DNA of 64,000 nt from Sphingopyxis sp. LK2115 (GTDB lineage Bacteria > Pseudomonadota > Alphaproteobacteria > Sphingomonadales > Sphingomonadaceae). This document shows, in pieces, positions 1-64,000 of the stretch. A model generated the notes under the pieces. It had not been told where the DNA came from and searched no databases. It worked only from the letters and a program-made list of their open reading frames with translations. How positions within the stretch are numbered: the first letter of the stretch is position 1; each line of letters begins with the position of its first letter. Made by a program: the position numbers and the translations under genes. The stretch is taken from assembly GCF_014595975.1 (NCBI RefSeq), contig NZ_JABWGQ010000012.1, positions 1 to 64,000 of the forward strand, in the 5' to 3' direction.

Positions 1-37
1 GGGCCGCGTTTCCATTTCGGAAACGCGGCCCTTTTGT
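1..37 (+). terminator. Rho-independent terminator
   Basis: An 11-bp perfect stem (positions 1-11 with 21-31), which two further C-G pairs can extend, closes a short loop and is followed by TTTT at 32-35. It would end a plus-strand transcript entering from left of the window. It also lies just beyond the stop of the minus-strand LysR gene, so it may act on both. Confidence 0.75.
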
Positions 38-53
38 CATGGCGCGCGGCGCT

Positions 54-932
54 TCATGCGCTCGCGGCTGCCACCTCGGCAAACAGCCATGCGCGAAAGC
101 GAAGCATCGCCTCGCTCTCGGCGCGCGACTTCAGGCGCGTCAGCCAGTAACGCCCCGTATCGACTGTGAGCGAAAAGGGTTGGACGAGCAGCTCGGCAGC
201 AAGTTCGCGCGTGAACATCGACGGCGGCGCGAGCGCCACCCCCTGCCCCGCCGCCGCAGCCGCCGCCATCAGCGCCGAGCTGTCGAAGACCGGACCGCAC
301 AGGAAGGGGACGGGCACGGCCGCGGCGCCGAACCATAGCGCCCATTCGTCGGCGCGATAGGATCGCAGCAACCGTTCGGAGGCGAGGTCGGCGGGCGTCG
401 CCAGCCGCGCGGCCACGACCGGCGCGCAGATCGGCGCCATTGGCGCGGCAAGCAAGGGTTCGGCGTGGGTGCCGTGCCACGCCCCGTCGCCAAAGCGGAT
501 CGCATAATCAAGCCCCTCGCCCGCCAGGTCGACGCGGTTGTTGTTCGTCGCGATGCGCAGGTCGATCGACGGATGCGTGCGGGCAAAATCATCGAGCCGC
601 GGCAGCAGCCAGCCGGTCGCAAAGGTTCCGACCACGCCGACTTTCAACGCCTCGCGAAACCGCCCGTCGGCATATTGGTCAAGCGTCGCCGCCACGCGGT
701 CGAACGCGTCCGACACCACGGGGACCAGCGCATGGCCTTCGTCGGTCAGCGCCAGCCCGCGCGGCAGGCGATGGAACAGCCGCGTGCCGAGGCGCCGTTC
801 GAGTTCGGCGACCTGATGGCTCACCGCGCCCTGGCTGACGCACAGCTCGATCCCCGCGCGCGTGAAATTGAGGTGCCGCGCCGCCGCCTCGAAGGCGCGC
901 AGGGCGTTGAGGGGAAGCTGTGCGCGGTCCAT
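54..932 (-). CDS. LysR-family regulator, AmpR/GcvA-like
   Basis: A 292-residue LysR-type transcriptional regulator of normal family length. The N-terminal winged helix-turn-helix (about residues 6-65) has the typical LNALRAFEAAARHLNFTRA and SQGAVSHQV motifs of the AmpR/GcvA subgroup. The rest is the periplasmic-binding-protein-like effector domain (about 90-285). It is divergent from a class B3 beta-lactamase gene with 89 bp between the starts, the classic ampR-bla arrangement. It is therefore inferred to control that gene from the shared intergenic region, possibly in response to cell-wall fragments. The effector is not deducible from sequence. Confidence 0.88.
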   Translation of the reverse strand: MDRAQLPLNALRAFEAAARHLNFTRAGIELCVSQGAVSHQVAELERRLGTRLFHRLPRGLALTDEGHALVPVVSDAFDRVAATLDQYADGRFREALKVGVVGTFATGWLLPRLDDFARTHPSIDLRIATNNNRVDLAGEGLDYAIRFGDGAWHGTHAEPLLAAPMAPICAPVVAARLATPADLASERLLRSYRADEWALWFGAAAVPVPFLCGPVFDSSALMAAAAAAGQGVALAPPSMFTRELAAELLVQPFSLTVDTGRYWLTRLKSRAESEAMLRFRAWLFAEVAAASA

Positions 933-948
933 GGGTTATCATCAATTA

Positions 949-969
949 TTCTCATGGCTTTGTCGAGAA
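949..969. promoter_or_regulatory. Candidate LysR operator (TTCTC-N11-GAGAA)
   Basis: A perfect inverted repeat of 5-bp arms, TTCTC at 949-953 and GAGAA at 965-969, separated by 11 bases. This fits the T-N11-A architecture of LysR-type binding sites. It lies between the divergent LysR and metallo-beta-lactamase genes, about 50 bp upstream of the lactamase start. Assignment to this regulator is inference. Confidence 0.5.
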
Positions 970-1021
970 ATGATGCTTTGCCGCGCCGCGCGCAACGGGC
1001 CATTTTCAGCAGCGAAGGGAG

Positions 1022-1894
1022 ATGAAGATGATCGAAGCAATCAGCCTGTTTCTGTGGCTCGCGGGTGCGGGCGGGGCGCCGGTTCCGACCATCGATCCGC
1101 TGACGCGGCCGATTGAGACGTCGCGCTCGGCCGAATGGCTGGAGCCTGTGGAACCTGAAAAAATCTTCGGCAACTCCTATCTTGTCGGCTTTGGCGGATT
1201 AAGCGTCGCGCTGATCGACACCGGCGACGGGCTGGTGCTGGTTGACGGCGCGCTGCCACAGGCGGCGCCGGCGATCCTCGCCAATGTCCGGCGGCTCGGT
1301 TTCGATCCCCAAGACATTAATTATATTCTGAGCACCGAACCCCATTTCGACCATGCGGGCGGCCTTGCGGCGCTGGCGCGCGACACCGGCGCGACGGTGG
1401 TGGCGAGCGCGCGCGGCGCCGAGGGGCTGCGCACAGGCAAACTCGCCGACGACGATCCGCAGCTCGGCTATGGCGGAAGCTGGCCCGCGGTAGCAAAGGT
1501 CCGCACGATGACGGATGGCGAAATGCTGCGGCTGGGCAACACCGCGATCACCGCCGTCGCGACACCGGGGCACACGATGGGCAGCATGAGCTGGACCTGG
1601 CAGGCGTGCGACGGTGGCCGATGCAAGGCGGTCGTCTTTGCATCGAGCCTCAACCCCGTTTCCGCCGACGGCTATCGCTTCACCTCCGACGCGGGCAAAC
1701 CGTTCGTCGCCGGTTTCGAGGAAAGTTATCGCAAGATGGATGCGATCGCGTGCGACATATTGATCGCGGCACATCCCGACAATGCGGGCGAAGGGCGTTA
1801 CAGCGAAAGCCCCGGCGCCTGCCGCGCCTACGCCGACCGATCGCGCAGGGCGCTCGCCAAGCGGCTGGAGGCGGAACGGTCGGAAGCGCGATAA
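1022..1894 (+). CDS. Subclass B3 metallo-beta-lactamase, Glu variant
   Basis: A 290-residue zinc hydrolase with a short hydrophobic N-terminus (about residues 5-19) that looks like a signal peptide, so it is probably periplasmic. The metallo-beta-lactamase core is clear: STEPHFDHAGG at residues 104-114, TPGHTMGSMSW at 181-191 and AAHPD at 249-253. These supply H108, D110, H111, H184 and H251. The first ligand of the usual HxHxDH motif is E106 instead of His, matching the rare B3-E type (SIE-1 from a sphingomonad is the example I recall). A GGGAG-like ribosome site precedes the ATG; a second ATG two codons on is possible. The divergent AmpR-like gene supports a beta-lactamase rather than a lactonase, but substrate range cannot be read from sequence. 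Confidence 0.85.
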   Translation: MKMIEAISLFLWLAGAGGAPVPTIDPLTRPIETSRSAEWLEPVEPEKIFGNSYLVGFGGLSVALIDTGDGLVLVDGALPQAAPAILANVRRLGFDPQDINYILSTEPHFDHAGGLAALARDTGATVVASARGAEGLRTGKLADDDPQLGYGGSWPAVAKVRTMTDGEMLRLGNTAITAVATPGHTMGSMSWTWQACDGGRCKAVVFASSLNPVSADGYRFTSDAGKPFVAGFEESYRKMDAIACDILIAAHPDNAGEGRYSESPGACRAYADRSRRALAKRLEAERSEAR

Positions 1895-1919
1895 TGCGCG
1901 ATCGCTTGATTTTTCAAAC

Positions 1920-1947
1920 TTGTAAGCGGTGCCGGTCCCGCTAGTCT
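1920..1947 (+). promoter_or_regulatory. Possible sigma70-type promoter
   Basis: TTGTAA (1920-1925) and TAGTCT (1942-1947) are separated by 16 bases, 29 bp upstream of the TonB-like gene start. An AAGGGAG ribosome site lies at 1961-1967. The match to consensus is partial, so this is a candidate only. Confidence 0.3.
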
Positions 1948-1975
1948 GGCCACCGATCACAAGGGAGATCGGACG

Positions 1976-3043
1976 ATGTTGACCACCGCCTTGCTTCTTG
2001 CCTCCATCCCCGCGCCCGTCGTCAACGTCCCGGCCCTGTCGCAACAATTGCTGACGTGGCAACCCGGCGAGATCCGCTGCAACGGACAGGCGGTGGCGGG
2101 AGCGGCCATGCGGCGCCCCGACATCGCCCTGGCTACGACCGATCCGCAACGGATGCGAAGCATCGCCTATCGCTTTGCCATCGACGATGCCGGGCGGCCG
2201 CACTCGATCATGCGCGAGGGCGACGCCTTTATCCCCTTCGGGCAGGACATCGGCCCGGCGCTCGCGGCCAGCCGCTTTCCCGCGGGCGCCGAACGCGCGG
2301 ACTGCACGATCCGCTACACGCCGCAGTTCGCCTCGCTGGAACAGGCGCCGATCGCCGACCTTGCGGCCTATTCGATCTTTCCCGCCGGACCGAAACTGCC
2401 CAGGACAGGCTGGGATCGGCTGGGCGCGGTCGGCAATTGTGGCGACCGACCGCGTCCCGCAGTGCTGCTGCGCGCCTATCCCGACTTTTCCAAAGTCGCG
2501 GCGACGCCGGGCGCGCGCGACTGGTCGCTCGTCATCTTTGACACCGACGCCGACGGGCGCCCCGTCCACGCGCGCGTCGCGCACGGCACGGACAACGCCG
2601 ACCTCGACGCCGCGGCGGTCGAAGCGGTGCGCGGCTCGCGCTTTACCGGCGGCGCACGCACCGGTTGCCTCTATCCTTATTGGCGCGCGGCTGGCCGCCT
2701 GACGGCACCCGACAAACCCTACGAGGGCCAGATGCGCCCCGCCGATGCGCGCTGTCCGGCAAAGATTGACTGGGCAATCCGGCCGAACAGCAGCTATCCG
2801 CCCGCCTATCGCCAGCGCGCGATCGAGGGATGGGCGATCCTGTCGTTCGATGCGGCGCCATGGGGCGAGGTCGGCAATGTGAAGCTGCTCGACGCGCAGC
2901 CGTCGGCGGATTTCGGGCAGCAGGCCATCCAGATACTGCGCAGCGGGCGCGTCGCGCCGTCAACGCAGGGTGCGACGGGGTGCGTCGAAACGGTGCAATT
3001 CAGGATGCCTGACCAAGATGGGCAATCCGCCGACGAAGAGTGA
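1976..3043 (+). CDS. Secreted protein with three TonB-C-like modules
   Basis: A 355-residue protein with a short hydrophobic N-terminus (residues 1-15) likely to be a signal peptide and no later membrane segment. The last module (about 273-344) is a recognisable TonB C-terminal domain: SYPPAYRQRAIEGWAILSF, then residues 301-341. Two earlier stretches (about 61-117 and 181-237) have the same pattern of a beta strand with D(x)DGRP or DDAGRP, a helix, an SRF turn and a closing strand containing one Cys (C110, C231, C336). Classical TonB has one such domain and a proline-rich, membrane-anchored arm; both features are missing here. It may be a periplasmic partner of outer-membrane receptors or a structural relative with another role. 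Function unknown. Confidence 0.7.
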   Translation: MLTTALLLASIPAPVVNVPALSQQLLTWQPGEIRCNGQAVAGAAMRRPDIALATTDPQRMRSIAYRFAIDDAGRPHSIMREGDAFIPFGQDIGPALAASRFPAGAERADCTIRYTPQFASLEQAPIADLAAYSIFPAGPKLPRTGWDRLGAVGNCGDRPRPAVLLRAYPDFSKVAATPGARDWSLVIFDTDADGRPVHARVAHGTDNADLDAAAVEAVRGSRFTGGARTGCLYPYWRAAGRLTAPDKPYEGQMRPADARCPAKIDWAIRPNSSYPPAYRQRAIEGWAILSFDAAPWGEVGNVKLLDAQPSADFGQQAIQILRSGRVAPSTQGATGCVETVQFRMPDQDGQSADEE

Positions 3044-3066
3044 CCGGCGCATCGCCGATCCGGCGC

Positions 3067-4260
3067 CTATTGATCGACCACCAGACAGGCCTGACCGTCC
3101 TTGCGCAGCGCCGCGCAGAAGCTTTCGGCTTCCCCCTTTGCTGCAAAACCACCGGCCTGCAGCCGGGTGAGCTTGCCGCTCTTGACCAGATGCTGCTGGC
3201 GCCCGGCAAAGGCGGGATTCTTCTTTGCCAATGCTGTCCAGAGGCGGCGGGCATTGGCCTCGACACCGAAGGCGCCGAGTTGCGCGCGCCACGGGCTGGC
3301 CGCCGCCTTGTGGACGCGGACCGGTGCGGGATCCGACCTGGCCGGAACCGAGGCGGCCGTGGCAGGCGTCGGCGCCGCGGGCGTCGGCACGCTGCTTTCG
3401 GGAGGCGGCGCATAGCTCGTGCCCGGCTGTCCGGTCGCGGCCGCTGCGGCGGCGGTCGCTTCGACCGCGGCGGCCGCTGCGGCACTCGCGACCGGCGAGG
3501 ACGTCGTGGCGGGCTTGCCGGCCGCCGGTGTGGACGCCGGTTTCGCCGCAGAAATGACCGGCGGCGGCGTATAGCTCGTCCCCGGTGCCGAAGGCGGCAG
3601 GGTCGCACTCCTGATCGGCGAAGCCGACGCGGGTTTGGGCGCGGGCGGCGCGGCGGCGCTCACGGCGGCGAGCCGTTCGCGCTGTTCGCTGCGTTCGATT
3701 TCGGGGATCATCGCAAGGCCGCGCTGGCGCTGGTCGAGCGGGATCAGATTGTCGAGCTGGGCGAGCCGCGCCGACGCGATCGCAAGCCCGGCATCGCTCG
3801 CGCGCTTGGTCAGCGCATAGGCGCGCGGCCAGTCGCGCTCCGCCAGGTCGCCGTTGAAATGCGCGGTGCCGAGGACATATTGCGCGCGCGGTTCGCCACG
3901 CGCCGCGGACCTGGCGATAAAGGGCATCGCTTCCTCGCGCCGGTTCGCGGTGAAGAGCACGAGGCCGAGATTGTCTTCCGCCTGCAAATGCCCCTGTTTC
4001 GCGGCGCGGCGATACCAGGCCTCCGCCTGTGCCAGATCGGCGGGAACGCCCCGGCCCAGCTTGTAGGCCTGCCCCAGGTTGAACTGGGCATCGGCATCAC
4101 CCGCGATCGCCAGCGGACGCCATTCGGCAACCGCGGTCTGATAATCGCCCGCCTGCCACGCATCGACCCCGGCCTTGACGTCGGCGCGCGCGGGGACCGA
4201 AATCGACGACAGCGCCAGCAGCGGCAGCGTCAGCAGGGCGATGGTGCGGAACGAAGGCAT
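3067..4260 (-). CDS. Sel1-repeat and SPOR-domain protein
   Basis: A 397-residue exported protein: signal peptide (about 1-26, ending ARA), Sel1/TPR-like repeats (about 30-165; for example FNLGQAYKLGRG), a long Ala/Pro-rich linker with two PGTSY(A/T)PPP copies, and a C-terminal SPOR domain (about 320-395, starting WRAQLGAFG). SPOR domains bind denuded septal peptidoglycan, so a periplasmic cell-wall or division role is likely. The start is set at the ATG ending at 4260 because a GGAG ribosome site sits 6 bases upstream; a longer reading frame has no such site. It is divergent from the parA-like gene, whose downstream neighbour also carries SPOR. Confidence 0.82.
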   Translation of the reverse strand: MPSFRTIALLTLPLLALSSISVPARADVKAGVDAWQAGDYQTAVAEWRPLAIAGDADAQFNLGQAYKLGRGVPADLAQAEAWYRRAAKQGHLQAEDNLGLVLFTANRREEAMPFIARSAARGEPRAQYVLGTAHFNGDLAERDWPRAYALTKRASDAGLAIASARLAQLDNLIPLDQRQRGLAMIPEIERSEQRERLAAVSAAAPPAPKPASASPIRSATLPPSAPGTSYTPPPVISAAKPASTPAAGKPATTSSPVASAAAAAAVEATAAAAAATGQPGTSYAPPPESSVPTPAAPTPATAASVPARSDPAPVRVHKAAASPWRAQLGAFGVEANARRLWTALAKKNPAFAGRQQHLVKSGKLTRLQAGGFAAKGEAESFCAALRKDGQACLVVDQ

Positions 4261-4329
4261 GTTATTCTCCAATGACTTGCGCCGCAACGGGGCGGCCGCA
4301 GTCCCCGGCAATCGTCATAGCGCCAAATG

Positions 4330-4346
4330 GCTAACACGGTGTTAGC
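4330..4346. promoter_or_regulatory. 17-bp perfect palindrome, candidate operator
   Basis: GCTAACAC and GTGTTAGC flank a single central G. It lies between the divergent SPOR (minus) and parA-like (plus) genes, about 70 bp upstream of the SPOR start. No known regulator is assigned. It does not match the parS consensus. Confidence 0.45.
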
Positions 4347-4394
4347 GGCAAATAGGGGCGAGCCGAATCCGACCCATATCGGGACAGGTTCGGC

Positions 4395-4465
4395 TTAAGC
4401 GACTGTTTACCACGGTCGCGAACCATTCGTTTACCCTGATTTTATCATCGTTAACCCAATTTTAG
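4395..4465. promoter_or_regulatory. Two CtrA-like sites and GTTTACC repeats
   Basis: TTAA-N7-TTTA at 4395-4409 and TTAA-N7-TTAG at 4451-4465 are each one base from the alphaproteobacterial CtrA consensus TTAA-N7-TTAA. Overlapping them are three direct copies of GTTTACC/GTTAACC (4405, 4429, 4450), spaced 24 and 21 bp. They sit just upstream of the parA-like gene. CtrA control is inference. Confidence 0.4.
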
Positions 4466-4519
4466 CGCCCTGCATGGCATTCCTTCGCCGATTTGATGGC
4501 TTTCCGAGGGGGTAACGCA

Positions 4520-5242
4520 GTGCGCGTACTGGCATTGGCTTCACAGAAAGGCGGGTCGGGCAAGACGACGCTGTCGGGGCACCTCGCGGTGCAGGCACAG
4601 CTTGCCGGGGCCGGTCCCGTGGTCCTGATCGACATCGATCCGCAGGGATCGCTCGCCGACTGGTGGAACGAGCGCGAAACCGACCTTCCCGCCTTTGCGC
4701 AGACCACCGTTGCACGCCTTGCCTCCGATCTTGAGATTCTGCGCCAGCAGGGCTTCAAGCTCGCCGTCATCGACACCCCGCCCGCGATCACCATGGCGAT
4801 CCAGAGCGTGATTTCGGTTGCCGAACTGATCGTCGTGCCGACGCGTCCCAGCCCGCACGACCTGCGCGCCGTCGGCGCCACCGTCGACCTGTGCGAACGC
4901 GCTGGCAAGCCGCTGGTGTTCGTCGTCAACGCTGCCACCCCGAAAGCCAAGATCACCAGCGAAGCCGCCGTTGCCCTGTCGCAGCACGGCACCGTCGCCC
5001 CCGTCACGCTGCACCACCGCACGGACTATGCCGCGTCGATGATCGACGGCCGCACGGTTATGGAAGTTGACCCCAATGGCCGCTCGGCCGACGAGATACG
5101 TCAGCTGTGGACCTATATGAACGACCGGCTTGAAAAGAATTTCCGCCGCACCGTTTTCGCCGCGCCGGTGCCTCAACAGGGCAATTACGGGGCGGTTCGC
5201 CCGATGGGCGGTGGTTTCGGCCGCCGCATTGCCGGTCAGTGA
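4520..5242 (+). CDS. ParA/MinD-family ATPase
   Basis: A 240-residue P-loop ATPase of the ParA/MinD class. The deviant Walker A motif KGGSGKTT is at residues 10-17, the signature Walker A' DIDPQGSLADWW at 38-49, and the Walker B region ends in DTPP. Such proteins polymerise or form gradients on DNA or membrane and position cargo. The GTG at 4520 is preferred because a GAGGGGG ribosome site lies 6-13 bases upstream and the conserved family start (VLALASQKGG) follows at once; an in-frame ATG at 4493 would add nine residues. It heads a three-gene run with a ribbon-helix-helix protein and a SPOR lipoprotein and has no adjacent parB, so a solitary positioning role is more likely than chromosome partition. 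Confidence 0.85.
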   Translation: MRVLALASQKGGSGKTTLSGHLAVQAQLAGAGPVVLIDIDPQGSLADWWNERETDLPAFAQTTVARLASDLEILRQQGFKLAVIDTPPAITMAIQSVISVAELIVVPTRPSPHDLRAVGATVDLCERAGKPLVFVVNAATPKAKITSEAAVALSQHGTVAPVTLHHRTDYAASMIDGRTVMEVDPNGRSADEIRQLWTYMNDRLEKNFRRTVFAAPVPQQGNYGAVRPMGGGFGRRIAGQ

Positions 5243-5259
5243 CGGGAGGAACGGGAATC

Positions 5260-5922
5260 ATGGGCGAACCAAAACCCCTCGCATCGTTGAGCGCCGGACT
5301 TTTGGCCCGCAAGGGGGGCGCACGGCCAGCCATGCGCCGCCAGCCGCTCGGCAGCGGTCCCGCGCCGATCGGCAGCATGGGCTATGACGACCTCGGCTGG
5401 AACGACATGGGTTATGATGTCGATCCCGACCAGTCGAGCGAACCCGCGCGGATGGTCGATCTGAAGCCGCTGCTGACCGGATCGGTGCTGGCGCATAATG
5501 TCGAGGCCGAACATGCCGTCGACGAAAGCGAAGGCCATGAACTTGTCGCCGGGCGGTTCGACGTCGATCCGGGCGCCGAGGACGTCATGGCCGAAGCATC
5601 CGACGTGCCCGAAGTGGTGCGCCAGCAGGAATCGCTGATCGAGCGCGTCGCCGCCGTCGCGCGCAAGGTCGAGGCCCGCCCCGAGCCGGCGCCGAAGAAG
5701 GACAAGGCCCCGCGCGCGGTGCGCGCGCGAGAGAAAGCGGCGTTCACGCTCCGCCTCGATGCGGAGCGTCATCTGCGCCTGCGTCTTGCCAGCGCGATCA
5801 CGAACCGGTCGTCGCAGCTCATCCTTACCGACCTGCTTGACGATTATCTGGCGTCGTTGCCCGAAATCGAGGCGATGGCAAGCCGCCTGCCCGCGGCGCG
5901 CCCGGCACGCGGGCAGCGCTGA
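5260..5922 (+). CDS. Ribbon-helix-helix domain protein downstream of ParA
   Basis: A 220-residue protein with a short conserved-looking N-terminal segment (LASLSAGLLARKGGA), a disordered acidic middle and a C-terminal (about 158-205) strand-helix-helix, FTLRLDAERHLRLRLAS, continued by SSQLILTDLLDDYL. The latter resembles a ribbon-helix-helix DNA-binding fold. The gene follows the parA-like gene by 17 bp with a GGGAGGA ribosome site 9 bases before the ATG. Its position suggests it is the cargo adaptor or DNA-binding partner of the ATPase. Function otherwise unknown. Confidence 0.65.
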   Translation: MGEPKPLASLSAGLLARKGGARPAMRRQPLGSGPAPIGSMGYDDLGWNDMGYDVDPDQSSEPARMVDLKPLLTGSVLAHNVEAEHAVDESEGHELVAGRFDVDPGAEDVMAEASDVPEVVRQQESLIERVAAVARKVEARPEPAPKKDKAPRAVRAREKAAFTLRLDAERHLRLRLASAITNRSSQLILTDLLDDYLASLPEIEAMASRLPAARPARGQR

Positions 5923-5944
5923 ACGACATACAGGGGGACCCGAC

Positions 5945-7372
5945 ATGAACCGCAAGATGCTGATGAACCTCGCCGTTTCGGGCTTCGTCCTCGGTGTGGC
6001 GACGGGGTGCAGCGGCGTGGGCAAGATCGCCGACGCGCCGTCGCGCGCCGCCGGAACGCCGGCGATCGCCGCCAAATCGGCCGACAAGGCGCGCGAAGCC
6101 CTGGAAGCCGGCAAGCCGAGCAAAGCCGTCGCACTGGCCGAAGCCGCGGTCGCGGCAAGTCCGCGCGACGCGGGGTATCGCGCGCTGCTGGGCCAGGCCT
6201 ATCTTGACGATGGCCGCTTCGCATCGGCATCGACGGCGCTTGCCGAGGCGATGGAACTTGGCGCCGGTGACAGCAACACGATCCTCGCGCGTGCGCTCGC
6301 CGAAATCGCGCAGGGCCGCAACGGCGAAGCCGTCACACTGCTCACGCGCCACCGCGATGCCGTGCCCGCCTCGGATCTTGGTCTCGCGCTTGCGCTCGCG
6401 GGGGACAGCGAAGGTTCGCTCTACGTGCTGGGGCAGGCCGCACGGGCCGAAGGCGCCGACGCGCGGACGCGGCAGAATCTTGCGCTGGCGCTCGCGCTGT
6501 CGGGCCGCTGGGCGCAGGCGCGGATTGTCGCGTCGCAGGATCTGTCGCTCGCCAAGCTCGAAGGGCGGATGGCCGAATGGTCGAAGCTCGCCGAGCAGCC
6601 CAACGCACAGGTGCGCGTCGCCAGCCTGATCGGCACCAGCGCGCAGCCCGACGCCGGGATGCCCGTGCGCCTCGCGCTCAGCAACTTCGCCGATATCCGG
6701 ATGGCCGCCGCCGAACCGGCCAGCGATGCGCCCGGCCGGCTGGCGAGCGCCGACCCCGCGCCGGTCGCCGACTATGCGCCGCCGCCGCCCGCACTCGCCC
6801 CCGTGCCAGCCCCTGTGCTGGCCGATGCCGGCGGCAGCATTCGCAGCGTCGAACTGCCAATGCCTGAACGCACCGCCGACGGCGTCGTGCCGGTCACCGA
6901 ATTGCCGCAACCGGCGCCCGCCGCCGAGGTCATCCTTGCCGACGCCGCCCCCTATCGCCGCGCGCCGCGCGTCGTGGGCGAAGGCCATATCCGTCCGGCG
7001 CAGAAACAGGCGCTCGAACTCGCAACCGTCATGGTGCCCAAGGCGCTGGGTTTCGACGCCCGAAAGCCCGACGGTTGGGCGGTGCAGGTCGGTGCCTATG
7101 ACAGCCTGGCGATCGCCAGGGAAAAATGGGGCATGCTCAAAAAGCGCAATGGCGTGCTCGGCAGCTTCCCTGCCTCCAGCCATGCCGCGACGGTCAAGGG
7201 ACGCACCTTCTATCGCCTGACGGTCAACGGCCTCGCCTCGCGCGCCGACGCCGCCAACCTGTGCAACCAGCTCAAGGCGCAGGGCCAGCCTTGCTTCGTC
7301 CGCGCGATGGGCGGCAGCGAAAACATCCAGTGGGCCGCAAAGGCCAGCCCGATGCGGCTCGCCTCGCGCTGA
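5945..7372 (+). CDS. Lipoprotein with TPR repeats and SPOR domain
   Basis: A 475-residue protein with a lipoprotein signal (GVATGC, lipid-bearing C22), TPR-type helical repeats (about 40-235), a Pro/Ala-rich linker and a C-terminal SPOR domain (about 373-450, beginning WAVQVGAYDS). It should be a membrane-anchored periplasmic protein that binds septal peptidoglycan. It follows the RHH gene by 22 bp with a GGGGG ribosome site, so it is likely co-transcribed with parA. Together with the divergent Sel1-SPOR gene it makes two SPOR proteins bracketing a ParA pair. Confidence 0.82.
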   Translation: MNRKMLMNLAVSGFVLGVATGCSGVGKIADAPSRAAGTPAIAAKSADKAREALEAGKPSKAVALAEAAVAASPRDAGYRALLGQAYLDDGRFASASTALAEAMELGAGDSNTILARALAEIAQGRNGEAVTLLTRHRDAVPASDLGLALALAGDSEGSLYVLGQAARAEGADARTRQNLALALALSGRWAQARIVASQDLSLAKLEGRMAEWSKLAEQPNAQVRVASLIGTSAQPDAGMPVRLALSNFADIRMAAAEPASDAPGRLASADPAPVADYAPPPPALAPVPAPVLADAGGSIRSVELPMPERTADGVVPVTELPQPAPAAEVILADAAPYRRAPRVVGEGHIRPAQKQALELATVMVPKALGFDARKPDGWAVQVGAYDSLAIAREKWGMLKKRNGVLGSFPASSHAATVKGRTFYRLTVNGLASRADAANLCNQLKAQGQPCFVRAMGGSENIQWAAKASPMRLASR

Positions 7373-7400
7373 ACAGCCTGCTTTGCCGGCAAATATGGGG

Positions 7401-7435
7401 GAGGGGCGCGGCCGCAAGGCCGCGCCTCTCTGTTA
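7401..7435 (+). terminator. GC-rich hairpin after the SPOR lipoprotein gene
   Basis: A 9-bp stem (7405-7413 with 7418-7426), closed by a GCAA tetraloop and extended by outer pairing of GAG with CTC. The following tract is TCTCTGTT, so the U-run is weak. It most likely ends the parA-RHH-SPOR operon. Confidence 0.55.
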
Positions 7436-7531
7436 TCGGCTGATGCGGCTTTCGCCTGACCTGGCGAGCGGCCCCGTTACACCGACGTCAAGGCTGGCCA
7501 ACCGACACGCGCTTTCCTATGGCTGGCACGG

Positions 7532-8569
7532 ATGGCCGCCTTCTCGCTCCCCGACCGTTTCGCCGCCGATGCAGGTCTGCTTGCGCACATGGCCGACCTT
7601 GCCAATGACCGCATCCTCGTCGCGCAGCTCGGCGAAGGCGATTATCGCAGCGCCAGCTTTCTCGACCAGCGCCTGCTGACCGACCGGATCGGGCGCGAAT
7701 GGGTGCCGTGGACAGTGCTGCCGGACCCTGGCGCCGCTGCGCCGCATCCGCATTTCATCTTCCACATCGGCCATGTCGGTTCCACGCTCGTTTCGCGCCT
7801 GATTGCCGAACTCGCCGACGTGCTGCCGCTGCGCGAACCGATGCTGCTGCGCACTCTGGCGCAAGTCGCCGAACGCATCGATCGCCCCGAATCCTTGTGG
7901 TCGCCGGCACTTTATCGCGAGCGGCTGGGCCAGGTTTGCGGCTGGCTGGGCCGCGGCTTCCGCCCCGGTCAGCAAGCAATCGTCAAGGCGTCGAGCGTCA
8001 TCACCGCGATCGCCGACGATCTGATGGCCGATGGCGGACGCGCGCTGTTCCTGTACGTCCCCCTGACCCGTTATCTTGAAACGATCCTGGCGGGCGAGGC
8101 CTCGACGGCGGAAACGCTGGCACAGGCCCCCGCGCGCATGGCGCGGCTCGCCGGGCAGCTCCCCGACTTTCCCTTTGCGCTATGGCAGCTCGCACCGGTC
8201 ACGCGAATCGCGATGAGCTGGCTTTGCGAGATGGCGAGCGCGCAGCGCACGCTGCCACCATCCGACCCGCGCCATCAATGGATGGATTTCGAAGCTTTCC
8301 TGGGCGATCCCGCTGCCGCACTCGCGCTTCAGGCGGCACATTTCGGCCTGTCGGTCGATGCCGGACCGATCGATGCTGCGCTTGCCGGTCCGATCATGCG
8401 TCAATATTCGAAAGCTCCCGAACACGGTTACAGCCCCGACCTGCGACGCCAGCTTCAGTCGCAAGCCGCCGCCCGCCACGCCGCCGCGATCACCGAAGCG
8501 ATTGCCTGGGTTGAAGCGATGGCCGCACGCTATAACAGCCTTGCCGAGTTGCCGATCCACGGCCGATAG
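7532..8569 (+). CDS. Sulfotransferase-like P-loop protein
   Basis: A 345-residue protein with a segment around residues 74-91 (FIFHIGHVGSTLVSRLI) that resembles the PAPS-binding loop of sulfotransferases, and a later KASS(V) segment (about 151-154) resembling the second PAPS-contact region. Overall similarity is limited, so the substrate and even sulfotransfer itself are uncertain. Its stop is 11 bp before a PKHD-type hydroxylase, implying one transcript. Comparable pairs occur near TonB receptors in sphingomonads and marine gammaproteobacteria (from memory), and a TonB receptor follows here after folE. The ribosome site is weak, so the start is not firm. Confidence 0.6.
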   Translation: MAAFSLPDRFAADAGLLAHMADLANDRILVAQLGEGDYRSASFLDQRLLTDRIGREWVPWTVLPDPGAAAPHPHFIFHIGHVGSTLVSRLIAELADVLPLREPMLLRTLAQVAERIDRPESLWSPALYRERLGQVCGWLGRGFRPGQQAIVKASSVITAIADDLMADGGRALFLYVPLTRYLETILAGEASTAETLAQAPARMARLAGQLPDFPFALWQLAPVTRIAMSWLCEMASAQRTLPPSDPRHQWMDFEAFLGDPAAALALQAAHFGLSVDAGPIDAALAGPIMRQYSKAPEHGYSPDLRRQLQSQAAARHAAAITEAIAWVEAMAARYNSLAELPIHGR

Positions 8570-8580
8570 GAAGACGAAAA

Positions 8581-9237
8581 ATGTTCAAGCTAGTCCAGCT
8601 GCTCGACGACAATGCGGTGCGCACACTGCGCGACATCGCCGCAAGCGGCACCTTTGTCGACGGCAAGATCAGCAACCCGCATTCCAGGGTAAAGAACAAC
8701 CTGCAACTGCACGATGCCGCCGCCTACGAACGCTCGTCGAAAATCCTGCTCGACGCGATGGTCAGAAATGCCGACTTCATGGAGTTTTCCTTTCCCGCGC
8801 GCATCGCGCCCCCGCTGCTGACGCGCTATACCCCCGGCATGCATTACGGGCTGCACCCCGATGCCGCCTATATTCCGCTGCCCGATGGCCAGCTTCGCAC
8901 CGACGTCAGTTGCACGGTGTTCCTGAACGACCCCGCCGATTATGACGGCGGCGCGCTCCATGTTCAGCTTGGCAATGCCGATCTGCGTTTCAAGGAGGCG
9001 CCTGGCGTCGCAATCGTCTACCCCTCGCACACGCTGCACGAGGTCGAGCCGGTAACGCGCGGCGAGCGACTGGTCGCCATCACCTTCATCCAGAGCCTGA
9101 TCCCCGACGTCCAGCAACGGAACCTGATGTACGAGCTCAACGAGATAGCGGCGCTGGAAGGTGGCAAGATGGAACCCGCAAATTTCACGCGGCTTCAGGC
9201 TGTGCAGTATCAGCTGCTCCGAATGTGGCGGCGCTGA
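8581..9237 (+). CDS. Fe(II)/2-oxoglutarate PKHD-type hydroxylase
   Basis: A 218-residue dioxygenase related to YbiX/PiuC. Iron ligands are visible as H92 and D94 (GLHPDAA) and H153 (SHTLHEV), with the 2-oxoglutarate-binding R163 in PVTRGER. YbiX/PiuC proteins are typically linked to iron-uptake receptors, and their physiological substrate is not established. It is probably co-transcribed with the sulfotransferase-like gene 11 bp upstream. A GGAAG ribosome site precedes the ATG. No iron-regulator site is obvious nearby. Confidence 0.85.
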   Translation: MFKLVQLLDDNAVRTLRDIAASGTFVDGKISNPHSRVKNNLQLHDAAAYERSSKILLDAMVRNADFMEFSFPARIAPPLLTRYTPGMHYGLHPDAAYIPLPDGQLRTDVSCTVFLNDPADYDGGALHVQLGNADLRFKEAPGVAIVYPSHTLHEVEPVTRGERLVAITFIQSLIPDVQQRNLMYELNEIAALEGGKMEPANFTRLQAVQYQLLRMWRR

Positions 9238-9250
9238 ACCCGTCCGCCCG

Positions 9251-9853
9251 TCAATAGCCCATCAGGCCCAGCACTTCCTTGCGGCTTCGCTGGTCGTCGA
9301 GGAAACAGCCGAGCAGGCGGCTGGTCACCATGCCGACGCCGGGTGTGCGCACGCCGCGTCCGGTCATGCAGCCATGCTGGGCGTCGATCACCACCGCGAC
9401 CCCATGCGGTTGCAGATTGTCCCAGATGCACTGGGCAACTTCGGCGGTCAGCCGTTCCTGCACCTGGAGCCGCCGCGCATAGCCGTTGAGCACGCGCGCG
9501 AGCTTGGAGATGCCGACGACGCGATCCTTGGGCAGATAGGCGATCGACGCCTTGCCGGTGATCGGCGCCATATGATGTTCGCAATGCGACTGAAAGGGAA
9601 TGTCACGCAGCAGCACGACCTCGTCATAGCCGCCGACCTCTTCAAAGGTGCGCGACAAATGGATCGAGGGGTCTTCGCCATAGCCCGCACAATATTCCTT
9701 CCACGCGCGCGCGACGCGGCGCGGCGTGTCGCGCAGTCCTTCGCGCGCGGGATCGTCGCCCGCCCATTCGATGAGCGTGCGCACCGCGTCCGCGACATGA
9801 TCCGGCACGATCACCTTGCCGTCCGGTCCCAACTCCCGCCCCAAATCGCTCAT
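9251..9853 (-). CDS. folE: GTP cyclohydrolase I
   Basis: A 200-residue enzyme, full length for the family, that converts GTP to 7,8-dihydroneopterin triphosphate, the first step of folate biosynthesis. Zinc ligands are seen in SHCEHHM (C91, H94) and C162 (HGCMTGRG); RTPGVG and SHCEHH are family signatures. The ATG ending at 9853 starts MSDLG. The same frame stays open far upstream, antisense to the TonB receptor, so the start was placed from family length and the onset of homology. It converges on the PKHD gene with 13 bp between the stops. Confidence 0.95.
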   Translation of the reverse strand: MSDLGRELGPDGKVIVPDHVADAVRTLIEWAGDDPAREGLRDTPRRVARAWKEYCAGYGEDPSIHLSRTFEEVGGYDEVVLLRDIPFQSHCEHHMAPITGKASIAYLPKDRVVGISKLARVLNGYARRLQVQERLTAEVAQCIWDNLQPHGVAVVIDAQHGCMTGRGVRTPGVGMVTSRLLGCFLDDQRSRKEVLGLMGY

Positions 9854-10028
9854 CGCCCCACTTTCACTGTTGCTATCATGTCGCACATTTCGGCGCGCCG
9901 CGGCCGATGCGCAAGGCCTGTGCACAAAGAAATTGTCGGCGGCGATCGAGTTGACGTTGCGGAATCTTGGCTTTTTTCGCGTCCCGACAGGCGCGGTTTC
10001 GCGTCCTTTTCCGGGTCGAACAAGCCAC

Positions 10029-10086
10029 TTGACGCTTTCGTCAACTCGGCGCACCCTTAAGCGATACAGAACCCGCTTCAGCGGGT
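10029..10086. promoter_or_regulatory. Two adjacent perfect inverted repeats in the 435-bp gap before a TonB receptor
   Basis: TTGACG-CTTT-CGTCAA (10029-10044) and ACCCGC-TTCA-GCGGGT (10071-10086) are each 6-bp arms with a 4-base loop. They lie in the gap between folE and the receptor gene. A third near-perfect hairpin (GTCCCGC with GCGGGGAC, 10252-10271) sits just before the receptor ribosome site AAAGGGAGG. Nothing coding is apparent in 9854-10288. These may be operator or leader structures for the receptor; the role is inferred from position only. Confidence 0.4.
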
Positions 10087-10288
10087 CGTATTCCGGAGAG
10101 GCCGCGCGTTTTCCCCGACGCCGGTGGGAGAGGATGATGACCAGCACAGCTGGCAGGTGGGAATCACCCGGGCACAGGGCCGCGATTGTCGGCCGCCCGT
10201 TGCCGCGTCTTGTCGTTTCCCCTCCCCTTACCACAATCTGAAGTTGGGCGGTCCCGCGTCTTGCGGGGACGAAAAAGGGAGGTTGTAG

Positions 10289-13198
10289 ATGAAGTTCAAG
10301 GCACTGATCGGAACGTCGATCCTTGCGATGACGGTGGCGACACCGGCCTTTGCGCAGGACGCGGAAGAAGAAGTGGCGCGTGATGCGTTCGGCGGCGAAA
10401 TCGTCGTTACCGCCCAGCGCCAGTCGGAACGCCTGCAGGACGTGCCGATCGCGGTCAGCGCCTTTTCGGCCGAATCGCTGGAAGCGCAGCAGATCGAAAA
10501 TCCGTCCGACCTGCAACTGACGCTCCCGAACGTCACTTTCACCAAGACAAACTTCACCTCGTCGAGCTTTACCATCCGCGGCATCGGCGACCTTTGCGTC
10601 GGCGTCAGCTGCGACAGCGCGACCGCGATTCACCAGAATGAATCCCCGCTGATCGGCACGCGCCTCTTTGAAACCGAATTTTTCGACCTTGAACGTATCG
10701 AGGTGCTGCGCGGCCCGCAGGGGACGCTGTTCGGCCGCAACGCCACCTCGGGCGTGGTCAACGTCGTCACCGCCAAGCCCGATCTCGGCGCCTTTGGCGC
10801 GTCGGGCGAGTTCGAATATGGCAATTATGACAGCATCAAGGCCAAGGGCATGGTCAATGTGCCGCTTGGCGAGACGCTCGGCGTGCGCATTGCGGGCTTC
10901 TATCTCAACCGCGACGGCTTCACCAAAAACCTGTTCGACGACAGCCGCATCGACGACCGCGACATGTATGCCGTCCGCGGGTCGATCCGCTGGCAACCGA
11001 CCCCCGACACGACGCTCGACCTGATGGGTTATTATTTCCGCGAGGATGACAATCGCCTGCGTATCCAGAAGCAATATTGCCAGCGCGACCCGACCGGCGT
11101 GCTGGGCTGTCTGAACAACCGCCGCGACCCGGGCGTGACAAATGCCAATTCGACCTTCGTGGGCGTGCTGACCAGCCGCGAGTTCCTTGCCATCCGGGGC
11201 ATTCCGACGGCGTTCGCGCTGGGCAGCCTTTATGGTCCCGACGCGCTGTCGACCTTCCAGCCCATCGCCGATCCGCGCGTCGTCAACACCGACTATACGC
11301 CGACCTATTTTTCCGACGAACTGCAATTGCAGGGACGGCTCGAACATAGTTTCGGGGCGATCAACGTGTCGCTTGCCGGTGTCTATCAGGAAGCGCGCGT
11401 CGACAGCAGCCAGGATTACAACCTGTCGATCCAGGATCGCAGCTTCTTTGCGCCGGCGCTCAACACGCTCGCGGCCGCGGGGGCGGGACTGGTTCCGGGC
11501 TTGCCGGCATCCTTCTTTGCCCCGATCGCGCAGGCGTTGATTCCCAACGGACCGAACGGCGTGCTTTGCACGTCGCTTGCCGAGGAATCGGGGCTTGGTT
11601 CCTATGGCGGCCGTTCGACCTGCACGATGACGCCGCAGGATTTCGACCGGTCGAACCAGAAGAGCAACGCATGGTCGGGCGAAATGATTATCAGTTCCGA
11701 CTTTGACGGCCCGTTCAACTTCCTGCTCGGCGGGATCTACGGCGAATCGCATCTGACCGAAAACAGCTATTATGTGAACTCGTTCGGCATCGACTATCTG
11801 ACGGGCATTCTCGGCACCTTCACGGCGTTGGGATCGGGGGGCACGATTCCTCCGTCCTTCCTTGCGACGCCCTTTTTCCGCAACAATACGGACGATCTGA
11901 AGGTCAAATCCTATGGCTTCTTCGGCGAGGCCTATTATGAGTTCAACGACGCGATCAAGCTGACCGTCGGGCTGCGCTACAATAATGACAAGAAACGGGT
12001 GCAGGCGCGTTCGACGCTCGCCAGCTTCCTCGTTCCCTTCGGCCAGACCGGCAATGCCTTCAATTCGCCGTTCGTCGGCTCGTTCGACGCCGATCCGGGG
12101 CTTGCGGGCAACCAGCTTTTCCAGATCCGCAAGGTCGGTTTTGACGAGATCACCGGACGGGCGGTGCTCGACTGGAAGATCACCCCCGACAATCTCGTCT
12201 ATGCCAGCTATTCGCGCGGCTATAAATCGGGCGGCATCAACCCGCCGCTCCAGCCGGTGTTCGCCGTCGATGAAGCTTTTTCGCCCGAAATCGTCAATGC
12301 GTTCGAAATCGGGTCGAAGAACCGCTTTGGCGCATTGCAGCTCAACGTCACGGGCTTCTATTATCAGTATAAGGATCTGCAACTCAGCCGCATCGTCGCG
12401 CGCACCTCGGTCAACGACAATGTCGATGCGAATATCTGGGGTCTCGAAGCCGAAGCGGTGATCACGCCGACCCCCGACTTTGTCGTCAACATCGGCGCGA
12501 GCTACCTCAACACCGAAGTGTCGAGCGACAAGTTCCTCGGCAATCCGCGCGATCCGTCGGGCGGCCGGTCGGATGCGGTCATCATCAAGGACATCACCAA
12601 TGGGTCGAACTGCGCGGTCGTTCCGACGACGGCAGGCAATGCGGCGGGCACGGCCGGTTATGTCAGCGCGATCAACGCCAGCCTTGGCCTTCGTGGCCCG
12701 GCGGGCTTCGGCGCGGACAGCGGCATCAATTCGCCCGGCGCCTTTGGTATCTGTTCGGTGCTTCAGGCCAATGCCGCAACGGTCGGCGCCCTGTTCGGCG
12801 GCATCGCAATCGAAAATGCCGGCGTGCCGGTCAACATCCGCGGCAACAAGCTGCCGCAGGCGCCGAATGTGAAGTTCAGCGCGGGCGTGCAATATACGCA
12901 CAATTTCGCCAACGACATGTCGCTGACGCCGCGCCTCGACGTCACCTATACCGGTGACAGCTATGGCAATATCTTCAACGGCCGCGTCAACGAGATCAAC
13001 GGCTATGCCCAGGTCAACGCGCAGATCCAGCTGAACGGACCCGACAAGAAATGGTTTGTCAAAGCGTTCGTGTCGAACATCTTTGACAGCCAGCCGGTCA
13101 CCGGCCTGTATGTCACCGACCAGTCGTCGGGCCTGTTCACCAACGTGTTCACGCTTGACCCGCGCCGCTATGGCATTGCTGCCGGGTTCAAATTCTGA
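10289..13198 (+). CDS. TonB-dependent outer-membrane receptor
   Basis: A 969-residue outer-membrane receptor. It has a signal peptide (1-22, ending AFA), a TonB box EIVVTAQR near residues 37-44, a plug domain with IEVLRGPQGTLFGRNA and SGVVNVVT, and a 22-strand type barrel ending in the terminal Phe needed for BAM insertion (AGFKF). The long extracellular loops carry several Cys residues (for example in DLCVGVSCDS). It imports a large or scarce ligand using TonB energy; the ligand is not evident. A GGGAGG ribosome site lies 6 bases before the ATG. A bidirectional terminator follows. The receptor on the other strand at 13335-15923 is a related but distinct paralogue. Confidence 0.93.
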   Translation: MKFKALIGTSILAMTVATPAFAQDAEEEVARDAFGGEIVVTAQRQSERLQDVPIAVSAFSAESLEAQQIENPSDLQLTLPNVTFTKTNFTSSSFTIRGIGDLCVGVSCDSATAIHQNESPLIGTRLFETEFFDLERIEVLRGPQGTLFGRNATSGVVNVVTAKPDLGAFGASGEFEYGNYDSIKAKGMVNVPLGETLGVRIAGFYLNRDGFTKNLFDDSRIDDRDMYAVRGSIRWQPTPDTTLDLMGYYFREDDNRLRIQKQYCQRDPTGVLGCLNNRRDPGVTNANSTFVGVLTSREFLAIRGIPTAFALGSLYGPDALSTFQPIADPRVVNTDYTPTYFSDELQLQGRLEHSFGAINVSLAGVYQEARVDSSQDYNLSIQDRSFFAPALNTLAAAGAGLVPGLPASFFAPIAQALIPNGPNGVLCTSLAEESGLGSYGGRSTCTMTPQDFDRSNQKSNAWSGEMIISSDFDGPFNFLLGGIYGESHLTENSYYVNSFGIDYLTGILGTFTALGSGGTIPPSFLATPFFRNNTDDLKVKSYGFFGEAYYEFNDAIKLTVGLRYNNDKKRVQARSTLASFLVPFGQTGNAFNSPFVGSFDADPGLAGNQLFQIRKVGFDEITGRAVLDWKITPDNLVYASYSRGYKSGGINPPLQPVFAVDEAFSPEIVNAFEIGSKNRFGALQLNVTGFYYQYKDLQLSRIVARTSVNDNVDANIWGLEAEAVITPTPDFVVNIGASYLNTEVSSDKFLGNPRDPSGGRSDAVIIKDITNGSNCAVVPTTAGNAAGTAGYVSAINASLGLRGPAGFGADSGINSPGAFGICSVLQANAATVGALFGGIAIENAGVPVNIRGNKLPQAPNVKFSAGVQYTHNFANDMSLTPRLDVTYTGDSYGNIFNGRVNEINGYAQVNAQIQLNGPDKKWFVKAFVSNIFDSQPVTGLYVTDQSSGLFTNVFTLDPRRYGIAAGFKF

Positions 13199-13219
13199 TC
13201 CGGCGCGAAGCGTAAAAAG

Positions 13220-13256
13220 GCCCGGCCTCCCGTGGGAGAGGCCGGGCTTCTTTTTT
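13220..13256 (+). terminator. Strong terminator after the first TonB receptor
   Basis: A 10-bp perfect GC-rich stem (13220-13229 with 13238-13247) is followed by TTCTTTTTT. An A-run precedes the stem, so it can also work on the minus strand. Confidence 0.85.
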
Positions 13257-13269
13257 GCTCCTGACATCA

Positions 13270-13304
13270 AGAAAGGGCCGGGCCATCACATGATGGCCCG
13301 GCCC
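13270..13304 (-). terminator. Strong terminator after the second TonB receptor
   Basis: A 14-bp perfect stem (13275-13288 with 13291-13304) around a 2-base centre is followed on the minus strand by a T-rich tract (CTTTCTT). It ends the convergent receptor transcript. It stands about 25 bp from the plus-strand terminator. Confidence 0.8.
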
Positions 13305-13334
13305 CTTCGTTGACCCTTGGGATCAGCGCATCAA

Positions 13335-15923
13335 TCAGAACTTGGCGCGCAGCTTCACCCCATAGAGGCGCGGCGGCGCCGGATAGACGGCGAAGCTCGC
13401 GCTTTGTTCGGGGATCGGGAAGGCCGTGATATTGTAATATTTATTGAACAGATTCTCGACATAGAACTCGACCGCATAATTCTGGTCGGGTCCAAAGTTC
13501 AGCCCCGCCCGCGCATTGACGATCGTGTAGCCGTCGTTGGTCGTGAACGGCACCGCGACCGGATCGTTGATCGTGTTCGCGTCGCTGTTCATGCGCCAGT
13601 CGACATGAACGAGGCCGCCGACATTGCTGCTGATCTGCGGGGTCCAGGTGACCGCGCCCGTGACGACATGCTTCGGCGAATTGGTGAGCGGCAGGCCATT
13701 GTCGGGCCCGGCGACCGGATCCTTCACCTCGGTATCGACATAGGAATAGCCGAGCACGATGTTGAGGTTCGATGCCGGACGGATCACCGATTCGAGCTCG
13801 ACACCCTTCGCCACCACCTTGTCGAAGTTCTGAACGACGAAGTTGTTCCCCTCGAACGCCAGATTCTGATAGCCTTTGAGTTCGGTGTAAAAGGCGTTGG
13901 CGTTGAACTGGAACGCCGTGCTGAAATCGGTCTTCACGCCGAATTCGAACGAATCGACATCCTCATTCCCGAACTCGAGGTCCGACGCCTGCGCACCGTT
14001 GCCGCCAAGGAAGCGGGTGTCGAACGACCCGCGGTCGAGGTTGTAGCCGCCCGACTTGTAGCCGCGGTCATAACCGCCATAGATCATCACGCGTTCGTCG
14101 AGCTTGACCGACAGCTTCGCGGTGCCCGTCAGCTTGCTTTCGCTGCGCTTGTCGCGATAGACGCCGTTGAACTCCGGGTTGACCACGGGGTTGCAGACGA
14201 GGTTGAAGATCGCGTTGCCCAGCCCCGACGGCAGGCCCTGCAGCGCCTGGCGATAGAGGGCGTAGCGCGCGCTCTGCAAGGTCGCGCAGCCGGGCAGGTT
14301 CGACTGAAGATCGGCGTCCAGCTTCTTCGATTCATGATTGTAGCGCAGGCCAAGGGTCAGCGAGACATTGTCGTTGAAGTCGATGATATTGTGCGTGAAC
14401 AGCGCAAAGGCTTCGGTGTCGACCCGATAACGATCGCCGATCTGCCCCTGCCCCGCCTGCGGGCCGGGAAGCGGGGTCAGGAAGGTGTCAAGCACGCCCG
14501 CCTGCGCCGCCGCCGCCGCCAGTTGCGGGTTCGACGCCAGCAGCACCTGACCGACGAGCGGCGCGTTGGGGATCGACTGGAAAATCTGAAAGCCCGTCGG
14601 TCCGGGCACCGCCGAATCGGTCAGCGCATTGATGAAGGCATCGACATATTGCGCGCCCTGCGTGCCGAAGCGGGTGCGTTCGGTATAATTCAGCTTTTCG
14701 TTGAGATAGAAGCCGCCGATCAGCCAGTCGACATGGTCGTCGAACGCTGTGCCCTTCAGACGGATTTCCTGGGTGAAATCGCGCATCCCGATCGGCATGT
14801 TCTCGCGATAGGCGCGGTCGATGCCGGAAAAGTCGACATCCATGCCGCGCGTCGCTTTCCAGTCGCGCCACGCGGTGATCGAGGTCAGCTCGACGCCGCC
14901 CAGATCCCAGTCGAGCTGGCCCGACACGCCCCATTCGCGCATCTTTTCGGTGAGGTCGCGAGCGGGCGAATAGGCGACTTCGCGATCCTTGGGGTTGAAG
15001 GGTGTCACGATGCCCGTCAGGCCGTTGGCCGCGGCGAGACCCTGGATGACCGCGCTCGCGGCAAAGGCCGGCGTCCCCGGCTGCGCAAAGCCCGAATTGG
15101 TGTTGAGCGCGCCGCAGCATTGCTCGTCGGTCCGGGCATAGTCGGCGATCAGGCGGAACGAGACATCGTCCTTTTCGAACAAGGCCTGCCCGCGCACCGA
15201 CCAGCGGTCGAGATCGTTGAAACGGCGGTCGCTGTTGACGTCTTTGATATAGCCGTCGCGCTTGTGATAACCGCCGTCGAGCCGCACCGCGAGCGTTTCG
15301 GACACCGGCCCCGTGACGCCGGCCTTCAGCTCGATTTCGTCCAGATTGCCATAGCTCGCCTCGGCATAGCCGCCGAGATCGAAGCTCGGCTTCTGCGTCA
15401 CGATATTGAGCGCGCCCGCCGAGGTGTTGCGGCCGAACAGCGTTCCCTGCGGACCGCGCAGCACCTCGACGCGGTCGATCGGCGGCAGGTCGGCAAGCGC
15501 AAGGCCCGCGCGCGCCCGGAAAACGCCGTCGACGAAGACGCCGACCGACGGTTCGAAACCGGGGTTGTCGCCTGCGGTGCCGATTCCGCGGATACGCAGC
15601 ACCACGCCGGTGGCCGTCGACTGGCCGGTCGTCGTCTGGAAGCTGGGCGCGATCTGGCGAAGCCCGCGAATATCGGTGATGCCCGCATTTTCAAGCTGCT
15701 CGCCGCCGACCACATTGACCGCGATCGGAATATCCTGCGAACGTTGCGCGCGGCCGGTGGCGGTGACGATGATGTCGTTGCCATAATCGCTGTCGTCATA
15801 TGTCTCCGCGTCGGCGTCGGTTGCGGCGGGCGTCGCCGGGCCGCTATCCTGAGCAAAAGCGAAGGCGGGGGAGGTCGCGGCGCACAGCATTGTGGCGCCC
15901 AACAAAATGTTGCGCAAAGTCAT
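13335..15923 (-). CDS. TonB-dependent outer-membrane receptor
   Basis: An 862-residue receptor with a signal peptide (about 1-25), a TonB box DIIVTATGR near 50-58, and a plug domain with VEVLRGPQGTLFGRNTSAGALNI. The barrel ends in KLRAKF with a terminal Phe. The plug and barrel resemble the sphingomonad iron-complex/pesticin-type receptor class, but the ligand is not readable. A purine-rich GGAGAGAGAGA ribosome site precedes the ATG. It converges on the 969-residue receptor and shares a double-terminator spacer with it. Confidence 0.93.
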   Translation of the reverse strand: MTLRNILLGATMLCAATSPAFAFAQDSGPATPAATDADAETYDDSDYGNDIIVTATGRAQRSQDIPIAVNVVGGEQLENAGITDIRGLRQIAPSFQTTTGQSTATGVVLRIRGIGTAGDNPGFEPSVGVFVDGVFRARAGLALADLPPIDRVEVLRGPQGTLFGRNTSAGALNIVTQKPSFDLGGYAEASYGNLDEIELKAGVTGPVSETLAVRLDGGYHKRDGYIKDVNSDRRFNDLDRWSVRGQALFEKDDVSFRLIADYARTDEQCCGALNTNSGFAQPGTPAFAASAVIQGLAAANGLTGIVTPFNPKDREVAYSPARDLTEKMREWGVSGQLDWDLGGVELTSITAWRDWKATRGMDVDFSGIDRAYRENMPIGMRDFTQEIRLKGTAFDDHVDWLIGGFYLNEKLNYTERTRFGTQGAQYVDAFINALTDSAVPGPTGFQIFQSIPNAPLVGQVLLASNPQLAAAAAQAGVLDTFLTPLPGPQAGQGQIGDRYRVDTEAFALFTHNIIDFNDNVSLTLGLRYNHESKKLDADLQSNLPGCATLQSARYALYRQALQGLPSGLGNAIFNLVCNPVVNPEFNGVYRDKRSESKLTGTAKLSVKLDERVMIYGGYDRGYKSGGYNLDRGSFDTRFLGGNGAQASDLEFGNEDVDSFEFGVKTDFSTAFQFNANAFYTELKGYQNLAFEGNNFVVQNFDKVVAKGVELESVIRPASNLNIVLGYSYVDTEVKDPVAGPDNGLPLTNSPKHVVTGAVTWTPQISSNVGGLVHVDWRMNSDANTINDPVAVPFTTNDGYTIVNARAGLNFGPDQNYAVEFYVENLFNKYYNITAFPIPEQSASFAVYPAPPRLYGVKLRAKF

Positions 15924-15998
15924 GATTTGGGTCTCTCTCTCCAGAACCGCCGCGGCGCAGCCAAAGGCTTGTCGGGAGATGCCCGGCGGTCGACGCCC

Positions 15999-16026
15999 GG
16001 TCTAACGCACCCCGGCTTCGCGTCAA
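15999..16026 (-). promoter_or_regulatory. Possible promoter of the second TonB receptor
   Basis: On the minus strand TTGACG (16026-16021) and TAGACC (16004-15999) are separated by 16 bases, about 75 bp before the receptor start. Just upstream, 16049-16077 holds an AT-rich inverted repeat with 8-bp arms (GCTTTTCT/AGAAAAGC). That repeat could be a control site or the tail of the tRNA-Phe transcript. Consensus match is moderate. Confidence 0.35.
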
Positions 16027-16145
16027 CGCGCGCGCGTCCAGCCCCCCGGCTTTTCTTTTAATTAGTGACAGAAAAGCAACAGTTTACGTTACGGATCGCG
16101 TCACCGGACGGTCGCCGACGGAACATTGGTCGATACAGGGGGGGG

Positions 16146-16221
16146 TGGTGCCTGGGGACGGGATCGAACCGCCGACACTGCGATTTTCAGTCGCATGCTC
16201 TACCAACTGAGCTACCCAGGC
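16146..16221 (-). tRNA. tRNA-Phe (GAA)
   Basis: The minus strand reads a 76-nt cloverleaf with acceptor GCCTGGG pairing with CCCAGGC, D-loop AGCTCAGTTGGTAGAGC, anticodon GAA in ACTGAAAAT, T-loop GGTTCGATCC and an encoded 3' CCA at 16148-16146. All stems pair. Confidence 0.97.
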
Positions 16222-16306
16222 GAAGCGCCGGCGGCCGGTCGGCCGCGCTGGCGAGCGGCGGCTATAGGCAGGGCTTTGCCTCCTGTCCAGCGTCTTTGTT
16301 GGCGAA

Positions 16307-16486
16307 TTATCCTTCGTCGAAACGATGGTCATCGGCGTCGTCGGGCGCCTGCGCCGTCGGCACGCGATAATCCTCGCCGAACCAATTGAGCAGGTCGCGG
16401 TCGCGGCAACCGCGGCTGCAAAAGGGTTTGAAATCGGGATCGCGCGGTTTGCCGCACAGCGGGCAACGCGGATTCTTACTGGGCAT
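16307..16486 (-). CDS. yacG: DNA gyrase inhibitor YacG
   Basis: A 59-residue zinc protein with C8, C11, C23 and C27 in CPLCGKP and FCSRGCRDRDL, followed by LNWFGEDYRVP, the YacG signature. YacG binds the GyrB subunit and blocks DNA binding. The ATG ending at 16486 starts at the conserved Cys motif and overlaps the end of the RNase gene by 11 bp, so the two are translationally coupled. It is the last gene of the infA-maf-RNase-yacG run, an order common in alphaproteobacteria. Confidence 0.92.
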   Translation of the reverse strand: MPSKNPRCPLCGKPRDPDFKPFCSRGCRDRDLLNWFGEDYRVPTAQAPDDADDHRFDEG

Positions 16487-17468
16487 GGCCTGCTCCCTGG
16501 GCAGCCGCGTCGGCAACCAGTCGCACCGGGCGCCCGCTGCGCATGTGCAGCATCGCGGTCCAATGCGGGCGCGCGGCGATGTGGTCGATCACTGCCGATC
16601 GCGCTGTCAAGATCAACTCGCCCGTCCCGGCCGCGCGTTCGGCCTGCCGCAGCAGCAGCGCGGCGTCGGTCCGCACAGGGTCGAACCGCACCTGTTCGAT
16701 CAGCGACGGCCGCTTGCGGCGCCGGACGATCTGCATGAAACCGAAACCGTTGACTGCGGTGCGCTCAAAGGGCGGCGGCAGCGCTGCGTCGATCGCCGCG
16801 TCGATTGCCTGCCGTCCCGCGCGATCGGGCAACGAAGGAAAGTCGATGCCGATCGACCCGCCAATATCGCAGCAGCGGATGACCGCCGCCGCCGCGACCG
16901 CGCCCGCCTTGGCGAGCGCCAACCCGTCGCCTTCGCCATCGACGTCGATCAGCACCATCGCCGGGGTCGCGTCGACCCACAGCGCCCCGCCCGGAAAGCG
17001 CCAGTGACCGGTGCGCACATTATCGATCACCTCCCCCCATCCGGCTTCTTCGAGCCGGTCGGCGCCAGCCGGATGCAGCACCGCTACCGGCACGCCGCTC
17101 GCAGCAATCCGCGCGGCGAGATCGGGTCCGTCGCCAAGCAGCGTGCCCGGATCGGCCATCCGCGCGCGCGCGGGCTTGTCGCGGCCGCGCTCGCAAAGCG
17201 CCATGCGCGTGATTTCGACGACCAGTCGCGCGCCGGTCGAGACGCCGGGCGGCAGGCCGCCGAGCGTCGCCAGCGGCTCGCCGGGCCAATCGAGCATGAC
17301 CAGCGCGCCCCGTTTGCCGCGTCGCGCCTCGACCAGCTTCGCGGCGACGACCGCACCGACGCGCGGCCCTTCCTCCTCGCGCTCGACGCGTGCCTCGACG
17401 ATCGCGCCATCGACGACCAGCGCCGCGCGCGCCTCGCCGATCCCTGCCTCGTAAAGCCACTCAGCCAA
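16476..17468 (-). CDS. Short RNase E/G-family protein
   Basis: About 330 residues matching the catalytic DNase I-like part of RNase E/G: DATPAMVLIDVDG, DIGGSIGIDFP and RTAVNGFGFMQIVRR, whose two Asp residues correspond to the metal-binding catalytic pair. The N-terminal S1 RNA-binding region is poorly recognisable and the Zn-link CPxC is absent, so the protein is shorter than E. coli RNase G (489 residues). This form sits between maf and yacG in many alphaproteobacteria. The start is uncertain: a TTG at 17468 overlaps the maf stop and agrees with the onset of homology (AEWLYEAG), while the open frame runs further. Activity is inferred. Confidence 0.8.
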   Translation of the reverse strand: MAEWLYEAGIGEARAALVVDGAIVEARVEREEEGPRVGAVVAAKLVEARRGKRGALVMLDWPGEPLATLGGLPPGVSTGARLVVEITRMALCERGRDKPARARMADPGTLLGDGPDLAARIAASGVPVAVLHPAGADRLEEAGWGEVIDNVRTGHWRFPGGALWVDATPAMVLIDVDGEGDGLALAKAGAVAAAAVIRCCDIGGSIGIDFPSLPDRAGRQAIDAAIDAALPPPFERTAVNGFGFMQIVRRRKRPSLIEQVRFDPVRTDAALLLRQAERAAGTGELILTARSAVIDHIAARPHWTAMLHMRSGRPVRLVADAAAQGAGHAQ

Positions 17469-18033
17469 GCGGGATTCCCGCGCTGGTGAGCAGGCTGCGC
17501 GTTTCGAACAGCGGCAGGCCGACGACATTGGAGTGGCTGCCCGACAGGAAACGGACAAAGGCCTCGGCGCGGCCCTGGATCGCATAGCCGCCCGCCTTGC
17601 CCATGCCTTCGCCCGATGCGACATAGGCATCGATTTCGGCGGGCGACAGCGGCTTGAAGGCGACGATCGTATCGACCGCGCGCACGCGCGGTCTGCCATC
17701 GGCACCGACGACGCACACCCCCGACCAGACGCGATGACGGCGGCCCGACAGCAGGCCGATCATCCGCCGCCAATCGGCCTCGTCGGCCGGTTTTTCCAGG
17801 ATACGGCGCCCGACCGCAACGGTGGTGTCGCCCGCAAGCACGACCTCATCCGGCGCCCGCTCTACCGCCAACGCCTTGGCGCGCGCCAGCCGGACGACAT
17901 AAGCCTGCGGCAATTCGCCCTTCAGCGGCGTTTCGTCGATTTCGGGGGCCGCGATACGCGCGGGCACGATGCCGATCCGCGCGAGCAATTCGCGCCGCCG
18001 CGGCGAGGTCGATGCAAGCACGAGGGCGGGCAT
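17461..18033 (-). CDS. maf: Maf-family nucleotide pyrophosphatase
   Basis: A 190-residue Maf/YhdE-type nucleoside triphosphate pyrophosphatase that hydrolyses non-canonical or methylated nucleotides. ASTSPRRRELL at the N-terminus, AGDTTVAVG in the middle and GYAIQGRAE near the C-terminus are the expected motifs. The ATG ending at 18033 gives the standard MPALVLASTSPRR start; a GTG at 18051, overlapping the infA stop as GTGA, is an alternative. It lies between infA and the RNase gene in one tight transcript. Confidence 0.92.
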   Translation of the reverse strand: MPALVLASTSPRRRELLARIGIVPARIAAPEIDETPLKGELPQAYVVRLARAKALAVERAPDEVVLAGDTTVAVGRRILEKPADEADWRRMIGLLSGRRHRVWSGVCVVGADGRPRVRAVDTIVAFKPLSPAEIDAYVASGEGMGKAGGYAIQGRAEAFVRFLSGSHSNVVGLPLFETRSLLTSAGIPLG

Positions 18034-18047
18034 GGTCGCCGCCCCGC

Positions 18048-18266
18048 TCACTTGAAGCGATAGGTGATCCGACCCTTGGTCAGGTCATAGGGGGTAAGTT
18101 CGACGAGCACTTCGTCGCCGACAAGCACGCGGATGCGGTTCTTGCGCATCTTGCCCGCCGTGTGGCCCAGAATCTCGTGGTCATTTTCCAGTTTGACGCG
18201 AAACATCGCGTTGGGCAGCAGTTCGACCACCTGGCCGCGCATTTCCAGAAGTTCTTCTTTCGCCAT
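18048..18266 (-). CDS. infA: Translation initiation factor IF-1
   Basis: A 72-residue single S1/OB-fold domain, exactly the family length. [11 protein letters not shown] and [19 protein letters not shown]-like sequence (here [20 protein letters not shown]) are diagnostic. IF-1 binds the ribosomal A site during initiation. It is the first gene of a four-gene run with maf, the RNase gene and yacG. Confidence 0.97.
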
Positions 18267-18384
18267 CTATCCTCTATGGGCTCGAAATATCGGGATGCGC
18301 GCCCATAACCGCAATTCGGGCCAAATGAAAGCAATCTGTCACAAGCAGTGTTCGGGCGGCATCAGGACCGCGAACGCGACTTTC

Positions 18385-18515
18385 TTCACGCCGAGACGCG
18401 GAGCGATTGCGCCGACCGCGAAGCCGTTCTGCATTTCCACGTTGCGACGGGGCGCAGCGCGGATGGAGAAAGGGACCGGTCGGTCCCGATCAACTGCTCC
18501 GCGTCTTCGCGCGAA
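18385..18515. repeat. REP-like inverted repeat, family B copy 1
   Basis: A 20-nt arm at 18385-18404 (TTCACGCCGAGACGCGGAGC) pairs with 18496-18515 at all but about three positions. The same sequence type recurs at 53606-53633. It occupies most of the 257-bp gap between infA and the JmjC-like gene, where no other feature is seen. Confidence 0.55.
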
Positions 18516-18523
18516 CCAGAATG

Positions 18524-19390
18524 TCACGACACCAGTTTGAGCTTGCGCGCGACGCGCCAGCCGATGCTCCGCGCCCGTGCATAGTCTGGCCAGCGCGGCG
18601 GCATCGCGGGGTCCAGTCCCATGCGGCGCAGCAGCGCGTTGGCGGCGTGCGCCTCGGCCTCGCGATAGCTCCATTCGCTGCGCCAGGTGATCGACAGCGA
18701 GATCGACGGCGTATCGCCGTTGGCGACAAAATGCGGCGCCATCACGGGCATGAGGACGGCGTCGCCGGGGCCGAGCGGCACCTGCTGCTCGCCGCCGCGA
18801 AACGCCTCGTCCCACGGCAGGTTGCGGTGCCCGCCGGTATGATAGCGTTCATGTTCGATGCGATGCGCAAAGCGTTCGTCGCCTGCGGGCCAGACATTCA
18901 TCACCTTCGTTCCGCGAAGCTGGAGCAGGATATTATGTTCGGGATCGAAGTGAAACGGCGTGATCGATCCTGGCGAGGAAATGAAGATAAAGCCCTGCGG
19001 CGTCAGCATCGCCCCCGTGCGCGGCTCGACAACGGGCTTCAGTTCGCCAAGCAGGTCCATCAGAAGCGCGCGATATTCGGGGATCGTCTCGATATTCTTG
19101 AGCACCGCCCAGCTGCCGTTGGTGTCGATCGTGCGGATCGTCTCGCCGATCGACAGGCCGTTCGCCGGAATATCCTCTGGCAGGATGCCGACGGGCAGGT
19201 CGCCCGGATTATATTCGACCGCGCTGGCCGGCAAGCTTTCGCCCAGCACCGCCAGCGCCTCGATCGACAGCAGGCGATGGTCGGGCAGATGATGGCGGAG
19301 CAGCCCCGCTTCACCCGGATAAAGCTTGGCCATGCGCGCCAGCGTTTCGGCAGGAAAGACGGGGCGGTCGATCGTCGGATGCACGGTCAT
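18524..19390 (-). CDS. JmjC/cupin-like Fe(II)/2-oxoglutarate dioxygenase
   Basis: A 288-residue protein with the JmjC-type cupin metal site: H147 and D149 (TPFHFDPEHN) and H220 (MAPHFVANGD). The segment ILLQLRGTKVMNVWPAGD is typical of bacterial cupin_8/JmjC hydroxylases, which hydroxylate protein side chains or small molecules. The ATG ending at 19390 overlaps the stop of the GNAT gene upstream by 4 bp (ATGA), so the two are translationally coupled. They lie directly downstream of the exosortase operon in the same orientation. The target is unknown; an envelope-linked substrate is inferred from context only. Confidence 0.8.
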   Translation of the reverse strand: MTVHPTIDRPVFPAETLARMAKLYPGEAGLLRHHLPDHRLLSIEALAVLGESLPASAVEYNPGDLPVGILPEDIPANGLSIGETIRTIDTNGSWAVLKNIETIPEYRALLMDLLGELKPVVEPRTGAMLTPQGFIFISSPGSITPFHFDPEHNILLQLRGTKVMNVWPAGDERFAHRIEHERYHTGGHRNLPWDEAFRGGEQQVPLGPGDAVLMPVMAPHFVANGDTPSISLSITWRSEWSYREAEAHAANALLRRMGLDPAMPPRWPDYARARSIGWRVARKLKLVS

Positions 19391-20571
19391 GTCGGGCTTT
19401 CTACCTCGTCGGCTTGCGCGGGCGCACCCTTCCAGCGCCGCCATGCCCGCTCGGCGCGCGTCAGCCATGTAAAGCGCCAGCGGTCGGCTGCGCCCGACAG
19501 CGGAACATTGACCCAGACAAGCGCGCGGCGTTCGCGCCAGACGCTGTCGATCATCGGATGACCGGGCGCCGCGCAGCTGTCGACCCAATCGATGCGTGGA
19601 TCGCCCAGCAGGTCCAGATTCGCCTGTTGCAGCAGAACGCCGGGTGAAAAGCGCGCATGATCCTCATCGAACGCCGTCTTGAAGGAAAAGCCGCCGGGCG
19701 GACACAGGAAGTTGACGAGCATCGCGAGCGGCCGCCCGTCCAGATCGAGCGCGCGCATGTCGAGCCGTCCCGCCGTCGCTGCGGCCGGCACGATCGCCCG
19801 AAACCACGCTTCGGTATCGCCGTGGCTTGCCAGCGCGGACCCCGCGCGCCCCTTCCATCCGCGTGCCTCCAGCGTCAAAAAGGCGTCGATCCACGGCCCC
19901 GGCGGATCGCCCGCCCGCCACCGGCGAAATGCGACCACGCCCTGTTCGGCCAGCCGGTTCGCCTGCCGCCTGAGTTCCTTGCGCTTCTTCGCGCGCACCG
20001 CAGCCTCCCAATAATCGGCGGGCGACAGGTCGCTTTCGAGCAGTGCGCGCTCCTCGCGGTGGACGGCCACAGCGTCGCCGCCGCGCTGGCGCGCGACCTC
20101 GACCAGTGCGCGGTGAAGCGGCCCATGCTCGGTCAGGCGCGGCACATGGAGCAGCGTGCGCGCCCAGGGGGCAGCATCGCACCAGCCGAGCAGGATCGAC
20201 CAGAACAGGGCTTCGAAACCGGCGCGCACCAGCGGCGCGCCGTGAAAATGATTCGGATGCATCCATTCCGTTGCATGGTGCAGCGGCAATCGGCCGTATC
20301 GCAGCGCCGGTGCGAGCGGAATGATGCCGATCAGCGGCCCATCGGCGCCACCCTGCACCATGACCAGCCGCGCCTTGCGCGCGGGATCAAGCAGGTGAAG
20401 CGCCGATTGCAGGCACCAGCGTTCGGCAAAGGGGTTGGGCTCGCTCGCCTCGCCAGCCAGCCCGTCCCACGCCGCCGCTAGCTCCGCCGACAGCGCCAGC
20501 GGATCGACCAGGCGCACCATCAATGGCGCGGCGTCGATGCTGCTGACCGGAAAGGCGGGATGGACCGTCAT
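19387..20571 (-). CDS. GNAT/BioF2-like acyltransferase
   Basis: A 394-residue protein of the FemAB-like GNAT type found beside exopolysaccharide genes. Recognisable parts are FAERWCLQSALHLL near 48-61, the basic helix RAKKRKELRRQANRLAEQG (about 193-211), FLTLEARGWKGRAGSAL and DEDHARFSPGVLL. The double-GNAT fold transfers an acyl or aminoacyl group. It follows the amidotransferase by 128 bp and overlaps the JmjC-like gene by 4 bp. It resembles in layout, though not closely, the FemAB-like gene at 25295 and the GNAT gene at 36477. Its substrate is unknown. Confidence 0.75.
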   Translation of the reverse strand: MTVHPAFPVSSIDAAPLMVRLVDPLALSAELAAAWDGLAGEASEPNPFAERWCLQSALHLLDPARKARLVMVQGGADGPLIGIIPLAPALRYGRLPLHHATEWMHPNHFHGAPLVRAGFEALFWSILLGWCDAAPWARTLLHVPRLTEHGPLHRALVEVARQRGGDAVAVHREERALLESDLSPADYWEAAVRAKKRKELRRQANRLAEQGVVAFRRWRAGDPPGPWIDAFLTLEARGWKGRAGSALASHGDTEAWFRAIVPAAATAGRLDMRALDLDGRPLAMLVNFLCPPGGFSFKTAFDEDHARFSPGVLLQQANLDLLGDPRIDWVDSCAAPGHPMIDSVWRERRALVWVNVPLSGAADRWRFTWLTRAERAWRRWKGAPAQADEVESPT

Positions 20572-20638
20572 CGGCGAGAGTTTAGCCGCGAAGCGTTAAA
20601 ATGGGGTGGCGGCATTCGGCCGGTTTTGGACGTAAAGT

Positions 20639-20653
20639 CCCTCCGCTGGAGGG
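20639..20653 (-). terminator. Hairpin after the amidotransferase gene
   Basis: CCCTCC-GCT-GGAGGG (6-bp arms) lies between the amidotransferase stop and the GNAT start. On the minus strand it is followed by ACTTTACG, a weak U-tract, so it is at best a partial terminator separating the exosortase operon from the GNAT/JmjC pair. Confidence 0.35.
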
Positions 20654-20699
20654 GAGGGGCTTAATCGCGTGCCGACAAATCCCCATCCCAAAGCTGCCA

Positions 20700-22595
20700 T
20701 CAAATCCCGAACAGTTTCGCCAGCGATTTTTCCAGCATGAAAAACTGCCAGATCAACCGCCCATGGTCGCGTCGCCCCGACTGGTGCGCGGCGACGATGC
20801 GTTCGATTTCGGCCATGTCGAACCAACCCGCGCGCGCGAGCGTCGAAGAGGTGGCGAGCGCCCTTGCCTGCGGGGCAAGCGCGCCGCGGAACCAGTGCGA
20901 CACCGGCGTCACGAACCCCATTTTGGGGCGATAAAGGATGTCGTGCGGCAGATAGGCTTCCATTGCCCGCTTCACTATCGCCTTGCCCGTCCCGCCCTTG
21001 ACCCGCATCGCCGCGGGCAGACTCGCGGCGAACTCGACGAGCCGGTAATCCAGCAACGGCTCGCGCGCCTCCAGGCTGACCGCCATGCTCATCCGGTCGG
21101 TCTTGGTCAGAATGTCGCCGGGCAGCCAGATTTTCAGGTCGGCATATTGGGCGCGGTCGAGCGGTTCGCGCGCGGGCGCTGCCGCCATTGCCCGCCAATA
21201 GCGTGCCTCGGCGACATGATCGCCAAGGCCGCGCAGCGCCGCGTCGTTGAACAGCCGCGCGCGCTGCGTCGGCCCCGTCACGCCAACCGCCTCGGCATAG
21301 CCCTCCGCGCCGCTTTTCGACAGGCTGGCGAGCGTCGCGCGCGCGCGCAGCGGGCGCGGCGCCCAGTCCATCTGCGGCCAGACCTTCGCCAACGGTCCCA
21401 GCACGCCGCGGCGCATGAAGCCGGGGATCAGCCCGCGCAGCTTTTCTTCCCGATGCTGGAACAGCAGGCGGCGATACCCCGCAAAGGCCTCGTCGGCGCC
21501 GTCGCCCGACAGCGCGACCGTCACCTCTTCGCGTGCGAGTTCGCACACCCGATAGGTCGGCAGCGCGCTCGCGTCGGCAAAGGGTTCGTCGAACATGTCG
21601 GCGATTTTGTCGATCAGCGCGAAATCGCCCGCCGCCACGGTGCGCGTCCGGTGATCGGTCGCAAACCGCTCGGCGATTTGCTGCGCATAGGCCGTTTCAT
21701 CGAGCGCCGCCTGGTCGAAGCCGATGGTGCAGGTCTTGACCGCTTTCGCGCTCGCCTCGGCCATCAGCGCGACGACCGCGCTCGAATCGACCCCGCCCGA
21801 CAGAAAGGCGCCGAGCGGCACATCGGCGACCATCCGGTCGGTCACCGCCGCGCGCATCAGGTGGACCAGATGTTCGGCCACCTCGCCCTCGCTCGCCTTG
21901 ATCCGCCGCGAAAAATCGGGCGCCCACCAACAGGTCGGCGCGGGCGTGGCCTTGCCGCGTTCGAGCATCAGATAATGGCCGGCGGGCAGCTTCTCGACCC
22001 CCGCGACGATGCAATTGTCGTCGGGCACATAACCCAGCGCGAAGAAATCCTCGACCGCGGTGAAATTCGCTTCCTGCCGCAGCAACGGGTGGCGCAACAA
22101 TCCCTTCAGTTCCGACGCGAACGCCACCGACCCGTCGGACAGGCGCGCATAGTGCAACGGTTTCACCCCCAGCCGGTCGCGCGCGAGAAACAGGCAGCCG
22201 CGCGCATGGTCGTGGATCGCAAAGGCGAACATGCCATTCAGCCGCGACAGGCATTCGGGGCCCCATTGCCGCCACGCCGCGATGATGACCTCGGTATCGC
22301 CGCTGGTACGAAAGCGGTGCCCGCGATCCTCCAGTTCGGCGCGCAGCTCGCGGAAATTATATATTTCGCCGTTATAGGTCAGCGTAACCGCCTCATCGTC
22401 GCTCGCCATCGGCTGCGGGCTGCCCGCAATGTCGATGATCGAGAGGCGGAGATGCGCAAGGCCGACGCCGGGCGCGGTCCATTCGCCCGATCCGTCGGGG
22501 CCGCGGTGGCTCATCGGGTGGAGCATCGCGCGCAGCCGCGCCGGATCGACCGGCTTTGCGGTGACGAGATGGTAGATGCCCGCGATGCCGCACAT
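20700..22595 (-). CDS. XrtA-associated asparagine synthase-type amidotransferase
   Basis: A 631-residue class II glutamine amidotransferase. The N-terminal nucleophile C2 (MCGIAG) and the glutaminase domain with RGPDGSGEW occupy about 1-210; the asparagine-synthase-like ATP pyrophosphatase domain has SGGVDSS at 266-272 and SGDGADEAFAGY. It should amidate an acid using glutamine and ATP, probably on the exopolysaccharide or its precursor. It fits exosortase-associated amidotransferase 1 (TIGR03108 family as I recall it). It lies 9 bp downstream of the exosortase gene at the end of a long minus-strand operon. Confidence 0.93.
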   Translation of the reverse strand: MCGIAGIYHLVTAKPVDPARLRAMLHPMSHRGPDGSGEWTAPGVGLAHLRLSIIDIAGSPQPMASDDEAVTLTYNGEIYNFRELRAELEDRGHRFRTSGDTEVIIAAWRQWGPECLSRLNGMFAFAIHDHARGCLFLARDRLGVKPLHYARLSDGSVAFASELKGLLRHPLLRQEANFTAVEDFFALGYVPDDNCIVAGVEKLPAGHYLMLERGKATPAPTCWWAPDFSRRIKASEGEVAEHLVHLMRAAVTDRMVADVPLGAFLSGGVDSSAVVALMAEASAKAVKTCTIGFDQAALDETAYAQQIAERFATDHRTRTVAAGDFALIDKIADMFDEPFADASALPTYRVCELAREEVTVALSGDGADEAFAGYRRLLFQHREEKLRGLIPGFMRRGVLGPLAKVWPQMDWAPRPLRARATLASLSKSGAEGYAEAVGVTGPTQRARLFNDAALRGLGDHVAEARYWRAMAAAPAREPLDRAQYADLKIWLPGDILTKTDRMSMAVSLEAREPLLDYRLVEFAASLPAAMRVKGGTGKAIVKRAMEAYLPHDILYRPKMGFVTPVSHWFRGALAPQARALATSSTLARAGWFDMAEIERIVAAHQSGRRDHGRLIWQFFMLEKSLAKLFGI

Positions 22596-22604
22596 GGCCG
22601 GTCC

Positions 22605-24083
22605 CTAGCCGCTTTTCAGCGCGCGGTCAGCCATCGCCCTGGCTCCGCCCGACGCGGAAACAAAGGCGCTGATCGCATCGCGCCCGCCTTGCCGCTCCTC
22701 GCTCGATACGATCAGCGACAGCGCGCGCGGGTCGCCACCGATAAGCCGTGCTTTCAGCCCCGCCAGTTTGGCCGAACGCGCGCTGCCCGTCACGTCGTCG
22801 CCGACCACATACCAGGTCGCGGCGTCGCGCAGCACCGGGCCGGGATGAAGCAGGCGCTCGGTCTTGCCGCCATCGACGGCGGGCAGCGGCGCGCTCCATG
22901 CCCACCGGCTGTCGGGGTCGACCGCGCCCTGCCCGAAGGCGACGACTTCGCGACCCTCGGCCTGGCGTTCATAGCCGCCGATCGCGACGGTCACGACCTG
23001 CCCTTTCGCGTCCGCAAAGTGCCGCAAAAGCCGCCGGTCGGCGCCGTCGAAGCGCGGCGTCCAGGGAGTTCCCACCACGCGCACGTCGCGCCAGCCGGGC
23101 GGTGCCTCAACCGTCATGGTGGGTGGCAGCGGCGCGCTGCGCCCGGCGATGAGCAGGCCCCATGCGGCGAACAGCAGCGGCAACAGCAAGGCGACGGGCA
23201 GCACCGCGCGGCCCGTTCCGGCAAAACGGATCGGACCGTCCAGCCCGCGCACATCGACCGCGGCGTCGTTCGCGGGGCGGTCGAACCAGCGCCGCGCCAC
23301 CAGCATCACGATCAGGATGACAAGGCCGAAAAAGATCCAGCCATAGAAAATATGGTCGATGCCGCCCGCCGCCTCGATCCCCCAGATATCGGCGGCGAGC
23401 ATCGTGCCATAGGCGCGCAGCGCGTTGGCCAGGATCGTCGCCGCGAGCGCCGCCGCGACAAAGACGATCCGCCGCGTCCAGCTTTGGAAACAAAGATGCG
23501 CCGCGAACACCGCATAGGCGAGCATCGCGATCAGGAAATTGACCCCCGAACATTCCTCGGCCACCTCGAAAAAGCCCGCGCGCGTGGTGATGAACACCCC
23601 CTGCATCTCGGCTGCGAGGCCCGACAGGCGGAGCAGCGCGACGCTGATATGCGCGGTAAAGGTCTGGAGCAGCGGCACCAGTTCTTCGCCGAACGGCACG
23701 AGCAGCAGCGCATAGGCGAGCGGAAAGAGCAGCCCGCGCACCAGCTTTTCGCCCAGCACCACGCCGACGGCGCCCTGCAGCATCAGCACCAGGCCGAACT
23801 GGCGGAACAGCGCCACCCCCGCCGCTTCGCCGACGAGCCACACCAGCCCCGCGCCCGTCATCCAGACCAGCGCCGGCCACCAACAGGCCGGAGTCAGCCG
23901 CCGCAACAATTGGGTGCGCTGCGACACCAGCCAGCCGATCATCGGCACCATCAGCAGGCAATGGGTAAAGGTCGAACTGTTCCACCAGATGCCCGCCATG
24001 TCGGCCGCATCGCGCCAAAAGAGCGCGACGATCGCCGCCGACAGCAACGCCAACGCGGCCAGATGGCGCTGCCAGGGCGTCAT
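22605..24083 (-). CDS. xrtA: Exosortase A fused to EpsI domain
   Basis: A 492-residue inner-membrane protein. The N-terminal part (about 1-268, eight or so membrane segments) is an exosortase with catalytic C178 (EECSG), R223 (NALRAYG) and H244 (GIDHIFYGW). The C-terminal part (about 290-492) is a periplasmic EpsI-like domain following one more membrane segment. Exosortases are proposed to recognise and cleave C-terminal PEP-CTERM tails, passing the protein to a cell-surface acceptor. No PEP-CTERM substrate is encoded in the window. The ATG overlaps the glycosyltransferase stop by 4 bp. Confidence 0.95.
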   Translation of the reverse strand: MTPWQRHLAALALLSAAIVALFWRDAADMAGIWWNSSTFTHCLLMVPMIGWLVSQRTQLLRRLTPACWWPALVWMTGAGLVWLVGEAAGVALFRQFGLVLMLQGAVGVVLGEKLVRGLLFPLAYALLLVPFGEELVPLLQTFTAHISVALLRLSGLAAEMQGVFITTRAGFFEVAEECSGVNFLIAMLAYAVFAAHLCFQSWTRRIVFVAAALAATILANALRAYGTMLAADIWGIEAAGGIDHIFYGWIFFGLVILIVMLVARRWFDRPANDAAVDVRGLDGPIRFAGTGRAVLPVALLLPLLFAAWGLLIAGRSAPLPPTMTVEAPPGWRDVRVVGTPWTPRFDGADRRLLRHFADAKGQVVTVAIGGYERQAEGREVVAFGQGAVDPDSRWAWSAPLPAVDGGKTERLLHPGPVLRDAATWYVVGDDVTGSARSAKLAGLKARLIGGDPRALSLIVSSEERQGGRDAISAFVSASGGARAMADRALKSG

Positions 24084-25285
24084 GCGGGCAGCCCCAGCAA
24101 TGCGCCGAGCGGCGCCATGCGCGCATCCCAGCCATAGCGTGCGATCATCCGTTCGCGCGCCGCCCGTCCCATTGCGGCCGCCACCGCGCGGTCGTCGAAC
24201 AGTGCGCCGACCGCCCGAGCCATCGCCTCGGCATCGTCGGCAACCAGCAGATGTTCGCCGGCAGCCGCGTCAATCCCCGCCGCCGCCGCGGCGCTGGCGA
24301 CCACCGGCCGCGCCATCGCCATCGCTTCGAGCAGTTTGTTCTGCACCCCGCGCGCGAGCAGCAACGGCGCGACCACCGCGTCGGCGGCGGCGAGCCACGG
24401 CCGCACGTCGGGCACCTCCCCCGTCACGGTCACGCCCGGCAGCGCTGCAAGCGCTCTCACCTCGTCGGTCGGCGCGCGCCCGACGACCGCAAAGCGCGCC
24501 GCCGCGTGCCGCCGCCGGATCAGCGGCAAGATGTCGGCGGCGAACCAGCGCACCGCGTCGATATTGGGGCGATAGTCCATCTGGCCGGTGAATACCGCGA
24601 GCGGACCCTCGCCACGACCCACCGGATCGAACGGCAGCGCCGGGTCGAAACGATCGGTGTCGATGCCGTTTTCGACCGCCCGCACCCTGTCTTCGCCCAG
24701 CCCGCTCCGTTGCCGGAACAGCGCCGCCTCGGCCTCGCTGACAAACAGGCTGGCGGTGACGCGCGCCGCGACCGCTGCTTCATGGGCGCCGAGCACGCGC
24801 GCTTCGCGCTTGTAAACCCAGTGGAGCGGCTGGCGCCGGTCCTGTTCGGCATAGGTGCCGAACTTCGCCGAATCGACATCGACGAAATCCATCAGCACCG
24901 GCCCGTCGAACCGGGTCGGCAGATATTGCGCCATCTGCCCTGAAAAGGCGACGATATGGCTGACATCGCCCTGCCCGATCAGCGCATCGACATGGCGCGC
25001 CAGCGCAGCGTTGCGGAACAGCCGGTTCGACACCGGCTCGCCGCGCAGCACCGCCTTTGCCAATGCGATCGGACGCGCCACATTGCGCTCTTCGATCGCT
25101 ACGCTTTTGCAAAGCGGCGCCAGCTTCCTCCGCGCGGCGTCGGCGTCGTCGGCATTGTCGGCCAGCCCCGCGACATGCACCGGGGCGAGCTTTGCCAGCG
25201 CCTCGAACATATGCCAGCTGCGAATGCGATCGCCGCGGTCGGGCGGCCACGGCGCGCGGTGAACGAGGAACAGGATTTCGGGCAT
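24080..25285 (-). CDS. XrtA-associated glycosyltransferase (GT4-like)
   Basis: A 401-residue cytoplasmic glycosyltransferase of the GT-B fold. It begins MPEILFLVHRAPWPPDRGD, a hallmark of the PEP-CTERM-associated sugar transferase group (TIGR03087 as I recall it). The C-terminal donor domain has FTGQMDYRPNIDAVRWF and GVQNKLLEAMAMARPVVAS. It should add a sugar during repeat-unit assembly of the exopolysaccharide. The ATG at 25285 has AGGTG 7 bases upstream; a GTG at 25294 is an alternative. It starts 9 bp after the FemAB-like gene stop and overlaps xrtA. Confidence 0.93.
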   Translation of the reverse strand: MPEILFLVHRAPWPPDRGDRIRSWHMFEALAKLAPVHVAGLADNADDADAARRKLAPLCKSVAIEERNVARPIALAKAVLRGEPVSNRLFRNAALARHVDALIGQGDVSHIVAFSGQMAQYLPTRFDGPVLMDFVDVDSAKFGTYAEQDRRQPLHWVYKREARVLGAHEAAVAARVTASLFVSEAEAALFRQRSGLGEDRVRAVENGIDTDRFDPALPFDPVGRGEGPLAVFTGQMDYRPNIDAVRWFAADILPLIRRRHAAARFAVVGRAPTDEVRALAALPGVTVTGEVPDVRPWLAAADAVVAPLLLARGVQNKLLEAMAMARPVVASAAAAAGIDAAAGEHLLVADDAEAMARAVGALFDDRAVAAAMGRAARERMIARYGWDARMAPLGALLGLPA

Positions 25286-25294
25286 CGCCCGCAC

Positions 25295-26380
25295 CTATCC
25301 CAATCCGCGCGCGATCAGCGGCCCGATACGGTTCGCGGCCCACAGCGGCAGCCGTTTCCACAGGTCGACCTGCATCCGGTATCTGGCGCTGTTCGGGTTG
25401 GTATCGCGCGGCGCCTCGCCCGGCGCGAGCCAGCGCGCATAGACGAGCGACTGCGGTTCGAATCCCCAGTTCTTCTTGTAGGCGAACGGTCCCGTCCCCA
25501 GCTTCGACCGCCCAAAGTCGAAGCGCGTGCAGCCGCGCGCCCGCGCATGGCGCATCAGCGCGAAATACATAAGTTCGTTCGCGCGCAGCCGCCGCGCCTC
25601 GGCCAGTCCGCCGCCCCAATAAGGCATCACCGTGCCGCGCCAATAAAGGCTGAGCACGCTTGCCACCGGCCGAACGCCGTCGCGCACGGTCAAAATATCG
25701 GCATGCTCGCCAAAGGCATCGAGCACCGCGTCGAACAGGCTTTTGGGAAAGACCGGCGTGCCGAGGTTGCGCACGCTCGTCGCATAGATGCGGTAATGGT
25801 CGCGCCGTTCGGCGGCGTCGCGCCCCGTCGTCGCCGTCAGTTCGCTGCCCAGCGCCTTGCGCACCTCGGCGCGCTGTTTGCGGGGGATGGCAAGCAGTTC
25901 GGCCTCGTCATCGCCCGCCAGGTCACGTGCAAAGCCCGCATAGACGCCTGCCTCGCGCGCCCAGCCCTCGCCTTTGGGCAGTGATCCGCCGCGCAGTTCG
26001 ACCGACGGCACGCCAAGCGCCCGCGCCATGTTCGCCGCGCCTTCTGCCAATGTCGCGGCTATCGCGGGATTGTCGGCCAAAATGCCGCCGCCGACGGCAA
26101 AGCCGCTGCCGACCAGCGCCTGCCCGAACAGCGGCGAGCGGATGTGATGGAGCGGCAGCAGGCCGGTGAGCGCGCCCGCCGCATCGCGCGCGGTGACAAG
26201 GTGGCAGCGGTGCCCGGTCGCCCGCGTGATCGCCTCGCACCAGGCGCGGCTGTGAAAGGGCGTCGCATCATCGTGCGCCGCGACATAGGCGTCCCATTCG
26301 GCCGCGTCGGAAAGCGGCGCGCCCGCAAATGGCTTCAGCATCGTCGGATCGGCAGGCGCGTTCACGCCGCGGCTTGCCAT
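25295..26380 (-). CDS. FemAB-like protein of the XrtA/PEP-CTERM system
   Basis: About 361 residues of the FemAB-related GNAT fold specific to exosortase loci (TIGR03019 as I recall it). Diagnostic segments are AEWDAYVAAHDDATPFHSRAW, IPRKQRAEVRKALGSEL, TPVFPKSLFDAVLDAFGE, MPYWGGGLAEAR and FDFGRSKLGTGPFAYKKNWG. FemAB proteins transfer amino acids from charged tRNA; an analogous transfer to polysaccharide or peptide is inferred. The start is not certain: ATG 26380 overlaps the deacetylase by 19 bp, and GTG 26365 would give a 4-bp GTGA overlap. Confidence 0.9.
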   Translation of the reverse strand: MASRGVNAPADPTMLKPFAGAPLSDAAEWDAYVAAHDDATPFHSRAWCEAITRATGHRCHLVTARDAAGALTGLLPLHHIRSPLFGQALVGSGFAVGGGILADNPAIAATLAEGAANMARALGVPSVELRGGSLPKGEGWAREAGVYAGFARDLAGDDEAELLAIPRKQRAEVRKALGSELTATTGRDAAERRDHYRIYATSVRNLGTPVFPKSLFDAVLDAFGEHADILTVRDGVRPVASVLSLYWRGTVMPYWGGGLAEARRLRANELMYFALMRHARARGCTRFDFGRSKLGTGPFAYKKNWGFEPQSLVYARWLAPGEAPRDTNPNSARYRMQVDLWKRLPLWAANRIGPLIARGLG

Positions 26381-27222
26381 GGCTCGGCGCGCGCGCGCTG
26401 CGCGGGCAGCACGGCGTCGGCGCGCGTCCAGTCGAAATCGGCGAGCAGCTTCTTCAGCTTTCCCGCCATCGCCGACAAGCCGCTGTAATGGCGCAACTTC
26501 GACCGGATGGGCGCATCGGCGACACGCGGCTGGCCGGGGTCGATCTCCCACGGGTGGAAATAGAGGATCGCCGGATGCCCCTCGGCATTCATGCGTGCGA
26601 TCGCCCAGCGCGTGAAGCCATAGGGCAGAAGGCGCATGAAACCGCCGCCGCCCGCCGCCAGCGTGCGCCCGGCGAAGCGCGCGGTCGTCACCGGCCATTC
26701 GACAAGCTCGCTGCCCGCCACCGGCCGCCACGCATGGCGCGGGCTTTGCGGCCAGCCATAATGATCGTGAACCACCGGCGCGACGCTCGACGAATAGGCA
26801 TAGCCCTGTTCGGCGAGCACCCGGTGCGCCCACGGTGTGCGTGCATCGACCGAAAAGCTCGGCGCGCGATAGCCGCGGATCGGGGCACCGCCGACATCTT
26901 CGAGGATCGCGCGCGTTTTCAGAAGGTCGGCGGCAAATTCGTCGGCGGTCATGTTGAACACGCGCTTGTGGTCATAGCCGTGGCTGGCAATTTCGTGCCC
27001 CGCCGCGACGATCCGCCGGATCAGCGCGGGATAGCGTTCGGCGACCCAGCCGAGGGTGAAGAAGGTGCCTTTCGCGCCGGCCCCCGCGAAAATCTCCAGC
27101 ACCGCGTCGCAATTCGCCTCGACCCGGCATTCAAGCGTCGGCCAGTCGGCGCGGTCGATCGTGCGCTCAAAGGCGCCGACCTGGAACCAGTCCTCGACAT
27201 CGACCGACAGGCCGTTTTGCAT
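26362..27222 (-). CDS. XrtA-associated polysaccharide deacetylase
   Basis: A 286-residue NodB-type deacetylase with a DUF3473-like C-terminal part. Metal-binding residues are D8 or D11 in SVDVEDW and H81 and H85 in ASHGYDH; GYRAPSFSVD and FHPWEIDPGQPR are further signatures. It should remove N- or O-acetyl groups from the exopolysaccharide or a lipid-linked intermediate. No signal peptide is seen, as is usual for this subgroup (TIGR03006 as I recall it). It sits between the ATPase (45 bp gap) and the FemAB-like gene. Confidence 0.94.
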   Translation of the reverse strand: MQNGLSVDVEDWFQVGAFERTIDRADWPTLECRVEANCDAVLEIFAGAGAKGTFFTLGWVAERYPALIRRIVAAGHEIASHGYDHKRVFNMTADEFAADLLKTRAILEDVGGAPIRGYRAPSFSVDARTPWAHRVLAEQGYAYSSSVAPVVHDHYGWPQSPRHAWRPVAGSELVEWPVTTARFAGRTLAAGGGGFMRLLPYGFTRWAIARMNAEGHPAILYFHPWEIDPGQPRVADAPIRSKLRHYSGLSAMAGKLKKLLADFDWTRADAVLPAQRARAEPWQAAA

Positions 27223-27267
27223 TTTTCCTCACCTTCGCGGACCCGTTAGCCGGTTCTGGCCGGGGTG

Positions 27268-28515
27268 TCAGGCGGCCCAAGTCTGCGACTTCGCCGGATT
27301 GGGTGCGTTTTCGGGATCGCGTTCGACCCATTCGATGAGCAGGTCAAGCACGCGGCGCAGCGCCGCATCCTGTTCGACGAGTTGCGCCTCGAGCGAGGCG
27401 ATCTGCTTTTCCAGCGCCGCGAGATGGCCGGGATCGATTGCCGGAGCCGCGGGTGCGCTCGCCGCTTCGTCGGCCTCGCTCGCCGCCTGCGGCGCCAGCG
27501 CCACGACGCGCGCCGGTTCGGCGGGCGCGGCGAACGGCGCGGGCGTCGCCGCAGCGGGTTCGTCCGAACGGCGCGGCCATTCGGGAGCGGCTTCATTGGC
27601 CGCGCGCGGGGCGAAAGGCGCTGGCGTCGGGGCCGCAGCAGTGGCGGCCGCCGCGACGACCTCATCGACCGGCAGCGGCGCGAGCGTCGCAGCGTCGATG
27701 CCGCGATCGGCTTCGATTTCTGCCACGACCGATCGGACATTCTGCGCTGTAATGCGGTTCATCTGCTCGACCGCGCCGTAGAGCAGCAGGCGGCTGACCA
27801 GCACATTGAGCTTGCGCGGCACGCCCTCGCTGTAATCGAAGATTGCCTCGAAAGCGTCGGGGCTGAAGCTGGGATTGCCTGTCCAGCCGACCTTGCCGAG
27901 GCGGTGGAGGATATAGGGTTCGACCTCCTCGGGTTCCATCGGGTCGAGGTGGTGCGTCGCGATCACCCGCTGGCGCAGCTGTTCGAGCGTCGGCGAATGG
28001 AACAATGTCTGGCGGAACTCGGGCTGGCCGAGCAGGAAGATTTGCAGGAGCGAATGGCCGCCGAGCTGGAAGTTCGACAGCATCCTGAGTTCTTCGAGCG
28101 CCGAGATGGCGAGATTCTGCCCCTCGTCGACGATCAAAAGGGTGCGGCGGCCCGCGCGTGCCTGTTCGCGCAGATATTGCTCCATCGACCGCAACAGCTC
28201 GGCCTTGCTCTCGCCTTCCCACTCGATGCCGAACTGTTCGGCGACAAGGCGGAGCAGGTCGTCGCCCTCAACCTGCGTCGACACCAGCTTGACCGCGGTC
28301 AGCCGATTGGGGTCGATCGTGTTCATCAGATGGCCGACGAGCGTCGTCTTGCCCGCGCCCACGTCGCCGGTGATGACGATGAAACCTTCGCCCTGCGCAA
28401 GGCCATAGCCGAGGTAGGACATCGCCTTGCGGTGCGTCCCGCTTTCAAAGTAGAAATGCGGATCGGGCGTCAGCTGGAACGGCCGGCCGGTGAAACCATA
28501 GTATTGATCGTACAT
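27268..28515 (-). CDS. XrtA-associated secretion ATPase (ExeA-like)
   Basis: A 415-residue AAA+ ATPase with Walker A GDVGAGKTT at 50-58, Walker B LLIVDEGQN (about 126-134) and the N-terminal MYDQYYGFTGRPFQLTPDP shared by ExeA/GspA-like proteins. It matches the PEP-CTERM-locus putative secretion ATPase (TIGR03015 as I recall it). The C-terminal third is Ala/Pro-rich and then a predicted coiled coil (LAALEKQIASLEAQLVEQD). It is thought to energise export or assembly of the polysaccharide machinery at the inner membrane. Confidence 0.94.
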   Translation of the reverse strand: MYDQYYGFTGRPFQLTPDPHFYFESGTHRKAMSYLGYGLAQGEGFIVITGDVGAGKTTLVGHLMNTIDPNRLTAVKLVSTQVEGDDLLRLVAEQFGIEWEGESKAELLRSMEQYLREQARAGRRTLLIVDEGQNLAISALEELRMLSNFQLGGHSLLQIFLLGQPEFRQTLFHSPTLEQLRQRVIATHHLDPMEPEEVEPYILHRLGKVGWTGNPSFSPDAFEAIFDYSEGVPRKLNVLVSRLLLYGAVEQMNRITAQNVRSVVAEIEADRGIDAATLAPLPVDEVVAAAATAAAPTPAPFAPRAANEAAPEWPRRSDEPAAATPAPFAAPAEPARVVALAPQAASEADEAASAPAAPAIDPGHLAALEKQIASLEAQLVEQDAALRRVLDLLIEWVERDPENAPNPAKSQTWAA

Positions 28516-28552
28516 CGCTTGTAATCCTGTTGCCCAAGCGGGATCAAACCCG

Positions 28553-30259
28553 TCAGAAGTTGTAACGCAGTCCCACCAAAGCTGAACCTATGAGCTGGCT
28601 GTTGAAGCCGTCCTGGTCGAAGGCGTTGAGGCTGGCCGCCGCGGTCCCGGTCAGACCGCGCCAGAAGCGCCGCGAATAGGCGGCCGACAGCCCCGCCGAC
28701 TGGACGTCGCTCGCGCCCGGCGCGCCATTGTCGAAATAATTGACATAACCCGACAGGCTAAGATCCGAATCGGCGTCGAGCTGGCGCCCCGCCGACACGA
28801 ACAGATACCAGCTTTCGTCGGTGATCCCGTCGAGGCTGGCGATCGGCGACAGCTGCGGCGCGAGCAGCCTGCGCCGGTCGTAACCGAGTCCGACGCCATA
28901 GGCCCAGCGGCCAAAGCGCGACGACATCGTCGCCTGCACCCCGCGGCTGCGATATTGCGCCGCGGTGGCGTTGCCGAGCTGGTTGTTCAAACAGCCGCCG
29001 CCCTCTCCGCCGAACACGCAGGGATTGATGTCGCCGTCGATCGGATTGCGCGTCGGGTCGAACTGCGTCGGCAGCGCCGCCAGTCCGCCCGACAGCCCGC
29101 GGCCGAGGCTCGACAGCCCGTCATAAACGCCGACCTGCACCGTCGTCGCATGATCGGCGCGATAGGCAAAGCTGCCCGTATAGATGGTGTCGCCATAGCG
29201 CCGACCGACGCGCGCGGTGAGCGAGGTGCGGCGGCTCGGCCGCCACATCACCCCGGCATCCCAGATCAGCCCGTCGGTGTCGAACGACAGGCGGCGCGGC
29301 GACGATGGGTCGGTGACGAAACGGCCGTTCGCATCGCGCAGCGGAACGCCATTCGCGTCGAGCAAGGGGTCACGCTGGCCAATCTCGATATCCTCGTAGC
29401 CAACACCGCCGAGCAAGGCGACGGTCGGGCCAACCGGCACGGTGACATCAGCGCGCGCATATTTGCCCTCGAACCTCTGGTCGAGCTGGCTCGCATCCTC
29501 GCGCTCATAACCGCCCGACAGTTGCCAGCCAAAGGGCAGGTCGCCCGGCCGCGCGCCGACGCTGGCCCAGGCGACATGGTTGGTCGAACTGTCGAAAATA
29601 TCCTGCGGCTGGCTGCCCGGCGACAGCACGGCGGGGGTATCGACATCGACCTTGGTATAGCCAAAGCGATAACCCGCGCCGAAGTCGAGTCCGGCGATCC
29701 GCCGCGCGAAAGTCGGGCCGGCATAGATCGAATACAGGTCGGCGACATTGCTGGCATCGCCGATGAACAGGCCGCTGTCGGCGCCCTGCCCGTCGGCGCG
29801 CGTGCGCGTCGCGAGCGCCCCGGCCTCGAAGTTCAGCCCGCGCGCCGCCTCGATCCGCCCGCGCGCAAGCCCGCTGATCGTGCCCGAATCGCCAAGGTCG
29901 CCGTTCCAGCCAAAACGGTGTTCGTAGCGCAGCGTAGCGGCGACTTCGGCACGGCGCGTGACGATCGCGGCATCAATGCCCGCCGCGACGGTCGTATAGG
30001 TGAGCACGTCCCCGCCATTTTTGAGGTCGGCGGTAAGCACCTGCCCGATTTCGAGATAGGGGCTGACATCGACCTGCCGCTGGCCGCGCTGGCCTTCGCC
30101 GCGCGCGCCCGACCGGCCGGGTTCGGGCTGGGCCGCACTCGCCGACGCATCGCTGACACCGGGATCGCCCGAAAATTGCGCGTGCGCGCCGGTCGCCGTG
30201 CCCGCGAGCAACAGCGCGGCCAGCGCCCCGGCGCCATGCAGGACAAGACGCGGGTTCAT
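28553..30259 (-). CDS. XrtA-associated outer-membrane beta-barrel protein
   Basis: A 568-residue exported protein with a signal peptide (about 1-24, ending AHA) and repeated amphipathic beta strands, ending in VGLRYNF with a terminal aromatic residue. It fits the TIGR03016-type PEP-CTERM-system outer-membrane protein and probably forms the export channel or part of it. The ATG at 30259 overlaps the kinase stop by 4 bp. A longer frame upstream lacks a signal peptide, so it was rejected. Confidence 0.88.
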   Translation of the reverse strand: MNPRLVLHGAGALAALLLAGTATGAHAQFSGDPGVSDASASAAQPEPGRSGARGEGQRGQRQVDVSPYLEIGQVLTADLKNGGDVLTYTTVAAGIDAAIVTRRAEVAATLRYEHRFGWNGDLGDSGTISGLARGRIEAARGLNFEAGALATRTRADGQGADSGLFIGDASNVADLYSIYAGPTFARRIAGLDFGAGYRFGYTKVDVDTPAVLSPGSQPQDIFDSSTNHVAWASVGARPGDLPFGWQLSGGYEREDASQLDQRFEGKYARADVTVPVGPTVALLGGVGYEDIEIGQRDPLLDANGVPLRDANGRFVTDPSSPRRLSFDTDGLIWDAGVMWRPSRRTSLTARVGRRYGDTIYTGSFAYRADHATTVQVGVYDGLSSLGRGLSGGLAALPTQFDPTRNPIDGDINPCVFGGEGGGCLNNQLGNATAAQYRSRGVQATMSSRFGRWAYGVGLGYDRRRLLAPQLSPIASLDGITDESWYLFVSAGRQLDADSDLSLSGYVNYFDNGAPGASDVQSAGLSAAYSRRFWRGLTGTAAASLNAFDQDGFNSQLIGSALVGLRYNF

Positions 30260-31263
30260 CCGGTGCCCCCCTGACCGTAATAGGTGCCGAAGCGGCGCCC
30301 GCCCGGCGAGAATTTGACCCCGTTGAGCAGCAGCTGGATCTGCGGGCACGCGCCCATCAGCCCGATCGCGTCGCGCAGCGCGCTTTCGAGCGTCCTGTCG
30401 GCGCGCACGACCATGATCGTCTGACCGACATGCCCGGCAAGCACCGCGGCGGGCGACGCCGCCAGCACCGGCGGCGAATCGAGGATCAGGATGCGTCCCG
30501 GCGCCCCCGCTTCGAGCTGCGCGAGCAGCGCCTCGGTCCTTGCCGAAGCCAGCAATTCGGTGTCGTGCATGTGATGCGCGCCCGCGGGCATGACCTTCAG
30601 CCCCGGAATGTCGGTCTGGATCAGGCAGTCGCCGACCGCCAGATGCGGATCGGCAAGCGCGTCCATCAGCCCCGGACCATTTTCCAGTCCCAATGTTTCA
30701 AGCACGCTCGGCTTGGCAATGTCCGCGTCGATGAGCAGCACGTCATGGTCGGCCTCGACCGCCAGGCTGAGCGCCAGATTGACCGCAGAGAAGGTCTTGC
30801 CTTCGCCGGGGTTCGCCGACGCGATCAGCACGCGGTGCCCGCGCGGCAGAATCGGGCGACTGCCCGTGCCACCGATGCCCCGGATCAGCTCGCGCTTTAC
30901 GATGCGATATTCTTCGGAAATGCCCGTGACCGGCGTGCCCGGCACGATCATGCCCCGTGCCGCGAGCCGGTCCCGGTCGATCGTCCCCTGCCGCGTCGGC
31001 ACGACCGCGGGCGCCGCCCTGGCGACCTCCTTGCGCGGCGAAGGCCGCGGCGACGGTGCGGTTTCGACGACGGGTTCGGCGGCCTCGGCGACCGGTGCCT
31101 CGGCGACGGGGTCCGCCTTGACCCTCTTCGCCTTCTTTTCCGGCTCCGGCGGCAGGCTCGACAGGTCGATCGTCGGCGCATTGCCGACGGCGTCGAGTCC
31201 GAACATGTCCGCGGCGCGTTCGAGCAGCGAGGGTGGACGCTTGACTTTGCGTTGGTCGTTCAT
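30256..31263 (-). CDS. XrtA-associated tyrosine autokinase (BY-kinase)
   Basis: A 335-residue bacterial tyrosine kinase with Walker A ANPGEGKTF near 150-158, Walker A' LLIDADI (177-183) and Walker B ILILDSPPVL. Together with the chain-length protein it controls polymer length through cyclic autophosphorylation. The usual C-terminal Tyr cluster is reduced to FGTYYGQGG. A Pro/Ala/Glu-rich segment (40-90) precedes the catalytic core. The ATG at 31263 has a run of six G about 8 bases upstream; the GTG at 31281 overlapping the upstream stop is less likely. Confidence 0.93.
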   Translation of the reverse strand: MNDQRKVKRPPSLLERAADMFGLDAVGNAPTIDLSSLPPEPEKKAKRVKADPVAEAPVAEAAEPVVETAPSPRPSPRKEVARAAPAVVPTRQGTIDRDRLAARGMIVPGTPVTGISEEYRIVKRELIRGIGGTGSRPILPRGHRVLIASANPGEGKTFSAVNLALSLAVEADHDVLLIDADIAKPSVLETLGLENGPGLMDALADPHLAVGDCLIQTDIPGLKVMPAGAHHMHDTELLASARTEALLAQLEAGAPGRILILDSPPVLAASPAAVLAGHVGQTIMVVRADRTLESALRDAIGLMGACPQIQLLLNGVKFSPGGRRFGTYYGQGGTG

Positions 31264-31277
31264 GTCATCGCCCCCCG

Positions 31278-32807
31278 TCACGCAACCATGCCGCGCTGGA
31301 TGAACTCGGCGACGAGCAGCAGCGCATAAAGCCCGACGAGCGCGGCGCCTCCCCCCGCGAGCCAGACAAGCTTCTTGCGGCGATCGACCTGGCGCTCGGG
31401 CGTCAGGACTTCGGTGATCGACCCGATCACCGGCAGACCGCTCGCGCGTTCGAGCCGCGCCGCGGTTGCATAGCTGGTGCGCACCTGCGACAGGCCGAAC
31501 GCGACCCCGATGCCGCCGCCGATGCCCGCGAGCAGCACCAGCGTCAGGAACAAGGGCCGGTTGGGCGCCGCCGGACTCGTCGGTTTTGACGGCGGGTCGA
31601 GCAGTTCGATGCGGATCGCGTCGGTTTCGGTCTGCACCTCCCCGCGCAGCCGCACCTGTTCGCGCTGCGCGAGCAGCTTGTCATATTGCGCCTTGAGCGC
31701 GGTATATTCGCCGTTGATCCGGTCATATTCGGCGGCGATGCCAGGATTCTGGATCTGCTGCGCGGTGATCCGCGCGATGTCACTCGTAAGCTGGCTCTTG
31801 CGCGCGGAAAGGGCGCTGACCGTCGCCTGTCGCTCGGCGCGCATGGCCGCGAGTGAGGCATAGGCCGGGTTCTGCACCCCGCCGCTGCCGCCCGTTCCCT
31901 CGCGGTCGGCTTGTGCTTTCAGCGATGCAATCTGACTTTTGAGTGCAATGACGTCGGGATGCGCATCGGTCAGCCCGCGCGAACGCATCGCCGACAGCTC
32001 GTTCTGCGCGCCTGCCAGCTGCTGCCGCGCGACGCCGCCGCCGACCCCGCCGACGCCCGGAATGGTCGCCGGGGTCGAGGCGAGCTGGCCGTTTGCGGCC
32101 GCCAGCTGCGCCTGTGCGGCGACCAGCTGCGAATCGATCTGGCCGAGTTCGGCGCGCGCCGCCTCGACGCGCTGCGCGGGCGATCCGGCGCCGCCGGGGA
32201 CCAGCCCGATATTCTGCGCCTCGAATGCCGCACGGCGCGCTTCGACCTCGCGCAGCGCCTTTTCGCGGTCGGCAATCTGCGCGTCGAGAAACTTCAGCCC
32301 TTCGCGCGCGTTCATCCGTCCGCCGCGCAGCTGATCGTCGCGGAACACGGTTATCAGGCTGTCGAGCACGCCCGATGCCAGCTTGGCATTGTCGGCGTCG
32401 GACAGGCTGCCGACGGCGATGCTCGACGTGATTTCAAAGATATTGTCCTGCTGCGGCACGACCTTGATATTTTTTTGCAGCATCGCGACCGCATTCGCCC
32501 TGTCGCGCTCGCTGGCCCCCGCGGGCAGCAGCCCTGTCGTCGCCGCGACCTTTTCCATGTTGCGCGCGCTGGTCAGCGTTTCGCGGATCTGATCGATCTG
32601 GGCGCGACCCCCGCCGACCTGCGCTTCGTCGGGCAGGATTTCGTTGACGTCGACGAGCAGGCGCGCGCGGCTGTCATAGCGGTTGGGGATAGACGCGATC
32701 GCCAGCCAGCCAAGGATGCAGATGCCCCATGCGACCGCCAGCACGAGCCACCGGCGCGTCCAGACGCTGTGCAGCGCCACCCGGATTTCGTCGTAAAGGC
32801 TGTTCAT
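31278..32807 (-). CDS. XrtA-associated chain-length determinant (Wzz-like)
   Basis: A 509-residue inner-membrane co-polymerase. One membrane helix at about 20-41 (WLVLAVAWGICILGWLAIA), a long periplasmic coiled-coil region, a Wzz-like segment PPSKPTSPAAPNRP ahead of the second membrane helix, then a third helix near the C-terminus. It governs exopolysaccharide chain length and docks the kinase. It follows the export lipoprotein gene by 49 bp. The ATG ending at 32807 is set where the family start (MNSLYDEI) begins. Confidence 0.94.
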   Translation of the reverse strand: MNSLYDEIRVALHSVWTRRWLVLAVAWGICILGWLAIASIPNRYDSRARLLVDVNEILPDEAQVGGGRAQIDQIRETLTSARNMEKVAATTGLLPAGASERDRANAVAMLQKNIKVVPQQDNIFEITSSIAVGSLSDADNAKLASGVLDSLITVFRDDQLRGGRMNAREGLKFLDAQIADREKALREVEARRAAFEAQNIGLVPGGAGSPAQRVEAARAELGQIDSQLVAAQAQLAAANGQLASTPATIPGVGGVGGGVARQQLAGAQNELSAMRSRGLTDAHPDVIALKSQIASLKAQADREGTGGSGGVQNPAYASLAAMRAERQATVSALSARKSQLTSDIARITAQQIQNPGIAAEYDRINGEYTALKAQYDKLLAQREQVRLRGEVQTETDAIRIELLDPPSKPTSPAAPNRPLFLTLVLLAGIGGGIGVAFGLSQVRTSYATAARLERASGLPVIGSITEVLTPERQVDRRKKLVWLAGGGAALVGLYALLLVAEFIQRGMVA

Positions 32808-32856
32808 CGCGGTGCTTCGATCCCTGGGATGGTGTTTGGTGCGTCGCGCCTCGGCG

Positions 32857-33513
32857 TCAGAACATGCTTTCGGGAATGATGATGACGTCGCCCGGCTGCA
32901 ATCGCACATTCGCCTTGATGTCGCCGCGCTTGATGAGGTCGTTCAGGCGCAAGGCAAACTCCTGCTGCTTGCCCGTCCCCTTGTCGAAGCGGACGAGTCG
33001 CGCCTTGTTGCCGGCTGCATATTCGCCCAACCCACCGACGGCAATCATCGCGTCGAGCACCGTCATGTTCGCGCGAAAAGGGATCGAGGCGGGCTTTTCG
33101 GTCGCGCCGACGATCCGCACCTGCTGCGAAAAGGTGCTGTTGAAGCTGGTGACGATGACGCTGACGATCGGGTCGGTGATATATTGGCTGAGCTGGAGCT
33201 TGATGTCCTGTTGCAGCATGGTCGGCGTCTTGCCGACGGCGGGCATGTCGGTAATCAGCGGGGTGGTGATGCGTCCGTCGGGCCGCACCTGGACCTTGCC
33301 CCCCAGTTCGGGGTTGCGCCACACGAAGATCTGCAATTCGTCAAGCGGACCGATGATATATTCCTCGCCCGGCCCTTCCTGGTTCGCGACGAAGTTCGCG
33401 CTGGGAAGCTGCGGCGCGCTGCCGCCGGCGCCCATGCACGCGGTCAGCATCATCGCGGCGATGCCGGACGCGAGCGCGGCGCGTGGGAGGCGGAGCAAGG
33501 GGAAGGAAGCCAT
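32857..33513 (-). CDS. XrtA-associated polysaccharide export lipoprotein (Wza-like)
   Basis: A 218-residue outer-membrane lipoprotein with lipobox LTAC at 23-26 and the polysaccharide-export domain (EYIIGPLDELQIFVWRNPEL, then RITTPLI and a SLBB-like segment ending VIIIPESMF). It forms the exit channel of the polymer. The start is among three closely spaced in-frame codons (TTG 33522, ATG 33519, ATG 33513); ATG 33513 has the best-spaced AAAGG site. First gene of the exosortase operon. Confidence 0.93.
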   Translation of the reverse strand: MASFPLLRLPRAALASGIAAMMLTACMGAGGSAPQLPSANFVANQEGPGEEYIIGPLDELQIFVWRNPELGGKVQVRPDGRITTPLITDMPAVGKTPTMLQQDIKLQLSQYITDPIVSVIVTSFNSTFSQQVRIVGATEKPASIPFRANMTVLDAMIAVGGLGEYAAGNKARLVRFDKGTGKQQEFALRLNDLIKRGDIKANVRLQPGDVIIIPESMF

Positions 33514-33626
33514 AATCATCAACCTTTCACGCCGTCAGGATCGAGCGACGGTCCAAAACCGGCGGCGACAGCCATTGAGTCAGCCTCCGCCATTGCGCGA
33601 AAAGGGTGAACATAATGTTAGTATTG

Positions 33627-33654
33627 GCATAGGTTTGGCTCACACGCTTGCAAA
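33627..33654 (-). promoter_or_regulatory. Possible promoter of the XrtA export operon
   Basis: On the minus strand TTGCAA (33654-33649) and TATGCC (33632-33627) are 16 bases apart, about 115 bp before the export gene start. The match is partial. The 168-bp gap between decarboxylase and export genes is the only sizeable break in this run, which supports a promoter here. Confidence 0.3.
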
Positions 33655-33657
33655 TAT

Positions 33658-33674
33658 GTCCCGATTAGGGACAG
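33658..33674 (-). terminator. Hairpin after the decarboxylase gene
   Basis: TGTCCC-N5-GGGACA lies directly after the decarboxylase stop. On the minus strand the hairpin is followed by TATTT. It may be a weak terminator or an operator in front of the export operon. Confidence 0.35.
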
Positions 33675-33682
33675 TTTCGCAG

Positions 33683-34912
33683 CTATACGAGCATCTCGCG
33701 CGCCGGTCCCTGGCCCAGAAACGCCGCCGGGCTGGCGGTTGCGCCATAGGCCCCCGCCTGAAAGATCGCGATGAGGTCGCCGACCCCGGCGCGCGGCAGC
33801 GCGACCTGGTCGCCCAGCCGGTCGAGCGGGGTGCACAGACAGCCGACGACCGAGACGGTCTCGACGGCTTCGCGGCCGAACGAACCGGCCACCGCGATCG
33901 GATAGTTGCGGCGGATGACGGTGCCGAAATTGCCGCTTGCTGCGAGCTGGTGATGCAACCCGCCGTCGGTGACGAGAAAGGTTTCGCCATGGCTGACCTT
34001 CCGGTCGACGACGCGCGTCAGATAGACGCCCGCTTCGGCGACCAGCCAGCGGCCAAGCTCCATCGCGAAGCGGCTTTCCGCCAGCCCGGCGCCGCGCGCG
34101 GCGAGCGTCGCGCCGAGCGCCTCTCCCACCGCCGCCACATCGACTGGCGTATCGCCGGGGAAATAGGGCACGCCCATCCCGCCGCCCAGGTTGACGAGCG
34201 GCGGCGCGGCGCCGATCGCGTCGGCAAGCCGCGCCGCAAGCGCCACCGTCTGCGCCTGTGTTTCGGCGATGGCGGCGGCGTCAAGCGCCTGCGATCCCGC
34301 GAAAATATGAAAGCCCTGCCAGTCGGCGCCCGCGTCGATCAGGCGACGGACAAGCGCCGGAACCGCGGCTGCGTCGACCCCAAAGGGCTTGGCGCCGCCG
34401 CCCATCTTCATCCCCGATCCCTTGAGGTCGAAGTCGGGATTGACGCGCACCGCCAGCCGCGGCGCCGCGCCGAGGCGGTCGGCGATCGCCAGCGCGCGTT
34501 CCGCCTCGCCCGCCGATTCGAGATTGACCGTCGCGCCCGCGGCAATCGCCGCTTCCAGTTCGCGGTCACGCTTGCCCGGCCCGGCAAAGCTGATGTGCAC
34601 CGCCGCCATCCCGCTCGCCAGCGCGGCCCTGAGCTCGCCGCCCGACGCCACGTCGAACCCGTCGACCAGCCCGGCCATGAAGGCGAGCAGCGGCGGATAG
34701 GGATTGGCCTTCATCGCATAATGAAGCTGCACCTCCGCAGGCATCGCCGCGCGCCATTCGGCGACGCGCGCGCAGAGCATCGCACTGTCATAGACGAACA
34801 GCGGCGTGTCGCCCGCCGCATCGGCGAGCGATTCGGCGCGGTCGCCGCCGATCAGCAACATCCCGTCGGGATCGGCCCGGAAACCGGGCGGGATCGGCCC
34901 GTGCGGCTTCAT
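33683..34912 (-). CDS. XrtA-associated PLP-dependent decarboxylase
   Basis: A 409-residue fold-type III decarboxylase of the LysA/ornithine-decarboxylase class. The PLP lysine is K68 in LHYAMKANPYP; GFDVASGGEL, a phosphate-binding NLGGGMGVPYF and CLCTPLDRLG are conserved. It belongs to the exosortase-associated group (TIGR03099 as I recall it), whose substrate is unknown; decarboxylation of an amino acid or an amino-acyl intermediate is inferred. The ATG overlaps the ligase stop by 4 bp, so the two are translated together. Confidence 0.92.
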   Translation of the reverse strand: MKPHGPIPPGFRADPDGMLLIGGDRAESLADAAGDTPLFVYDSAMLCARVAEWRAAMPAEVQLHYAMKANPYPPLLAFMAGLVDGFDVASGGELRAALASGMAAVHISFAGPGKRDRELEAAIAAGATVNLESAGEAERALAIADRLGAAPRLAVRVNPDFDLKGSGMKMGGGAKPFGVDAAAVPALVRRLIDAGADWQGFHIFAGSQALDAAAIAETQAQTVALAARLADAIGAAPPLVNLGGGMGVPYFPGDTPVDVAAVGEALGATLAARGAGLAESRFAMELGRWLVAEAGVYLTRVVDRKVSHGETFLVTDGGLHHQLAASGNFGTVIRRNYPIAVAGSFGREAVETVSVVGCLCTPLDRLGDQVALPRAGVGDLIAIFQAGAYGATASPAAFLGQGPAREMLV

Positions 34913-36441
34913 GCCGCCGCTTTCCGTGCCCAATCGGCGGCGATCGCCACGCGGTCGAGCTTGCCGTTGGGATTGCGCGGCAGCGCGTCGCGCCATTCGA
35001 TCGTCTGCGGCTGCATGAAATTGGGCAGGGTGCGGCGAAGATGGGCGGCGAGCGCATCCCGGTCGGCGCCGCCATCCCGGCCGCGCACGATCAATATGAT
35101 CGCCGCGCCCAGCCGCGTATCGGGAATGCCGAACGCGACCGCTTCATAAACCAGCCCCGATGCGATCGCGGCGTCCTCGATCTCGGTCGGGCTGACGCGG
35201 TTGCCGGCGGTCTTGATCATCGCATCGTCGCGGCCGACGAAATAGAGGAGGCCGTTCGCATCGCGCCGGACCGTATCGCCCGACCAGACCGCCGTGCCGC
35301 CATAAAGCGAGGCGGCGGGCGCCGGGCGGAACCGCTCGGCGGTGCGCGCGGCGTCGCGCCAGTAACCCTTGGCGACGAGCGGCCCGCAATGCACAAGCTC
35401 GCCCGGCTCTTCGTCGGCGGTGATCGTGCCGTCGCCGCGGCAGACAAGGATTTCGGCGTGCGGGATCGCGCGCCCCATCGACGTCGGATGATCGGCGACG
35501 AACCCGGGTTCGAGCCAGGTCGATCGAAAGGCCTCGGTCAGCCCATACATCGGATAGATGTCGGCGGCGGGGAAAGTGCGGCGCATCGCGTCGATCAGCG
35601 ACGGCGTCAGCGCCCCGCCGCTGTTGGTCAGGCGCCTGAGCGACGCGGCTGTGTCGGCCGGCCAGTCGCTCTCGACCAGCTGCACCCACAGCGGCGGCAC
35701 ACCCGCCAGCGTGGTAATGCCGTGCCGCGCCACCGCCTTCATGACGTCGCGCGCGGTCAGATAATCGAGCGGCGCGACGGCGGCGCCCGCATACCAGCTC
35801 GACAACAACTGATTCTGCCCATAATCGAAGCTCAAGGGCAGCACGCCAAGCACGCGGTCGGCCGGCGCCAGCTTCAGATAGGTGGCGACGCTTTCGGCGC
35901 CGAGCCACAGATTCGCGTGGCTCAGCATCACCCCCTTGGGCCGTCCGGTCGAACCGCTGGTATAAAGAATGGCGGCAAGGTCATCGGGGTCGGCTTTCGA
36001 CGGCGGCAACGCCTCTCCGCCCGAATCCATGGCTTGCTCGGCCGCCTTCAGATCATGCAGCGCGCATCCCGCGGGCAACCCATCGCCCAGCGCCTCGGCG
36101 CGCGCCGCGTTGGTGACGAGCAGCTTCGCCCCGCTGTCGGCCAGGATATGCTGCGCCTGCGGTCCTTTGAGCAGCGGGTTGATCGGCACATGGATCAGCC
36201 CCGCGCGCGCCGCGGCGAGCGGCATCAGGCAAGCAAGCCGCGTCTTGGCGCTCCAGCTCGCGACGCGCTCGCCCGGATCGCCGACCTGTTCGCGCAGCCA
36301 TGCGGCAAGCCGTCCCACGCCTGCATCGAGTTCGGCGTAGGTCGTGCTCCGCTCGCCGGTCAGCAGCGCAGTCGCGTCCATCGCGCCGCGGCGGGCGAGA
36401 TGGTCAATTGGATGCGACACGGGATTTTGGGGCTTGGTCAT
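34909..36441 (-). CDS. XrtA-associated AMP-forming acyl/aminoacyl ligase
   Basis: A 510-residue adenylating enzyme of the ANL family with P-loop LYTSGSTGRPKG at 159-170, YGLTEAF and the C-terminal catalytic Lys in NPNGKLDR (about 494). It activates a carboxylate as an adenylate and probably loads it onto a thiol carrier; the divergent acyl carrier protein is the obvious partner. It is 35 bp from the start of the divergent GNAT gene and coupled to the decarboxylase. It belongs to the exosortase-A-associated ligase group (TIGR03098 as I recall it). Confidence 0.92.
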   Translation of the reverse strand: MTKPQNPVSHPIDHLARRGAMDATALLTGERSTTYAELDAGVGRLAAWLREQVGDPGERVASWSAKTRLACLMPLAAARAGLIHVPINPLLKGPQAQHILADSGAKLLVTNAARAEALGDGLPAGCALHDLKAAEQAMDSGGEALPPSKADPDDLAAILYTSGSTGRPKGVMLSHANLWLGAESVATYLKLAPADRVLGVLPLSFDYGQNQLLSSWYAGAAVAPLDYLTARDVMKAVARHGITTLAGVPPLWVQLVESDWPADTAASLRRLTNSGGALTPSLIDAMRRTFPAADIYPMYGLTEAFRSTWLEPGFVADHPTSMGRAIPHAEILVCRGDGTITADEEPGELVHCGPLVAKGYWRDAARTAERFRPAPAASLYGGTAVWSGDTVRRDANGLLYFVGRDDAMIKTAGNRVSPTEIEDAAIASGLVYEAVAFGIPDTRLGAAIILIVRGRDGGADRDALAAHLRRTLPNFMQPQTIEWRDALPRNPNGKLDRVAIAADWARKAAA

Positions 36442-36476
36442 CGGCTGTTAGGGGTGGGATGATAGAGGGGCGCACC

Positions 36477-37466
36477 ATGCAAGGGAACGGTGAAGATCAG
36501 GCTAATGACGATGCGGCGCGCGCCGCAGACTTCGCCTCGCCTTTCGACCGCGCCGAATGGTTCGATCTGCTCGAAGCCTATGGCTTTGCGGGCAAGGGCC
36601 GCGTCGATGCCAGGGGTTCGTGCGCCGCCGCCACGGCGGTTCTGCCGCTGCGCCGTGAAAGGGCCGCACATCTGGCGGGCCTGACCAACTGGTACAGTTT
36701 CGCGATCCGGCCCTTGTTCATCGGAACCGGGGACCGCCCGGCGGCGCTCGCCGACCTGTTCAGGCGCCTGCGCGCAGAGGCCGCCCGCCTGTCGCTCTAT
36801 CCCGTGATCGAAGGCGAACAGGACCGAATCGCCGCGGCGCTGCGCGCCGCCGGCTGGTGGGTGCAAGCCACCCCCGCGGGCGATCGCCACTGGCTCGACC
36901 TCGGCGGGATGGACCATGCCGCCTGGTGGGCGAGCCGCCCCGGCGCGCTGCGCAGCACCGTCCGGCGCAAGGCGAAAAAGGGCATCGTCGACATTCAGCT
37001 GCTGACCGAGTTCGATCCCGGAAGCTGGGCCGCCTATGAACAGATATACGCCGCAAGCTGGAAACCCGAAGAAGGGCACCCCGCCCTGCTCCGCGCCTTT
37101 GCCGAAATGGAAGGGGCGCGCGGCACCTTGCGCATGGGGATCGCGCGCATCGACCATATGCCCGTCGCGGCGCAGTTCTGGACCGTCGAGGGCGGCACCG
37201 CCTTCATCCACAAGCTCGCGCATGTCGAGGACAGCTTGAAAGCGTCCCCCGGCACCCTGCTCTCGGCCGCGCTGTTCCGCCATGTGATCGAGGTCGACGG
37301 TGTCCGCCGGGTCGATTTCGGCACCGGCAACGATGCCTACAAGCGCGACTGGATGAACCGCCACGATCCCTTGTGGCGCATCGAGGCTTTCAATCCGTCG
37401 CGCGCCGCGGCATGGGGACCGGCGTTGAAAGCCTTTGCCCGATCGATTTTGAGGAAAGACACGTGA
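36477..37466 (+). CDS. GNAT/FemAB-like acyltransferase next to the XrtA ligase
   Basis: A 329-residue GNAT-fold protein with FDRAEWFDLLEAYGF, the basic LRSTVRRKAKKG helix, YAASWKPEEGHPALLRAFAE, and FGTGNDAYKRDWM near the end. This arrangement is common for proteins encoded beside an exosortase ACP and ligase. It probably transfers an activated group from the carrier protein to an acceptor. The ATG at 36477 has a GAGGGG site 6 bases upstream; an ATG at 36459 is less well placed. It overlaps the ACP gene by 4 bp. Confidence 0.8.
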   Translation: MQGNGEDQANDDAARAADFASPFDRAEWFDLLEAYGFAGKGRVDARGSCAAATAVLPLRRERAAHLAGLTNWYSFAIRPLFIGTGDRPAALADLFRRLRAEAARLSLYPVIEGEQDRIAAALRAAGWWVQATPAGDRHWLDLGGMDHAAWWASRPGALRSTVRRKAKKGIVDIQLLTEFDPGSWAAYEQIYAASWKPEEGHPALLRAFAEMEGARGTLRMGIARIDHMPVAAQFWTVEGGTAFIHKLAHVEDSLKASPGTLLSAALFRHVIEVDGVRRVDFGTGNDAYKRDWMNRHDPLWRIEAFNPSRAAAWGPALKAFARSILRKDT

Positions 37467-37741
37467 CCGATTCCGCCTCCCAAACATCGGGCGTCGACGC
37501 CGCCCTCCGCGCGCTGCTCGCCGACGTGCTGGGTCTTGGGACCGACCGCGCGGCCGCGCTCTCTGACGACAGCGGGCTGTTCGGCGCGCTGCCCGAGTTC
37601 GACTCAATGGCGGTCGCGACGGTGCTCACCGAGATGGAGGACCGCCTTGGCATCCTCATCGACGATGACGAGATCGAGGGCGAAATCTTTGAAACCTATG
37701 GCAACCTGCTCGCCTTTGTGACGCGCAAGGTGACGGGTTGA
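37463..37741 (+). CDS. Exosortase-associated acyl carrier protein
   Basis: A 92-residue ACP-like protein. The phosphopantetheine attachment serine is S48 in PEFDSMAVATVL. Acidic helices follow (DDDEIEGEIFETYG), normal for the family. The GTG start overlaps the GNAT stop (GTGA) with a GAGGAAAG ribosome site 5 bases upstream. It should carry the group activated by the divergent AMP ligase. A REP-like repeat follows before the hydrolases. Confidence 0.88.
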   Translation: MTDSASQTSGVDAALRALLADVLGLGTDRAAALSDDSGLFGALPEFDSMAVATVLTEMEDRLGILIDDDEIEGEIFETYGNLLAFVTRKVTG

Positions 37742-37760
37742 CGGCATGGAGCACTCGCTT

Positions 37761-37854
37761 TCCGCGTTCACCCTGATCTTGCCGAAGGGCTGTTCCATTC
37801 TTTCGGACCCTGGAAAGAAGAAGGACGGTCCCTCGTCAAGCTCAGGACAAACGG
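37761..37854. repeat. REP-like inverted repeat, family A copy 1
   Basis: Both ends resemble CTTCGACAAGCTCAGGxCAAACGG, facing each other across a variable centre; the right end is CTCGTCAAGCTCAGGACAAACGG. It fills the gap between the acyl carrier protein and hydrolase 2 genes. Other copies are at 45718, 51773 and 55531. Confidence 0.7.
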
Positions 37855-37885
37855 CGGTGGGTCAGAGCTGCTGACGGGTAACGCG

Positions 37886-38569
37886 ATGTCCGCCCCCGAA
37901 CATCAGTTCCGCATCGCCCCCGTCGGCACGCCGCGCGCCACCATCCTTTTCGTCCCGCCGCTGTTCGACGAAGCCAACCGCATTCGCCGCACCCTCGTAT
38001 GCGCGATGCGCGCGCTGGCCGCGGACGGCTTTGCGACCCTGATCCCCGACCTTCCCGGGCAGAATGAAAGCCTGGTCCCGCTCGAACAGGTCGACCTTGC
38101 CGCCTGGCAAGGCGCATTGGCCGACGTCGCAGCCGCCATCGACGGCCCCCTTATCATCGCCGCTCTGCGTGGCGGCGCGTTGATCGACCACCATGCGAAA
38201 GCCACCGCCTGGTGGCGCCTCGCCCCCGTTGGCGGCGCCGCGCTGCTCCGCACCCTTCTGCGCGCGCGTGTCGCCGCCGACCGCGAAAGCGGCGTCACCT
38301 CGTCGCTCGACAGCCTGCAAGCAGATGCCGCCACCGCGCCGCTGTTGCTCGCGGGCAATCGCCTGTCGCCCGCCATGATCGCGCAGTTGGGCAGCGCGGA
38401 AATCCGGCCTGTCGAACCGCTCCGCACCGTCACCGTCGGCGGCGGCGGCGCCGACGCCATCGTCGGCACGCCGCTGTGGCTGCGCGCCGAGCCCGGCGAG
38501 GACGCGGCCATGGTCAACGCGATTGCCGCCGACATTGCGGCATGGAGCGCGACGTGCGGCATCGGCTGA
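37886..38569 (+). CDS. XrtA-associated alpha/beta hydrolase 2 (degenerate active site)
   Basis: A 227-residue member of the exosortase-associated hydrolase 2 group (TIGR03101 as I recall it). ILFVPPLFDEANRIRR and PDLPGQNES match the family. At the nucleophile elbow, where GxSxG is expected, the sequence is IAALRGGAL (91-99), with no Ser, Cys or Asp. It may therefore be non-catalytic or act by another means. It overlaps hydrolase 1 by about 28 bp and follows the ACP gene across a REP-like repeat. Confidence 0.85.
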   Translation: MSAPEHQFRIAPVGTPRATILFVPPLFDEANRIRRTLVCAMRALAADGFATLIPDLPGQNESLVPLEQVDLAAWQGALADVAAAIDGPLIIAALRGGALIDHHAKATAWWRLAPVGGAALLRTLLRARVAADRESGVTSSLDSLQADAATAPLLLAGNRLSPAMIAQLGSAEIRPVEPLRTVTVGGGGADAIVGTPLWLRAEPGEDAAMVNAIAADIAAWSATCGIG

Positions 38570-39351
38570 GCTTCCCCTGCGACGGCGCGGCGCTTGCCGC
38601 CACGCTCGACGAGGCGCCGGGAACGACCGGGCTGCTCATCGTATCGGGCGGCAATGAAATCCGCAGCGGCGCGCATCGCGGCATGGCGATGCTCGCGGCG
38701 CGCATCGCCGATGCAGGCTATCCGGTGTTCCGCTTTGACCGTCGCGGCATCGGCGACAGCGAGGGGGCGAACGGCGGCTTTGAAAGCAGCGCGCCCGACA
38801 TCGCCGCCGCGATCGCCGCGTTCCGCGACGCTGCACCGCATGTCGAACGGGTCGCCGCCTTCGGCAATTGCGACGCGGCGAGCGCGCTTCTCCTCCACCA
38901 GCCGCTGCCGCTCGACGCGCTGATCCTCGCCAACCCCTGGACCTATGAGGCCGCGGCGGAGACCGCCGACGAACCCGCGCTGCCCCCCGCCGCGGCGATC
39001 CGCGCGCGTTACCTGTCGCGGCTCACCAATCCCGAAAGCCTGCTGCGCCTGCTGCGCGGCGAGGTCGATTTCGCCAAGCTGCGCCGCGGCCTTGCGGCGC
39101 TGCGCCGCCCCAAACAAGCCGCCGCGCCGGACAGCCTCGCCGCGCGCCTCGACGCGGCGGCCCGGCGCCTTGCCATTCCCGCGACGATCCTGCTCGCGAC
39201 CGGCGACCGCACCGCGCAGGCATTCGCCGCCGACTGCCCGGCAATTCTGGCGCGCTTGCCCGTCGAACGCATCGCAAGCGCCTCGCACAGCTTTGCAGGC
39301 GACGATGCCGACTGGCTGGCGGCGCGGATATTGACGATTTTGGGCCGTTGA
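38542..39351 (+). CDS. XrtA-associated alpha/beta hydrolase 1 (Cys nucleophile)
   Basis: A 269-residue alpha/beta hydrolase. FRFDRRGIGDSEG and HSFAGDDADW (with the likely catalytic His) are present. The elbow reads AFGNCDAASALL, placing C110 where Ser usually stands, as in the exosortase hydrolase 1 group (TIGR03100 as I recall it). It may act as a thioesterase-like or transacylating partner of the carrier protein. The start is uncertain: ATG 38542 or GTG 38554, both overlapping hydrolase 2. Confidence 0.87.
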   Translation: MERDVRHRLSFPCDGAALAATLDEAPGTTGLLIVSGGNEIRSGAHRGMAMLAARIADAGYPVFRFDRRGIGDSEGANGGFESSAPDIAAAIAAFRDAAPHVERVAAFGNCDAASALLLHQPLPLDALILANPWTYEAAAETADEPALPPAAAIRARYLSRLTNPESLLRLLRGEVDFAKLRRGLAALRRPKQAAAPDSLAARLDAAARRLAIPATILLATGDRTAQAFAADCPAILARLPVERIASASHSFAGDDADWLAARILTILGR

Positions 39352-39460
39352 TGTCGTCGCGTCGGCAAGCGATGGCGCATTGGGGCGCGGGCGATGGTTC
39401 GCCTTGACGTTGCACCCCGATGAAAGGCGGCGACGGCCGGTATGGGCCGCGCCCCGCCGC

Positions 39461-41554
39461 TTACCCCGCCTTTTTCATCTGCCGATATTTGTGCAGCAGC
39501 GGCTCGGTATAGCCCGACGGCTGCGTCACGCCTTCAAAGATCAGCGCCCGCGCCGCCTGCCACGCGACGCCATCCGGCGTCAGCTTCTCGTACAGCGGGT
39601 CGCCCGCATTCTGCGCATCGACCTTTGCCGCCATCCGCGCCAGCGCGGCATCGACCTGCGCGGGCGTGCAAACGCCGTGGAGCAGCCAGTTGGCAAGCGC
39701 CTGACTGCTGATCCGCAGCGTCGCGCGATCCTCCATCAACCCGATGTCGTCGATGTCGGGCACCTTGGAACAGCCGACCCCCTGGTCGATCCAGCGCACG
39801 ACATAGCCCAATATGCCCTGGCAATTATTGTCGAGCTCGCGGGCAATCTCCGCCTCGCTCCAGTTGCGCCCCGTCGCGACGGGAATGGCGAGCAGGCGGT
39901 CGAGCGACGGCACAGCTTCGCCCGCAATCTCGCGCTGCCGCGCGAACACATCGACCATATGATAATGCAGCGCGTGGAGGGTCGCAGCGGTCGGCGAGGG
40001 CACCCAGGCGGTGTTCGCGCCCGATTTCGGATGGCCGATCTTCGCTTCCAGCATCGCGCGCATCAGGTCCGGCATCGCCCACATGCCCTTGCCGATCTGC
40101 GCCTTGCCCGACAGCCCGCAGGCCAGCCCGATGCGGACGTTGCGGTCCTCATAGGCGGCGATCCAGTCCGATGCCTTCATCTCGCCCTTGGGAATCATCG
40201 GCCCCGCGCGCATCGACGTGTGGATCTCGTCGCCGGTGCGGTCGAGAAAGCCGGTGTTGATGAAAACGATCCGGTCCTTCACCGCATGGATGCACGCCGC
40301 AAGATTGGCGCTGGTGCGGCGTTCCTCGTCCATCACCCCGACCTTGATCGTGTGACGCGCCAGCCCCAGCATATCCTCGACCGCGTCGAACAGCCGGTTG
40401 GTGAAACCGCATTCCTCTGGCCCGTGCTGCTTGGGTTTGACGATATAGATGCTGCCCGCACGGCTGTTCGTAAGGGTTCCAAGTCCTTTCAGGTCGTGAA
40501 GCGAACACAGGCTGGTGACGACCGCATCGCACAGCCCCTCGGGCGCTTCGGCGCCACCGGGCAGCCGGATCATCGGCGTCGTCATCAGATGGCCGACATT
40601 GCGCACGAACATCACGCTGCGCCCGTGCAGGGTGAACGGTTCGCCCGACGGAGAGATCCATTGACGGTCGGCGGCCATCGCGCGCTTGACGATCCGCCCC
40701 CCCTTCTCAAAGCTTTCGGCAAGGTCGCCGCGCATCAACCCCAGCCAGTTCGCATAGCCGAGCGTCTTGTCCTCGCCATCGACCGCTGCGACGCTGTCTT
40801 CCAGGTCGATGATCGTCGTCAGCGCGGCTTCCAGCACGACATCGGCGATTCCCGCCGGGTCGGCCCTTCCAATGGGGCTGTCCGGGTCGATCACCAGTTC
40901 GATATGCAGGCCGTTGTGGCGAAGCAGGATGCCGCCGGGCTTGCTGCCGACCCATTGCGCCGGGTCGGCAAGCGCCGGCTGGCCGCCCTGCCAGTCGGCC
41001 CAGCTGCCCGATGCCAGCGGCGCCGCTTCGTCAAGGAACGCCTTGGCGCGCGCGATCACCGCGGCGCCGCGCGGCGCATCATAACCACCGGGCTTTGCGG
41101 GCGGCGCGTCAAGCGCATCGGTGCCGTAAAGCGCGTCATACAAGCTGCCCCAGCGCGCATTGGCGGCGTTAAGGGCAAAGCGGGCGTTCAATGCGGGCAC
41201 GACCAGTTGCGGCCCCGCCATCGTCGCGATTTCGGGATCGACGTTCGCCGTGCCGATCTGGAACGGCGCGGGTTCGGGGACGAGATAGCCGATGTCGGCA
41301 AGAAAGGCCTGATAGGCGGCGGGATCGTGCGGCTGACCTTCTCGATCCAGATGCCAGGCGTCGATCCGGGCCTGCAAATCCTCGCGCTTCGCCAGCAGCG
41401 CCGCATTTTCCGGCGCGAATCTGCCAAGCAAAGCCGCGAAGTCGGCCCAGAAGCGCGCAGCGTCCAGCCCCGTTCCCGGCAGCGCGCGCTGCTCGATGAA
41501 ATCGGCCAGCCGCGAATCGACGGACAGGCCGGAGCGGTCGAGAAATTCGGTCAT
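39461..41554 (-). CDS. glcB: Malate synthase G
   Basis: A 697-residue enzyme condensing glyoxylate and acetyl-CoA to malate in the glyoxylate bypass. [47 protein letters not shown] and the C-terminal [25 protein letters not shown] are malate synthase G signatures. The length fits the monomeric G isoform. No isocitrate lyase gene is adjacent. It is minus-strand and convergent with the hydrolase genes; the 109-bp gap holds nothing recognised beyond GC-rich sequence. Confidence 0.97.
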
Positions 41555-41721
41555 GCTATCACCCTCTGGTCGGCGCGGCTGCGCCCGTGGACCCGGGGAG
41601 GAAAGGGCAGCCGCCCTATGCCGCGATTGGTTTCGATTGGCAATGGGCGCTTTTCAAGCCCGACGGCCTGGGTTAGGTTGCACTGGACCACGAAAAAACA
41701 TCTCCCCAAACGACCGGATTC

Positions 41722-42021
41722 ATGGACGATACACGACTGAAATTGATGGAAGCCATCGCGCGCAAAAAACTGGTGACGGCGCGGTATAACGGCCAGTCGC
41801 TGACGCTTGCGCCGCACCTGTTGTTCGAACGGCATGGCGACCTGTTCGTCAGCGCGCTCAACCTGGGCAAGAATTGGCGGGCGGACGAGGAACCACGGCT
41901 CGGCCATTTCAAACTCGGCGGGCTCGCGGCGGTCGTGCTCAGCGACGATGACTTTGCCCCCCTGCCCGGCTTCGACGCCGCCCCGCCGCGGGAGGAGGAT
42001 ATCCCGCTGTTGGGGGTTTAG
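41722..42021 (+). CDS. Small WYL-like domain protein
   Basis: A 99-residue protein with IARKKLVTARYNGQSLTLAPHLLFERHGDLFV, which resembles the ligand-sensing WYL domain (YN in place of the usual central residues) but without any HTH or enzyme domain. It is divergent from glcB across 167 bp. It could be a ligand-binding regulator fragment; function unknown. A small standalone frame with normal codon use, so probably a real gene. Confidence 0.6.
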   Translation: MDDTRLKLMEAIARKKLVTARYNGQSLTLAPHLLFERHGDLFVSALNLGKNWRADEEPRLGHFKLGGLAAVVLSDDDFAPLPGFDAAPPREEDIPLLGV

Positions 42022-42139
42022 CCTGATGACATGACGGCAAAACGCCTGCGCGTCGCCGCAAAGCCGGGGGTCCATCTCCGGTCGGTTGCGGGTGGCGCTG
42101 ATGGGAACATGCAGGTCACAAGCCGGGTCGGATCAGGCC

Positions 42140-43327
42140 TCACGCCGCGCCAACCGCCGACGTCGGCACCATCTCGCCCAGCGCGACGCAAACCTGGTTC
42201 CGACCGCTTGCCTTGGCACGATAAAGCGCGGCATCGGCACGGCGCAGCAGGTCGAACAGCGAATCTTCCCCCACGCGCTGCGCGACGCCGAACGAGGCGG
42301 TAAAGCCGCGATCGACTCCCAGCACCGGCAACCGCGCCGCGGCAAAGGCGGCGCGCACCCGTTCGGCATAGATGCGCCCGTCCGACAGCATCGCGTCGGG
42401 GACCAGCACGGCAAACTCCTCGCCGCCGATGCGGCCAACGATGGCGTCGGCGGGGGCGGCGTCGACCAGCATCGCGGCGAAATGCGCGATCACGCCGTCG
42501 CCTGCGGCATGGCCGAAGCTGTCGTTGATCGTCTTGAAATCGTCGAGGTCGGCCGCGATCAGCACCGCCGTCTCGCCGCCGCGCAGCAACGCCATCCCGG
42601 CATGCTGTTCGAAACCGCGCCGGTTGAGCACGCTCGACAGCGGATCGGTTTCGGATCGCGCGACGATTTCGGCGGTCGTATCGCGCATCATCACCAGCAA
42701 CAGGACGAGCGCGATCGCCAACAGCGCAACGACGCTGCCACTTTGCGAAATCGCCGCATAGGTCGACGCGATATAGCCCTGGGGCGAACTCGCGGTGCCG
42801 ACAACCGCCGCGATCAGCGGCTTGGCCAGATAGATCAGCGCCGCAACGATCTGCAGCGCGATCAGCAACAGGTCGAGCACCTGCCGCCGCCCCGACCGCA
42901 GGATGATGATGGCAAAGAGCGATTGCATCGCGAAATAGGGCATCTGATAAAGCGTCAGTCGCGGCGACGATCCATAGGGCAGGCTGAAAATCACCGGCAC
43001 CGCCAGGATCGTCAGCACCCAGATCGTCGCGATCGCGGTCCATGGCGGCGCGACCCGGTAATGCGATGCGACGCCGATCAGGGCGAAACTCTGCGCCATC
43101 AGAAAGACCAGGAATATGCTGATGCCGATGGGCGTCGGATCGACCTGGTGCGTCAACAGGAACTCCAGGCCGACATTGACGATGCCCAGCGCGCTTCCGG
43201 CCGCGAGCCACCAGGCGCCGCGCGCCGTCCGGTTCGTCGCCGCAATCACGGCGAACGCCGCGGCGATCAGGCCGGCGACGGACATGTTGATGCCAAGGAC
43301 AAAGGCGACGGACATCGGCTCGCTCAT
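42140..43327 (-). CDS. Membrane-bound diguanylate cyclase (GGDEF)
   Basis: A 395-residue protein with about six N-terminal membrane helices (residues 8-213) and a C-terminal GGDEF domain (about 225-385) with the intact signature GGEEF at 301-305, so it should make cyclic di-GMP. No RxxD inhibitory site is visible just upstream of the signature. The membrane part resembles MHYT/7TM-like sensor modules but was not assigned. The ATG at 43327 is preferred to the adjacent TTG. It is divergent from the M20 hydrolase gene. Confidence 0.9.
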   Translation of the reverse strand: MSEPMSVAFVLGINMSVAGLIAAAFAVIAATNRTARGAWWLAAGSALGIVNVGLEFLLTHQVDPTPIGISIFLVFLMAQSFALIGVASHYRVAPPWTAIATIWVLTILAVPVIFSLPYGSSPRLTLYQMPYFAMQSLFAIIILRSGRRQVLDLLLIALQIVAALIYLAKPLIAAVVGTASSPQGYIASTYAAISQSGSVVALLAIALVLLLVMMRDTTAEIVARSETDPLSSVLNRRGFEQHAGMALLRGGETAVLIAADLDDFKTINDSFGHAAGDGVIAHFAAMLVDAAPADAIVGRIGGEEFAVLVPDAMLSDGRIYAERVRAAFAAARLPVLGVDRGFTASFGVAQRVGEDSLFDLLRRADAALYRAKASGRNQVCVALGEMVPTSAVGAA

Positions 43328-43502
43328 CAATTTTCAGCCAGCCTAGGCCCTGGTCCCCAAGGTTCGGTTAACGCCTTGCAATTCGCGATATTCCCGGTCG
43401 CGATAACCGATCCCGCATCCGAAACCCGCGATGCGGCCCATGACGGCGACAAAATCGCGGGCGGGGGTGCCAAAGCGGCGCGCCGCTCGCTATAGCCGCG
43501 CC

Positions 43503-44711
43503 ATGACATCCATGACGACAACCGAACGGGCGGCCCTCGAACACGCCGCCGATGCGCCGATGCTGGCGCAGGTCGAACGCTGGGCGGCGGTAAATAGCGG
43601 CACGGGCAATCTGGCGGGGCTGAAGGCGGTCGCCAGTCAGCTTGCCGACGCCTTTGCCGCCTTGCCCGGCGAGGTCCGGCTTGTCGCCCCCGATCCGGTC
43701 GAGAGCGTCGACGCAGCGGGGCAAGTGAACATCATCCAGCGCGGCGACCATCTGCACCTTCGCGTGCGCCCGGAGGCGCCGGTGCAATTGCTGCTGACCG
43801 GTCATATGGACACGGTGTTCGGCGCCGACCATCCGTTCCAGACGCTGAAGTGGCTCGATGATGGGGTGCTCAACGGCCCCGGCACCGCCGACATGAAGGG
43901 CGGGATCGCGGTGATCCTCGCCGCGCTGACCGCGCTCGAACGCTCGCCGCTCGCCGCCCGCGTCGGTTATGACGTGCTGATCAACAGCGACGAGGAAACG
44001 GGCAGCCACGCGTCGGCGGCGCTGATCGCCGAACTGGCGCGCGGCAAGACCGCGGCGCTCACCTACGAACCCGCGCTGCCCGACGGCACGCTGGCGGGCG
44101 CACGGCCGGGCAGCGGCAATTTTTCGGTGATCGTCCATGGCCGGTCGGCGCACGCGGGGCGCAATCCGGACGACGGCCGCAACGCCCTCCTGGCGGCGGC
44201 CGATCTGGCGTTGCGGCTTGCGCAGCTCAAGTCGCCGTCGCTCAAGGTCAATCCTGCAAAAATCGACGGCGGCGGCCCGAACAATGTCGTCCCCGACAGC
44301 GCGATCCTGCGCGTCAATATGCGCCCGTCGACGCGCGAAGCGATGGGCGAAGCCGAAAATGCGCTGCGCGCCGCGGTCACAGCGGTATCGCGCGAACATG
44401 ACGTGCATTGCCACATTCACGGCGGTTTCAATCGCCCGCCCAAACCGCTCGACCCCGCCGCGACGCGACTGTTCGAACTGGTTCGGTCATGCGGCGCCGC
44501 GCTGGGAATCGACATTGCGTGGAAGGCGACGGGCGGCGTGTGCGATGGCAACAACATCGCCGCCTGCGGCATCCCCGTGGTCGACACCATGGGTCCGCGC
44601 GGCGGCGCGATTCATTCATCGGACGAATATCTGATCGTCGACAGCCTCGCCGAACGCGCGCAGCTGTCGGCGCTGACCATGTTGCGAATAGCGGAACGGG
44701 GGACTGTGTGA
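43503..44711 (+). CDS. M20-family metallohydrolase (DapE/CPG2-like)
   Basis: A 402-residue M20 metallohydrolase with metal ligands H101 and D103 (LLTGHMDTV), D130 (GPGTADMKGG), E164/E165 (NSDEETGS) and a late His near 376 (IHSSDEY). The lid domain is present. It ends in a 4-bp overlap with astA, so it belongs to the arginine succinyltransferase operon. There it may remove succinyl or another N-acyl group, a job usually done by the M14-type AstE. The precise substrate is inferred from neighbours only. ATG 43512 is a possible alternative start. Confidence 0.85.
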   Translation: MTSMTTTERAALEHAADAPMLAQVERWAAVNSGTGNLAGLKAVASQLADAFAALPGEVRLVAPDPVESVDAAGQVNIIQRGDHLHLRVRPEAPVQLLLTGHMDTVFGADHPFQTLKWLDDGVLNGPGTADMKGGIAVILAALTALERSPLAARVGYDVLINSDEETGSHASAALIAELARGKTAALTYEPALPDGTLAGARPGSGNFSVIVHGRSAHAGRNPDDGRNALLAAADLALRLAQLKSPSLKVNPAKIDGGGPNNVVPDSAILRVNMRPSTREAMGEAENALRAAVTAVSREHDVHCHIHGGFNRPPKPLDPAATRLFELVRSCGAALGIDIAWKATGGVCDGNNIAACGIPVVDTMGPRGGAIHSSDEYLIVDSLAERAQLSALTMLRIAERGTV

Positions 44712-45709
44712 ATTATGTGATCCGGGCGGCCAAACCGGGCGACCTGCAAAGCATCTACGAAATGGCGAAACTGACGGGTGGCGGTTTCACCAACCTGCCT
44801 CCCGACAAAAGAGCGCTGCGCGCCAAGCTCGAACGCGCCGAGGCGAGCTTTGCGTCGGAAAAGGAATATCCCGCCGACGAACTCTATCTGATGGTGCTCG
44901 AAGATATCGACAGCGGCGAGGTGCGCGGCACCTGCCAGATCTTCGGGCAGGTCGGCCAGCGCTGGCCCTTTTATTCCTATCGCATCGGCACCGACAGCAA
45001 GCACAGCGAACAGCTGGGCCGCACCTTTCACGCGCAGGTGCTGATGCTGAGCAACGATTTGAACGGCGCCAGCGAAGTCGGCGGATTGTTCCTGCACCCG
45101 GCGGCGCGCGCCGGCGGGCTGGGGCTGCTGCTCGCACGCTCGCGCTATCTGTTTATCGCGCGCCATCGTGCGCGCTTCGCCGACCGCATCCTTGCCGAAC
45201 TGCGCGGGGTGATCGACGAGGCGGGCGGTTCGCCCTTCTGGGACGGAGTCGCCGGCAAGTTTTTCGGGATGAGCTTTCAGGAAGCCGACCAGTTCAACGC
45301 GGTCCACGGCAACCAGTTCATCGCCGACCTGATGCCCAAGCATCCCGTCTATATCGCGATGCTGCCCGAAACCGCGCGCGCGGTGATCGGCGTTCCGCAC
45401 CCCACCGGGCGCGCCGCGATGCGGATGCTGGAAAACGAGGGCTTCGCCTTTGAAAACTACATCGACATTTTCGACGGCGGTCCGACGATGACTGCGCGCA
45501 CCGACCAGGTGGCCAGTATCCGCGACGCGCGCCATATCGAGTTGACGGGCATCGCCGAAGGCGGCGAAGATGCGCTGATCGCAACCGGTCGGCTCGCGGA
45601 TTTCCGCTGCTGCTTTGGCAAGGTCGATGCCGATGGCCGGATCGACGCCGACGCCGCGCGCATATTGAATGTCGGGGTTGGCGACACGATCAGCTGGATA
45701 GGACGATGA
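44708..45709 (+). CDS. astA: Arginine N-succinyltransferase
   Basis: A 333-residue enzyme of the AstA/AstG type, transferring succinyl from succinyl-CoA to arginine, first step of the AST degradation pathway. Diagnostic segments are TGGGFTNLPPDK, SEVGGLFLHPAAR and GPTMTARTDQVASIRDARH. The start is a GTG overlapping the M20 stop. astB follows after a REP-like repeat. Confidence 0.95.
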   Translation: MNYVIRAAKPGDLQSIYEMAKLTGGGFTNLPPDKRALRAKLERAEASFASEKEYPADELYLMVLEDIDSGEVRGTCQIFGQVGQRWPFYSYRIGTDSKHSEQLGRTFHAQVLMLSNDLNGASEVGGLFLHPAARAGGLGLLLARSRYLFIARHRARFADRILAELRGVIDEAGGSPFWDGVAGKFFGMSFQEADQFNAVHGNQFIADLMPKHPVYIAMLPETARAVIGVPHPTGRAAMRMLENEGFAFENYIDIFDGGPTMTARTDQVASIRDARHIELTGIAEGGEDALIATGRLADFRCCFGKVDADGRIDADAARILNVGVGDTISWIGR

Positions 45710-45717
45710 CCCTCTTG

Positions 45718-45804
45718 CGTTCGTGCTGAGCTTGTCGAAGCACCGTTTTCCCTTTTGAGTGCCGCAAAGAATGAACGGCCCTTCGACAAGCTCAGGGCAA
45801 ACGG
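45718..45804. repeat. REP-like inverted repeat, family A copy 2
   Basis: Left end TTCGTGCTGAGCTTGTCGAAG and right end CTTCGACAAGCTCAGGGCA are near-perfect inverted copies around a 45-base variable centre. It lies between astA and astB, inside a likely operon. Confidence 0.8.
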
Positions 45805-45832
45805 CTTTGGCTGGATAGTTGGAAAGAAAACC

Positions 45833-47080
45833 ATGCTCACCGAAATCAATTTCGACGGGATCATCGGCCCGACGCATAATTATGCCGGGCTGAGCCGCGG
45901 CAATATCGCCTCGGCAAGCCATGCGGGCGACGTGTCGCAGCCGCGCGCCGCCGCGCTGCAGGGCATAGAAAAGATGCGCCACAACCTTGCGCTTGGCCTG
46001 CCGCAAGGCTTTTTCGTGCCGCTCGATCGCCCTGACGCGCCATGGCTTGCCCAGCTTGGCACCTCGCCCGAGGCGGCCGAAGGCCATTTGCGCGCGCAGG
46101 CATGGTCGGCCTCGTCGATGTGGGCAGCAAACGCCGCGACCGTCTCGCCCGCGCCCGACTGCGCCGACGGCAAATGCCACCTCACCGTCGCCAACCTCGT
46201 CACCATGCCGCACCGCAGCCACGAATGGCCGGGGACGCTGGCGCAGCTTCGCCTCGCCTTTGCGCACCCCGCCTTTGCCGTGCACGCGCCGATCCCTGCC
46301 CCCTTCGGCGACGAAGGCGCGGCAAACCATATGCGGCTGTGCAGCGGGCACGACGGCGCCGGGGTCGAAATCTTCGTCTATGGCGTCGGCGGCGGGCGCT
46401 TCCCTGCACGCCAACATCTCGACGCGTCGAAGGCGGTGGCGCGCAACCACCGGCTCGACCCGGCGCGCACGCTGTTCATCCGACAGTCGGACACCGCGAT
46501 CCAGGGCGGCGCCTTTCACAACGACGTGGTAGCGGTCGCGAACGAACATGTGCTGTTCACCCACGAAACCGCGTTCGAGGATCGCGAAGCCGCGCACGCC
46601 GAAATCCGCGCGGCCTTTCCCGCGGTCGAAATCGTCGAGGTGCCCGCAAGCGCGGTCAGCTTGCCCGACGCCATCAGATCCTATCTGTTCAACGCCCAGC
46701 TCGTCAGCCTGCCCGAAGGGGGTATGGCGCTGGTGCTGCCGACCGAGGCGCGCGAAACCCCCGCGGTGTGGAGCTGGCTGGAAGAGATGATCGTCGGCAA
46801 CGGCCCGATCCGCCGCTTGCTGCCCGTCGATGTGCGGCAATCGATGGCGAACGGCGGCGGCCCGGCGTGCCTTCGGCTGCGCGTCGTCGCCGATCCCGCC
46901 ACGGTCGATCCGCGCTTCATCGCCGACGAGGAAAAGCTTGACCGGATCGCCCAGGTGGTTGCGGCGCATTGGCCGGAGGCGATCGCGCCGGCGGACCTTG
47001 CCTCGACCGCGCTGATGGCCGACGTTCGCAAGGCCCGCGCCGCGCTGCTCGACGCGCTCGATCTGGCCGAACTGGGCTGA
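45833..47080 (+). CDS. astB: N-succinylarginine dihydrolase
   Basis: A 415-residue enzyme hydrolysing succinylarginine to succinylornithine, ammonia and CO2, second step of the AST pathway. FDGIIGPTHNYAGLSRGN at the N-terminus and the catalytic Cys in MANGGGPACLRLRV are conserved. The ATG at 45833 is preceded by GGAAAG and gives the standard family start; the open frame upstream runs through the repeat. astC and astD are not in the window. Confidence 0.96.
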   Translation: MLTEINFDGIIGPTHNYAGLSRGNIASASHAGDVSQPRAAALQGIEKMRHNLALGLPQGFFVPLDRPDAPWLAQLGTSPEAAEGHLRAQAWSASSMWAANAATVSPAPDCADGKCHLTVANLVTMPHRSHEWPGTLAQLRLAFAHPAFAVHAPIPAPFGDEGAANHMRLCSGHDGAGVEIFVYGVGGGRFPARQHLDASKAVARNHRLDPARTLFIRQSDTAIQGGAFHNDVVAVANEHVLFTHETAFEDREAAHAEIRAAFPAVEIVEVPASAVSLPDAIRSYLFNAQLVSLPEGGMALVLPTEARETPAVWSWLEEMIVGNGPIRRLLPVDVRQSMANGGGPACLRLRVVADPATVDPRFIADEEKLDRIAQVVAAHWPEAIAPADLASTALMADVRKARAALLDALDLAELG

Positions 47081-47086
47081 CGCGAC

Positions 47087-47758
47087 TTGCAGATTCGCGA
47101 ACTGATCGACACGGCGCCGGTGCCGGGCGGCGAGCCGCTGCGCCTGTTCCGGCGCGGCGACGAATATATCATCGCAATCGGCGGCAATGAGCTGATGAGC
47201 AGCCGCGTGAGCGGCTCTGAAGCAGCGCTGGCGGTGATGAGCTGCGATCGGCTGCGCAGCGCGGCGCAGGCGCATCTGCTGATCGGCGGCTATGGCATGG
47301 GCTTTACGCTTCGCGCGGCGTTGGCCGTGCTGGGACCGGGTGCCAACGTCACCGTCGCCGAGCTGGTCCCCGCGATCATCGACTGGGCGCGCGGGCCGAT
47401 GGCCGCGCTCGCGGCGGGCTGCCTCGACGATCCACGTGTCGATCTGGTCATGGGCGATGTGGCTGCTGTCATTGCCGAGGGACGCGGGCGCTATGACGCG
47501 ATCCTGCTCGACGTCGACAACGGCCCCGACGGACTGGTCCGCGCGCAGAACGACCGGCTCTATTCATCGGTCGGCCTGGCCGCCGCGAAGGCGGCGCTGC
47601 GTCCCGGCGGACTCCTTGCGATCTGGTCGGCCGCACCCGATGCCCGCTTTGCGCGGCGGTTGGCCGGGGCGGGCTTCAGGGTCGAAGAGGTCGGCGTTCG
47701 TGCGCGCGCAGGCGGCAAGGGTGCGCGGCACATCATCTGGTTCGCGCACAGGGATTAG
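47087..47758 (+). CDS. Spermidine synthase-like methyltransferase-fold protein
   Basis: A 223-residue Rossmann-fold protein resembling the spermidine synthase family, with HLLIGGYGMGFTLRAAL, the acidic VTVAELVPAIIDWAR and ILLDVDNGPDG segments that would bind the donor nucleoside. It follows astB by 6 bp with a TTG start (47087), so it is probably co-transcribed with the arginine genes. A polyamine-related or general SAM-binding role is inferred; no direct function is known. Confidence 0.75.
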   Translation: MQIRELIDTAPVPGGEPLRLFRRGDEYIIAIGGNELMSSRVSGSEAALAVMSCDRLRSAAQAHLLIGGYGMGFTLRAALAVLGPGANVTVAELVPAIIDWARGPMAALAAGCLDDPRVDLVMGDVAAVIAEGRGRYDAILLDVDNGPDGLVRAQNDRLYSSVGLAAAKAALRPGGLLAIWSAAPDARFARRLAGAGFRVEEVGVRARAGGKGARHIIWFAHRD

Positions 47759-47976
47759 GGTCAGGCTGTCCAGCAGGCGGTCGGCTTTCGACCGAAAGTT
47801 GCCCTATCCCGAAGAATGCCGGGGTCCATGGTGCCTAAAAGCAAGCGTTGGCTTATCCCACCCCGGAACCCATGCGCCTTGCCCCGGCTGTCGGGTTAAT
47901 TTACAGTTTACTATATCTGCCGCCTGGCAAACCCTGCATTCGCGCGGCTGGCACGGCGCTTGCTTGGACATTGACG

Positions 47977-48219
47977 ATGCTGAAGAAGATCGGACGCCTG
48001 TTCGTCATCAAGACCCGCCTCGAGGCGTGCCTCATCATCTATGCGCTCGCCGTCGGGGCGATGGCGCGGGGGTCCGCCTATCTGCACGAATATCCAGGGT
48101 TGGGCGGCAAGCTGCTGATGCTGGCCTGCACCGGCGCGGTATTCCTCGCGGGCGCAAAGATTTTCGATTGTCTGCGCTATGAACAGGCGGCCGAGGCCGC
48201 GAGACAGACAGACGCCTGA
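47977..48219 (+). CDS. Small membrane protein
   Basis: An 80-residue protein with two hydrophobic segments (about 16-33 and 44-62) and charged ends. No enzymatic motif. Resembles small conserved sphingomonad membrane proteins that I cannot name. The 218-bp gap upstream contains a 14-base perfect inverted repeat CTTTCG-AC-CGAAAG (47785-47798) but no clear promoter. Confidence 0.6.
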   Translation: MLKKIGRLFVIKTRLEACLIIYALAVGAMARGSAYLHEYPGLGGKLLMLACTGAVFLAGAKIFDCLRYEQAAEAARQTDA

Positions 48220-48291
48220 TTTTCCTGCCGTCATCCGGGCGAAGCCAGAGCGGACTTTCTTACGTCTCTCGACTGTGTCAAGGCGCGTTGC

Positions 48292-49044
48292 ATGAGCAGG
48301 ATCGAAGGCCACCCGGCCATCAGCACCCAGCATGTCTATGGCCTGACGCTGCGCGTCGCGCGCTGGCGTGAAGGCGCTCCCGGCGCGCCGCTGCTGTTCC
48401 TCAACGGCATCGGCGCCGACATCGCCGCCGCCGCGCCGCTCCTCGCGCAGATGCACGGGCGCGAGGTGTGGACGCTCGACATGCCGGGCGTCGGCGGCTC
48501 GCCCGACGCGCTGCTCCCCTATTCGGCGCCGACGATGGCGGCAATCGTCATGGAGATCGCCGGGCGCTTCGGTCACACCGCGCTCGACATTGCGGGTTTC
48601 AGCTGGGGCGGCGCGCTGGCGCAGCAGATCGCGATCCAGTTTCCAGGGCGCGTGCGTCGCCTCGTGCTGATGGCGACGACGCCCAGTGTCGGCGCGCCGG
48701 GGATCGGCTGGGCCGCGCTGCTCGACGACGACATGCTGGCGAGCGGGCTCAGGCTGCCGACGGCGACACCGCTCGGCCTTGCCTATCAGTCCATGGCGAT
48801 GGCAGGCTGGACCAGCGCGACGATGCTGCCGCGGCTGAAGGATGTGCCGGTGCTGGTGCTGATGGGCGAGCGCGACGGCGTCGTGCCCGCCTGCCACGGT
48901 CAGGCGATCGCCGACCTGATCGACCGCGCGGTGCTGGAAGTGGTGCCGGGTTCGCACCTCTTTCCCTTCACCCACGCCGCGGCCATCGCGGCGCGGGTCA
49001 GCGCGTTTCTGGATCAGCCGCCCGCATTGCAAGCCGCCGCTTGA
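48292..49044 (+). CDS. Alpha/beta hydrolase, PHA depolymerase-like
   Basis: A 250-residue serine hydrolase with nucleophile motif GFSWGGAL (Ser near 104), the acid in GERDGVVP (D near 194) and a C-terminal His in PGSHLFPF. The sequence around the nucleophile (GFSWGGALAQQIAIQFPGR) recalls intracellular medium-chain polyhydroxyalkanoate depolymerases. Its substrate is not certain. Its last 47 bp overlap the end of the convergent hydrolase gene. Confidence 0.82.
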   Translation: MSRIEGHPAISTQHVYGLTLRVARWREGAPGAPLLFLNGIGADIAAAAPLLAQMHGREVWTLDMPGVGGSPDALLPYSAPTMAAIVMEIAGRFGHTALDIAGFSWGGALAQQIAIQFPGRVRRLVLMATTPSVGAPGIGWAALLDDDMLASGLRLPTATPLGLAYQSMAMAGWTSATMLPRLKDVPVLVLMGERDGVVPACHGQAIADLIDRAVLEVVPGSHLFPFTHAAAIAARVSAFLDQPPALQAAA

Positions 49045-50041
49045 GGAATCCCGCGATCGCCGCGGCGGTCGCGTCGGGCGCCTCCTCCATCGGAAGATGC
49101 CCGATACCCGGCAGCAGCAGCAGTTCCGACCCCGCAACGCGCTCGTGGAAAGTCTGTGCCGCGCTCGGGTGGATGATCCGGTCGCGATCGCCGAACAGGA
49201 TCAGCATCGGCGCCCTGATCTCCCGCACCCGTGCCGCCATTTCGGGTTCGCGGCCGGTCCGAGCGCGGATCACCGTCGCCTCGCGATTGCCGGGGAAGCG
49301 CAGCAATTCCCAATAGCGATCGATCATCGCTTCATCGACGATCTCCTGCTTCTCGACCGAGCCTCGCAGCGACTGTTCGACAAGCATCCGCGGAGTGATC
49401 CGCGTCGCAAGCCAGCGACCCAGGGGATATTCGAGCAGGCGAAAACCGACGTTCGATTCAGGTGGCCGCTCGCCCTTGCGAAGCGGCATCCCGGCGGCGT
49501 CGAGCAACAGCAGCGCCTCGATCCGCGCCGGGCGTTCGAGCGCGTAGCGCCACGCAACCCAGCCGCCCATCGAATTGCCGCCGAGGACGAACCGGTCGAG
49601 CCCCAGCTTTGCCGCAACGACATCGACCGCCTCGATCATCGCGGCGGCGCTATAGTCGCGGCCGGGGATCGCGCCGGTCAGCCCGTGCCCCGGCAGGTCG
49701 AGTGTTACAATGCGATATTCGCCGCCGAGCCTTTCGACCAGCGGCTCCCATGTATGGAGACTCGCGTTCGATCCGTGGAGCAGGACAATCGCGGGGCCGT
49801 CACGGCGTCCCTGATCGCGATAGTGAATCCGCTGACCCGCCGGCCCCGCTGCGAAGGCGGCGCCGGGTCCGCCATATTTGGCGATCATCGCTTCGCGGTC
49901 GGTGTCGGGGGTCAGGAGCAGCAGGAAAGCGGCGATGAACGCCGCGAGCAGGGCGAGCGGGACCAGGACGCGCTTGCGCCGGTAGAACGGCCGCCGCGGC
50001 GGTGGCGGCGGATCGAAATCCAGATCGTCGTCGGCAATCAT
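48998..50041 (-). CDS. Membrane-anchored alpha/beta hydrolase
   Basis: A 347-residue hydrolase with one N-terminal membrane anchor (about 24-43) after a short basic cytoplasmic segment. The catalytic motifs are GGNSMGGWVAW (Ser near 157), FGDRDRIIHP (Asp) and PGIGHLPMEE (His). The catalytic domain should face the periplasm. Substrate unknown. The gene converges on the PHA depolymerase-like gene with a 47-bp overlap of coding ends. Confidence 0.85.
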   Translation of the reverse strand: MIADDDLDFDPPPPPRRPFYRRKRVLVPLALLAAFIAAFLLLLTPDTDREAMIAKYGGPGAAFAAGPAGQRIHYRDQGRRDGPAIVLLHGSNASLHTWEPLVERLGGEYRIVTLDLPGHGLTGAIPGRDYSAAAMIEAVDVVAAKLGLDRFVLGGNSMGGWVAWRYALERPARIEALLLLDAAGMPLRKGERPPESNVGFRLLEYPLGRWLATRITPRMLVEQSLRGSVEKQEIVDEAMIDRYWELLRFPGNREATVIRARTGREPEMAARVREIRAPMLILFGDRDRIIHPSAAQTFHERVAGSELLLLPGIGHLPMEEAPDATAAAIAGFLKRRLAMRAADPETR

Positions 50042-50099
50042 CGCGCGCCCCTCAAGACGGAGGGGAACCTAACCCACGCCCTACCGACGTCAATATCCG

Positions 50100-51764
50100 C
50101 TATTGATGGATCGACCGGCGGAAAGTTTCGGGCAGGAACAACAGGCCGACCACCAAAGTGATCAGCGCCACGATCACCGGATACCAGAGGCCGTAATAGA
50201 TATTGCCCGTCGCGGCGACCATCGCGAACGCCGTCGTCGGCAGGAATCCGCCGAACCAGCCGTTGCCGATATGATAGGGCAACGACATGGCGGTGTAGCG
50301 AATGCGGCTGGGGAAAAGCTCGACGAGCAGCGCGGCGATCGGACCATATACCATCGTCACGAGCAGCACGAGGTAGAAGAGGATCGCGACGACGAGCGGT
50401 TTGTTGATCCGCGCGGGGTCGGCCTTGGCGGGATAGCCCGCGGCGGCGGTCGCGGCGGCGAGCTCGCTTCGAAAGGCCTCGACGGCCGCGGCGCGATCTT
50501 CCTCGGCGATCCGCCACGGTTCGGGCGCGATCAGCACGCGGTCGCCGATCCAGACGTCGGCGGCGTCGCCCGTATGGCGCGGCCGCGTCACGCTGGTGTA
50601 GCTGACCCCGGCCTTGGCAAGCGCCGATTTGGCAATGTCGCAGCCGGTGCTTTCGAACTTTTCCTTGCCGACGGGATCGAACTGGAAGGTGCAGGTGCCG
50701 GGGTCTGCGGTGACGCGCACCGCCGCGCTGGCCTGCGCCTTTGCCATTGCGGGATTCGCCGCCTGGGTCAGCATCTGGAACGCCGGGAAATAGGTGAGCG
50801 CCGCAAGCGCGCAGCCCGCAAGGATGATCGGCTTGCGCCCCACCTTGTCGCTGAGCCAGCCGAAGAGGATGAAAAATGGTGTGCCGAGCGCGAGCGCGAT
50901 GGCGATCAATATGTTCGCGGTCGCGCCGTCGACCTTCAGCGTCTTTTCGAGGAAGAAAAGCGCATAGAATTGCCCCGAATACCAGACCACCGCCTGCCCC
51001 GCGACCGCGCCGAACAGCGCGACGAGCACCCATTTGAGATTGGCCCAGCGCCCGAACGCTTCGGTCAGCGGCGCCTTCGACGTCGTCCCTTCGACCTTCA
51101 TCTGCTTGAACACGGGGCTTTCTTCGAGCTGGAGGCGAATCCAGAGCGAAATGCCAAGCAGGACGATCGAGATCAGGAACGGAATGCGCCAGCCCCAGTC
51201 GGCAAACGCCGCTTCGCCCATCGCCGAACGGATGACGATGACAACGCCGAGCGCCGCGAACAGGCCGAGCGTCGCGGTCGTCTGGATGAAACTGGTGAAC
51301 AGCCCGCGCTTCCCGTCAGGCGCATGTTCGGCGACATAGGTGGCGGCGCCGCCATATTCGCCGCCCAGCGCAAGACCCTGCACCAGCCGCAGCAGCACGA
51401 GCAGAATCGGCGCCGCGACGCCGATCGACGCATAGCTGGGCAGCAGGCCAACGAGGAAGGTCGACCCGCCCATCAGCCCCATGGTCACCAGAAAGGTGTT
51501 CTTGCGACCGACAAGATCGCCGATGCGCCCAAAGACGATTGCGCCGAACGGCCTGACCGCAAAGCCCGCGGCAAAGGCCGCGAGCGCAAAGATGAACCCC
51601 GTGGTTTCGTTGACGCCCGAAAAGAATTGCGCCGAAATGACCGTCGCGAGCAGGCCATAGAGGTAGAAATCATACCATTCGAACACCGTGCCCAGCGAAG
51701 AGGCCAGAATGACCTTGCGCTCGCTCTGGCGGGTGTCGACGGGCGTCGCGGCTTGCTCGGTCAT
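50100..51764 (-). CDS. MFS transporter (metabolite:H+ symporter type)
   Basis: A 554-residue major facilitator of the MHS group (ProP/ShiA/KgtP-like), with the GRIGDLVGRK loop (79-88), the RLVQGLALGGEYGGAA segment and a second GWLSDKVGRKP loop. About 120 residues are inserted before the last membrane helices (337-455), containing C358 and C375; this loop is absent from classical members. It probably imports an organic acid or compatible solute by proton symport. A GGGGAAAG ribosome site precedes the ATG at 51764. A REP-like repeat sits directly upstream. Confidence 0.9.
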   Translation of the reverse strand: MTEQAATPVDTRQSERKVILASSLGTVFEWYDFYLYGLLATVISAQFFSGVNETTGFIFALAAFAAGFAVRPFGAIVFGRIGDLVGRKNTFLVTMGLMGGSTFLVGLLPSYASIGVAAPILLVLLRLVQGLALGGEYGGAATYVAEHAPDGKRGLFTSFIQTTATLGLFAALGVVIVIRSAMGEAAFADWGWRIPFLISIVLLGISLWIRLQLEESPVFKQMKVEGTTSKAPLTEAFGRWANLKWVLVALFGAVAGQAVVWYSGQFYALFFLEKTLKVDGATANILIAIALALGTPFFILFGWLSDKVGRKPIILAGCALAALTYFPAFQMLTQAANPAMAKAQASAAVRVTADPGTCTFQFDPVGKEKFESTGCDIAKSALAKAGVSYTSVTRPRHTGDAADVWIGDRVLIAPEPWRIAEEDRAAAVEAFRSELAAATAAAGYPAKADPARINKPLVVAILFYLVLLVTMVYGPIAALLVELFPSRIRYTAMSLPYHIGNGWFGGFLPTTAFAMVAATGNIYYGLWYPVIVALITLVVGLLFLPETFRRSIHQ

Positions 51765-51772
51765 TATCTTTC

Positions 51773-51860
51773 CCCGTTCGCCCTCAGCCTTTCGAAGGAC
51801 CGTCCTTCTTTCAGCCACGCTAAAGGAAAGAACGGTGCTTCGACAAGCTCGGCGCACACG
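51773..51860. repeat. REP-like inverted repeat, family A copy 3
   Basis: CCGTTCGCCCTCAGCCTTTCGAAGGACCGT at the left and ACGGTGCTTCGACAAGCTCGGCGC at the right are imperfect inverted copies. It lies between the MFS and DEAD-box genes, 8 bp from the MFS start codon, overlapping where its promoter should be. Confidence 0.7.
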
Positions 51861-51884
51861 GAAAAAAGAGGAAGGTTTACCGCA

Positions 51885-53264
51885 TCAACCGACGCGCTTC
51901 ACCGCGCCCTTGTGCGCGCCGACGCTCTTGTTGCGCGGGCGGAAACGACGCTTGCGCTGGCCTTCGGCGCCTTCGCCGGCCGCGCCATCGCGGCGCGGGC
52001 CGCGATCGCCGCCCGGCTTGCCCGGACCGCGGCCGCGCATGGCGTCTTCGCGCTGGCGCTGCGGGTTGCGGCCCTTGCTGCCGGTATCGCGCGGCGGCTG
52101 GACCGGCCTGGGGAGGCTCCGCACCAGTTCGCCGAAATTGTCGGGCAACGGCATCGGTTCGGCCCTGGTCCGCGTCACGCGCTCGATGTCGCGCATATAG
52201 GGGCGTTCGTCGGGCGCGATGAAGCTGATCGCCTTGCCCTCGGCGCCGGCGCGCGCGGTGCGGCCGATGCGGTGGACATATTGTTCGGGGACGTTCGGAA
52301 TCTCGAAGTTGATGACATGGCTGACCCCCGACACGTCGATGCCGCGCGCGGCGATATCGGTCGCGACGAGCAGTTTGATCTCCCCCGAACGAAAGGCCTG
52401 GAGCGCCTGGGTGCGCTGCGCCTGGCTTTTGTTGCCATGGATTGCCATCGCCTTGATCTTCGCGCCCGCCAGATGACGAACGACACGGTCGGCGCCGTGC
52501 TTGGTGCGCGTGAAGATGAGCGCGCGGTCGATGTCCTCGCGCTGGATCACCGACGTCAGCAGCGCCTGTTTTTCCTTCTGCTCGACAAAGGTGGCGAACT
52601 GACGGATCTTTTCCGCGGTGGTCGCCTGCGGCGTCACCGACACGGTGACCGGATCGTTGAGGAACTGGTCGGCGAGCCCCGCGATCTCCTTGGGCATCGT
52701 CGCCGAGAAAAAGAGGTTCTGGCGGCGCGACGGGAGCAGCCTGGCGATACGGCGCAGCGAATGGATGAAACCCATGTCCATCATCTGGTCGGCTTCGTCG
52801 AGGACGAAGATTTCGACATCGTCGAGACGCAGCGCACGCTGGTCGATGAGGTCGAGCAGGCGGCCGGGCGTGGCGACGAGAATGTCGACGCCCTGTGCAA
52901 GGTCGCGGATCTGCCGGTTGATCGGCACGCCGCCGAACACCGTCGCGACGCTGAGCTCGGTAAAGCGGCCGTAATCGCGACAGCTCTGCGCGATCTGAGC
53001 CGCCAGCTCGCGGGTCGGCGAGAGGACGAGCATCCGGCAACCGCGCGGGTTGGCGCGATGCGGATAGGTCAGAAGATGGTGGATCGCCGGCAACGAAAAG
53101 GCCGCGGTCTTGCCGGTGCCGGTCTGCGCGATGCCGCACAGGTCGCGGCCCTGTTTCAGCACCGGGATTGCCTGAAGCTGGATCGGGGTCGGCTGGCTAT
53201 ATTTTTTGGCCGCAAGCGCACGATTGATGTCGGCGTGCAGGTCAAAGTCGTTGAAAGTCTTCAT
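51885..53264 (-). CDS. DEAD-box RNA helicase (RhlE-like)
   Basis: A 459-residue helicase with all core motifs: Q-motif PTPIQLQAIP, motif I AQTGTGKT, Ia PTRELA, II DEAD, III SAT, and VI HRIGRTARAG. The C-terminal tail is Arg/Gly/Lys-rich (about 400-459), suited to RNA binding. RhlE-type helicases act in ribosome assembly and RNA decay. Divergent from the glycerol kinase gene over 425 bp. Confidence 0.92.
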   Translation of the reverse strand: MKTFNDFDLHADINRALAAKKYSQPTPIQLQAIPVLKQGRDLCGIAQTGTGKTAAFSLPAIHHLLTYPHRANPRGCRMLVLSPTRELAAQIAQSCRDYGRFTELSVATVFGGVPINRQIRDLAQGVDILVATPGRLLDLIDQRALRLDDVEIFVLDEADQMMDMGFIHSLRRIARLLPSRRQNLFFSATMPKEIAGLADQFLNDPVTVSVTPQATTAEKIRQFATFVEQKEKQALLTSVIQREDIDRALIFTRTKHGADRVVRHLAGAKIKAMAIHGNKSQAQRTQALQAFRSGEIKLLVATDIAARGIDVSGVSHVINFEIPNVPEQYVHRIGRTARAGAEGKAISFIAPDERPYMRDIERVTRTRAEPMPLPDNFGELVRSLPRPVQPPRDTGSKGRNPQRQREDAMRGRGPGKPGGDRGPRRDGAAGEGAEGQRKRRFRPRNKSVGAHKGAVKRVG

Positions 53265-53605
53265 ATATACTCACTATGCGCGACGCGCAGGCGCATCCGT
53301 TCGCGCGCGAACGGACGGCGCACGGACCGCGGGCTCGAAACGACCCGCGTGAAAGGGTGCCTCTTAAGGACAAAGCGCTTCCGGCTCGACCCGCGCCTTC
53401 TTGGGGCGGGAAAATCACGCTGCCGGTGGTTGCGGCGGATGAGTCCGCCATGTTGCGCTGCACAATCATATGGCATGGACTGTGCGCAATTGCAAGATAA
53501 TTGCTTGGGCGCCGCTGGAAGAAAGAAAGAGGATAGGCGCAGAGGCGCAGTGGTCGCAGAAGAGAAAGAAAATGATGCAGAGGTCGACAATCGTTTCCCT
53601 GCCTT

Positions 53606-53633
53606 CTCCGCGCCTTCGCGTCTTCGCGTGAAC
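53606..53633. repeat. REP-like repeat, family B copy 2, in a 425-bp gap
   Basis: CTCCGCGCCTTCGCGTCTTC then GCGTGAAC matches the inverted arm type at 18496-18515. A weaker partner, GGCGCAGAGGCGCAG, lies at 53536-53550. The rest of the DEAD-box/glpK gap (53265-53689) shows no gene and no clear promoter. Confidence 0.55.
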
Positions 53634-53689
53634 CCTTGTCCTGCCCCGCGGCCTTTGGCAGACATTCGGGTAAACAGAGGGGATATATT

Positions 53690-55162
53690 TTGGCCGAAAA
53701 GATCATCGTCATCGACGAGGGCACGACCTCGACCCGCACGATGCTCTTCGGCGCCGACGGCACGCCGCTCGGCAGTGCGCAGCGGGAGATAAGCCAGCAT
53801 TATCCCGCGCCCGGCCTTGTCGAACATGACGCCGCCGAGATCTGGGAGGCGACGCTCGCCTGCACGCGCGAGATGATCGCCCGCGCGGGTGGGCCGGATC
53901 ATGTCGCGGCGATCGGCGTCACCAACCAGCGGGAGACGGTGGTGTTCTGGGACCGCCAGACGGGCGCCCCGCTCGCCCGCGCAATCGTGTGGCAGGACCG
54001 GCGCACCGCCGCCGACTGCGCCGCGCTCAAGGACGCTGGGCACGAGGCGACGGTGCAGCGGGCGAGCGGATTGCTGCTCGATCCCTATTTCTCCGGCAGC
54101 AAGATTGGCTGGGCACTCAGGCATTGGCCGCAGCTCTGCGAGGCGGGCGACCGGCTCGCCGTCGGGACGATCGAATCCTGGCTCGTCTATCGGCTGACCG
54201 GCGGCGCGCATGTCACCGACGCGACCAATGCGTCGCGCACCGCCTTGATGGCGATCGAGCGTCAGGGCGGCTGGGATGCCGGGCTTTGCGATCTGTTCGG
54301 CGTGCCGATGCGATCGCTGCCCGAGATCGTGGGCTGCACCACGACCGTCGGCACAACCGATCCCACATTGTTCGGGGGCGCGATCCCGATCTGCGGCATG
54401 GCCGGCGACCAGCAGGCGGCAACGATCGGTCAGGCATGTTTGGTGCCGGGGCAAACCAAGGCGACCTTCGGCACCGGCGCCTTCATCCTGTCGGCGAGCG
54501 GAACCACTCGGCCGGTTTCTCGGAATCGCCTGCTTGCGACTGTCCTGGTGCAGGAAGGGGACGTCCGTTCCTATGCGCTCGAAGGATCGGTATTCGTTGC
54601 GGGCAGTCTCATCAAATGGCTGCGCGACGGACTGGGCCTGCTCGCAAGCGCGGGCGAAAGCGAGGGTTTGGCGCGATCGGTCGCTGACAATGGCGGCGTC
54701 TATCTCATCCCGGCGCTGTCGGGGCTGGGTGCGCCGCACTGGCGGCCCGATGCGCTGGCGGCGCTGTCAGGCCTCAGCTTTGCCAGCACCAAGGCGCATG
54801 TGGCGCGCGCAGCGCTCGAAGCGCAGGCCTATCAGGCGCACGACCTCAAATCCGCCTTCGCCGCTGACGGGGTCGACTGGGCCGAGCTCCGAATCGACGG
54901 CGGCATGGCGGCGAACGACTGGATGGCGCAGGATCTGGCCGACATGCTCGATCTGACGGTCGAGCGGCCCGATTTCGTCGAGAGCACCGCGCTCGGCGCC
55001 GCCATGCTCGCCGCGACCGGCGCGGGTCTCTATCCCGACCTTAAGACCGCGGCACAGGCGATGCGCGGCACCGCGACGCGCTTTACGCCCGCGCTGGACG
55101 TCCAGAACCGCAAAACGCGCCTTGCCGGGTGGCAAGGCGCGCTTGCGAAGGTTTTGGGCTGA
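53690..55162 (+). CDS. glpK: Glycerol kinase
   Basis: A 490-residue FGGY-family kinase phosphorylating glycerol to glycerol-3-phosphate. IDEGTTSTRTMLF at the N-terminus, IGVTNQRETVVFWDR, WQDRRTA and the DGGMAANDWM segment are glycerol kinase signatures. The TTG start at 53690 has a GAGGGGA site about 7 bases upstream. No glpF or glpD is adjacent. It converges on rpmE. Confidence 0.95.
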   Translation: MAEKIIVIDEGTTSTRTMLFGADGTPLGSAQREISQHYPAPGLVEHDAAEIWEATLACTREMIARAGGPDHVAAIGVTNQRETVVFWDRQTGAPLARAIVWQDRRTAADCAALKDAGHEATVQRASGLLLDPYFSGSKIGWALRHWPQLCEAGDRLAVGTIESWLVYRLTGGAHVTDATNASRTALMAIERQGGWDAGLCDLFGVPMRSLPEIVGCTTTVGTTDPTLFGGAIPICGMAGDQQAATIGQACLVPGQTKATFGTGAFILSASGTTRPVSRNRLLATVLVQEGDVRSYALEGSVFVAGSLIKWLRDGLGLLASAGESEGLARSVADNGGVYLIPALSGLGAPHWRPDALAALSGLSFASTKAHVARAALEAQAYQAHDLKSAFAADGVDWAELRIDGGMAANDWMAQDLADMLDLTVERPDFVESTALGAAMLAATGAGLYPDLKTAAQAMRGTATRFTPALDVQNRKTRLAGWQGALAKVLG

Positions 55163-55181
55163 TCGTCGGCCCCGCAAAGGC

Positions 55182-55197
55182 GAGGGCAACGGCCCTC
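55182..55197. terminator. Short hairpin between glpK and rpmE
   Basis: GAGGGC-AACG-GCCCTC with 6-bp arms lies between the convergent stops and overlaps the rpmE stop codon. No good U-tract follows, so terminator function is weak. Confidence 0.35.
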
Positions 55198-55423
55198 AAC
55201 GCTTGAGGGTGAGGCCGCCGAAACGCTTGTTGAACTTGGCAACCTGGCCGCCGCTGTCGAGCATACGCCCCTGGCCGCCCGTCCATGCCGGATGTGCCGT
55301 GGGGTCGATTTCCAGCGTCATCACGTCGCCTTCGCTGCCCCAGGTGGAGCGCGTCTGATATTCGGTGCCATCGGTCATCTTGACCGTGATCATGTGATAG
55401 TCGGGGTGAATGTCTTTTTTCAT
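55196..55423 (-). CDS. rpmE: 50S ribosomal protein L31
   Basis: A 75-residue L31 starting [10 protein letters not shown] with STWGSEGDV and HPAWTGGQ, followed by VAKFNKRFG. There is no Cys, so it lacks the zinc-binding CxxC form and is the zinc-independent variant. The start has an AGGAGCCAGGAC leader. Confidence 0.95.
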
Positions 55424-55440
55424 GTCCTGGCTCCTGTGCC

Positions 55441-55457
55441 GCTGGTTTCCGACCAGC
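55441..55457 (-). promoter_or_regulatory. Hairpin in the rpmE leader
   Basis: GCTGGT-N5-ACCAGC (6-bp arms) lies 18-34 bases upstream of the rpmE start. It could be an autoregulatory leader element, as is common for ribosomal protein genes; this is inference from position. Confidence 0.35.
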
Positions 55458-55530
55458 GAGCTTGAGTCTGTGCGTCCGGGGACGCGAAGCGGCGCCCTTA
55501 CTGGGCTGAAAGGCAAAATGCAACCCAAAC

Positions 55531-55619
55531 CCCGTTCGTGCCGAGCTTGTCGAAGCACCGTCCCTCTTCCTGCGGCGTCGACAGAAAGAGCGGCCCGTCG
55601 ACAAGGTCGGGGCAAACGG
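55531..55619. repeat. REP-like inverted repeat, family A copy 4
   Basis: Left end CCGTTCGTGCCGAGCTTGTC and right end GTCGACAAGGTCGGGGCAAACGG are inverted copies around a variable centre. It fills most of the gap between fabZ and rpmE. Confidence 0.75.
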
Positions 55620-55635
55620 AATATCGTAAAGCGAC

Positions 55636-56118
55636 TCAATCGCTCGGCGGGTCGGCGATCATCGCGGTGAACTGGCATTCGGTCGCGAGTTGCCCGTCCA
55701 GCATCGCGCGGCCCTCGAATTTGCAGATGTTGCGCTTTGCCTGAAGGATGGTGACGTGCAGGTCTAGCAGATGGCCGGGTTCGACCGGCTTTCTGAACTT
55801 CACGCCGTCGATGCCCATGAAATAGACGAGCTTGCCCGATCCCGCGAGGCCGAGCGATTCGATCGCGAGCACGCCGCCCGCCTGCGCCAGCGCCTCGACG
55901 ATCAGGACGCCCGGCATGATCGGTCGGCCGGGGAAATGGCCCTGGAAAAAGGGCTCGTTCATCGTCACTGCCTTGACCGCGTGGATCGACTGGTCCTTGA
56001 CCATCGACACCACCCGGTCGACGAGCAGCATCGGATAACGATGCGGCAGAAGGCCAAGGACGCGGCGAATGTCCGCCGGCCCCATCGCTTCGTCCACGCT
56101 GCCTTCCCCGGCCGCCAT
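55636..56118 (-). CDS. fabZ: 3-hydroxyacyl-ACP dehydratase FabZ
   Basis: A 160-residue hot-dog-fold dehydratase of fatty acid elongation. The catalytic His lies in [15 protein letters not shown] and the catalytic acid in [11 protein letters not shown]. The position after bamA-skp is the classic envelope-gene order. The start ATG ends at 56118, 5 bp after the skp stop; an ATG at residue 12 is possible. Confidence 0.96.
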
Positions 56119-56123
56119 CGCGT

Positions 56124-56813
56124 TTAGCGCGTCGTCGGCTGGTTGGCGGTCGGCGCCGGTGCGGGCGTGGCGCCGGGCTGCGCGGCGCGTGCGGCGTCCA
56201 TCAGCTGCTGGTTGCGCTGCTGGACGAGCTGGCCCGGCTGATAGCCGGCCGGGACCGCGATCGACACGTTCGGCAGGATGCGGTTGAGTTCGGTCACCAC
56301 CGCGTCGGTGATGTCGACATTGTTCTCGCGCGCGAGCACCGCGTCGGGATTGAGCAGCAGGTCGACCTTTTTCGCCGTCATCGCCGCCTTGATCGCATCG
56401 TTCATGCGCACGCTGATCTGATCCTCGACATAGGCGATGGCCAGGTCCACCGGTCGGCTGATCTGGGCGAGTTCGGCCTGCGCGGCCTGGCGCTTGTCCT
56501 GCACCGCCTTGGCCGCCGCCTGAAGCGCGGCCTGGTTCTGAGGAGTCTTTTTCGCCTCTTCATTATATTTGGCGATCAGCACGTTGATTTCGGCCTGAAG
56601 CGTCTGGCCGCGCGACTGCTGCTGGTCGATCTGCGCCTTGTAAGTGGTCTCGATCTGTTGCGAGGCGGTGCGGAAAGCGTTGGAACGCGCGGCGGCGACG
56701 CGCACGTCGGCGACGGCGACACCCTTCGCCTGCGCGATGGCGGGGGCCGACAGGATGGGCGAGACCGACAGCGCGGCAATCGCCAGCGCGGAAGCGGCAA
56801 GAAGTTTTTTCAT
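56124..56813 (-). CDS. skp: OmpH/Skp periplasmic chaperone
   Basis: A 229-residue periplasmic chaperone with a signal peptide (1-28, ending AIA) and a long helical arm region (about 30-140, rich in Q, A and K). The last 40 residues are Pro/Ala-rich. OmpH/Skp proteins hold unfolded outer-membrane proteins for BAM. The ATG overlaps the bamA stop by one base (TGATG). Confidence 0.93.
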
Positions 56814-59503
56814 CAGAATTGGGTTCCTACGTTGAATGAGAAGCGTTTGGTATCATCGCCCTCTTCTTTGCGAAGGGCGTAAGCGAAGTCGATCCGAAAG
56901 GGACCGAAGGGGGAGTTCCAATTGACCCCGGCGCCGATCGCGACGCGCGGCATCCAGGTGTCGCCGAAAAAGCGTTCCTCGAACGGCGCCAGGGACGAAA
57001 AACCGGTGGGACAGGTGGTATATTGCCCGGTGCCGGTGGTCACCCCATTTGTCGTGGTGGTGGTTTCGTCCGCAAACTGGGTCACGCCCGTCGACGCGTT
57101 GCGGCACAGGAACTTGTAAAGCCCGCTGCCCGGAACACCGTCGCGCGTGTCGCGGAAATCTTCAAGCGTGGTCAGCGTCGGGCGCTTCACGCTCCACACC
57201 GAACCGACGTCGAGGAAAATGGACGGCCTGAGCCCCAGTTCCTTTGCACCCGTGCCGAGCGGGATGTCGAGTTCGAGCCGTCCCTGATAATAAGCGCGAC
57301 CGCCGAGCGCGTCGTCGATCTGGCCGCGATTGTCATTGCTGGTATCGATGACCGGGTTGGTCGGATCGTAAGTGGCGGCATAGCGGATGACGCGCGGGCC
57401 AACGCCGCGGATGTCGAAGCCGCGCATCTGCGGTTCGCCCAGGAAGAAGCGGTCGGTCAGGCGCACCTTGTCGCTCGTCGGCGTCGGCGCGCTGCCAAAG
57501 GGGTGGATATAGCCCCCCTCGGCCGAGATGTTGAGGATGAAGCGGTTGCCGAGATTGAAGTGCTTCGATGCGGCAAGGCGCGTGCGGACATATTTGACGC
57601 TGCCGCCCAGCCCCGCGAAATCCTGGCTGATCGACGCCGACTGGCCGCGCGTCGGGCGAATCCGGTTGTCGCGGTCGTCATAGGCGAGCGTGAAGCCGAC
57701 GAGCGACGTCGTGCGCTTGCCAATGGCGTCGCAGAGATAGCGACCGGCAACCAGCGGGTCGCACTGGTCGCCGAAGAAATAGATGTCGCGATCGAGCGTG
57801 ACATCGTCATAGTTGAGACTGTAACGGCCGAAAAAGGACAGAAACTCGGTAAGCGGCACACCTGCGTTGATCTGGAAGCCCGTCGTCACCTGCTCGAACG
57901 TCGTGCGGCGGTCGTTGTCGATGAAGTTGAACGAATTGAGGTCGCGGCGATAGATGCTGCCGCCGACCGAGATGTTGCGATCGAACAGATAGGGTTCGGT
58001 AAAGCCCAGCTCGACCGACTTGGAATAGCTCGAATAATTGACCGACGCCTGCAATTGCTGGCCAAGCCCGCGGAAATTGCGCTGGCGGATCGACGCCTGG
58101 AGCAGGAAGTTCTCGATCGACGAGAAACCGGCGGACAGCGACAGTTCGCCCGTGGGCTTTTCCTCGACATTGGTTTCCAGAATGATGCGATCGGGGGCGC
58201 TGCCTTCCTTGCGCTCGATCTCCAGATTCTCCTGGAAATAGCCCAGGCTGTTGATGCGGTTCTCGGTCCGCTTGACGCCGAAGCTGTTGAAGGCGTCGCC
58301 TTCATTGAGGCGAAACTCGCGGCGCACCACCTTGTCGTGCGTCAACGTATTGCCGTTGACGTCGATGCGCTCGACATAGGTGCGCGGGCTTTCGGCGACG
58401 TTGAACGTGATGTCCATCGTCCGATCGTCCGGATTGCGGCGAAACTCGGGGTTGATGTCGGCAAAGGCATAACCGAACAGGCCCGCGGTTTCGCTGAGGC
58501 TCTCGACCGTATCCTCGACCAGCTTGGCGTCATACCAGTCGCCGGTCTTCATCGGCAGCAGGCTCTTCAGCATCTCGGGCTGGAAGTCGCGCAGCTCGCT
58601 CTTCACGTCGACGTTGCCGAACTTGTATCGTTCGCCCTCCTCGACGACATAGGTGATGATGAAATCCTGCTGGTTGCTCGTCAGCTCCGCCACCGCCGAA
58701 ATCACGCGGAAATCGGCGTAACCGTTGGTCAGGTAGAACAGGCGCAGCTTCTGCTGGTCATAGGCCAGGCGATCGGGGTCGTAGCTGGTGTTCGACGACA
58801 GGATCGTCAGCAGCCCTGTTTCCTTCGTCGCCATCTCGTCCTTGAGGTCGCCGTCGCTGAACTTTTCGTTGCCGATGATATTGATCTGGCGGACCTTGGA
58901 TTTCGGCCCTTCGTTAATCTCGAACACGACGTCGACGCGGTTCTGATCGAGCGATACCATCTTGGGCTCGACGGTCGCGGCGAAGCGACCCTGCCGCTTG
59001 TAAAGCTCGATGATGCGCGCGACGTCGGCGCGCACCTTCGAGCGCGTGAATATCTGGCGCGGCGCCAGCTTGATTTCGGGGCGGATCTTGTCTTCCTTGA
59101 GCCGCTTGTTGCCTTCGAGGATCACGCGGTTGATGACCGGATTCTCGGTAACCTGGATCTGCAGGGCGCCATTGTTGTCGGTGATCTGGAAATCCTTGAA
59201 CAGCTCGGTCGCGGCAAGGTCTTTCAGCGCCTGGTCGAGCACCGCGCGGTCATAGGTCTGACCGACGCGCAGCCGCAGATAGGACAGAATCGTCTGCGCC
59301 TCGAGCCGCTGGTTACCGGTGACGGTGATCGACTGGATCGTGCTGGCGGCGGGCGCCGTTGCAGCCGCGGGAATCGTCGGCGCCGGAACGGTCGGCGGCA
59401 CGACATCCTGCGCCATCAGCGGCGCACTGAGCATCGTACCGGCCAGAAGAGCCACCGACAATTGTGTCCGGCTCAAGATTTTGTGTGAAGCCACGCCGTT
59501 CAT
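56813..59503 (-). CDS. bamA: Outer membrane assembly factor BamA
   Basis: An 896-residue outer-membrane protein with a signal peptide (about 1-31), five POTRA domains (about 56-400) and the Omp85 barrel including the VRGF-type motif (here MRGFDIRGVGP). It ends in FNVGTQF with terminal Phe. It catalyses insertion of other barrels. It lies between rseP and skp in the conserved cluster. Confidence 0.97.
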   Translation of the reverse strand: MNGVASHKILSRTQLSVALLAGTMLSAPLMAQDVVPPTVPAPTIPAAATAPAASTIQSITVTGNQRLEAQTILSYLRLRVGQTYDRAVLDQALKDLAATELFKDFQITDNNGALQIQVTENPVINRVILEGNKRLKEDKIRPEIKLAPRQIFTRSKVRADVARIIELYKRQGRFAATVEPKMVSLDQNRVDVVFEINEGPKSKVRQINIIGNEKFSDGDLKDEMATKETGLLTILSSNTSYDPDRLAYDQQKLRLFYLTNGYADFRVISAVAELTSNQQDFIITYVVEEGERYKFGNVDVKSELRDFQPEMLKSLLPMKTGDWYDAKLVEDTVESLSETAGLFGYAFADINPEFRRNPDDRTMDITFNVAESPRTYVERIDVNGNTLTHDKVVRREFRLNEGDAFNSFGVKRTENRINSLGYFQENLEIERKEGSAPDRIILETNVEEKPTGELSLSAGFSSIENFLLQASIRQRNFRGLGQQLQASVNYSSYSKSVELGFTEPYLFDRNISVGGSIYRRDLNSFNFIDNDRRTTFEQVTTGFQINAGVPLTEFLSFFGRYSLNYDDVTLDRDIYFFGDQCDPLVAGRYLCDAIGKRTTSLVGFTLAYDDRDNRIRPTRGQSASISQDFAGLGGSVKYVRTRLAASKHFNLGNRFILNISAEGGYIHPFGSAPTPTSDKVRLTDRFFLGEPQMRGFDIRGVGPRVIRYAATYDPTNPVIDTSNDNRGQIDDALGGRAYYQGRLELDIPLGTGAKELGLRPSIFLDVGSVWSVKRPTLTTLEDFRDTRDGVPGSGLYKFLCRNASTGVTQFADETTTTTNGVTTGTGQYTTCPTGFSSLAPFEERFFGDTWMPRVAIGAGVNWNSPFGPFRIDFAYALRKEEGDDTKRFSFNVGTQF

Positions 59504-59574
59504 CCCGCAAAATACTCAAAAAACGACAAACCCGCCTGACCGCGGGCTTGCGCGCACTCCCTGCCCCAGACTCG

Positions 59575-60708
59575 CTAGCCAATCAAGCGCGCGATCCTGT
59601 CCCAAAGGCCCAATGAGCCCAAATCGTTGAAAGTTACGACCAGCATCAGCGTCACCACCGCGGCAAAGCCGAAGCGGAATGCCCATTCCTGCACGCGGAG
59701 CGGTGCAGGCCGCCGCCGGATCGCTTCATAGGCATAGAAAAGCAAATGACCGCCATCGAGCATGGGCAATGGCAAGAGGTTGATGAACCCCAGATTGATG
59801 GAGATGAGCGCGATGAAGAATATGAGCGAGGCGATGCCCAGCGTCGCCGCCTGCCCCGAAATCTCCGCGATCTTGACCGGGCCGTTCATGTCCTTGATCG
59901 AACGGCGACCGGTGAGAAACTGGGCAAGCACCTCGCCGGTCTGGCGGACGATCTGCCACGTCTGGCGCAGCCCGACCGCGGGCGCTTCGATCAGCGATAC
60001 CGCCTCAAGCCGCGGCGGCGGCGGCGCGAGGCCGATGATCGCGCGTTCATATTCCTTGCCGAAAGGATCCTTTTCGGTGATCAGCCGCGGCGCCAGCGTC
60101 ACCATCCGCTCGCTCCCCTCGCGCAGCACACGCAACTGCATCACCTCGCCCGGACGGTGCGCGACGGCCATCGGAATATCGCCGAACGTCGCAATCGGTC
60201 GGCCATCGATGGCAACGATCCGGTCGCCCACGCGCAGCCCCGCGTCATCGGCGGCCGACCCGACCTCGATCGCGCCTGCGACGGGGGGTGTCACGACCTT
60301 GCCGCCGACCCACGCAAAACCGGCGAGGATCAGGATCGCAAACAGGAAGTTGGTGACCGGCCCCGCCGCTACGATCGCCGCGCGTTTCCAAACGGGCTGC
60401 GCGGGAAAGCTTTGCAAACGCACGTCGTCGGGCAAGGACCGCCATCCGGCATCGGGCTGGCTCACCGCATCGCGGTCGCCCGCGAACTGCACATAGCCGC
60501 CGAGCGGCAGCCAGCCGATCTTCCATTCGGTGCCGCGCCTGTCGGTCCAGCCGAATATCCTGCGCCCGAAACCGATCGAGAAAGTCTCCGCCTTCACCCC
60601 GCACCAGCGCCCGACGATATAATGGCCATATTCGTGCACGAACACGAGCGGGCCAAGGACAAGGAGAAAGGCCAGAACGGTGAAGGCGAAACCGGGGGTT
60701 TCAAGCAT
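59575..60708 (-). CDS. rseP: Site-2 intramembrane protease RseP
   Basis: A 377-residue zinc metalloprotease in the inner membrane. HEYGH at 25-29 gives two zinc ligands and PMLDGGHL the third. A PDZ domain (about 120-200) lies between the membrane segments. The family cleaves anti-sigma factors and signal-peptide remnants. The ATG overlaps the dxr stop by 8 bp. Confidence 0.96.
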   Translation of the reverse strand: MLETPGFAFTVLAFLLVLGPLVFVHEYGHYIVGRWCGVKAETFSIGFGRRIFGWTDRRGTEWKIGWLPLGGYVQFAGDRDAVSQPDAGWRSLPDDVRLQSFPAQPVWKRAAIVAAGPVTNFLFAILILAGFAWVGGKVVTPPVAGAIEVGSAADDAGLRVGDRIVAIDGRPIATFGDIPMAVAHRPGEVMQLRVLREGSERMVTLAPRLITEKDPFGKEYERAIIGLAPPPPRLEAVSLIEAPAVGLRQTWQIVRQTGEVLAQFLTGRRSIKDMNGPVKIAEISGQAATLGIASLIFFIALISINLGFINLLPLPMLDGGHLLFYAYEAIRRRPAPLRVQEWAFRFGFAAVVTLMLVVTFNDLGSLGLWDRIARLIG

Positions 60709-61864
60709 GTTCAAACTGGTCCACAAAAAGCCGGGCAGCCGCGCGCGATGCGGCATCGACGCTGAATATGTCCTGAAGCGATGACGGAGCCGCGGGTTCC
60801 GCCGCGTCGATCACCCGGCGCACCGTGTCGACAATGGCGGGAAAGGAAATGCGTCCGGCGAGGAACGCGGCGACCGCTACCTCGTTGGCGGCGTTGAGTT
60901 GCGCCGGGCGCGCGCCGCCCGCGGCGATCGCGGCGCGGCAGAGCGCGGTCGCGGGAAAACGCACCTCGTCGGGCGCCTCGAAATCGAGCCGCGCGATCGT
61001 CGCCAGGTCGAGCGGGGCACAGGGCGTCGCCATTCGCTGCGGCCACGCCAGCGCCGACGCGATGGGAATGCGCATGTCGGGCGACCCGAGCTGCGCCAGC
61101 GTCGAGCAGTCGATATATTCGACAAGGCTGTGGATCACCGATTGCGGGTGGACAAGGATTTCGATCCGGTCGAGCCCGACGGGAAAAAGATGATGCGCCT
61201 CGATCAGTTCAAGGCCCTTGTTCATCATCGTTGCCGAATCGACGCTGATTTTCGCGCCCATCGACCAATTGGGATGCGCCACCGCCTGCGCCGGGGTCAC
61301 CCCGGCCATGTCGGCGGCGCTCATCGTGCGGAACGGCCCGCCGCTCGCGGTCAGGATGATGCGCCGCACCTGGTCGATCCGCCCGCCCGCAAGGCATTGG
61401 AAGATCGCATTATGCTCGCTGTCGACGGGCAGGATCGTCGCGCCCGATGCGCGCGCCGCAGCGGTCATCAGCTCACCCGCCGACACCAGTGCTTCCTTGT
61501 TGGCGAGCGCGACGTCGTGCCCCGCGGCCAGCGCCGCCATCGTCGGCGCCAGCCCGGCCGTGCCGACGATCGCCGCCATCACCAGGTCGGTCGGGCGCTG
61601 CGCAGCTTCGACCAGCGCGGCCGCGCCCGCCGCGGTTTCGATCCCCGATCCCGCAAGCGCGGCCTTAAGGTCGTCGTGACAGCGTTCGTCGGCGACCACC
61701 GCGACATCGGGCCGAAACTCGATCGCCAGCCGCGCCAGTTCGCTGACGTCGCAATTGGCGGTCAGCACGCCGACGCGCCACGCCTCGCCGTCGCGGCGGA
61801 CAAGGTCGAGCGTGGATTGCCCGACCGACCCCGTGGCGCCGAAGAGGGAGAGGCAGCGCGTCAT
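60701..61864 (-). CDS. dxr: 1-deoxy-D-xylulose-5-phosphate reductoisomerase
   Basis: A 387-residue NADPH-dependent enzyme of the MEP isoprenoid pathway. FGATGSVG at 8-15 binds NADPH; LANKEALVSAGE, PVDSEHNAIFQ and HPNWSMGAKISVDSATMMNKG are the active-site motifs. The ATG ending at 61864 is one base beyond the cdsA stop. Confidence 0.97.
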   Translation of the reverse strand: MTRCLSLFGATGSVGQSTLDLVRRDGEAWRVGVLTANCDVSELARLAIEFRPDVAVVADERCHDDLKAALAGSGIETAAGAAALVEAAQRPTDLVMAAIVGTAGLAPTMAALAAGHDVALANKEALVSAGELMTAAARASGATILPVDSEHNAIFQCLAGGRIDQVRRIILTASGGPFRTMSAADMAGVTPAQAVAHPNWSMGAKISVDSATMMNKGLELIEAHHLFPVGLDRIEILVHPQSVIHSLVEYIDCSTLAQLGSPDMRIPIASALAWPQRMATPCAPLDLATIARLDFEAPDEVRFPATALCRAAIAAGGARPAQLNAANEVAVAAFLAGRISFPAIVDTVRRVIDAAEPAAPSSLQDIFSVDAASRAAARLFVDQFEHA

Positions 61865-61865
61865 G

Positions 61866-62537
61866 TCAGCCGCGCACCATGATCTGGCCCGCGAACGCCA
61901 GGGCACCGAGCAGCAGCGCCACCGGCAGCAGACCGTCGACGCGGTCGAACAGCCCCCCATGGCCGGGGATCAGCCTGCCCGAATCCTTCACGCCTGCGCG
62001 GCGCTTCATCCAGCTTTCGCCAAGATCGCCCATCTGCGCGAGCAGCCCCATGAACAGGCCGATCCACAGCGGCACGCCGATGATCCCGGCACGGTCGCCG
62101 ATCGTCGCGCTGGCGATCAGCGCCGCGACCATGCCGCCGAACAGGCCCGACCAGGTCTTCGACGGGCTGATCGTCGGTGCCAGCCGCGCGCCGCCAAAGG
62201 CACGCCCGGCAAAATAGGCGCCGATGTCGGTCGCCCAGACCATGCCGAAGACCCAGAGCGCGGCGGTCATGCCCAAATGGTCGCGAATGAACCACAGCCC
62301 CGCGGCCGCGCCGAGGATCAGGATCGGGCCGAGGATCATCAGCCCCGCCCGCGCCCCGCCACCAGGCGCCATCGACCGCACCAGCGCAAGCCATTCGACG
62401 AGAACGAGCGCGCCGCCGACGAGCAGCAGCAGGCCGAACGCGATTCCGCCGAACCACAGCGCGGTTCCGGCAATCGCAAACAATATGATCGCCGACCCGA
62501 CCCGCACCCACAGATCCGATTTTGTCGTGGTTGCCAT
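61866..62537 (-). CDS. cdsA: Phosphatidate cytidylyltransferase
   Basis: A 223-residue membrane enzyme forming CDP-diacylglycerol. The C-terminal signature MKRRAGVKDSGRLIPGHGG followed by DRVD is intact. It has about seven membrane helices. The start ATG ends at 62537. A 135-bp gap separates it from uppS; the gap holds a degenerate REP-like stretch (about 62575-62650) and no gene. Confidence 0.95.
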   Translation of the reverse strand: MATTTKSDLWVRVGSAIILFAIAGTALWFGGIAFGLLLLVGGALVLVEWLALVRSMAPGGGARAGLMILGPILILGAAAGLWFIRDHLGMTAALWVFGMVWATDIGAYFAGRAFGGARLAPTISPSKTWSGLFGGMVAALIASATIGDRAGIIGVPLWIGLFMGLLAQMGDLGESWMKRRAGVKDSGRLIPGHGGLFDRVDGLLPVALLLGALAFAGQIMVRG

Positions 62538-62672
62538 CGCTCTAAACTTCTTCGCCTTGACCGAACCGAACCAACATCGTCCCCCGCGAAGGCGGAACGC
62601 CATCACCGGCCGTTGGCCCTGTCTGCGGCCGCCCGCGGAATGACGAGAGGGTCAACGAACCGGCGGCCATCG

Positions 62673-63386
62673 TCAAAGTCCCCCGTAACGGCGATCGCGC
62701 CGTGCAAACTGATCGAGCGCCGCCTTCAGGTCCGCCGGGGTGAAATCGGGCCACAGCGTGTCGGTGAAATAAAGTTCGGCATAGGCCGATTGCCACAAAA
62801 GAAAGTTCGACAAGCGCACCTCGCCCGACGTGCGGATAAGCAGATCGAGCGGCGGCATATCGGCAGTATCGAGGTTCGCCTCGATCGTCTCGGCAGAGAT
62901 TTTGCCGTTCGCGGCGGCCGCATTCGCCGCGCGAACCAGCTCGTCCTGCGCGCCATAGTTGAGCGCGACCGCCAGCGTCGTGCGCTTGTTACCCGATGTG
63001 CGTTCCAGCGCATTGTCGATCAGCGCGACGACGTCGGGCGCCAGCGCGCGCCAGTTGCCGATGACCTTGAGCTTGACGTCGTTCGCGGCGAATTCGTCGA
63101 GGTCGGACAGGATGAAGCGCTTCATCAGACCCATCAGGTCGTTGACCTCTTCCTCCGGCCGTTTCCAGTTTTCGGAACTGAAGGCATAGAGCGTCATCGC
63201 CTCCAGCCCCAGCTCGCCCGCTGCGCGCACGATGGTGCGCACCGCTTCGACCCCTGCCTTGTGCCCGGCGACGCGCGGCAACATGCGCTTTTTGGCCCAG
63301 CGACCGTTGCCGTCCATGATGATGGCGACATGGCGCGCGCCGTGGCCTGAAACCGTCACCGGCAAAACCTCAAAATCGGTTCGCAT
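62673..63386 (-). CDS. uppS: Isoprenyl (undecaprenyl) diphosphate synthase
   Basis: A 237-residue cis-prenyltransferase that makes the C55 lipid carrier for cell wall and polysaccharide assembly. HVAIIMDGNGRWAKKR with catalytic D25, SSENWKRP and RTSGEVRLSNFLLWQ are conserved. The product also supplies the carrier used by the exopolysaccharide locus. Confidence 0.96.
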   Translation of the reverse strand: MRTDFEVLPVTVSGHGARHVAIIMDGNGRWAKKRMLPRVAGHKAGVEAVRTIVRAAGELGLEAMTLYAFSSENWKRPEEEVNDLMGLMKRFILSDLDEFAANDVKLKVIGNWRALAPDVVALIDNALERTSGNKRTTLAVALNYGAQDELVRAANAAAANGKISAETIEANLDTADMPPLDLLIRTSGEVRLSNFLLWQSAYAELYFTDTLWPDFTPADLKAALDQFARRDRRYGGL

Positions 63387-63482
63387 CGAGCGACGTCGAT
63401 TTGCCCCTCGGCCGCGTTCCGGTCCGATGGGTGTCGCGACTTCGATCGACGCGAGCGGAAGAGAGTGGGGCGCCCAAACGCA

Positions 63483-64000
63483 CTAGCCCAGAATTTCCTT
63501 TTCCTTGGCGGCGGCCGCGGCGTCAATCTCTGCGATCGTCGCGTCGGTCAGCTTCTGCACCTCTGTTTCGGCGCGTTTGCGTTCGTCCTCGCTGATTTCC
63601 TTCTTGTTTTCGTCGGCCTTGAGGTTGTCCATCCCGTCGCGGCGGACGTTGCGCACCGCGACACGCGCCTTTTCGGCATATTGGCCCGCGAGCTTGGACA
63701 ATTCCTTGCGGCGCTCCTGCGTCATTTCGGGGATCGGCAGGCGCAGCATCTGGCCGTCGACGATCGGATTGAGCCCCAGGCCCGCCGAACGGATCGCCTT
63801 GTCGACGGGGCCGACGTTCGCCTTGTCCCACACCTGCACCGACAGCATGCGCGGTTCGGGCACGCTGATCGACGCGACCTGGTTGAGCGGCATGTGGCTG
63901 CCGTAAACTTCGACCGTCACCGGGTCGAGCAGCGCGGCATTGGCGCGGCCCGTGCGCAGCCCGGCGAGGTCATGTTTTAAGGATTCGACCGCGCCGTGCA
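63483..64000 (-). CDS. frr: Ribosome recycling factor (5' end cut by window)
   Basis: About 172 codons of RRF reading into the window edge; the missing N-terminus is about 13 residues. Visible are [47 protein letters not shown] and [16 protein letters not shown] frees ribosomes after termination. First visible gene of the envelope cluster. Confidence 0.95.

Follow-up and report, generated by a model that had tools for sequence, protein, structure and literature searches.

Gene layout of the locus

Within the window, by which we mean the whole 64,000-nucleotide stretch of Sphingopyxis sp. LK2115 DNA that was analysed, six neighbouring reading frames are present in the arrangement described in an earlier note, and they lie beside an XrtA exopolysaccharide locus, as the family matches of the neighbouring genes indicate and in keeping with the exosortase locus named in that note; among named relatives, those from Sphingopyxis are nearest.

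22605..24083, minus strand: exosortase XrtA with EpsI domain (TIGR03109, 306 bits)
25295..26302, minus strand: FemAB-family XrtA protein (TIGR03019, 357 bits), matched part only, residues 178-512 of frame 25295-26833
26362..27222, minus strand: XrtA-system polysaccharide deacetylase (TIGR03006, 401 bits)
32857..33522, minus strand: XrtA-system polysaccharide export protein (TIGR03027, 229.9 bits), adjoining the decarboxylase
33683..34912, minus strand: BtrK-like PLP decarboxylase (TIGR03099), 409 aa
34909..36441, minus strand: VinN-like AMP ligase (TIGR03098), 510 aa
35524..35826, minus strand: ligase stretch with three pocket residues, from the alignment, codons checked (D206 35824-35826; S274 35620-35622; R306 35524-35526)
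36477..37466, plus strand: tandem-GNAT protein with a predicted FemX-type aminoacyltransferase fold (PF13480, Pfam 2.4e-17), 329 aa
37463..37741, plus strand: acyl carrier protein, ACP (PF00550), 92 aa; phosphopantetheine Ser48 at 37604-37606
37886..38569, plus strand: hydrolase 2-like alpha/beta protein without nucleophile, 227 aa; R95 at 38168-38170
38551..39351, plus strand: hydrolase 1 (TIGR03100), 266 aa; Cys-Asp-His triad C107/D219/H246

The decarboxylase and ligase frames overlap by 4 bp (34909-34912), a gap of 35 bp (36442-36476) separates the ligase from the divergent GNAT gene, and the GNAT and ACP frames again overlap by 4 bp (GTGA). The hydrolase 2-like and hydrolase 1 frames overlap by 19 bp, and the 144-bp gap between the ACP and the hydrolase 2-like gene contains a dispersed repeat. 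The interval given earlier, 34909-39351, holds the other genes but leaves the decarboxylase (33683-34912) outside. Since the decarboxylase, the ligase and hydrolase 1 score above the curated NCBIfam cut-offs of their families (TIGR03099 564.8 bits against 478, TIGR03098 645.1 against 592, TIGR03100 221.8 against 168), the gene set is not a chance one, and for these three the description as exosortase companion families holds; the hydrolase 2-like protein reaches 51.2 bits against a TIGR03101 cut-off of 202.75 and is a positional and sequence relative only. The NCBIfam names of TIGR03098-TIGR03101 give neither substrate nor product. The module GNAT has no NCBIfam match at E 0.001 and hence does not belong to TIGR03019; the TIGR03019 gene of the locus is a separate one.

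Proposed loading and decarboxylation on the carrier protein

Our analysis suggests that the ligase is an aminoacyl-ACP synthetase for aspartate-type acids, a substrate class to which the conserved residues of its pocket point. The best PDB match of the pocket region is VinN, at 52 bits against 29.5 for the next protein, and D206, S274 and R306 align with VinN D230, S299 and R331, giving a VinN-type pocket. The residue that we take to be VinN K330 corresponds to Phe in this ligase, so the pocket is not identical to that of VinN. In VinN, D230 is proposed to recognise the amino group and S299 and R331 the alpha-carboxyl, and all three residues are kept in the aspartate-assigned BolO, according to the part of PMC7756342 available to us. 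The corresponding D-[ST]-R signature is found in 40 of 41 ligases that share a 20-kb locus with the decarboxylase and is absent from 13 of the 16 other fetched ligases. The three that carry it, L103, L106 and L101, were omitted from the signature p value, which was computed on the 13 controls, and are given separately: L103 is the TIGR03098 protein of G102, where ligase and decarboxylase are unlinked, L106 comes from G143, which has a decarboxylase relative scoring below the cut-off, and the 20 kb around L101 contain no TIGR03099 gene.

The decarboxylase finds its best PDB match in BtrK (228 bits; the top-scoring diaminopimelate decarboxylase, LysA, reaches 126) and thus lies closer to BtrK than to the free-amino-acid decarboxylases of known structure. 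It shares with BtrK the motif LCTP (aa 359-362), where seven LysA rows have CE[ST]; the active-site cysteine motif is LCT in 52 of 53 decarboxylase rows and ICT in the remaining one, L062. Against the LysA model it scores 223 bits, below the cut-off of 298. In the tree the seven LysA rows form one clade (100/100) and the 30 rows of XrtA-type decarboxylases another (100/100); BtrK sits on a long branch without settled placement, so that the tie to BtrK rests on score and motif. We set aside a free-substrate, LysA-like decarboxylase on the BtrK score, the separate clade and the LCTP motif, and propose, by sequence kinship, that the enzyme acts on an ACP-tethered amino acid; BtrK itself decarboxylates glutamate tethered to the ACP BtrI (PMC7857480, the part available). 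The ACP has 2lki as its best PDB match (57.9 bits), and Ser48 is conserved in 29 of 29 rows, as in a carrier protein. Alignment rows were admitted by phmmer bits (ligase 150, decarboxylase 120, hydrolase 1 60, hydrolase 2 25, ACP 20).

In the proposed pathway the ligase would adenylate the side-chain carboxyl of an aspartate-type acid and load it onto the ACP phosphopantetheine, and the decarboxylase would then remove the alpha-carboxyl on the ACP to leave a beta-aminoacyl-ACP, by homology most simply beta-alanyl-ACP. As a class of chemistry we consider these two steps highly probable. The earlier expectation that an acid is activated, loaded on ACP and decarboxylated, with an amine-bearing acyl group coming out, is backed by analogy with VinN/VinL/VinO and BtrI/BtrK. 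In VinN/VinL/VinO (vicenistatin) and FlvN-type loading of beta-amino acids, which likewise use a stand-alone adenylating enzyme, a stand-alone ACP and a PLP decarboxylase, the decarboxylase acts only after thioester formation (PMC11284099, in the part available). Unlike the vicenistatin system, the module has no identified second adenylating enzyme (VinM), VinK acyltransferase or polyketide synthase, and lies in an exosortase exopolysaccharide locus with a FemX-type GNAT instead. BtrI/BtrK, which make the butirosin side chain, resemble it in the ACP-tethered substrate and in having the decarboxylase nearest by sequence, with the LCTP motif, whereas the module loads by an AMP ligase and the butirosin product goes to an aminoglycoside. 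The proteobacterial BolO/BolC/BolN (bolagladin) likewise comprise a ligase, an ACP and a BtrK-like decarboxylase; the part of PMC7756342 at hand proposes that they turn aspartate into beta-alanyl-ACP, in that case feeding a nonribosomal peptide synthetase.

Which acid is loaded? In vicenistatin biosynthesis glutamate mutase supplies 3-methylaspartate; this enzyme is absent from all 30 module genomes (those with TIGR03099 over cut-off among the 398 genomes of the phylum sample), so aspartate is favoured over 3-methylaspartate, which we set aside, while the absence is silent on glutamate. Glutamate, or another diacid, would give GABA-ACP as with BtrI/BtrK, and the decarboxylase is indeed nearest to an enzyme acting on glutamyl-ACP. 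We nevertheless find glutamate unlikely: the ligase pocket is nearest to that of VinN, a 3-methylaspartate enzyme, aspartate-assigned BolO keeps the same residues, and the loading enzyme of BtrK belongs to another class. It is more improbable still, to the point of being remote, that an ordinary diaminopimelate/ornithine-type decarboxylase and an ordinary acyl-CoA ligase are mere neighbours here. The fold families agree with such a pairing and the ligase family is named acyl-CoA ligase, but the LysA rows stand apart in clade and catalytic motif, the pocket signature is missing from 13 other ligases, and the two genes co-occur even where unlinked (G102).

Co-occurrence across genomes

TIGR03099 is found in 30 of the 398 genomes, XrtA in 35 and both in 27, a co-occurrence with p 1.5e-31 at the genome level, kinship ignored, and 6.8e-9 at the family level, from a table tallied by hand; on the chromosome the two genes are often far apart. 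Hydrolase 1 occurs in every one of the 27 genomes that have both genes and reaches the cut-off in none of the 11 with only one; here G126 (166.0 bits against 168.45) was counted as present and weak matches of 46-58 bits in G107, G375 and G007 as absent. The G126 ligase also falls short, at 548.7 bits against 592.35. The ACP is in 30 of 30 module genomes, in 29 of them in the decarboxylase locus and in one elsewhere. Among the 65 sphingomonad loci with enough flank (80 were fetched), the ACP is in 65, 64 times separate and once fused to the GNAT, with the GNAT itself in 51, hydrolase 1 in 55 and hydrolase 2 in 57; judged on fetched loci, about 12 of the 30 genomes phylum-wide have a GNAT with the module. 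The six genes proposed earlier as a co-occurring set are thus not an obligate one, and we reject an obligate operon on the GNAT and hydrolase absences. Rather, ligase, decarboxylase and ACP are the module core, hydrolase 1 tracks XrtA plus this core, and the GNAT is optional. Among 397 Sphingomonadaceae genomes, 333 carry a TIGR03099 match above the cut-off.

Genome-wide, the trio occurs without XrtA over cut-off in G107, G396 and G155, of which G155 has a 127.7-bit XrtA relative, and at loci L145 and L172 the fetched stretch holds the trio but no exopolysaccharide gene. These five cases are not predicted by an exopolysaccharide-only role; in G155 (same contig as L174), though, the deacetylase still adjoins the trio. 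In G396 and G155 the trio stands beside housekeeping genes. Loci L174 and L042 (G155) share a contig, as do L135 and L038 (G127), and each contig was counted once.

Possible destination of the aminoacyl group

The structure model of the GNAT (pLDDT 92.4) finds fold matches led by FemX (Z 20-21), Sbb17/Sba18 (19.6) and MprF/A-PGS (17). Over its whole length it matches FemX with Z 21.0 (292 residues, rmsd 4.0, 12% identity), in keeping with a tandem-GNAT fold; a sequence search of the PDB gave nothing meaningful. We propose from this predicted fold a FemX-type aminoacyltransferase, its donor and acceptor being putative. FemX-like enzymes take aminoacyl-tRNA as donor, not ACP. In Alteraurantiacibacter aquimixticola, GNAT and ACP form a single reading frame, and two further distant genomes again place PF13480 next to the ACP or to hydrolase 1. 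Where present, the GNAT would transfer the aminoacyl moiety to an acceptor amine, which most likely belongs to an amino sugar of the exopolysaccharide, or of its lipid-linked precursor, and would be exposed by the neighbouring deacetylase. A polysaccharide deacetylase with a FemX-like tandem GNAT is also found in the Caulobacter holdfast pair HfsH/HfsK, whose GNAT might acylate freed exopolysaccharide amines; unlike for our module, the available part of that 2017 paper (PMC5362036) mentions no ACP, ligase or decarboxylase, and it leaves the catalytic role and donor of HfsK open.

Hydrolase 1 has an alpha/beta-hydrolase fold in structure searches and a triad, C107/D219/H246, with Cys as nucleophile, present in 26 of 26 rows and fully conserved in a set of 48 rows; its fold matches (esterases, lipases, a curacin thioesterase domain) are too general to choose a function, and it may be a second acyltransferase or an editing thioesterase. 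Both alpha/beta hydrolase genes of the earlier note exist, but the first encodes Arg at the nucleophile elbow (22 of 22 rows). Lacking a nucleophile, this hydrolase 2-like protein is a questionable candidate for the suggested hydrolysis and probably serves as a non-catalytic partner.

Taken as a whole, we give a probability of about 0.6 to the reading that aspartate is loaded on the ACP through its side chain, that its decarboxylation there yields beta-alanyl-ACP, and that the acyl group then passes on, most likely to exopolysaccharide amines. For the exopolysaccharide as destination we would offer roughly even odds; the earlier idea of an aminoacyl decoration is supported by the FemX-type fold, the GNAT-ACP single frame and the deacetylase. 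What counts against our explanation is that many loci hold the complete core yet no GNAT: either a different acyltransferase does the work in them, or the GNAT has some other role.

Could the aminoacyl group instead decorate or release PEP-CTERM proteins through XrtA? TIGR03099 is present in 27 of 35 XrtA genomes, and its library note reportedly floats the idea of a linker used in PEP-CTERM release, which would speak for such a role. Yet the strain's own genome gave a single weak PEP-CTERM match (E 0.0175) and no PEPxxWA match, though variant tails may escape the two models, and this disfavours the second decoration the earlier note had offered. Moreover, three genomes that carry XrtA together with the module, G024, G223 and G283, show no match to either model at E 0.1, and of eight XrtA genomes without the module, seven have 4-14 PEP-CTERM matches and one has 1. 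We set PEP-CTERM decoration aside as the main role on these counts and hold it to be very unlikely.

A serious if rather unlikely rival, which could also act alongside decoration, is that the trio supplies beta-alanine without PanD: hydrolase 1 or some other thioesterase would hydrolyse beta-alanyl-ACP, and PanC would use the freed beta-alanine for pantothenate and CoA. PanD is found in 197 of 398 genomes but in none of the 30 module genomes (p 4e-10, kinship ignored, and kinship inflates this count, since the 30 genomes span nine families with 19 in one). PanC is in 29 of the 30 (missing from G338), and PanP is over cut-off in only four (G126, G318, G342 and G348), although these four, and weak matches in five others (88-133 bits, cut-off 606), also count against the reading. 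In the part of PMC7142369 available, Table A2 lists ADC in 0, GAD in 0 and PYD3 in 2 of 19 Sphingomonadales rows; Citromicrobium sp. JLT1363 and Sphingobium sp. SYK-6 are without all three there and carry the trio. In the same table the transaminase column AAM is filled for 13 of the 19 rows, and both of these strains have an entry for GabT, so another route to beta-alanine is possible. The housekeeping surroundings in G396 and G155, without XrtA over cut-off, fit beta-alanine supply, while the lack of a TIGR03099 match (E 1e-80) in 46 of 360 near-complete Sphingomonadaceae genomes may speak against it; beyond the sphingomonads, supply also gives no reason for the link to XrtA and hydrolase 1, and the ACP's own cofactor requires pantetheine. 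We also think it unlikely that sphingomonads combine both roles, an ACP-donor FemX-type transferase decorating deacetylated exopolysaccharide while beta-alanyl-ACP hydrolysis replaces PanD for CoA.

The novelty lies in the chemistry assigned to the module: among open-licence PMC papers, as far as their available parts go, we found none describing the module or its chemistry with exosortase, and the available part of the founding exosortase paper (PMC1569441) does not mention a decarboxylase, ligase, acyl carrier, hydrolase or FemAB. On our preferred reading, transfer of beta-alanine from ACP to exopolysaccharide amines, families named only 'exosortase A system-associated' in NCBIfam gain a concrete proposed chemistry, and a natural-product trick is carried over to general cell-surface biology. 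It would give FemX-like enzymes in exopolysaccharide loci, HfsK among them, a candidate donor, and it brings up an answer that can be checked to the question of where Sphingomonadales, mostly without PanD among the genomes examined, obtain their beta-alanine.

The module and its distribution

By its profile matches, the window is a Sphingopyxis-type locus for an exopolysaccharide associated with exosortase A (XrtA), with minus-strand genes for an amidotransferase, XrtA, a glycosyltransferase, FemAB, a deacetylase, an ATPase, a kinase, a chain-length protein and an export protein; its closest named relatives are Sphingopyxis, with decarboxylase identity of up to 90%. The module is placed directly upstream of these genes:

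Decarboxylase and ligase: minus strand, overlapping by 4 bp
GNAT, ACP, hydrolase 2-like protein and hydrolase 1: divergent from the ligase after 35 bp, GNAT and ACP overlapping by 4 bp

Between the ACP and hydrolase 2-like genes lies a 144-bp gap (37742-37885 of the window), in which TCAAGCTCAGGACAAACGG stands at 37836-37854. This sequence is a dispersed repeat: copies that differ from it by 2-3 mismatches occur at 45717, 45786 and 55532, and chance alone would give none.

Among 398 Pseudomonadota genomes, 30 carry the decarboxylase profile TIGR03099 above cut-off (the module genomes) and 35 carry XrtA, with 27 in common. The ligase is above cut-off in 29 of the 30, scoring 549 bits in the remaining one, and the ACP is found in all 30, in one case (G318) elsewhere in the genome. 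Since the module in non-sphingomonads is often tens of kilobases or more away from xrtA, the co-occurrence is not merely linkage. Hydrolase 1 occurs in all 27 genomes having both TIGR03099 and XrtA (slightly below cut-off in G126) and reaches the cut-off in none of the 11 having only one of them. On these counts the core consists of ligase, decarboxylase and ACP; the presence of hydrolase 1 indicates that this core is used with XrtA. Moreover, among the 65 of 80 fetched sphingomonad loci that extend at least 4.5 kb past the ligase, 64 carry a separate ACP, 51 the GNAT, 55 hydrolase 1 and 57 hydrolase 2, so that the six genes of the earlier note do not form a fixed set.

At one locus (L042, from genome G155; L174 is the same contig) a deacetylase and an ATPase adjoin ligase, decarboxylase and ACP; the fetched stretch is without export, chain-length and kinase genes, and G155 is without XrtA above cut-off. 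At three distant module loci (L031, L033, L103) a relative of asparagine-synthase-type amidotransferases adjoins hydrolase 1, decarboxylase or ligase.

Proposed loading and decarboxylation, and a possible supply of beta-alanine

We propose that the ligase would activate an acid and put it on the ACP, the decarboxylase then acting on the carrier-bound form. The same order, loading before decarboxylation on the carrier, is reported for the VinN/VinL/VinO system of vicenistatin in passages of PMC11284099. A path of activation, loading and decarboxylation had been suggested earlier, and it now becomes specific through the apparent likeness of the decarboxylase to BtrK and the putative VinN-type pocket of the ligase.

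BtrK matches the window decarboxylase far better than any diaminopimelate decarboxylase in the PDB (228 bits versus 126 for the best of these), and its substrate is glutamate bound to the carrier BtrI, according to an excerpt of PMC7857480. The active-site cysteine motif is LCT in 52 of 53 aligned decarboxylases (ICT in that of locus L062) and LCT in BtrK; in LysA it is CE[ST] in all seven rows. In the tree the 30 rows of XrtA-type decarboxylases group together (100/100), separate from the clade of the 7 LysA rows (100/100); BtrK sits on a long branch whose position is unsure. BtrK-like decarboxylases scoring about 270-304 bits also occur at three loci (L076, L077, L078) and in about 60 genomes of family f38; those of the three loci carry LCTG, with no ligase match beside them.

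Compared over its whole length, the ligase is similar to many A-domains; for its substrate-binding stretch VinN leads the PDB matches with 52 bits, followed by a protein at 29.5. In the alignment D206, S274 and R306 occupy the positions of the VinN pocket residues D230, S299 and R331. Where ligase and decarboxylase share a 20-kb locus, D and R are kept in 41 of 41 ligases and Ser/Thr in 40 (Ala in L062). The set is missing from 13 of 16 additional fetched ligases, the three that keep it being the TIGR03098 gene of module genome G102 (L103), one from G143, which has a sub-cut-off decarboxylase relative (L106), and one from an XrtA genome without TIGR03099 (L101). Because glutamate mutase is absent from all 30 module genomes, the simplest assumption is that aspartate would be the substrate and that its decarboxylation on the carrier would yield beta-alanyl-ACP.

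Could the trio of ligase, decarboxylase and ACP instead be a source of beta-alanine in place of PanD? PanD is found in none of the 30 module genomes versus 197 of the 398 overall, a count inflated by kinship among the genomes. As to the other enzymes bearing on beta-alanine and pantothenate supply, PanC is found in 29 of the 30, PanP is above cut-off only in four (G126, G318, G342, G348), and the Sphingomonadales rows of a published table, as excerpted from PMC7142369, give ADC or GAD in 0 of 19 and beta-alanine synthase in 2 of 19. Some genomes that lack XrtA, moreover, still retain the trio, which in two of these genomes adjoins housekeeping genes. However, a transaminase route is possible in 13 Sphingomonadales rows of the same excerpted table, and of the 397 Sphingomonadaceae genomes only 333 carry TIGR03099 above cut-off; on balance we consider such a supply role unlikely.

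Proposed transfer step and probable acceptor

In the mechanism that we prefer, aspartate would be loaded first and decarboxylated on the ACP, giving beta-alanyl-ACP. The GNAT adjoins the ACP or is fused to it, which suggests that it would draw its group from this carrier. In the 65th sphingomonad locus, from Alteraurantiacibacter aquimixticola (L135:7161-8459, -), the tandem GNAT and the ACP form a single 433-aa frame with an internal ATG. A PF13480 protein adjoins the ACP in G318 (L104) and hydrolase 1 in L057, and in a distant alphaproteobacterium a PF13480 domain forms the C-terminal part of a 924-aa frame (L067:6020-8794, -) that lies beside ligase, decarboxylase and ACP. The fold matches of the GNAT model (50 sequences, pLDDT 92.4) are led by aminoacyltransferases: FemX comes first at Z 20-21, then come the peptide synthases Sbb17/Sba18 at 19.6 and MprF/A-PGS at about 17, and glucosamine N-acetyltransferase ranks lower (Z 15).

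Of the two alpha/beta hydrolases, first supposed to hydrolyse or release the product, hydrolase 1 keeps its Cys-Asp-His triad without exception, which would fit thioester chemistry; in hydrolase 2 the place of the nucleophile is taken by Arg in 22 of 22 rows, and this protein is probably not a hydrolase.

As acceptor, the earlier note had named the exopolysaccharide or a PEP-CTERM protein. The genome itself has one weak PEP-CTERM match and none to the PEPxxWA profile, and three other genomes carrying XrtA and the module have no matches to either. With such matches scant or absent, a protein is less likely and we infer that the acceptor is more likely the polysaccharide. The locus deacetylase would free amines on it for acylation, the role proposed for HfsH, whose deacetylation is suggested in part of PMC5362036 to precede the action of HfsK.

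More generally, most of the sequence features tested agree with a module that would work like the VinN/VinL/VinO and BtrI/BtrK systems. Searches of the open-licence PMC literature did not find the proposed mechanism in print. Thus, while the gene families and their neighbourhood are already known, the mechanism suggested here would be new, specific and testable.
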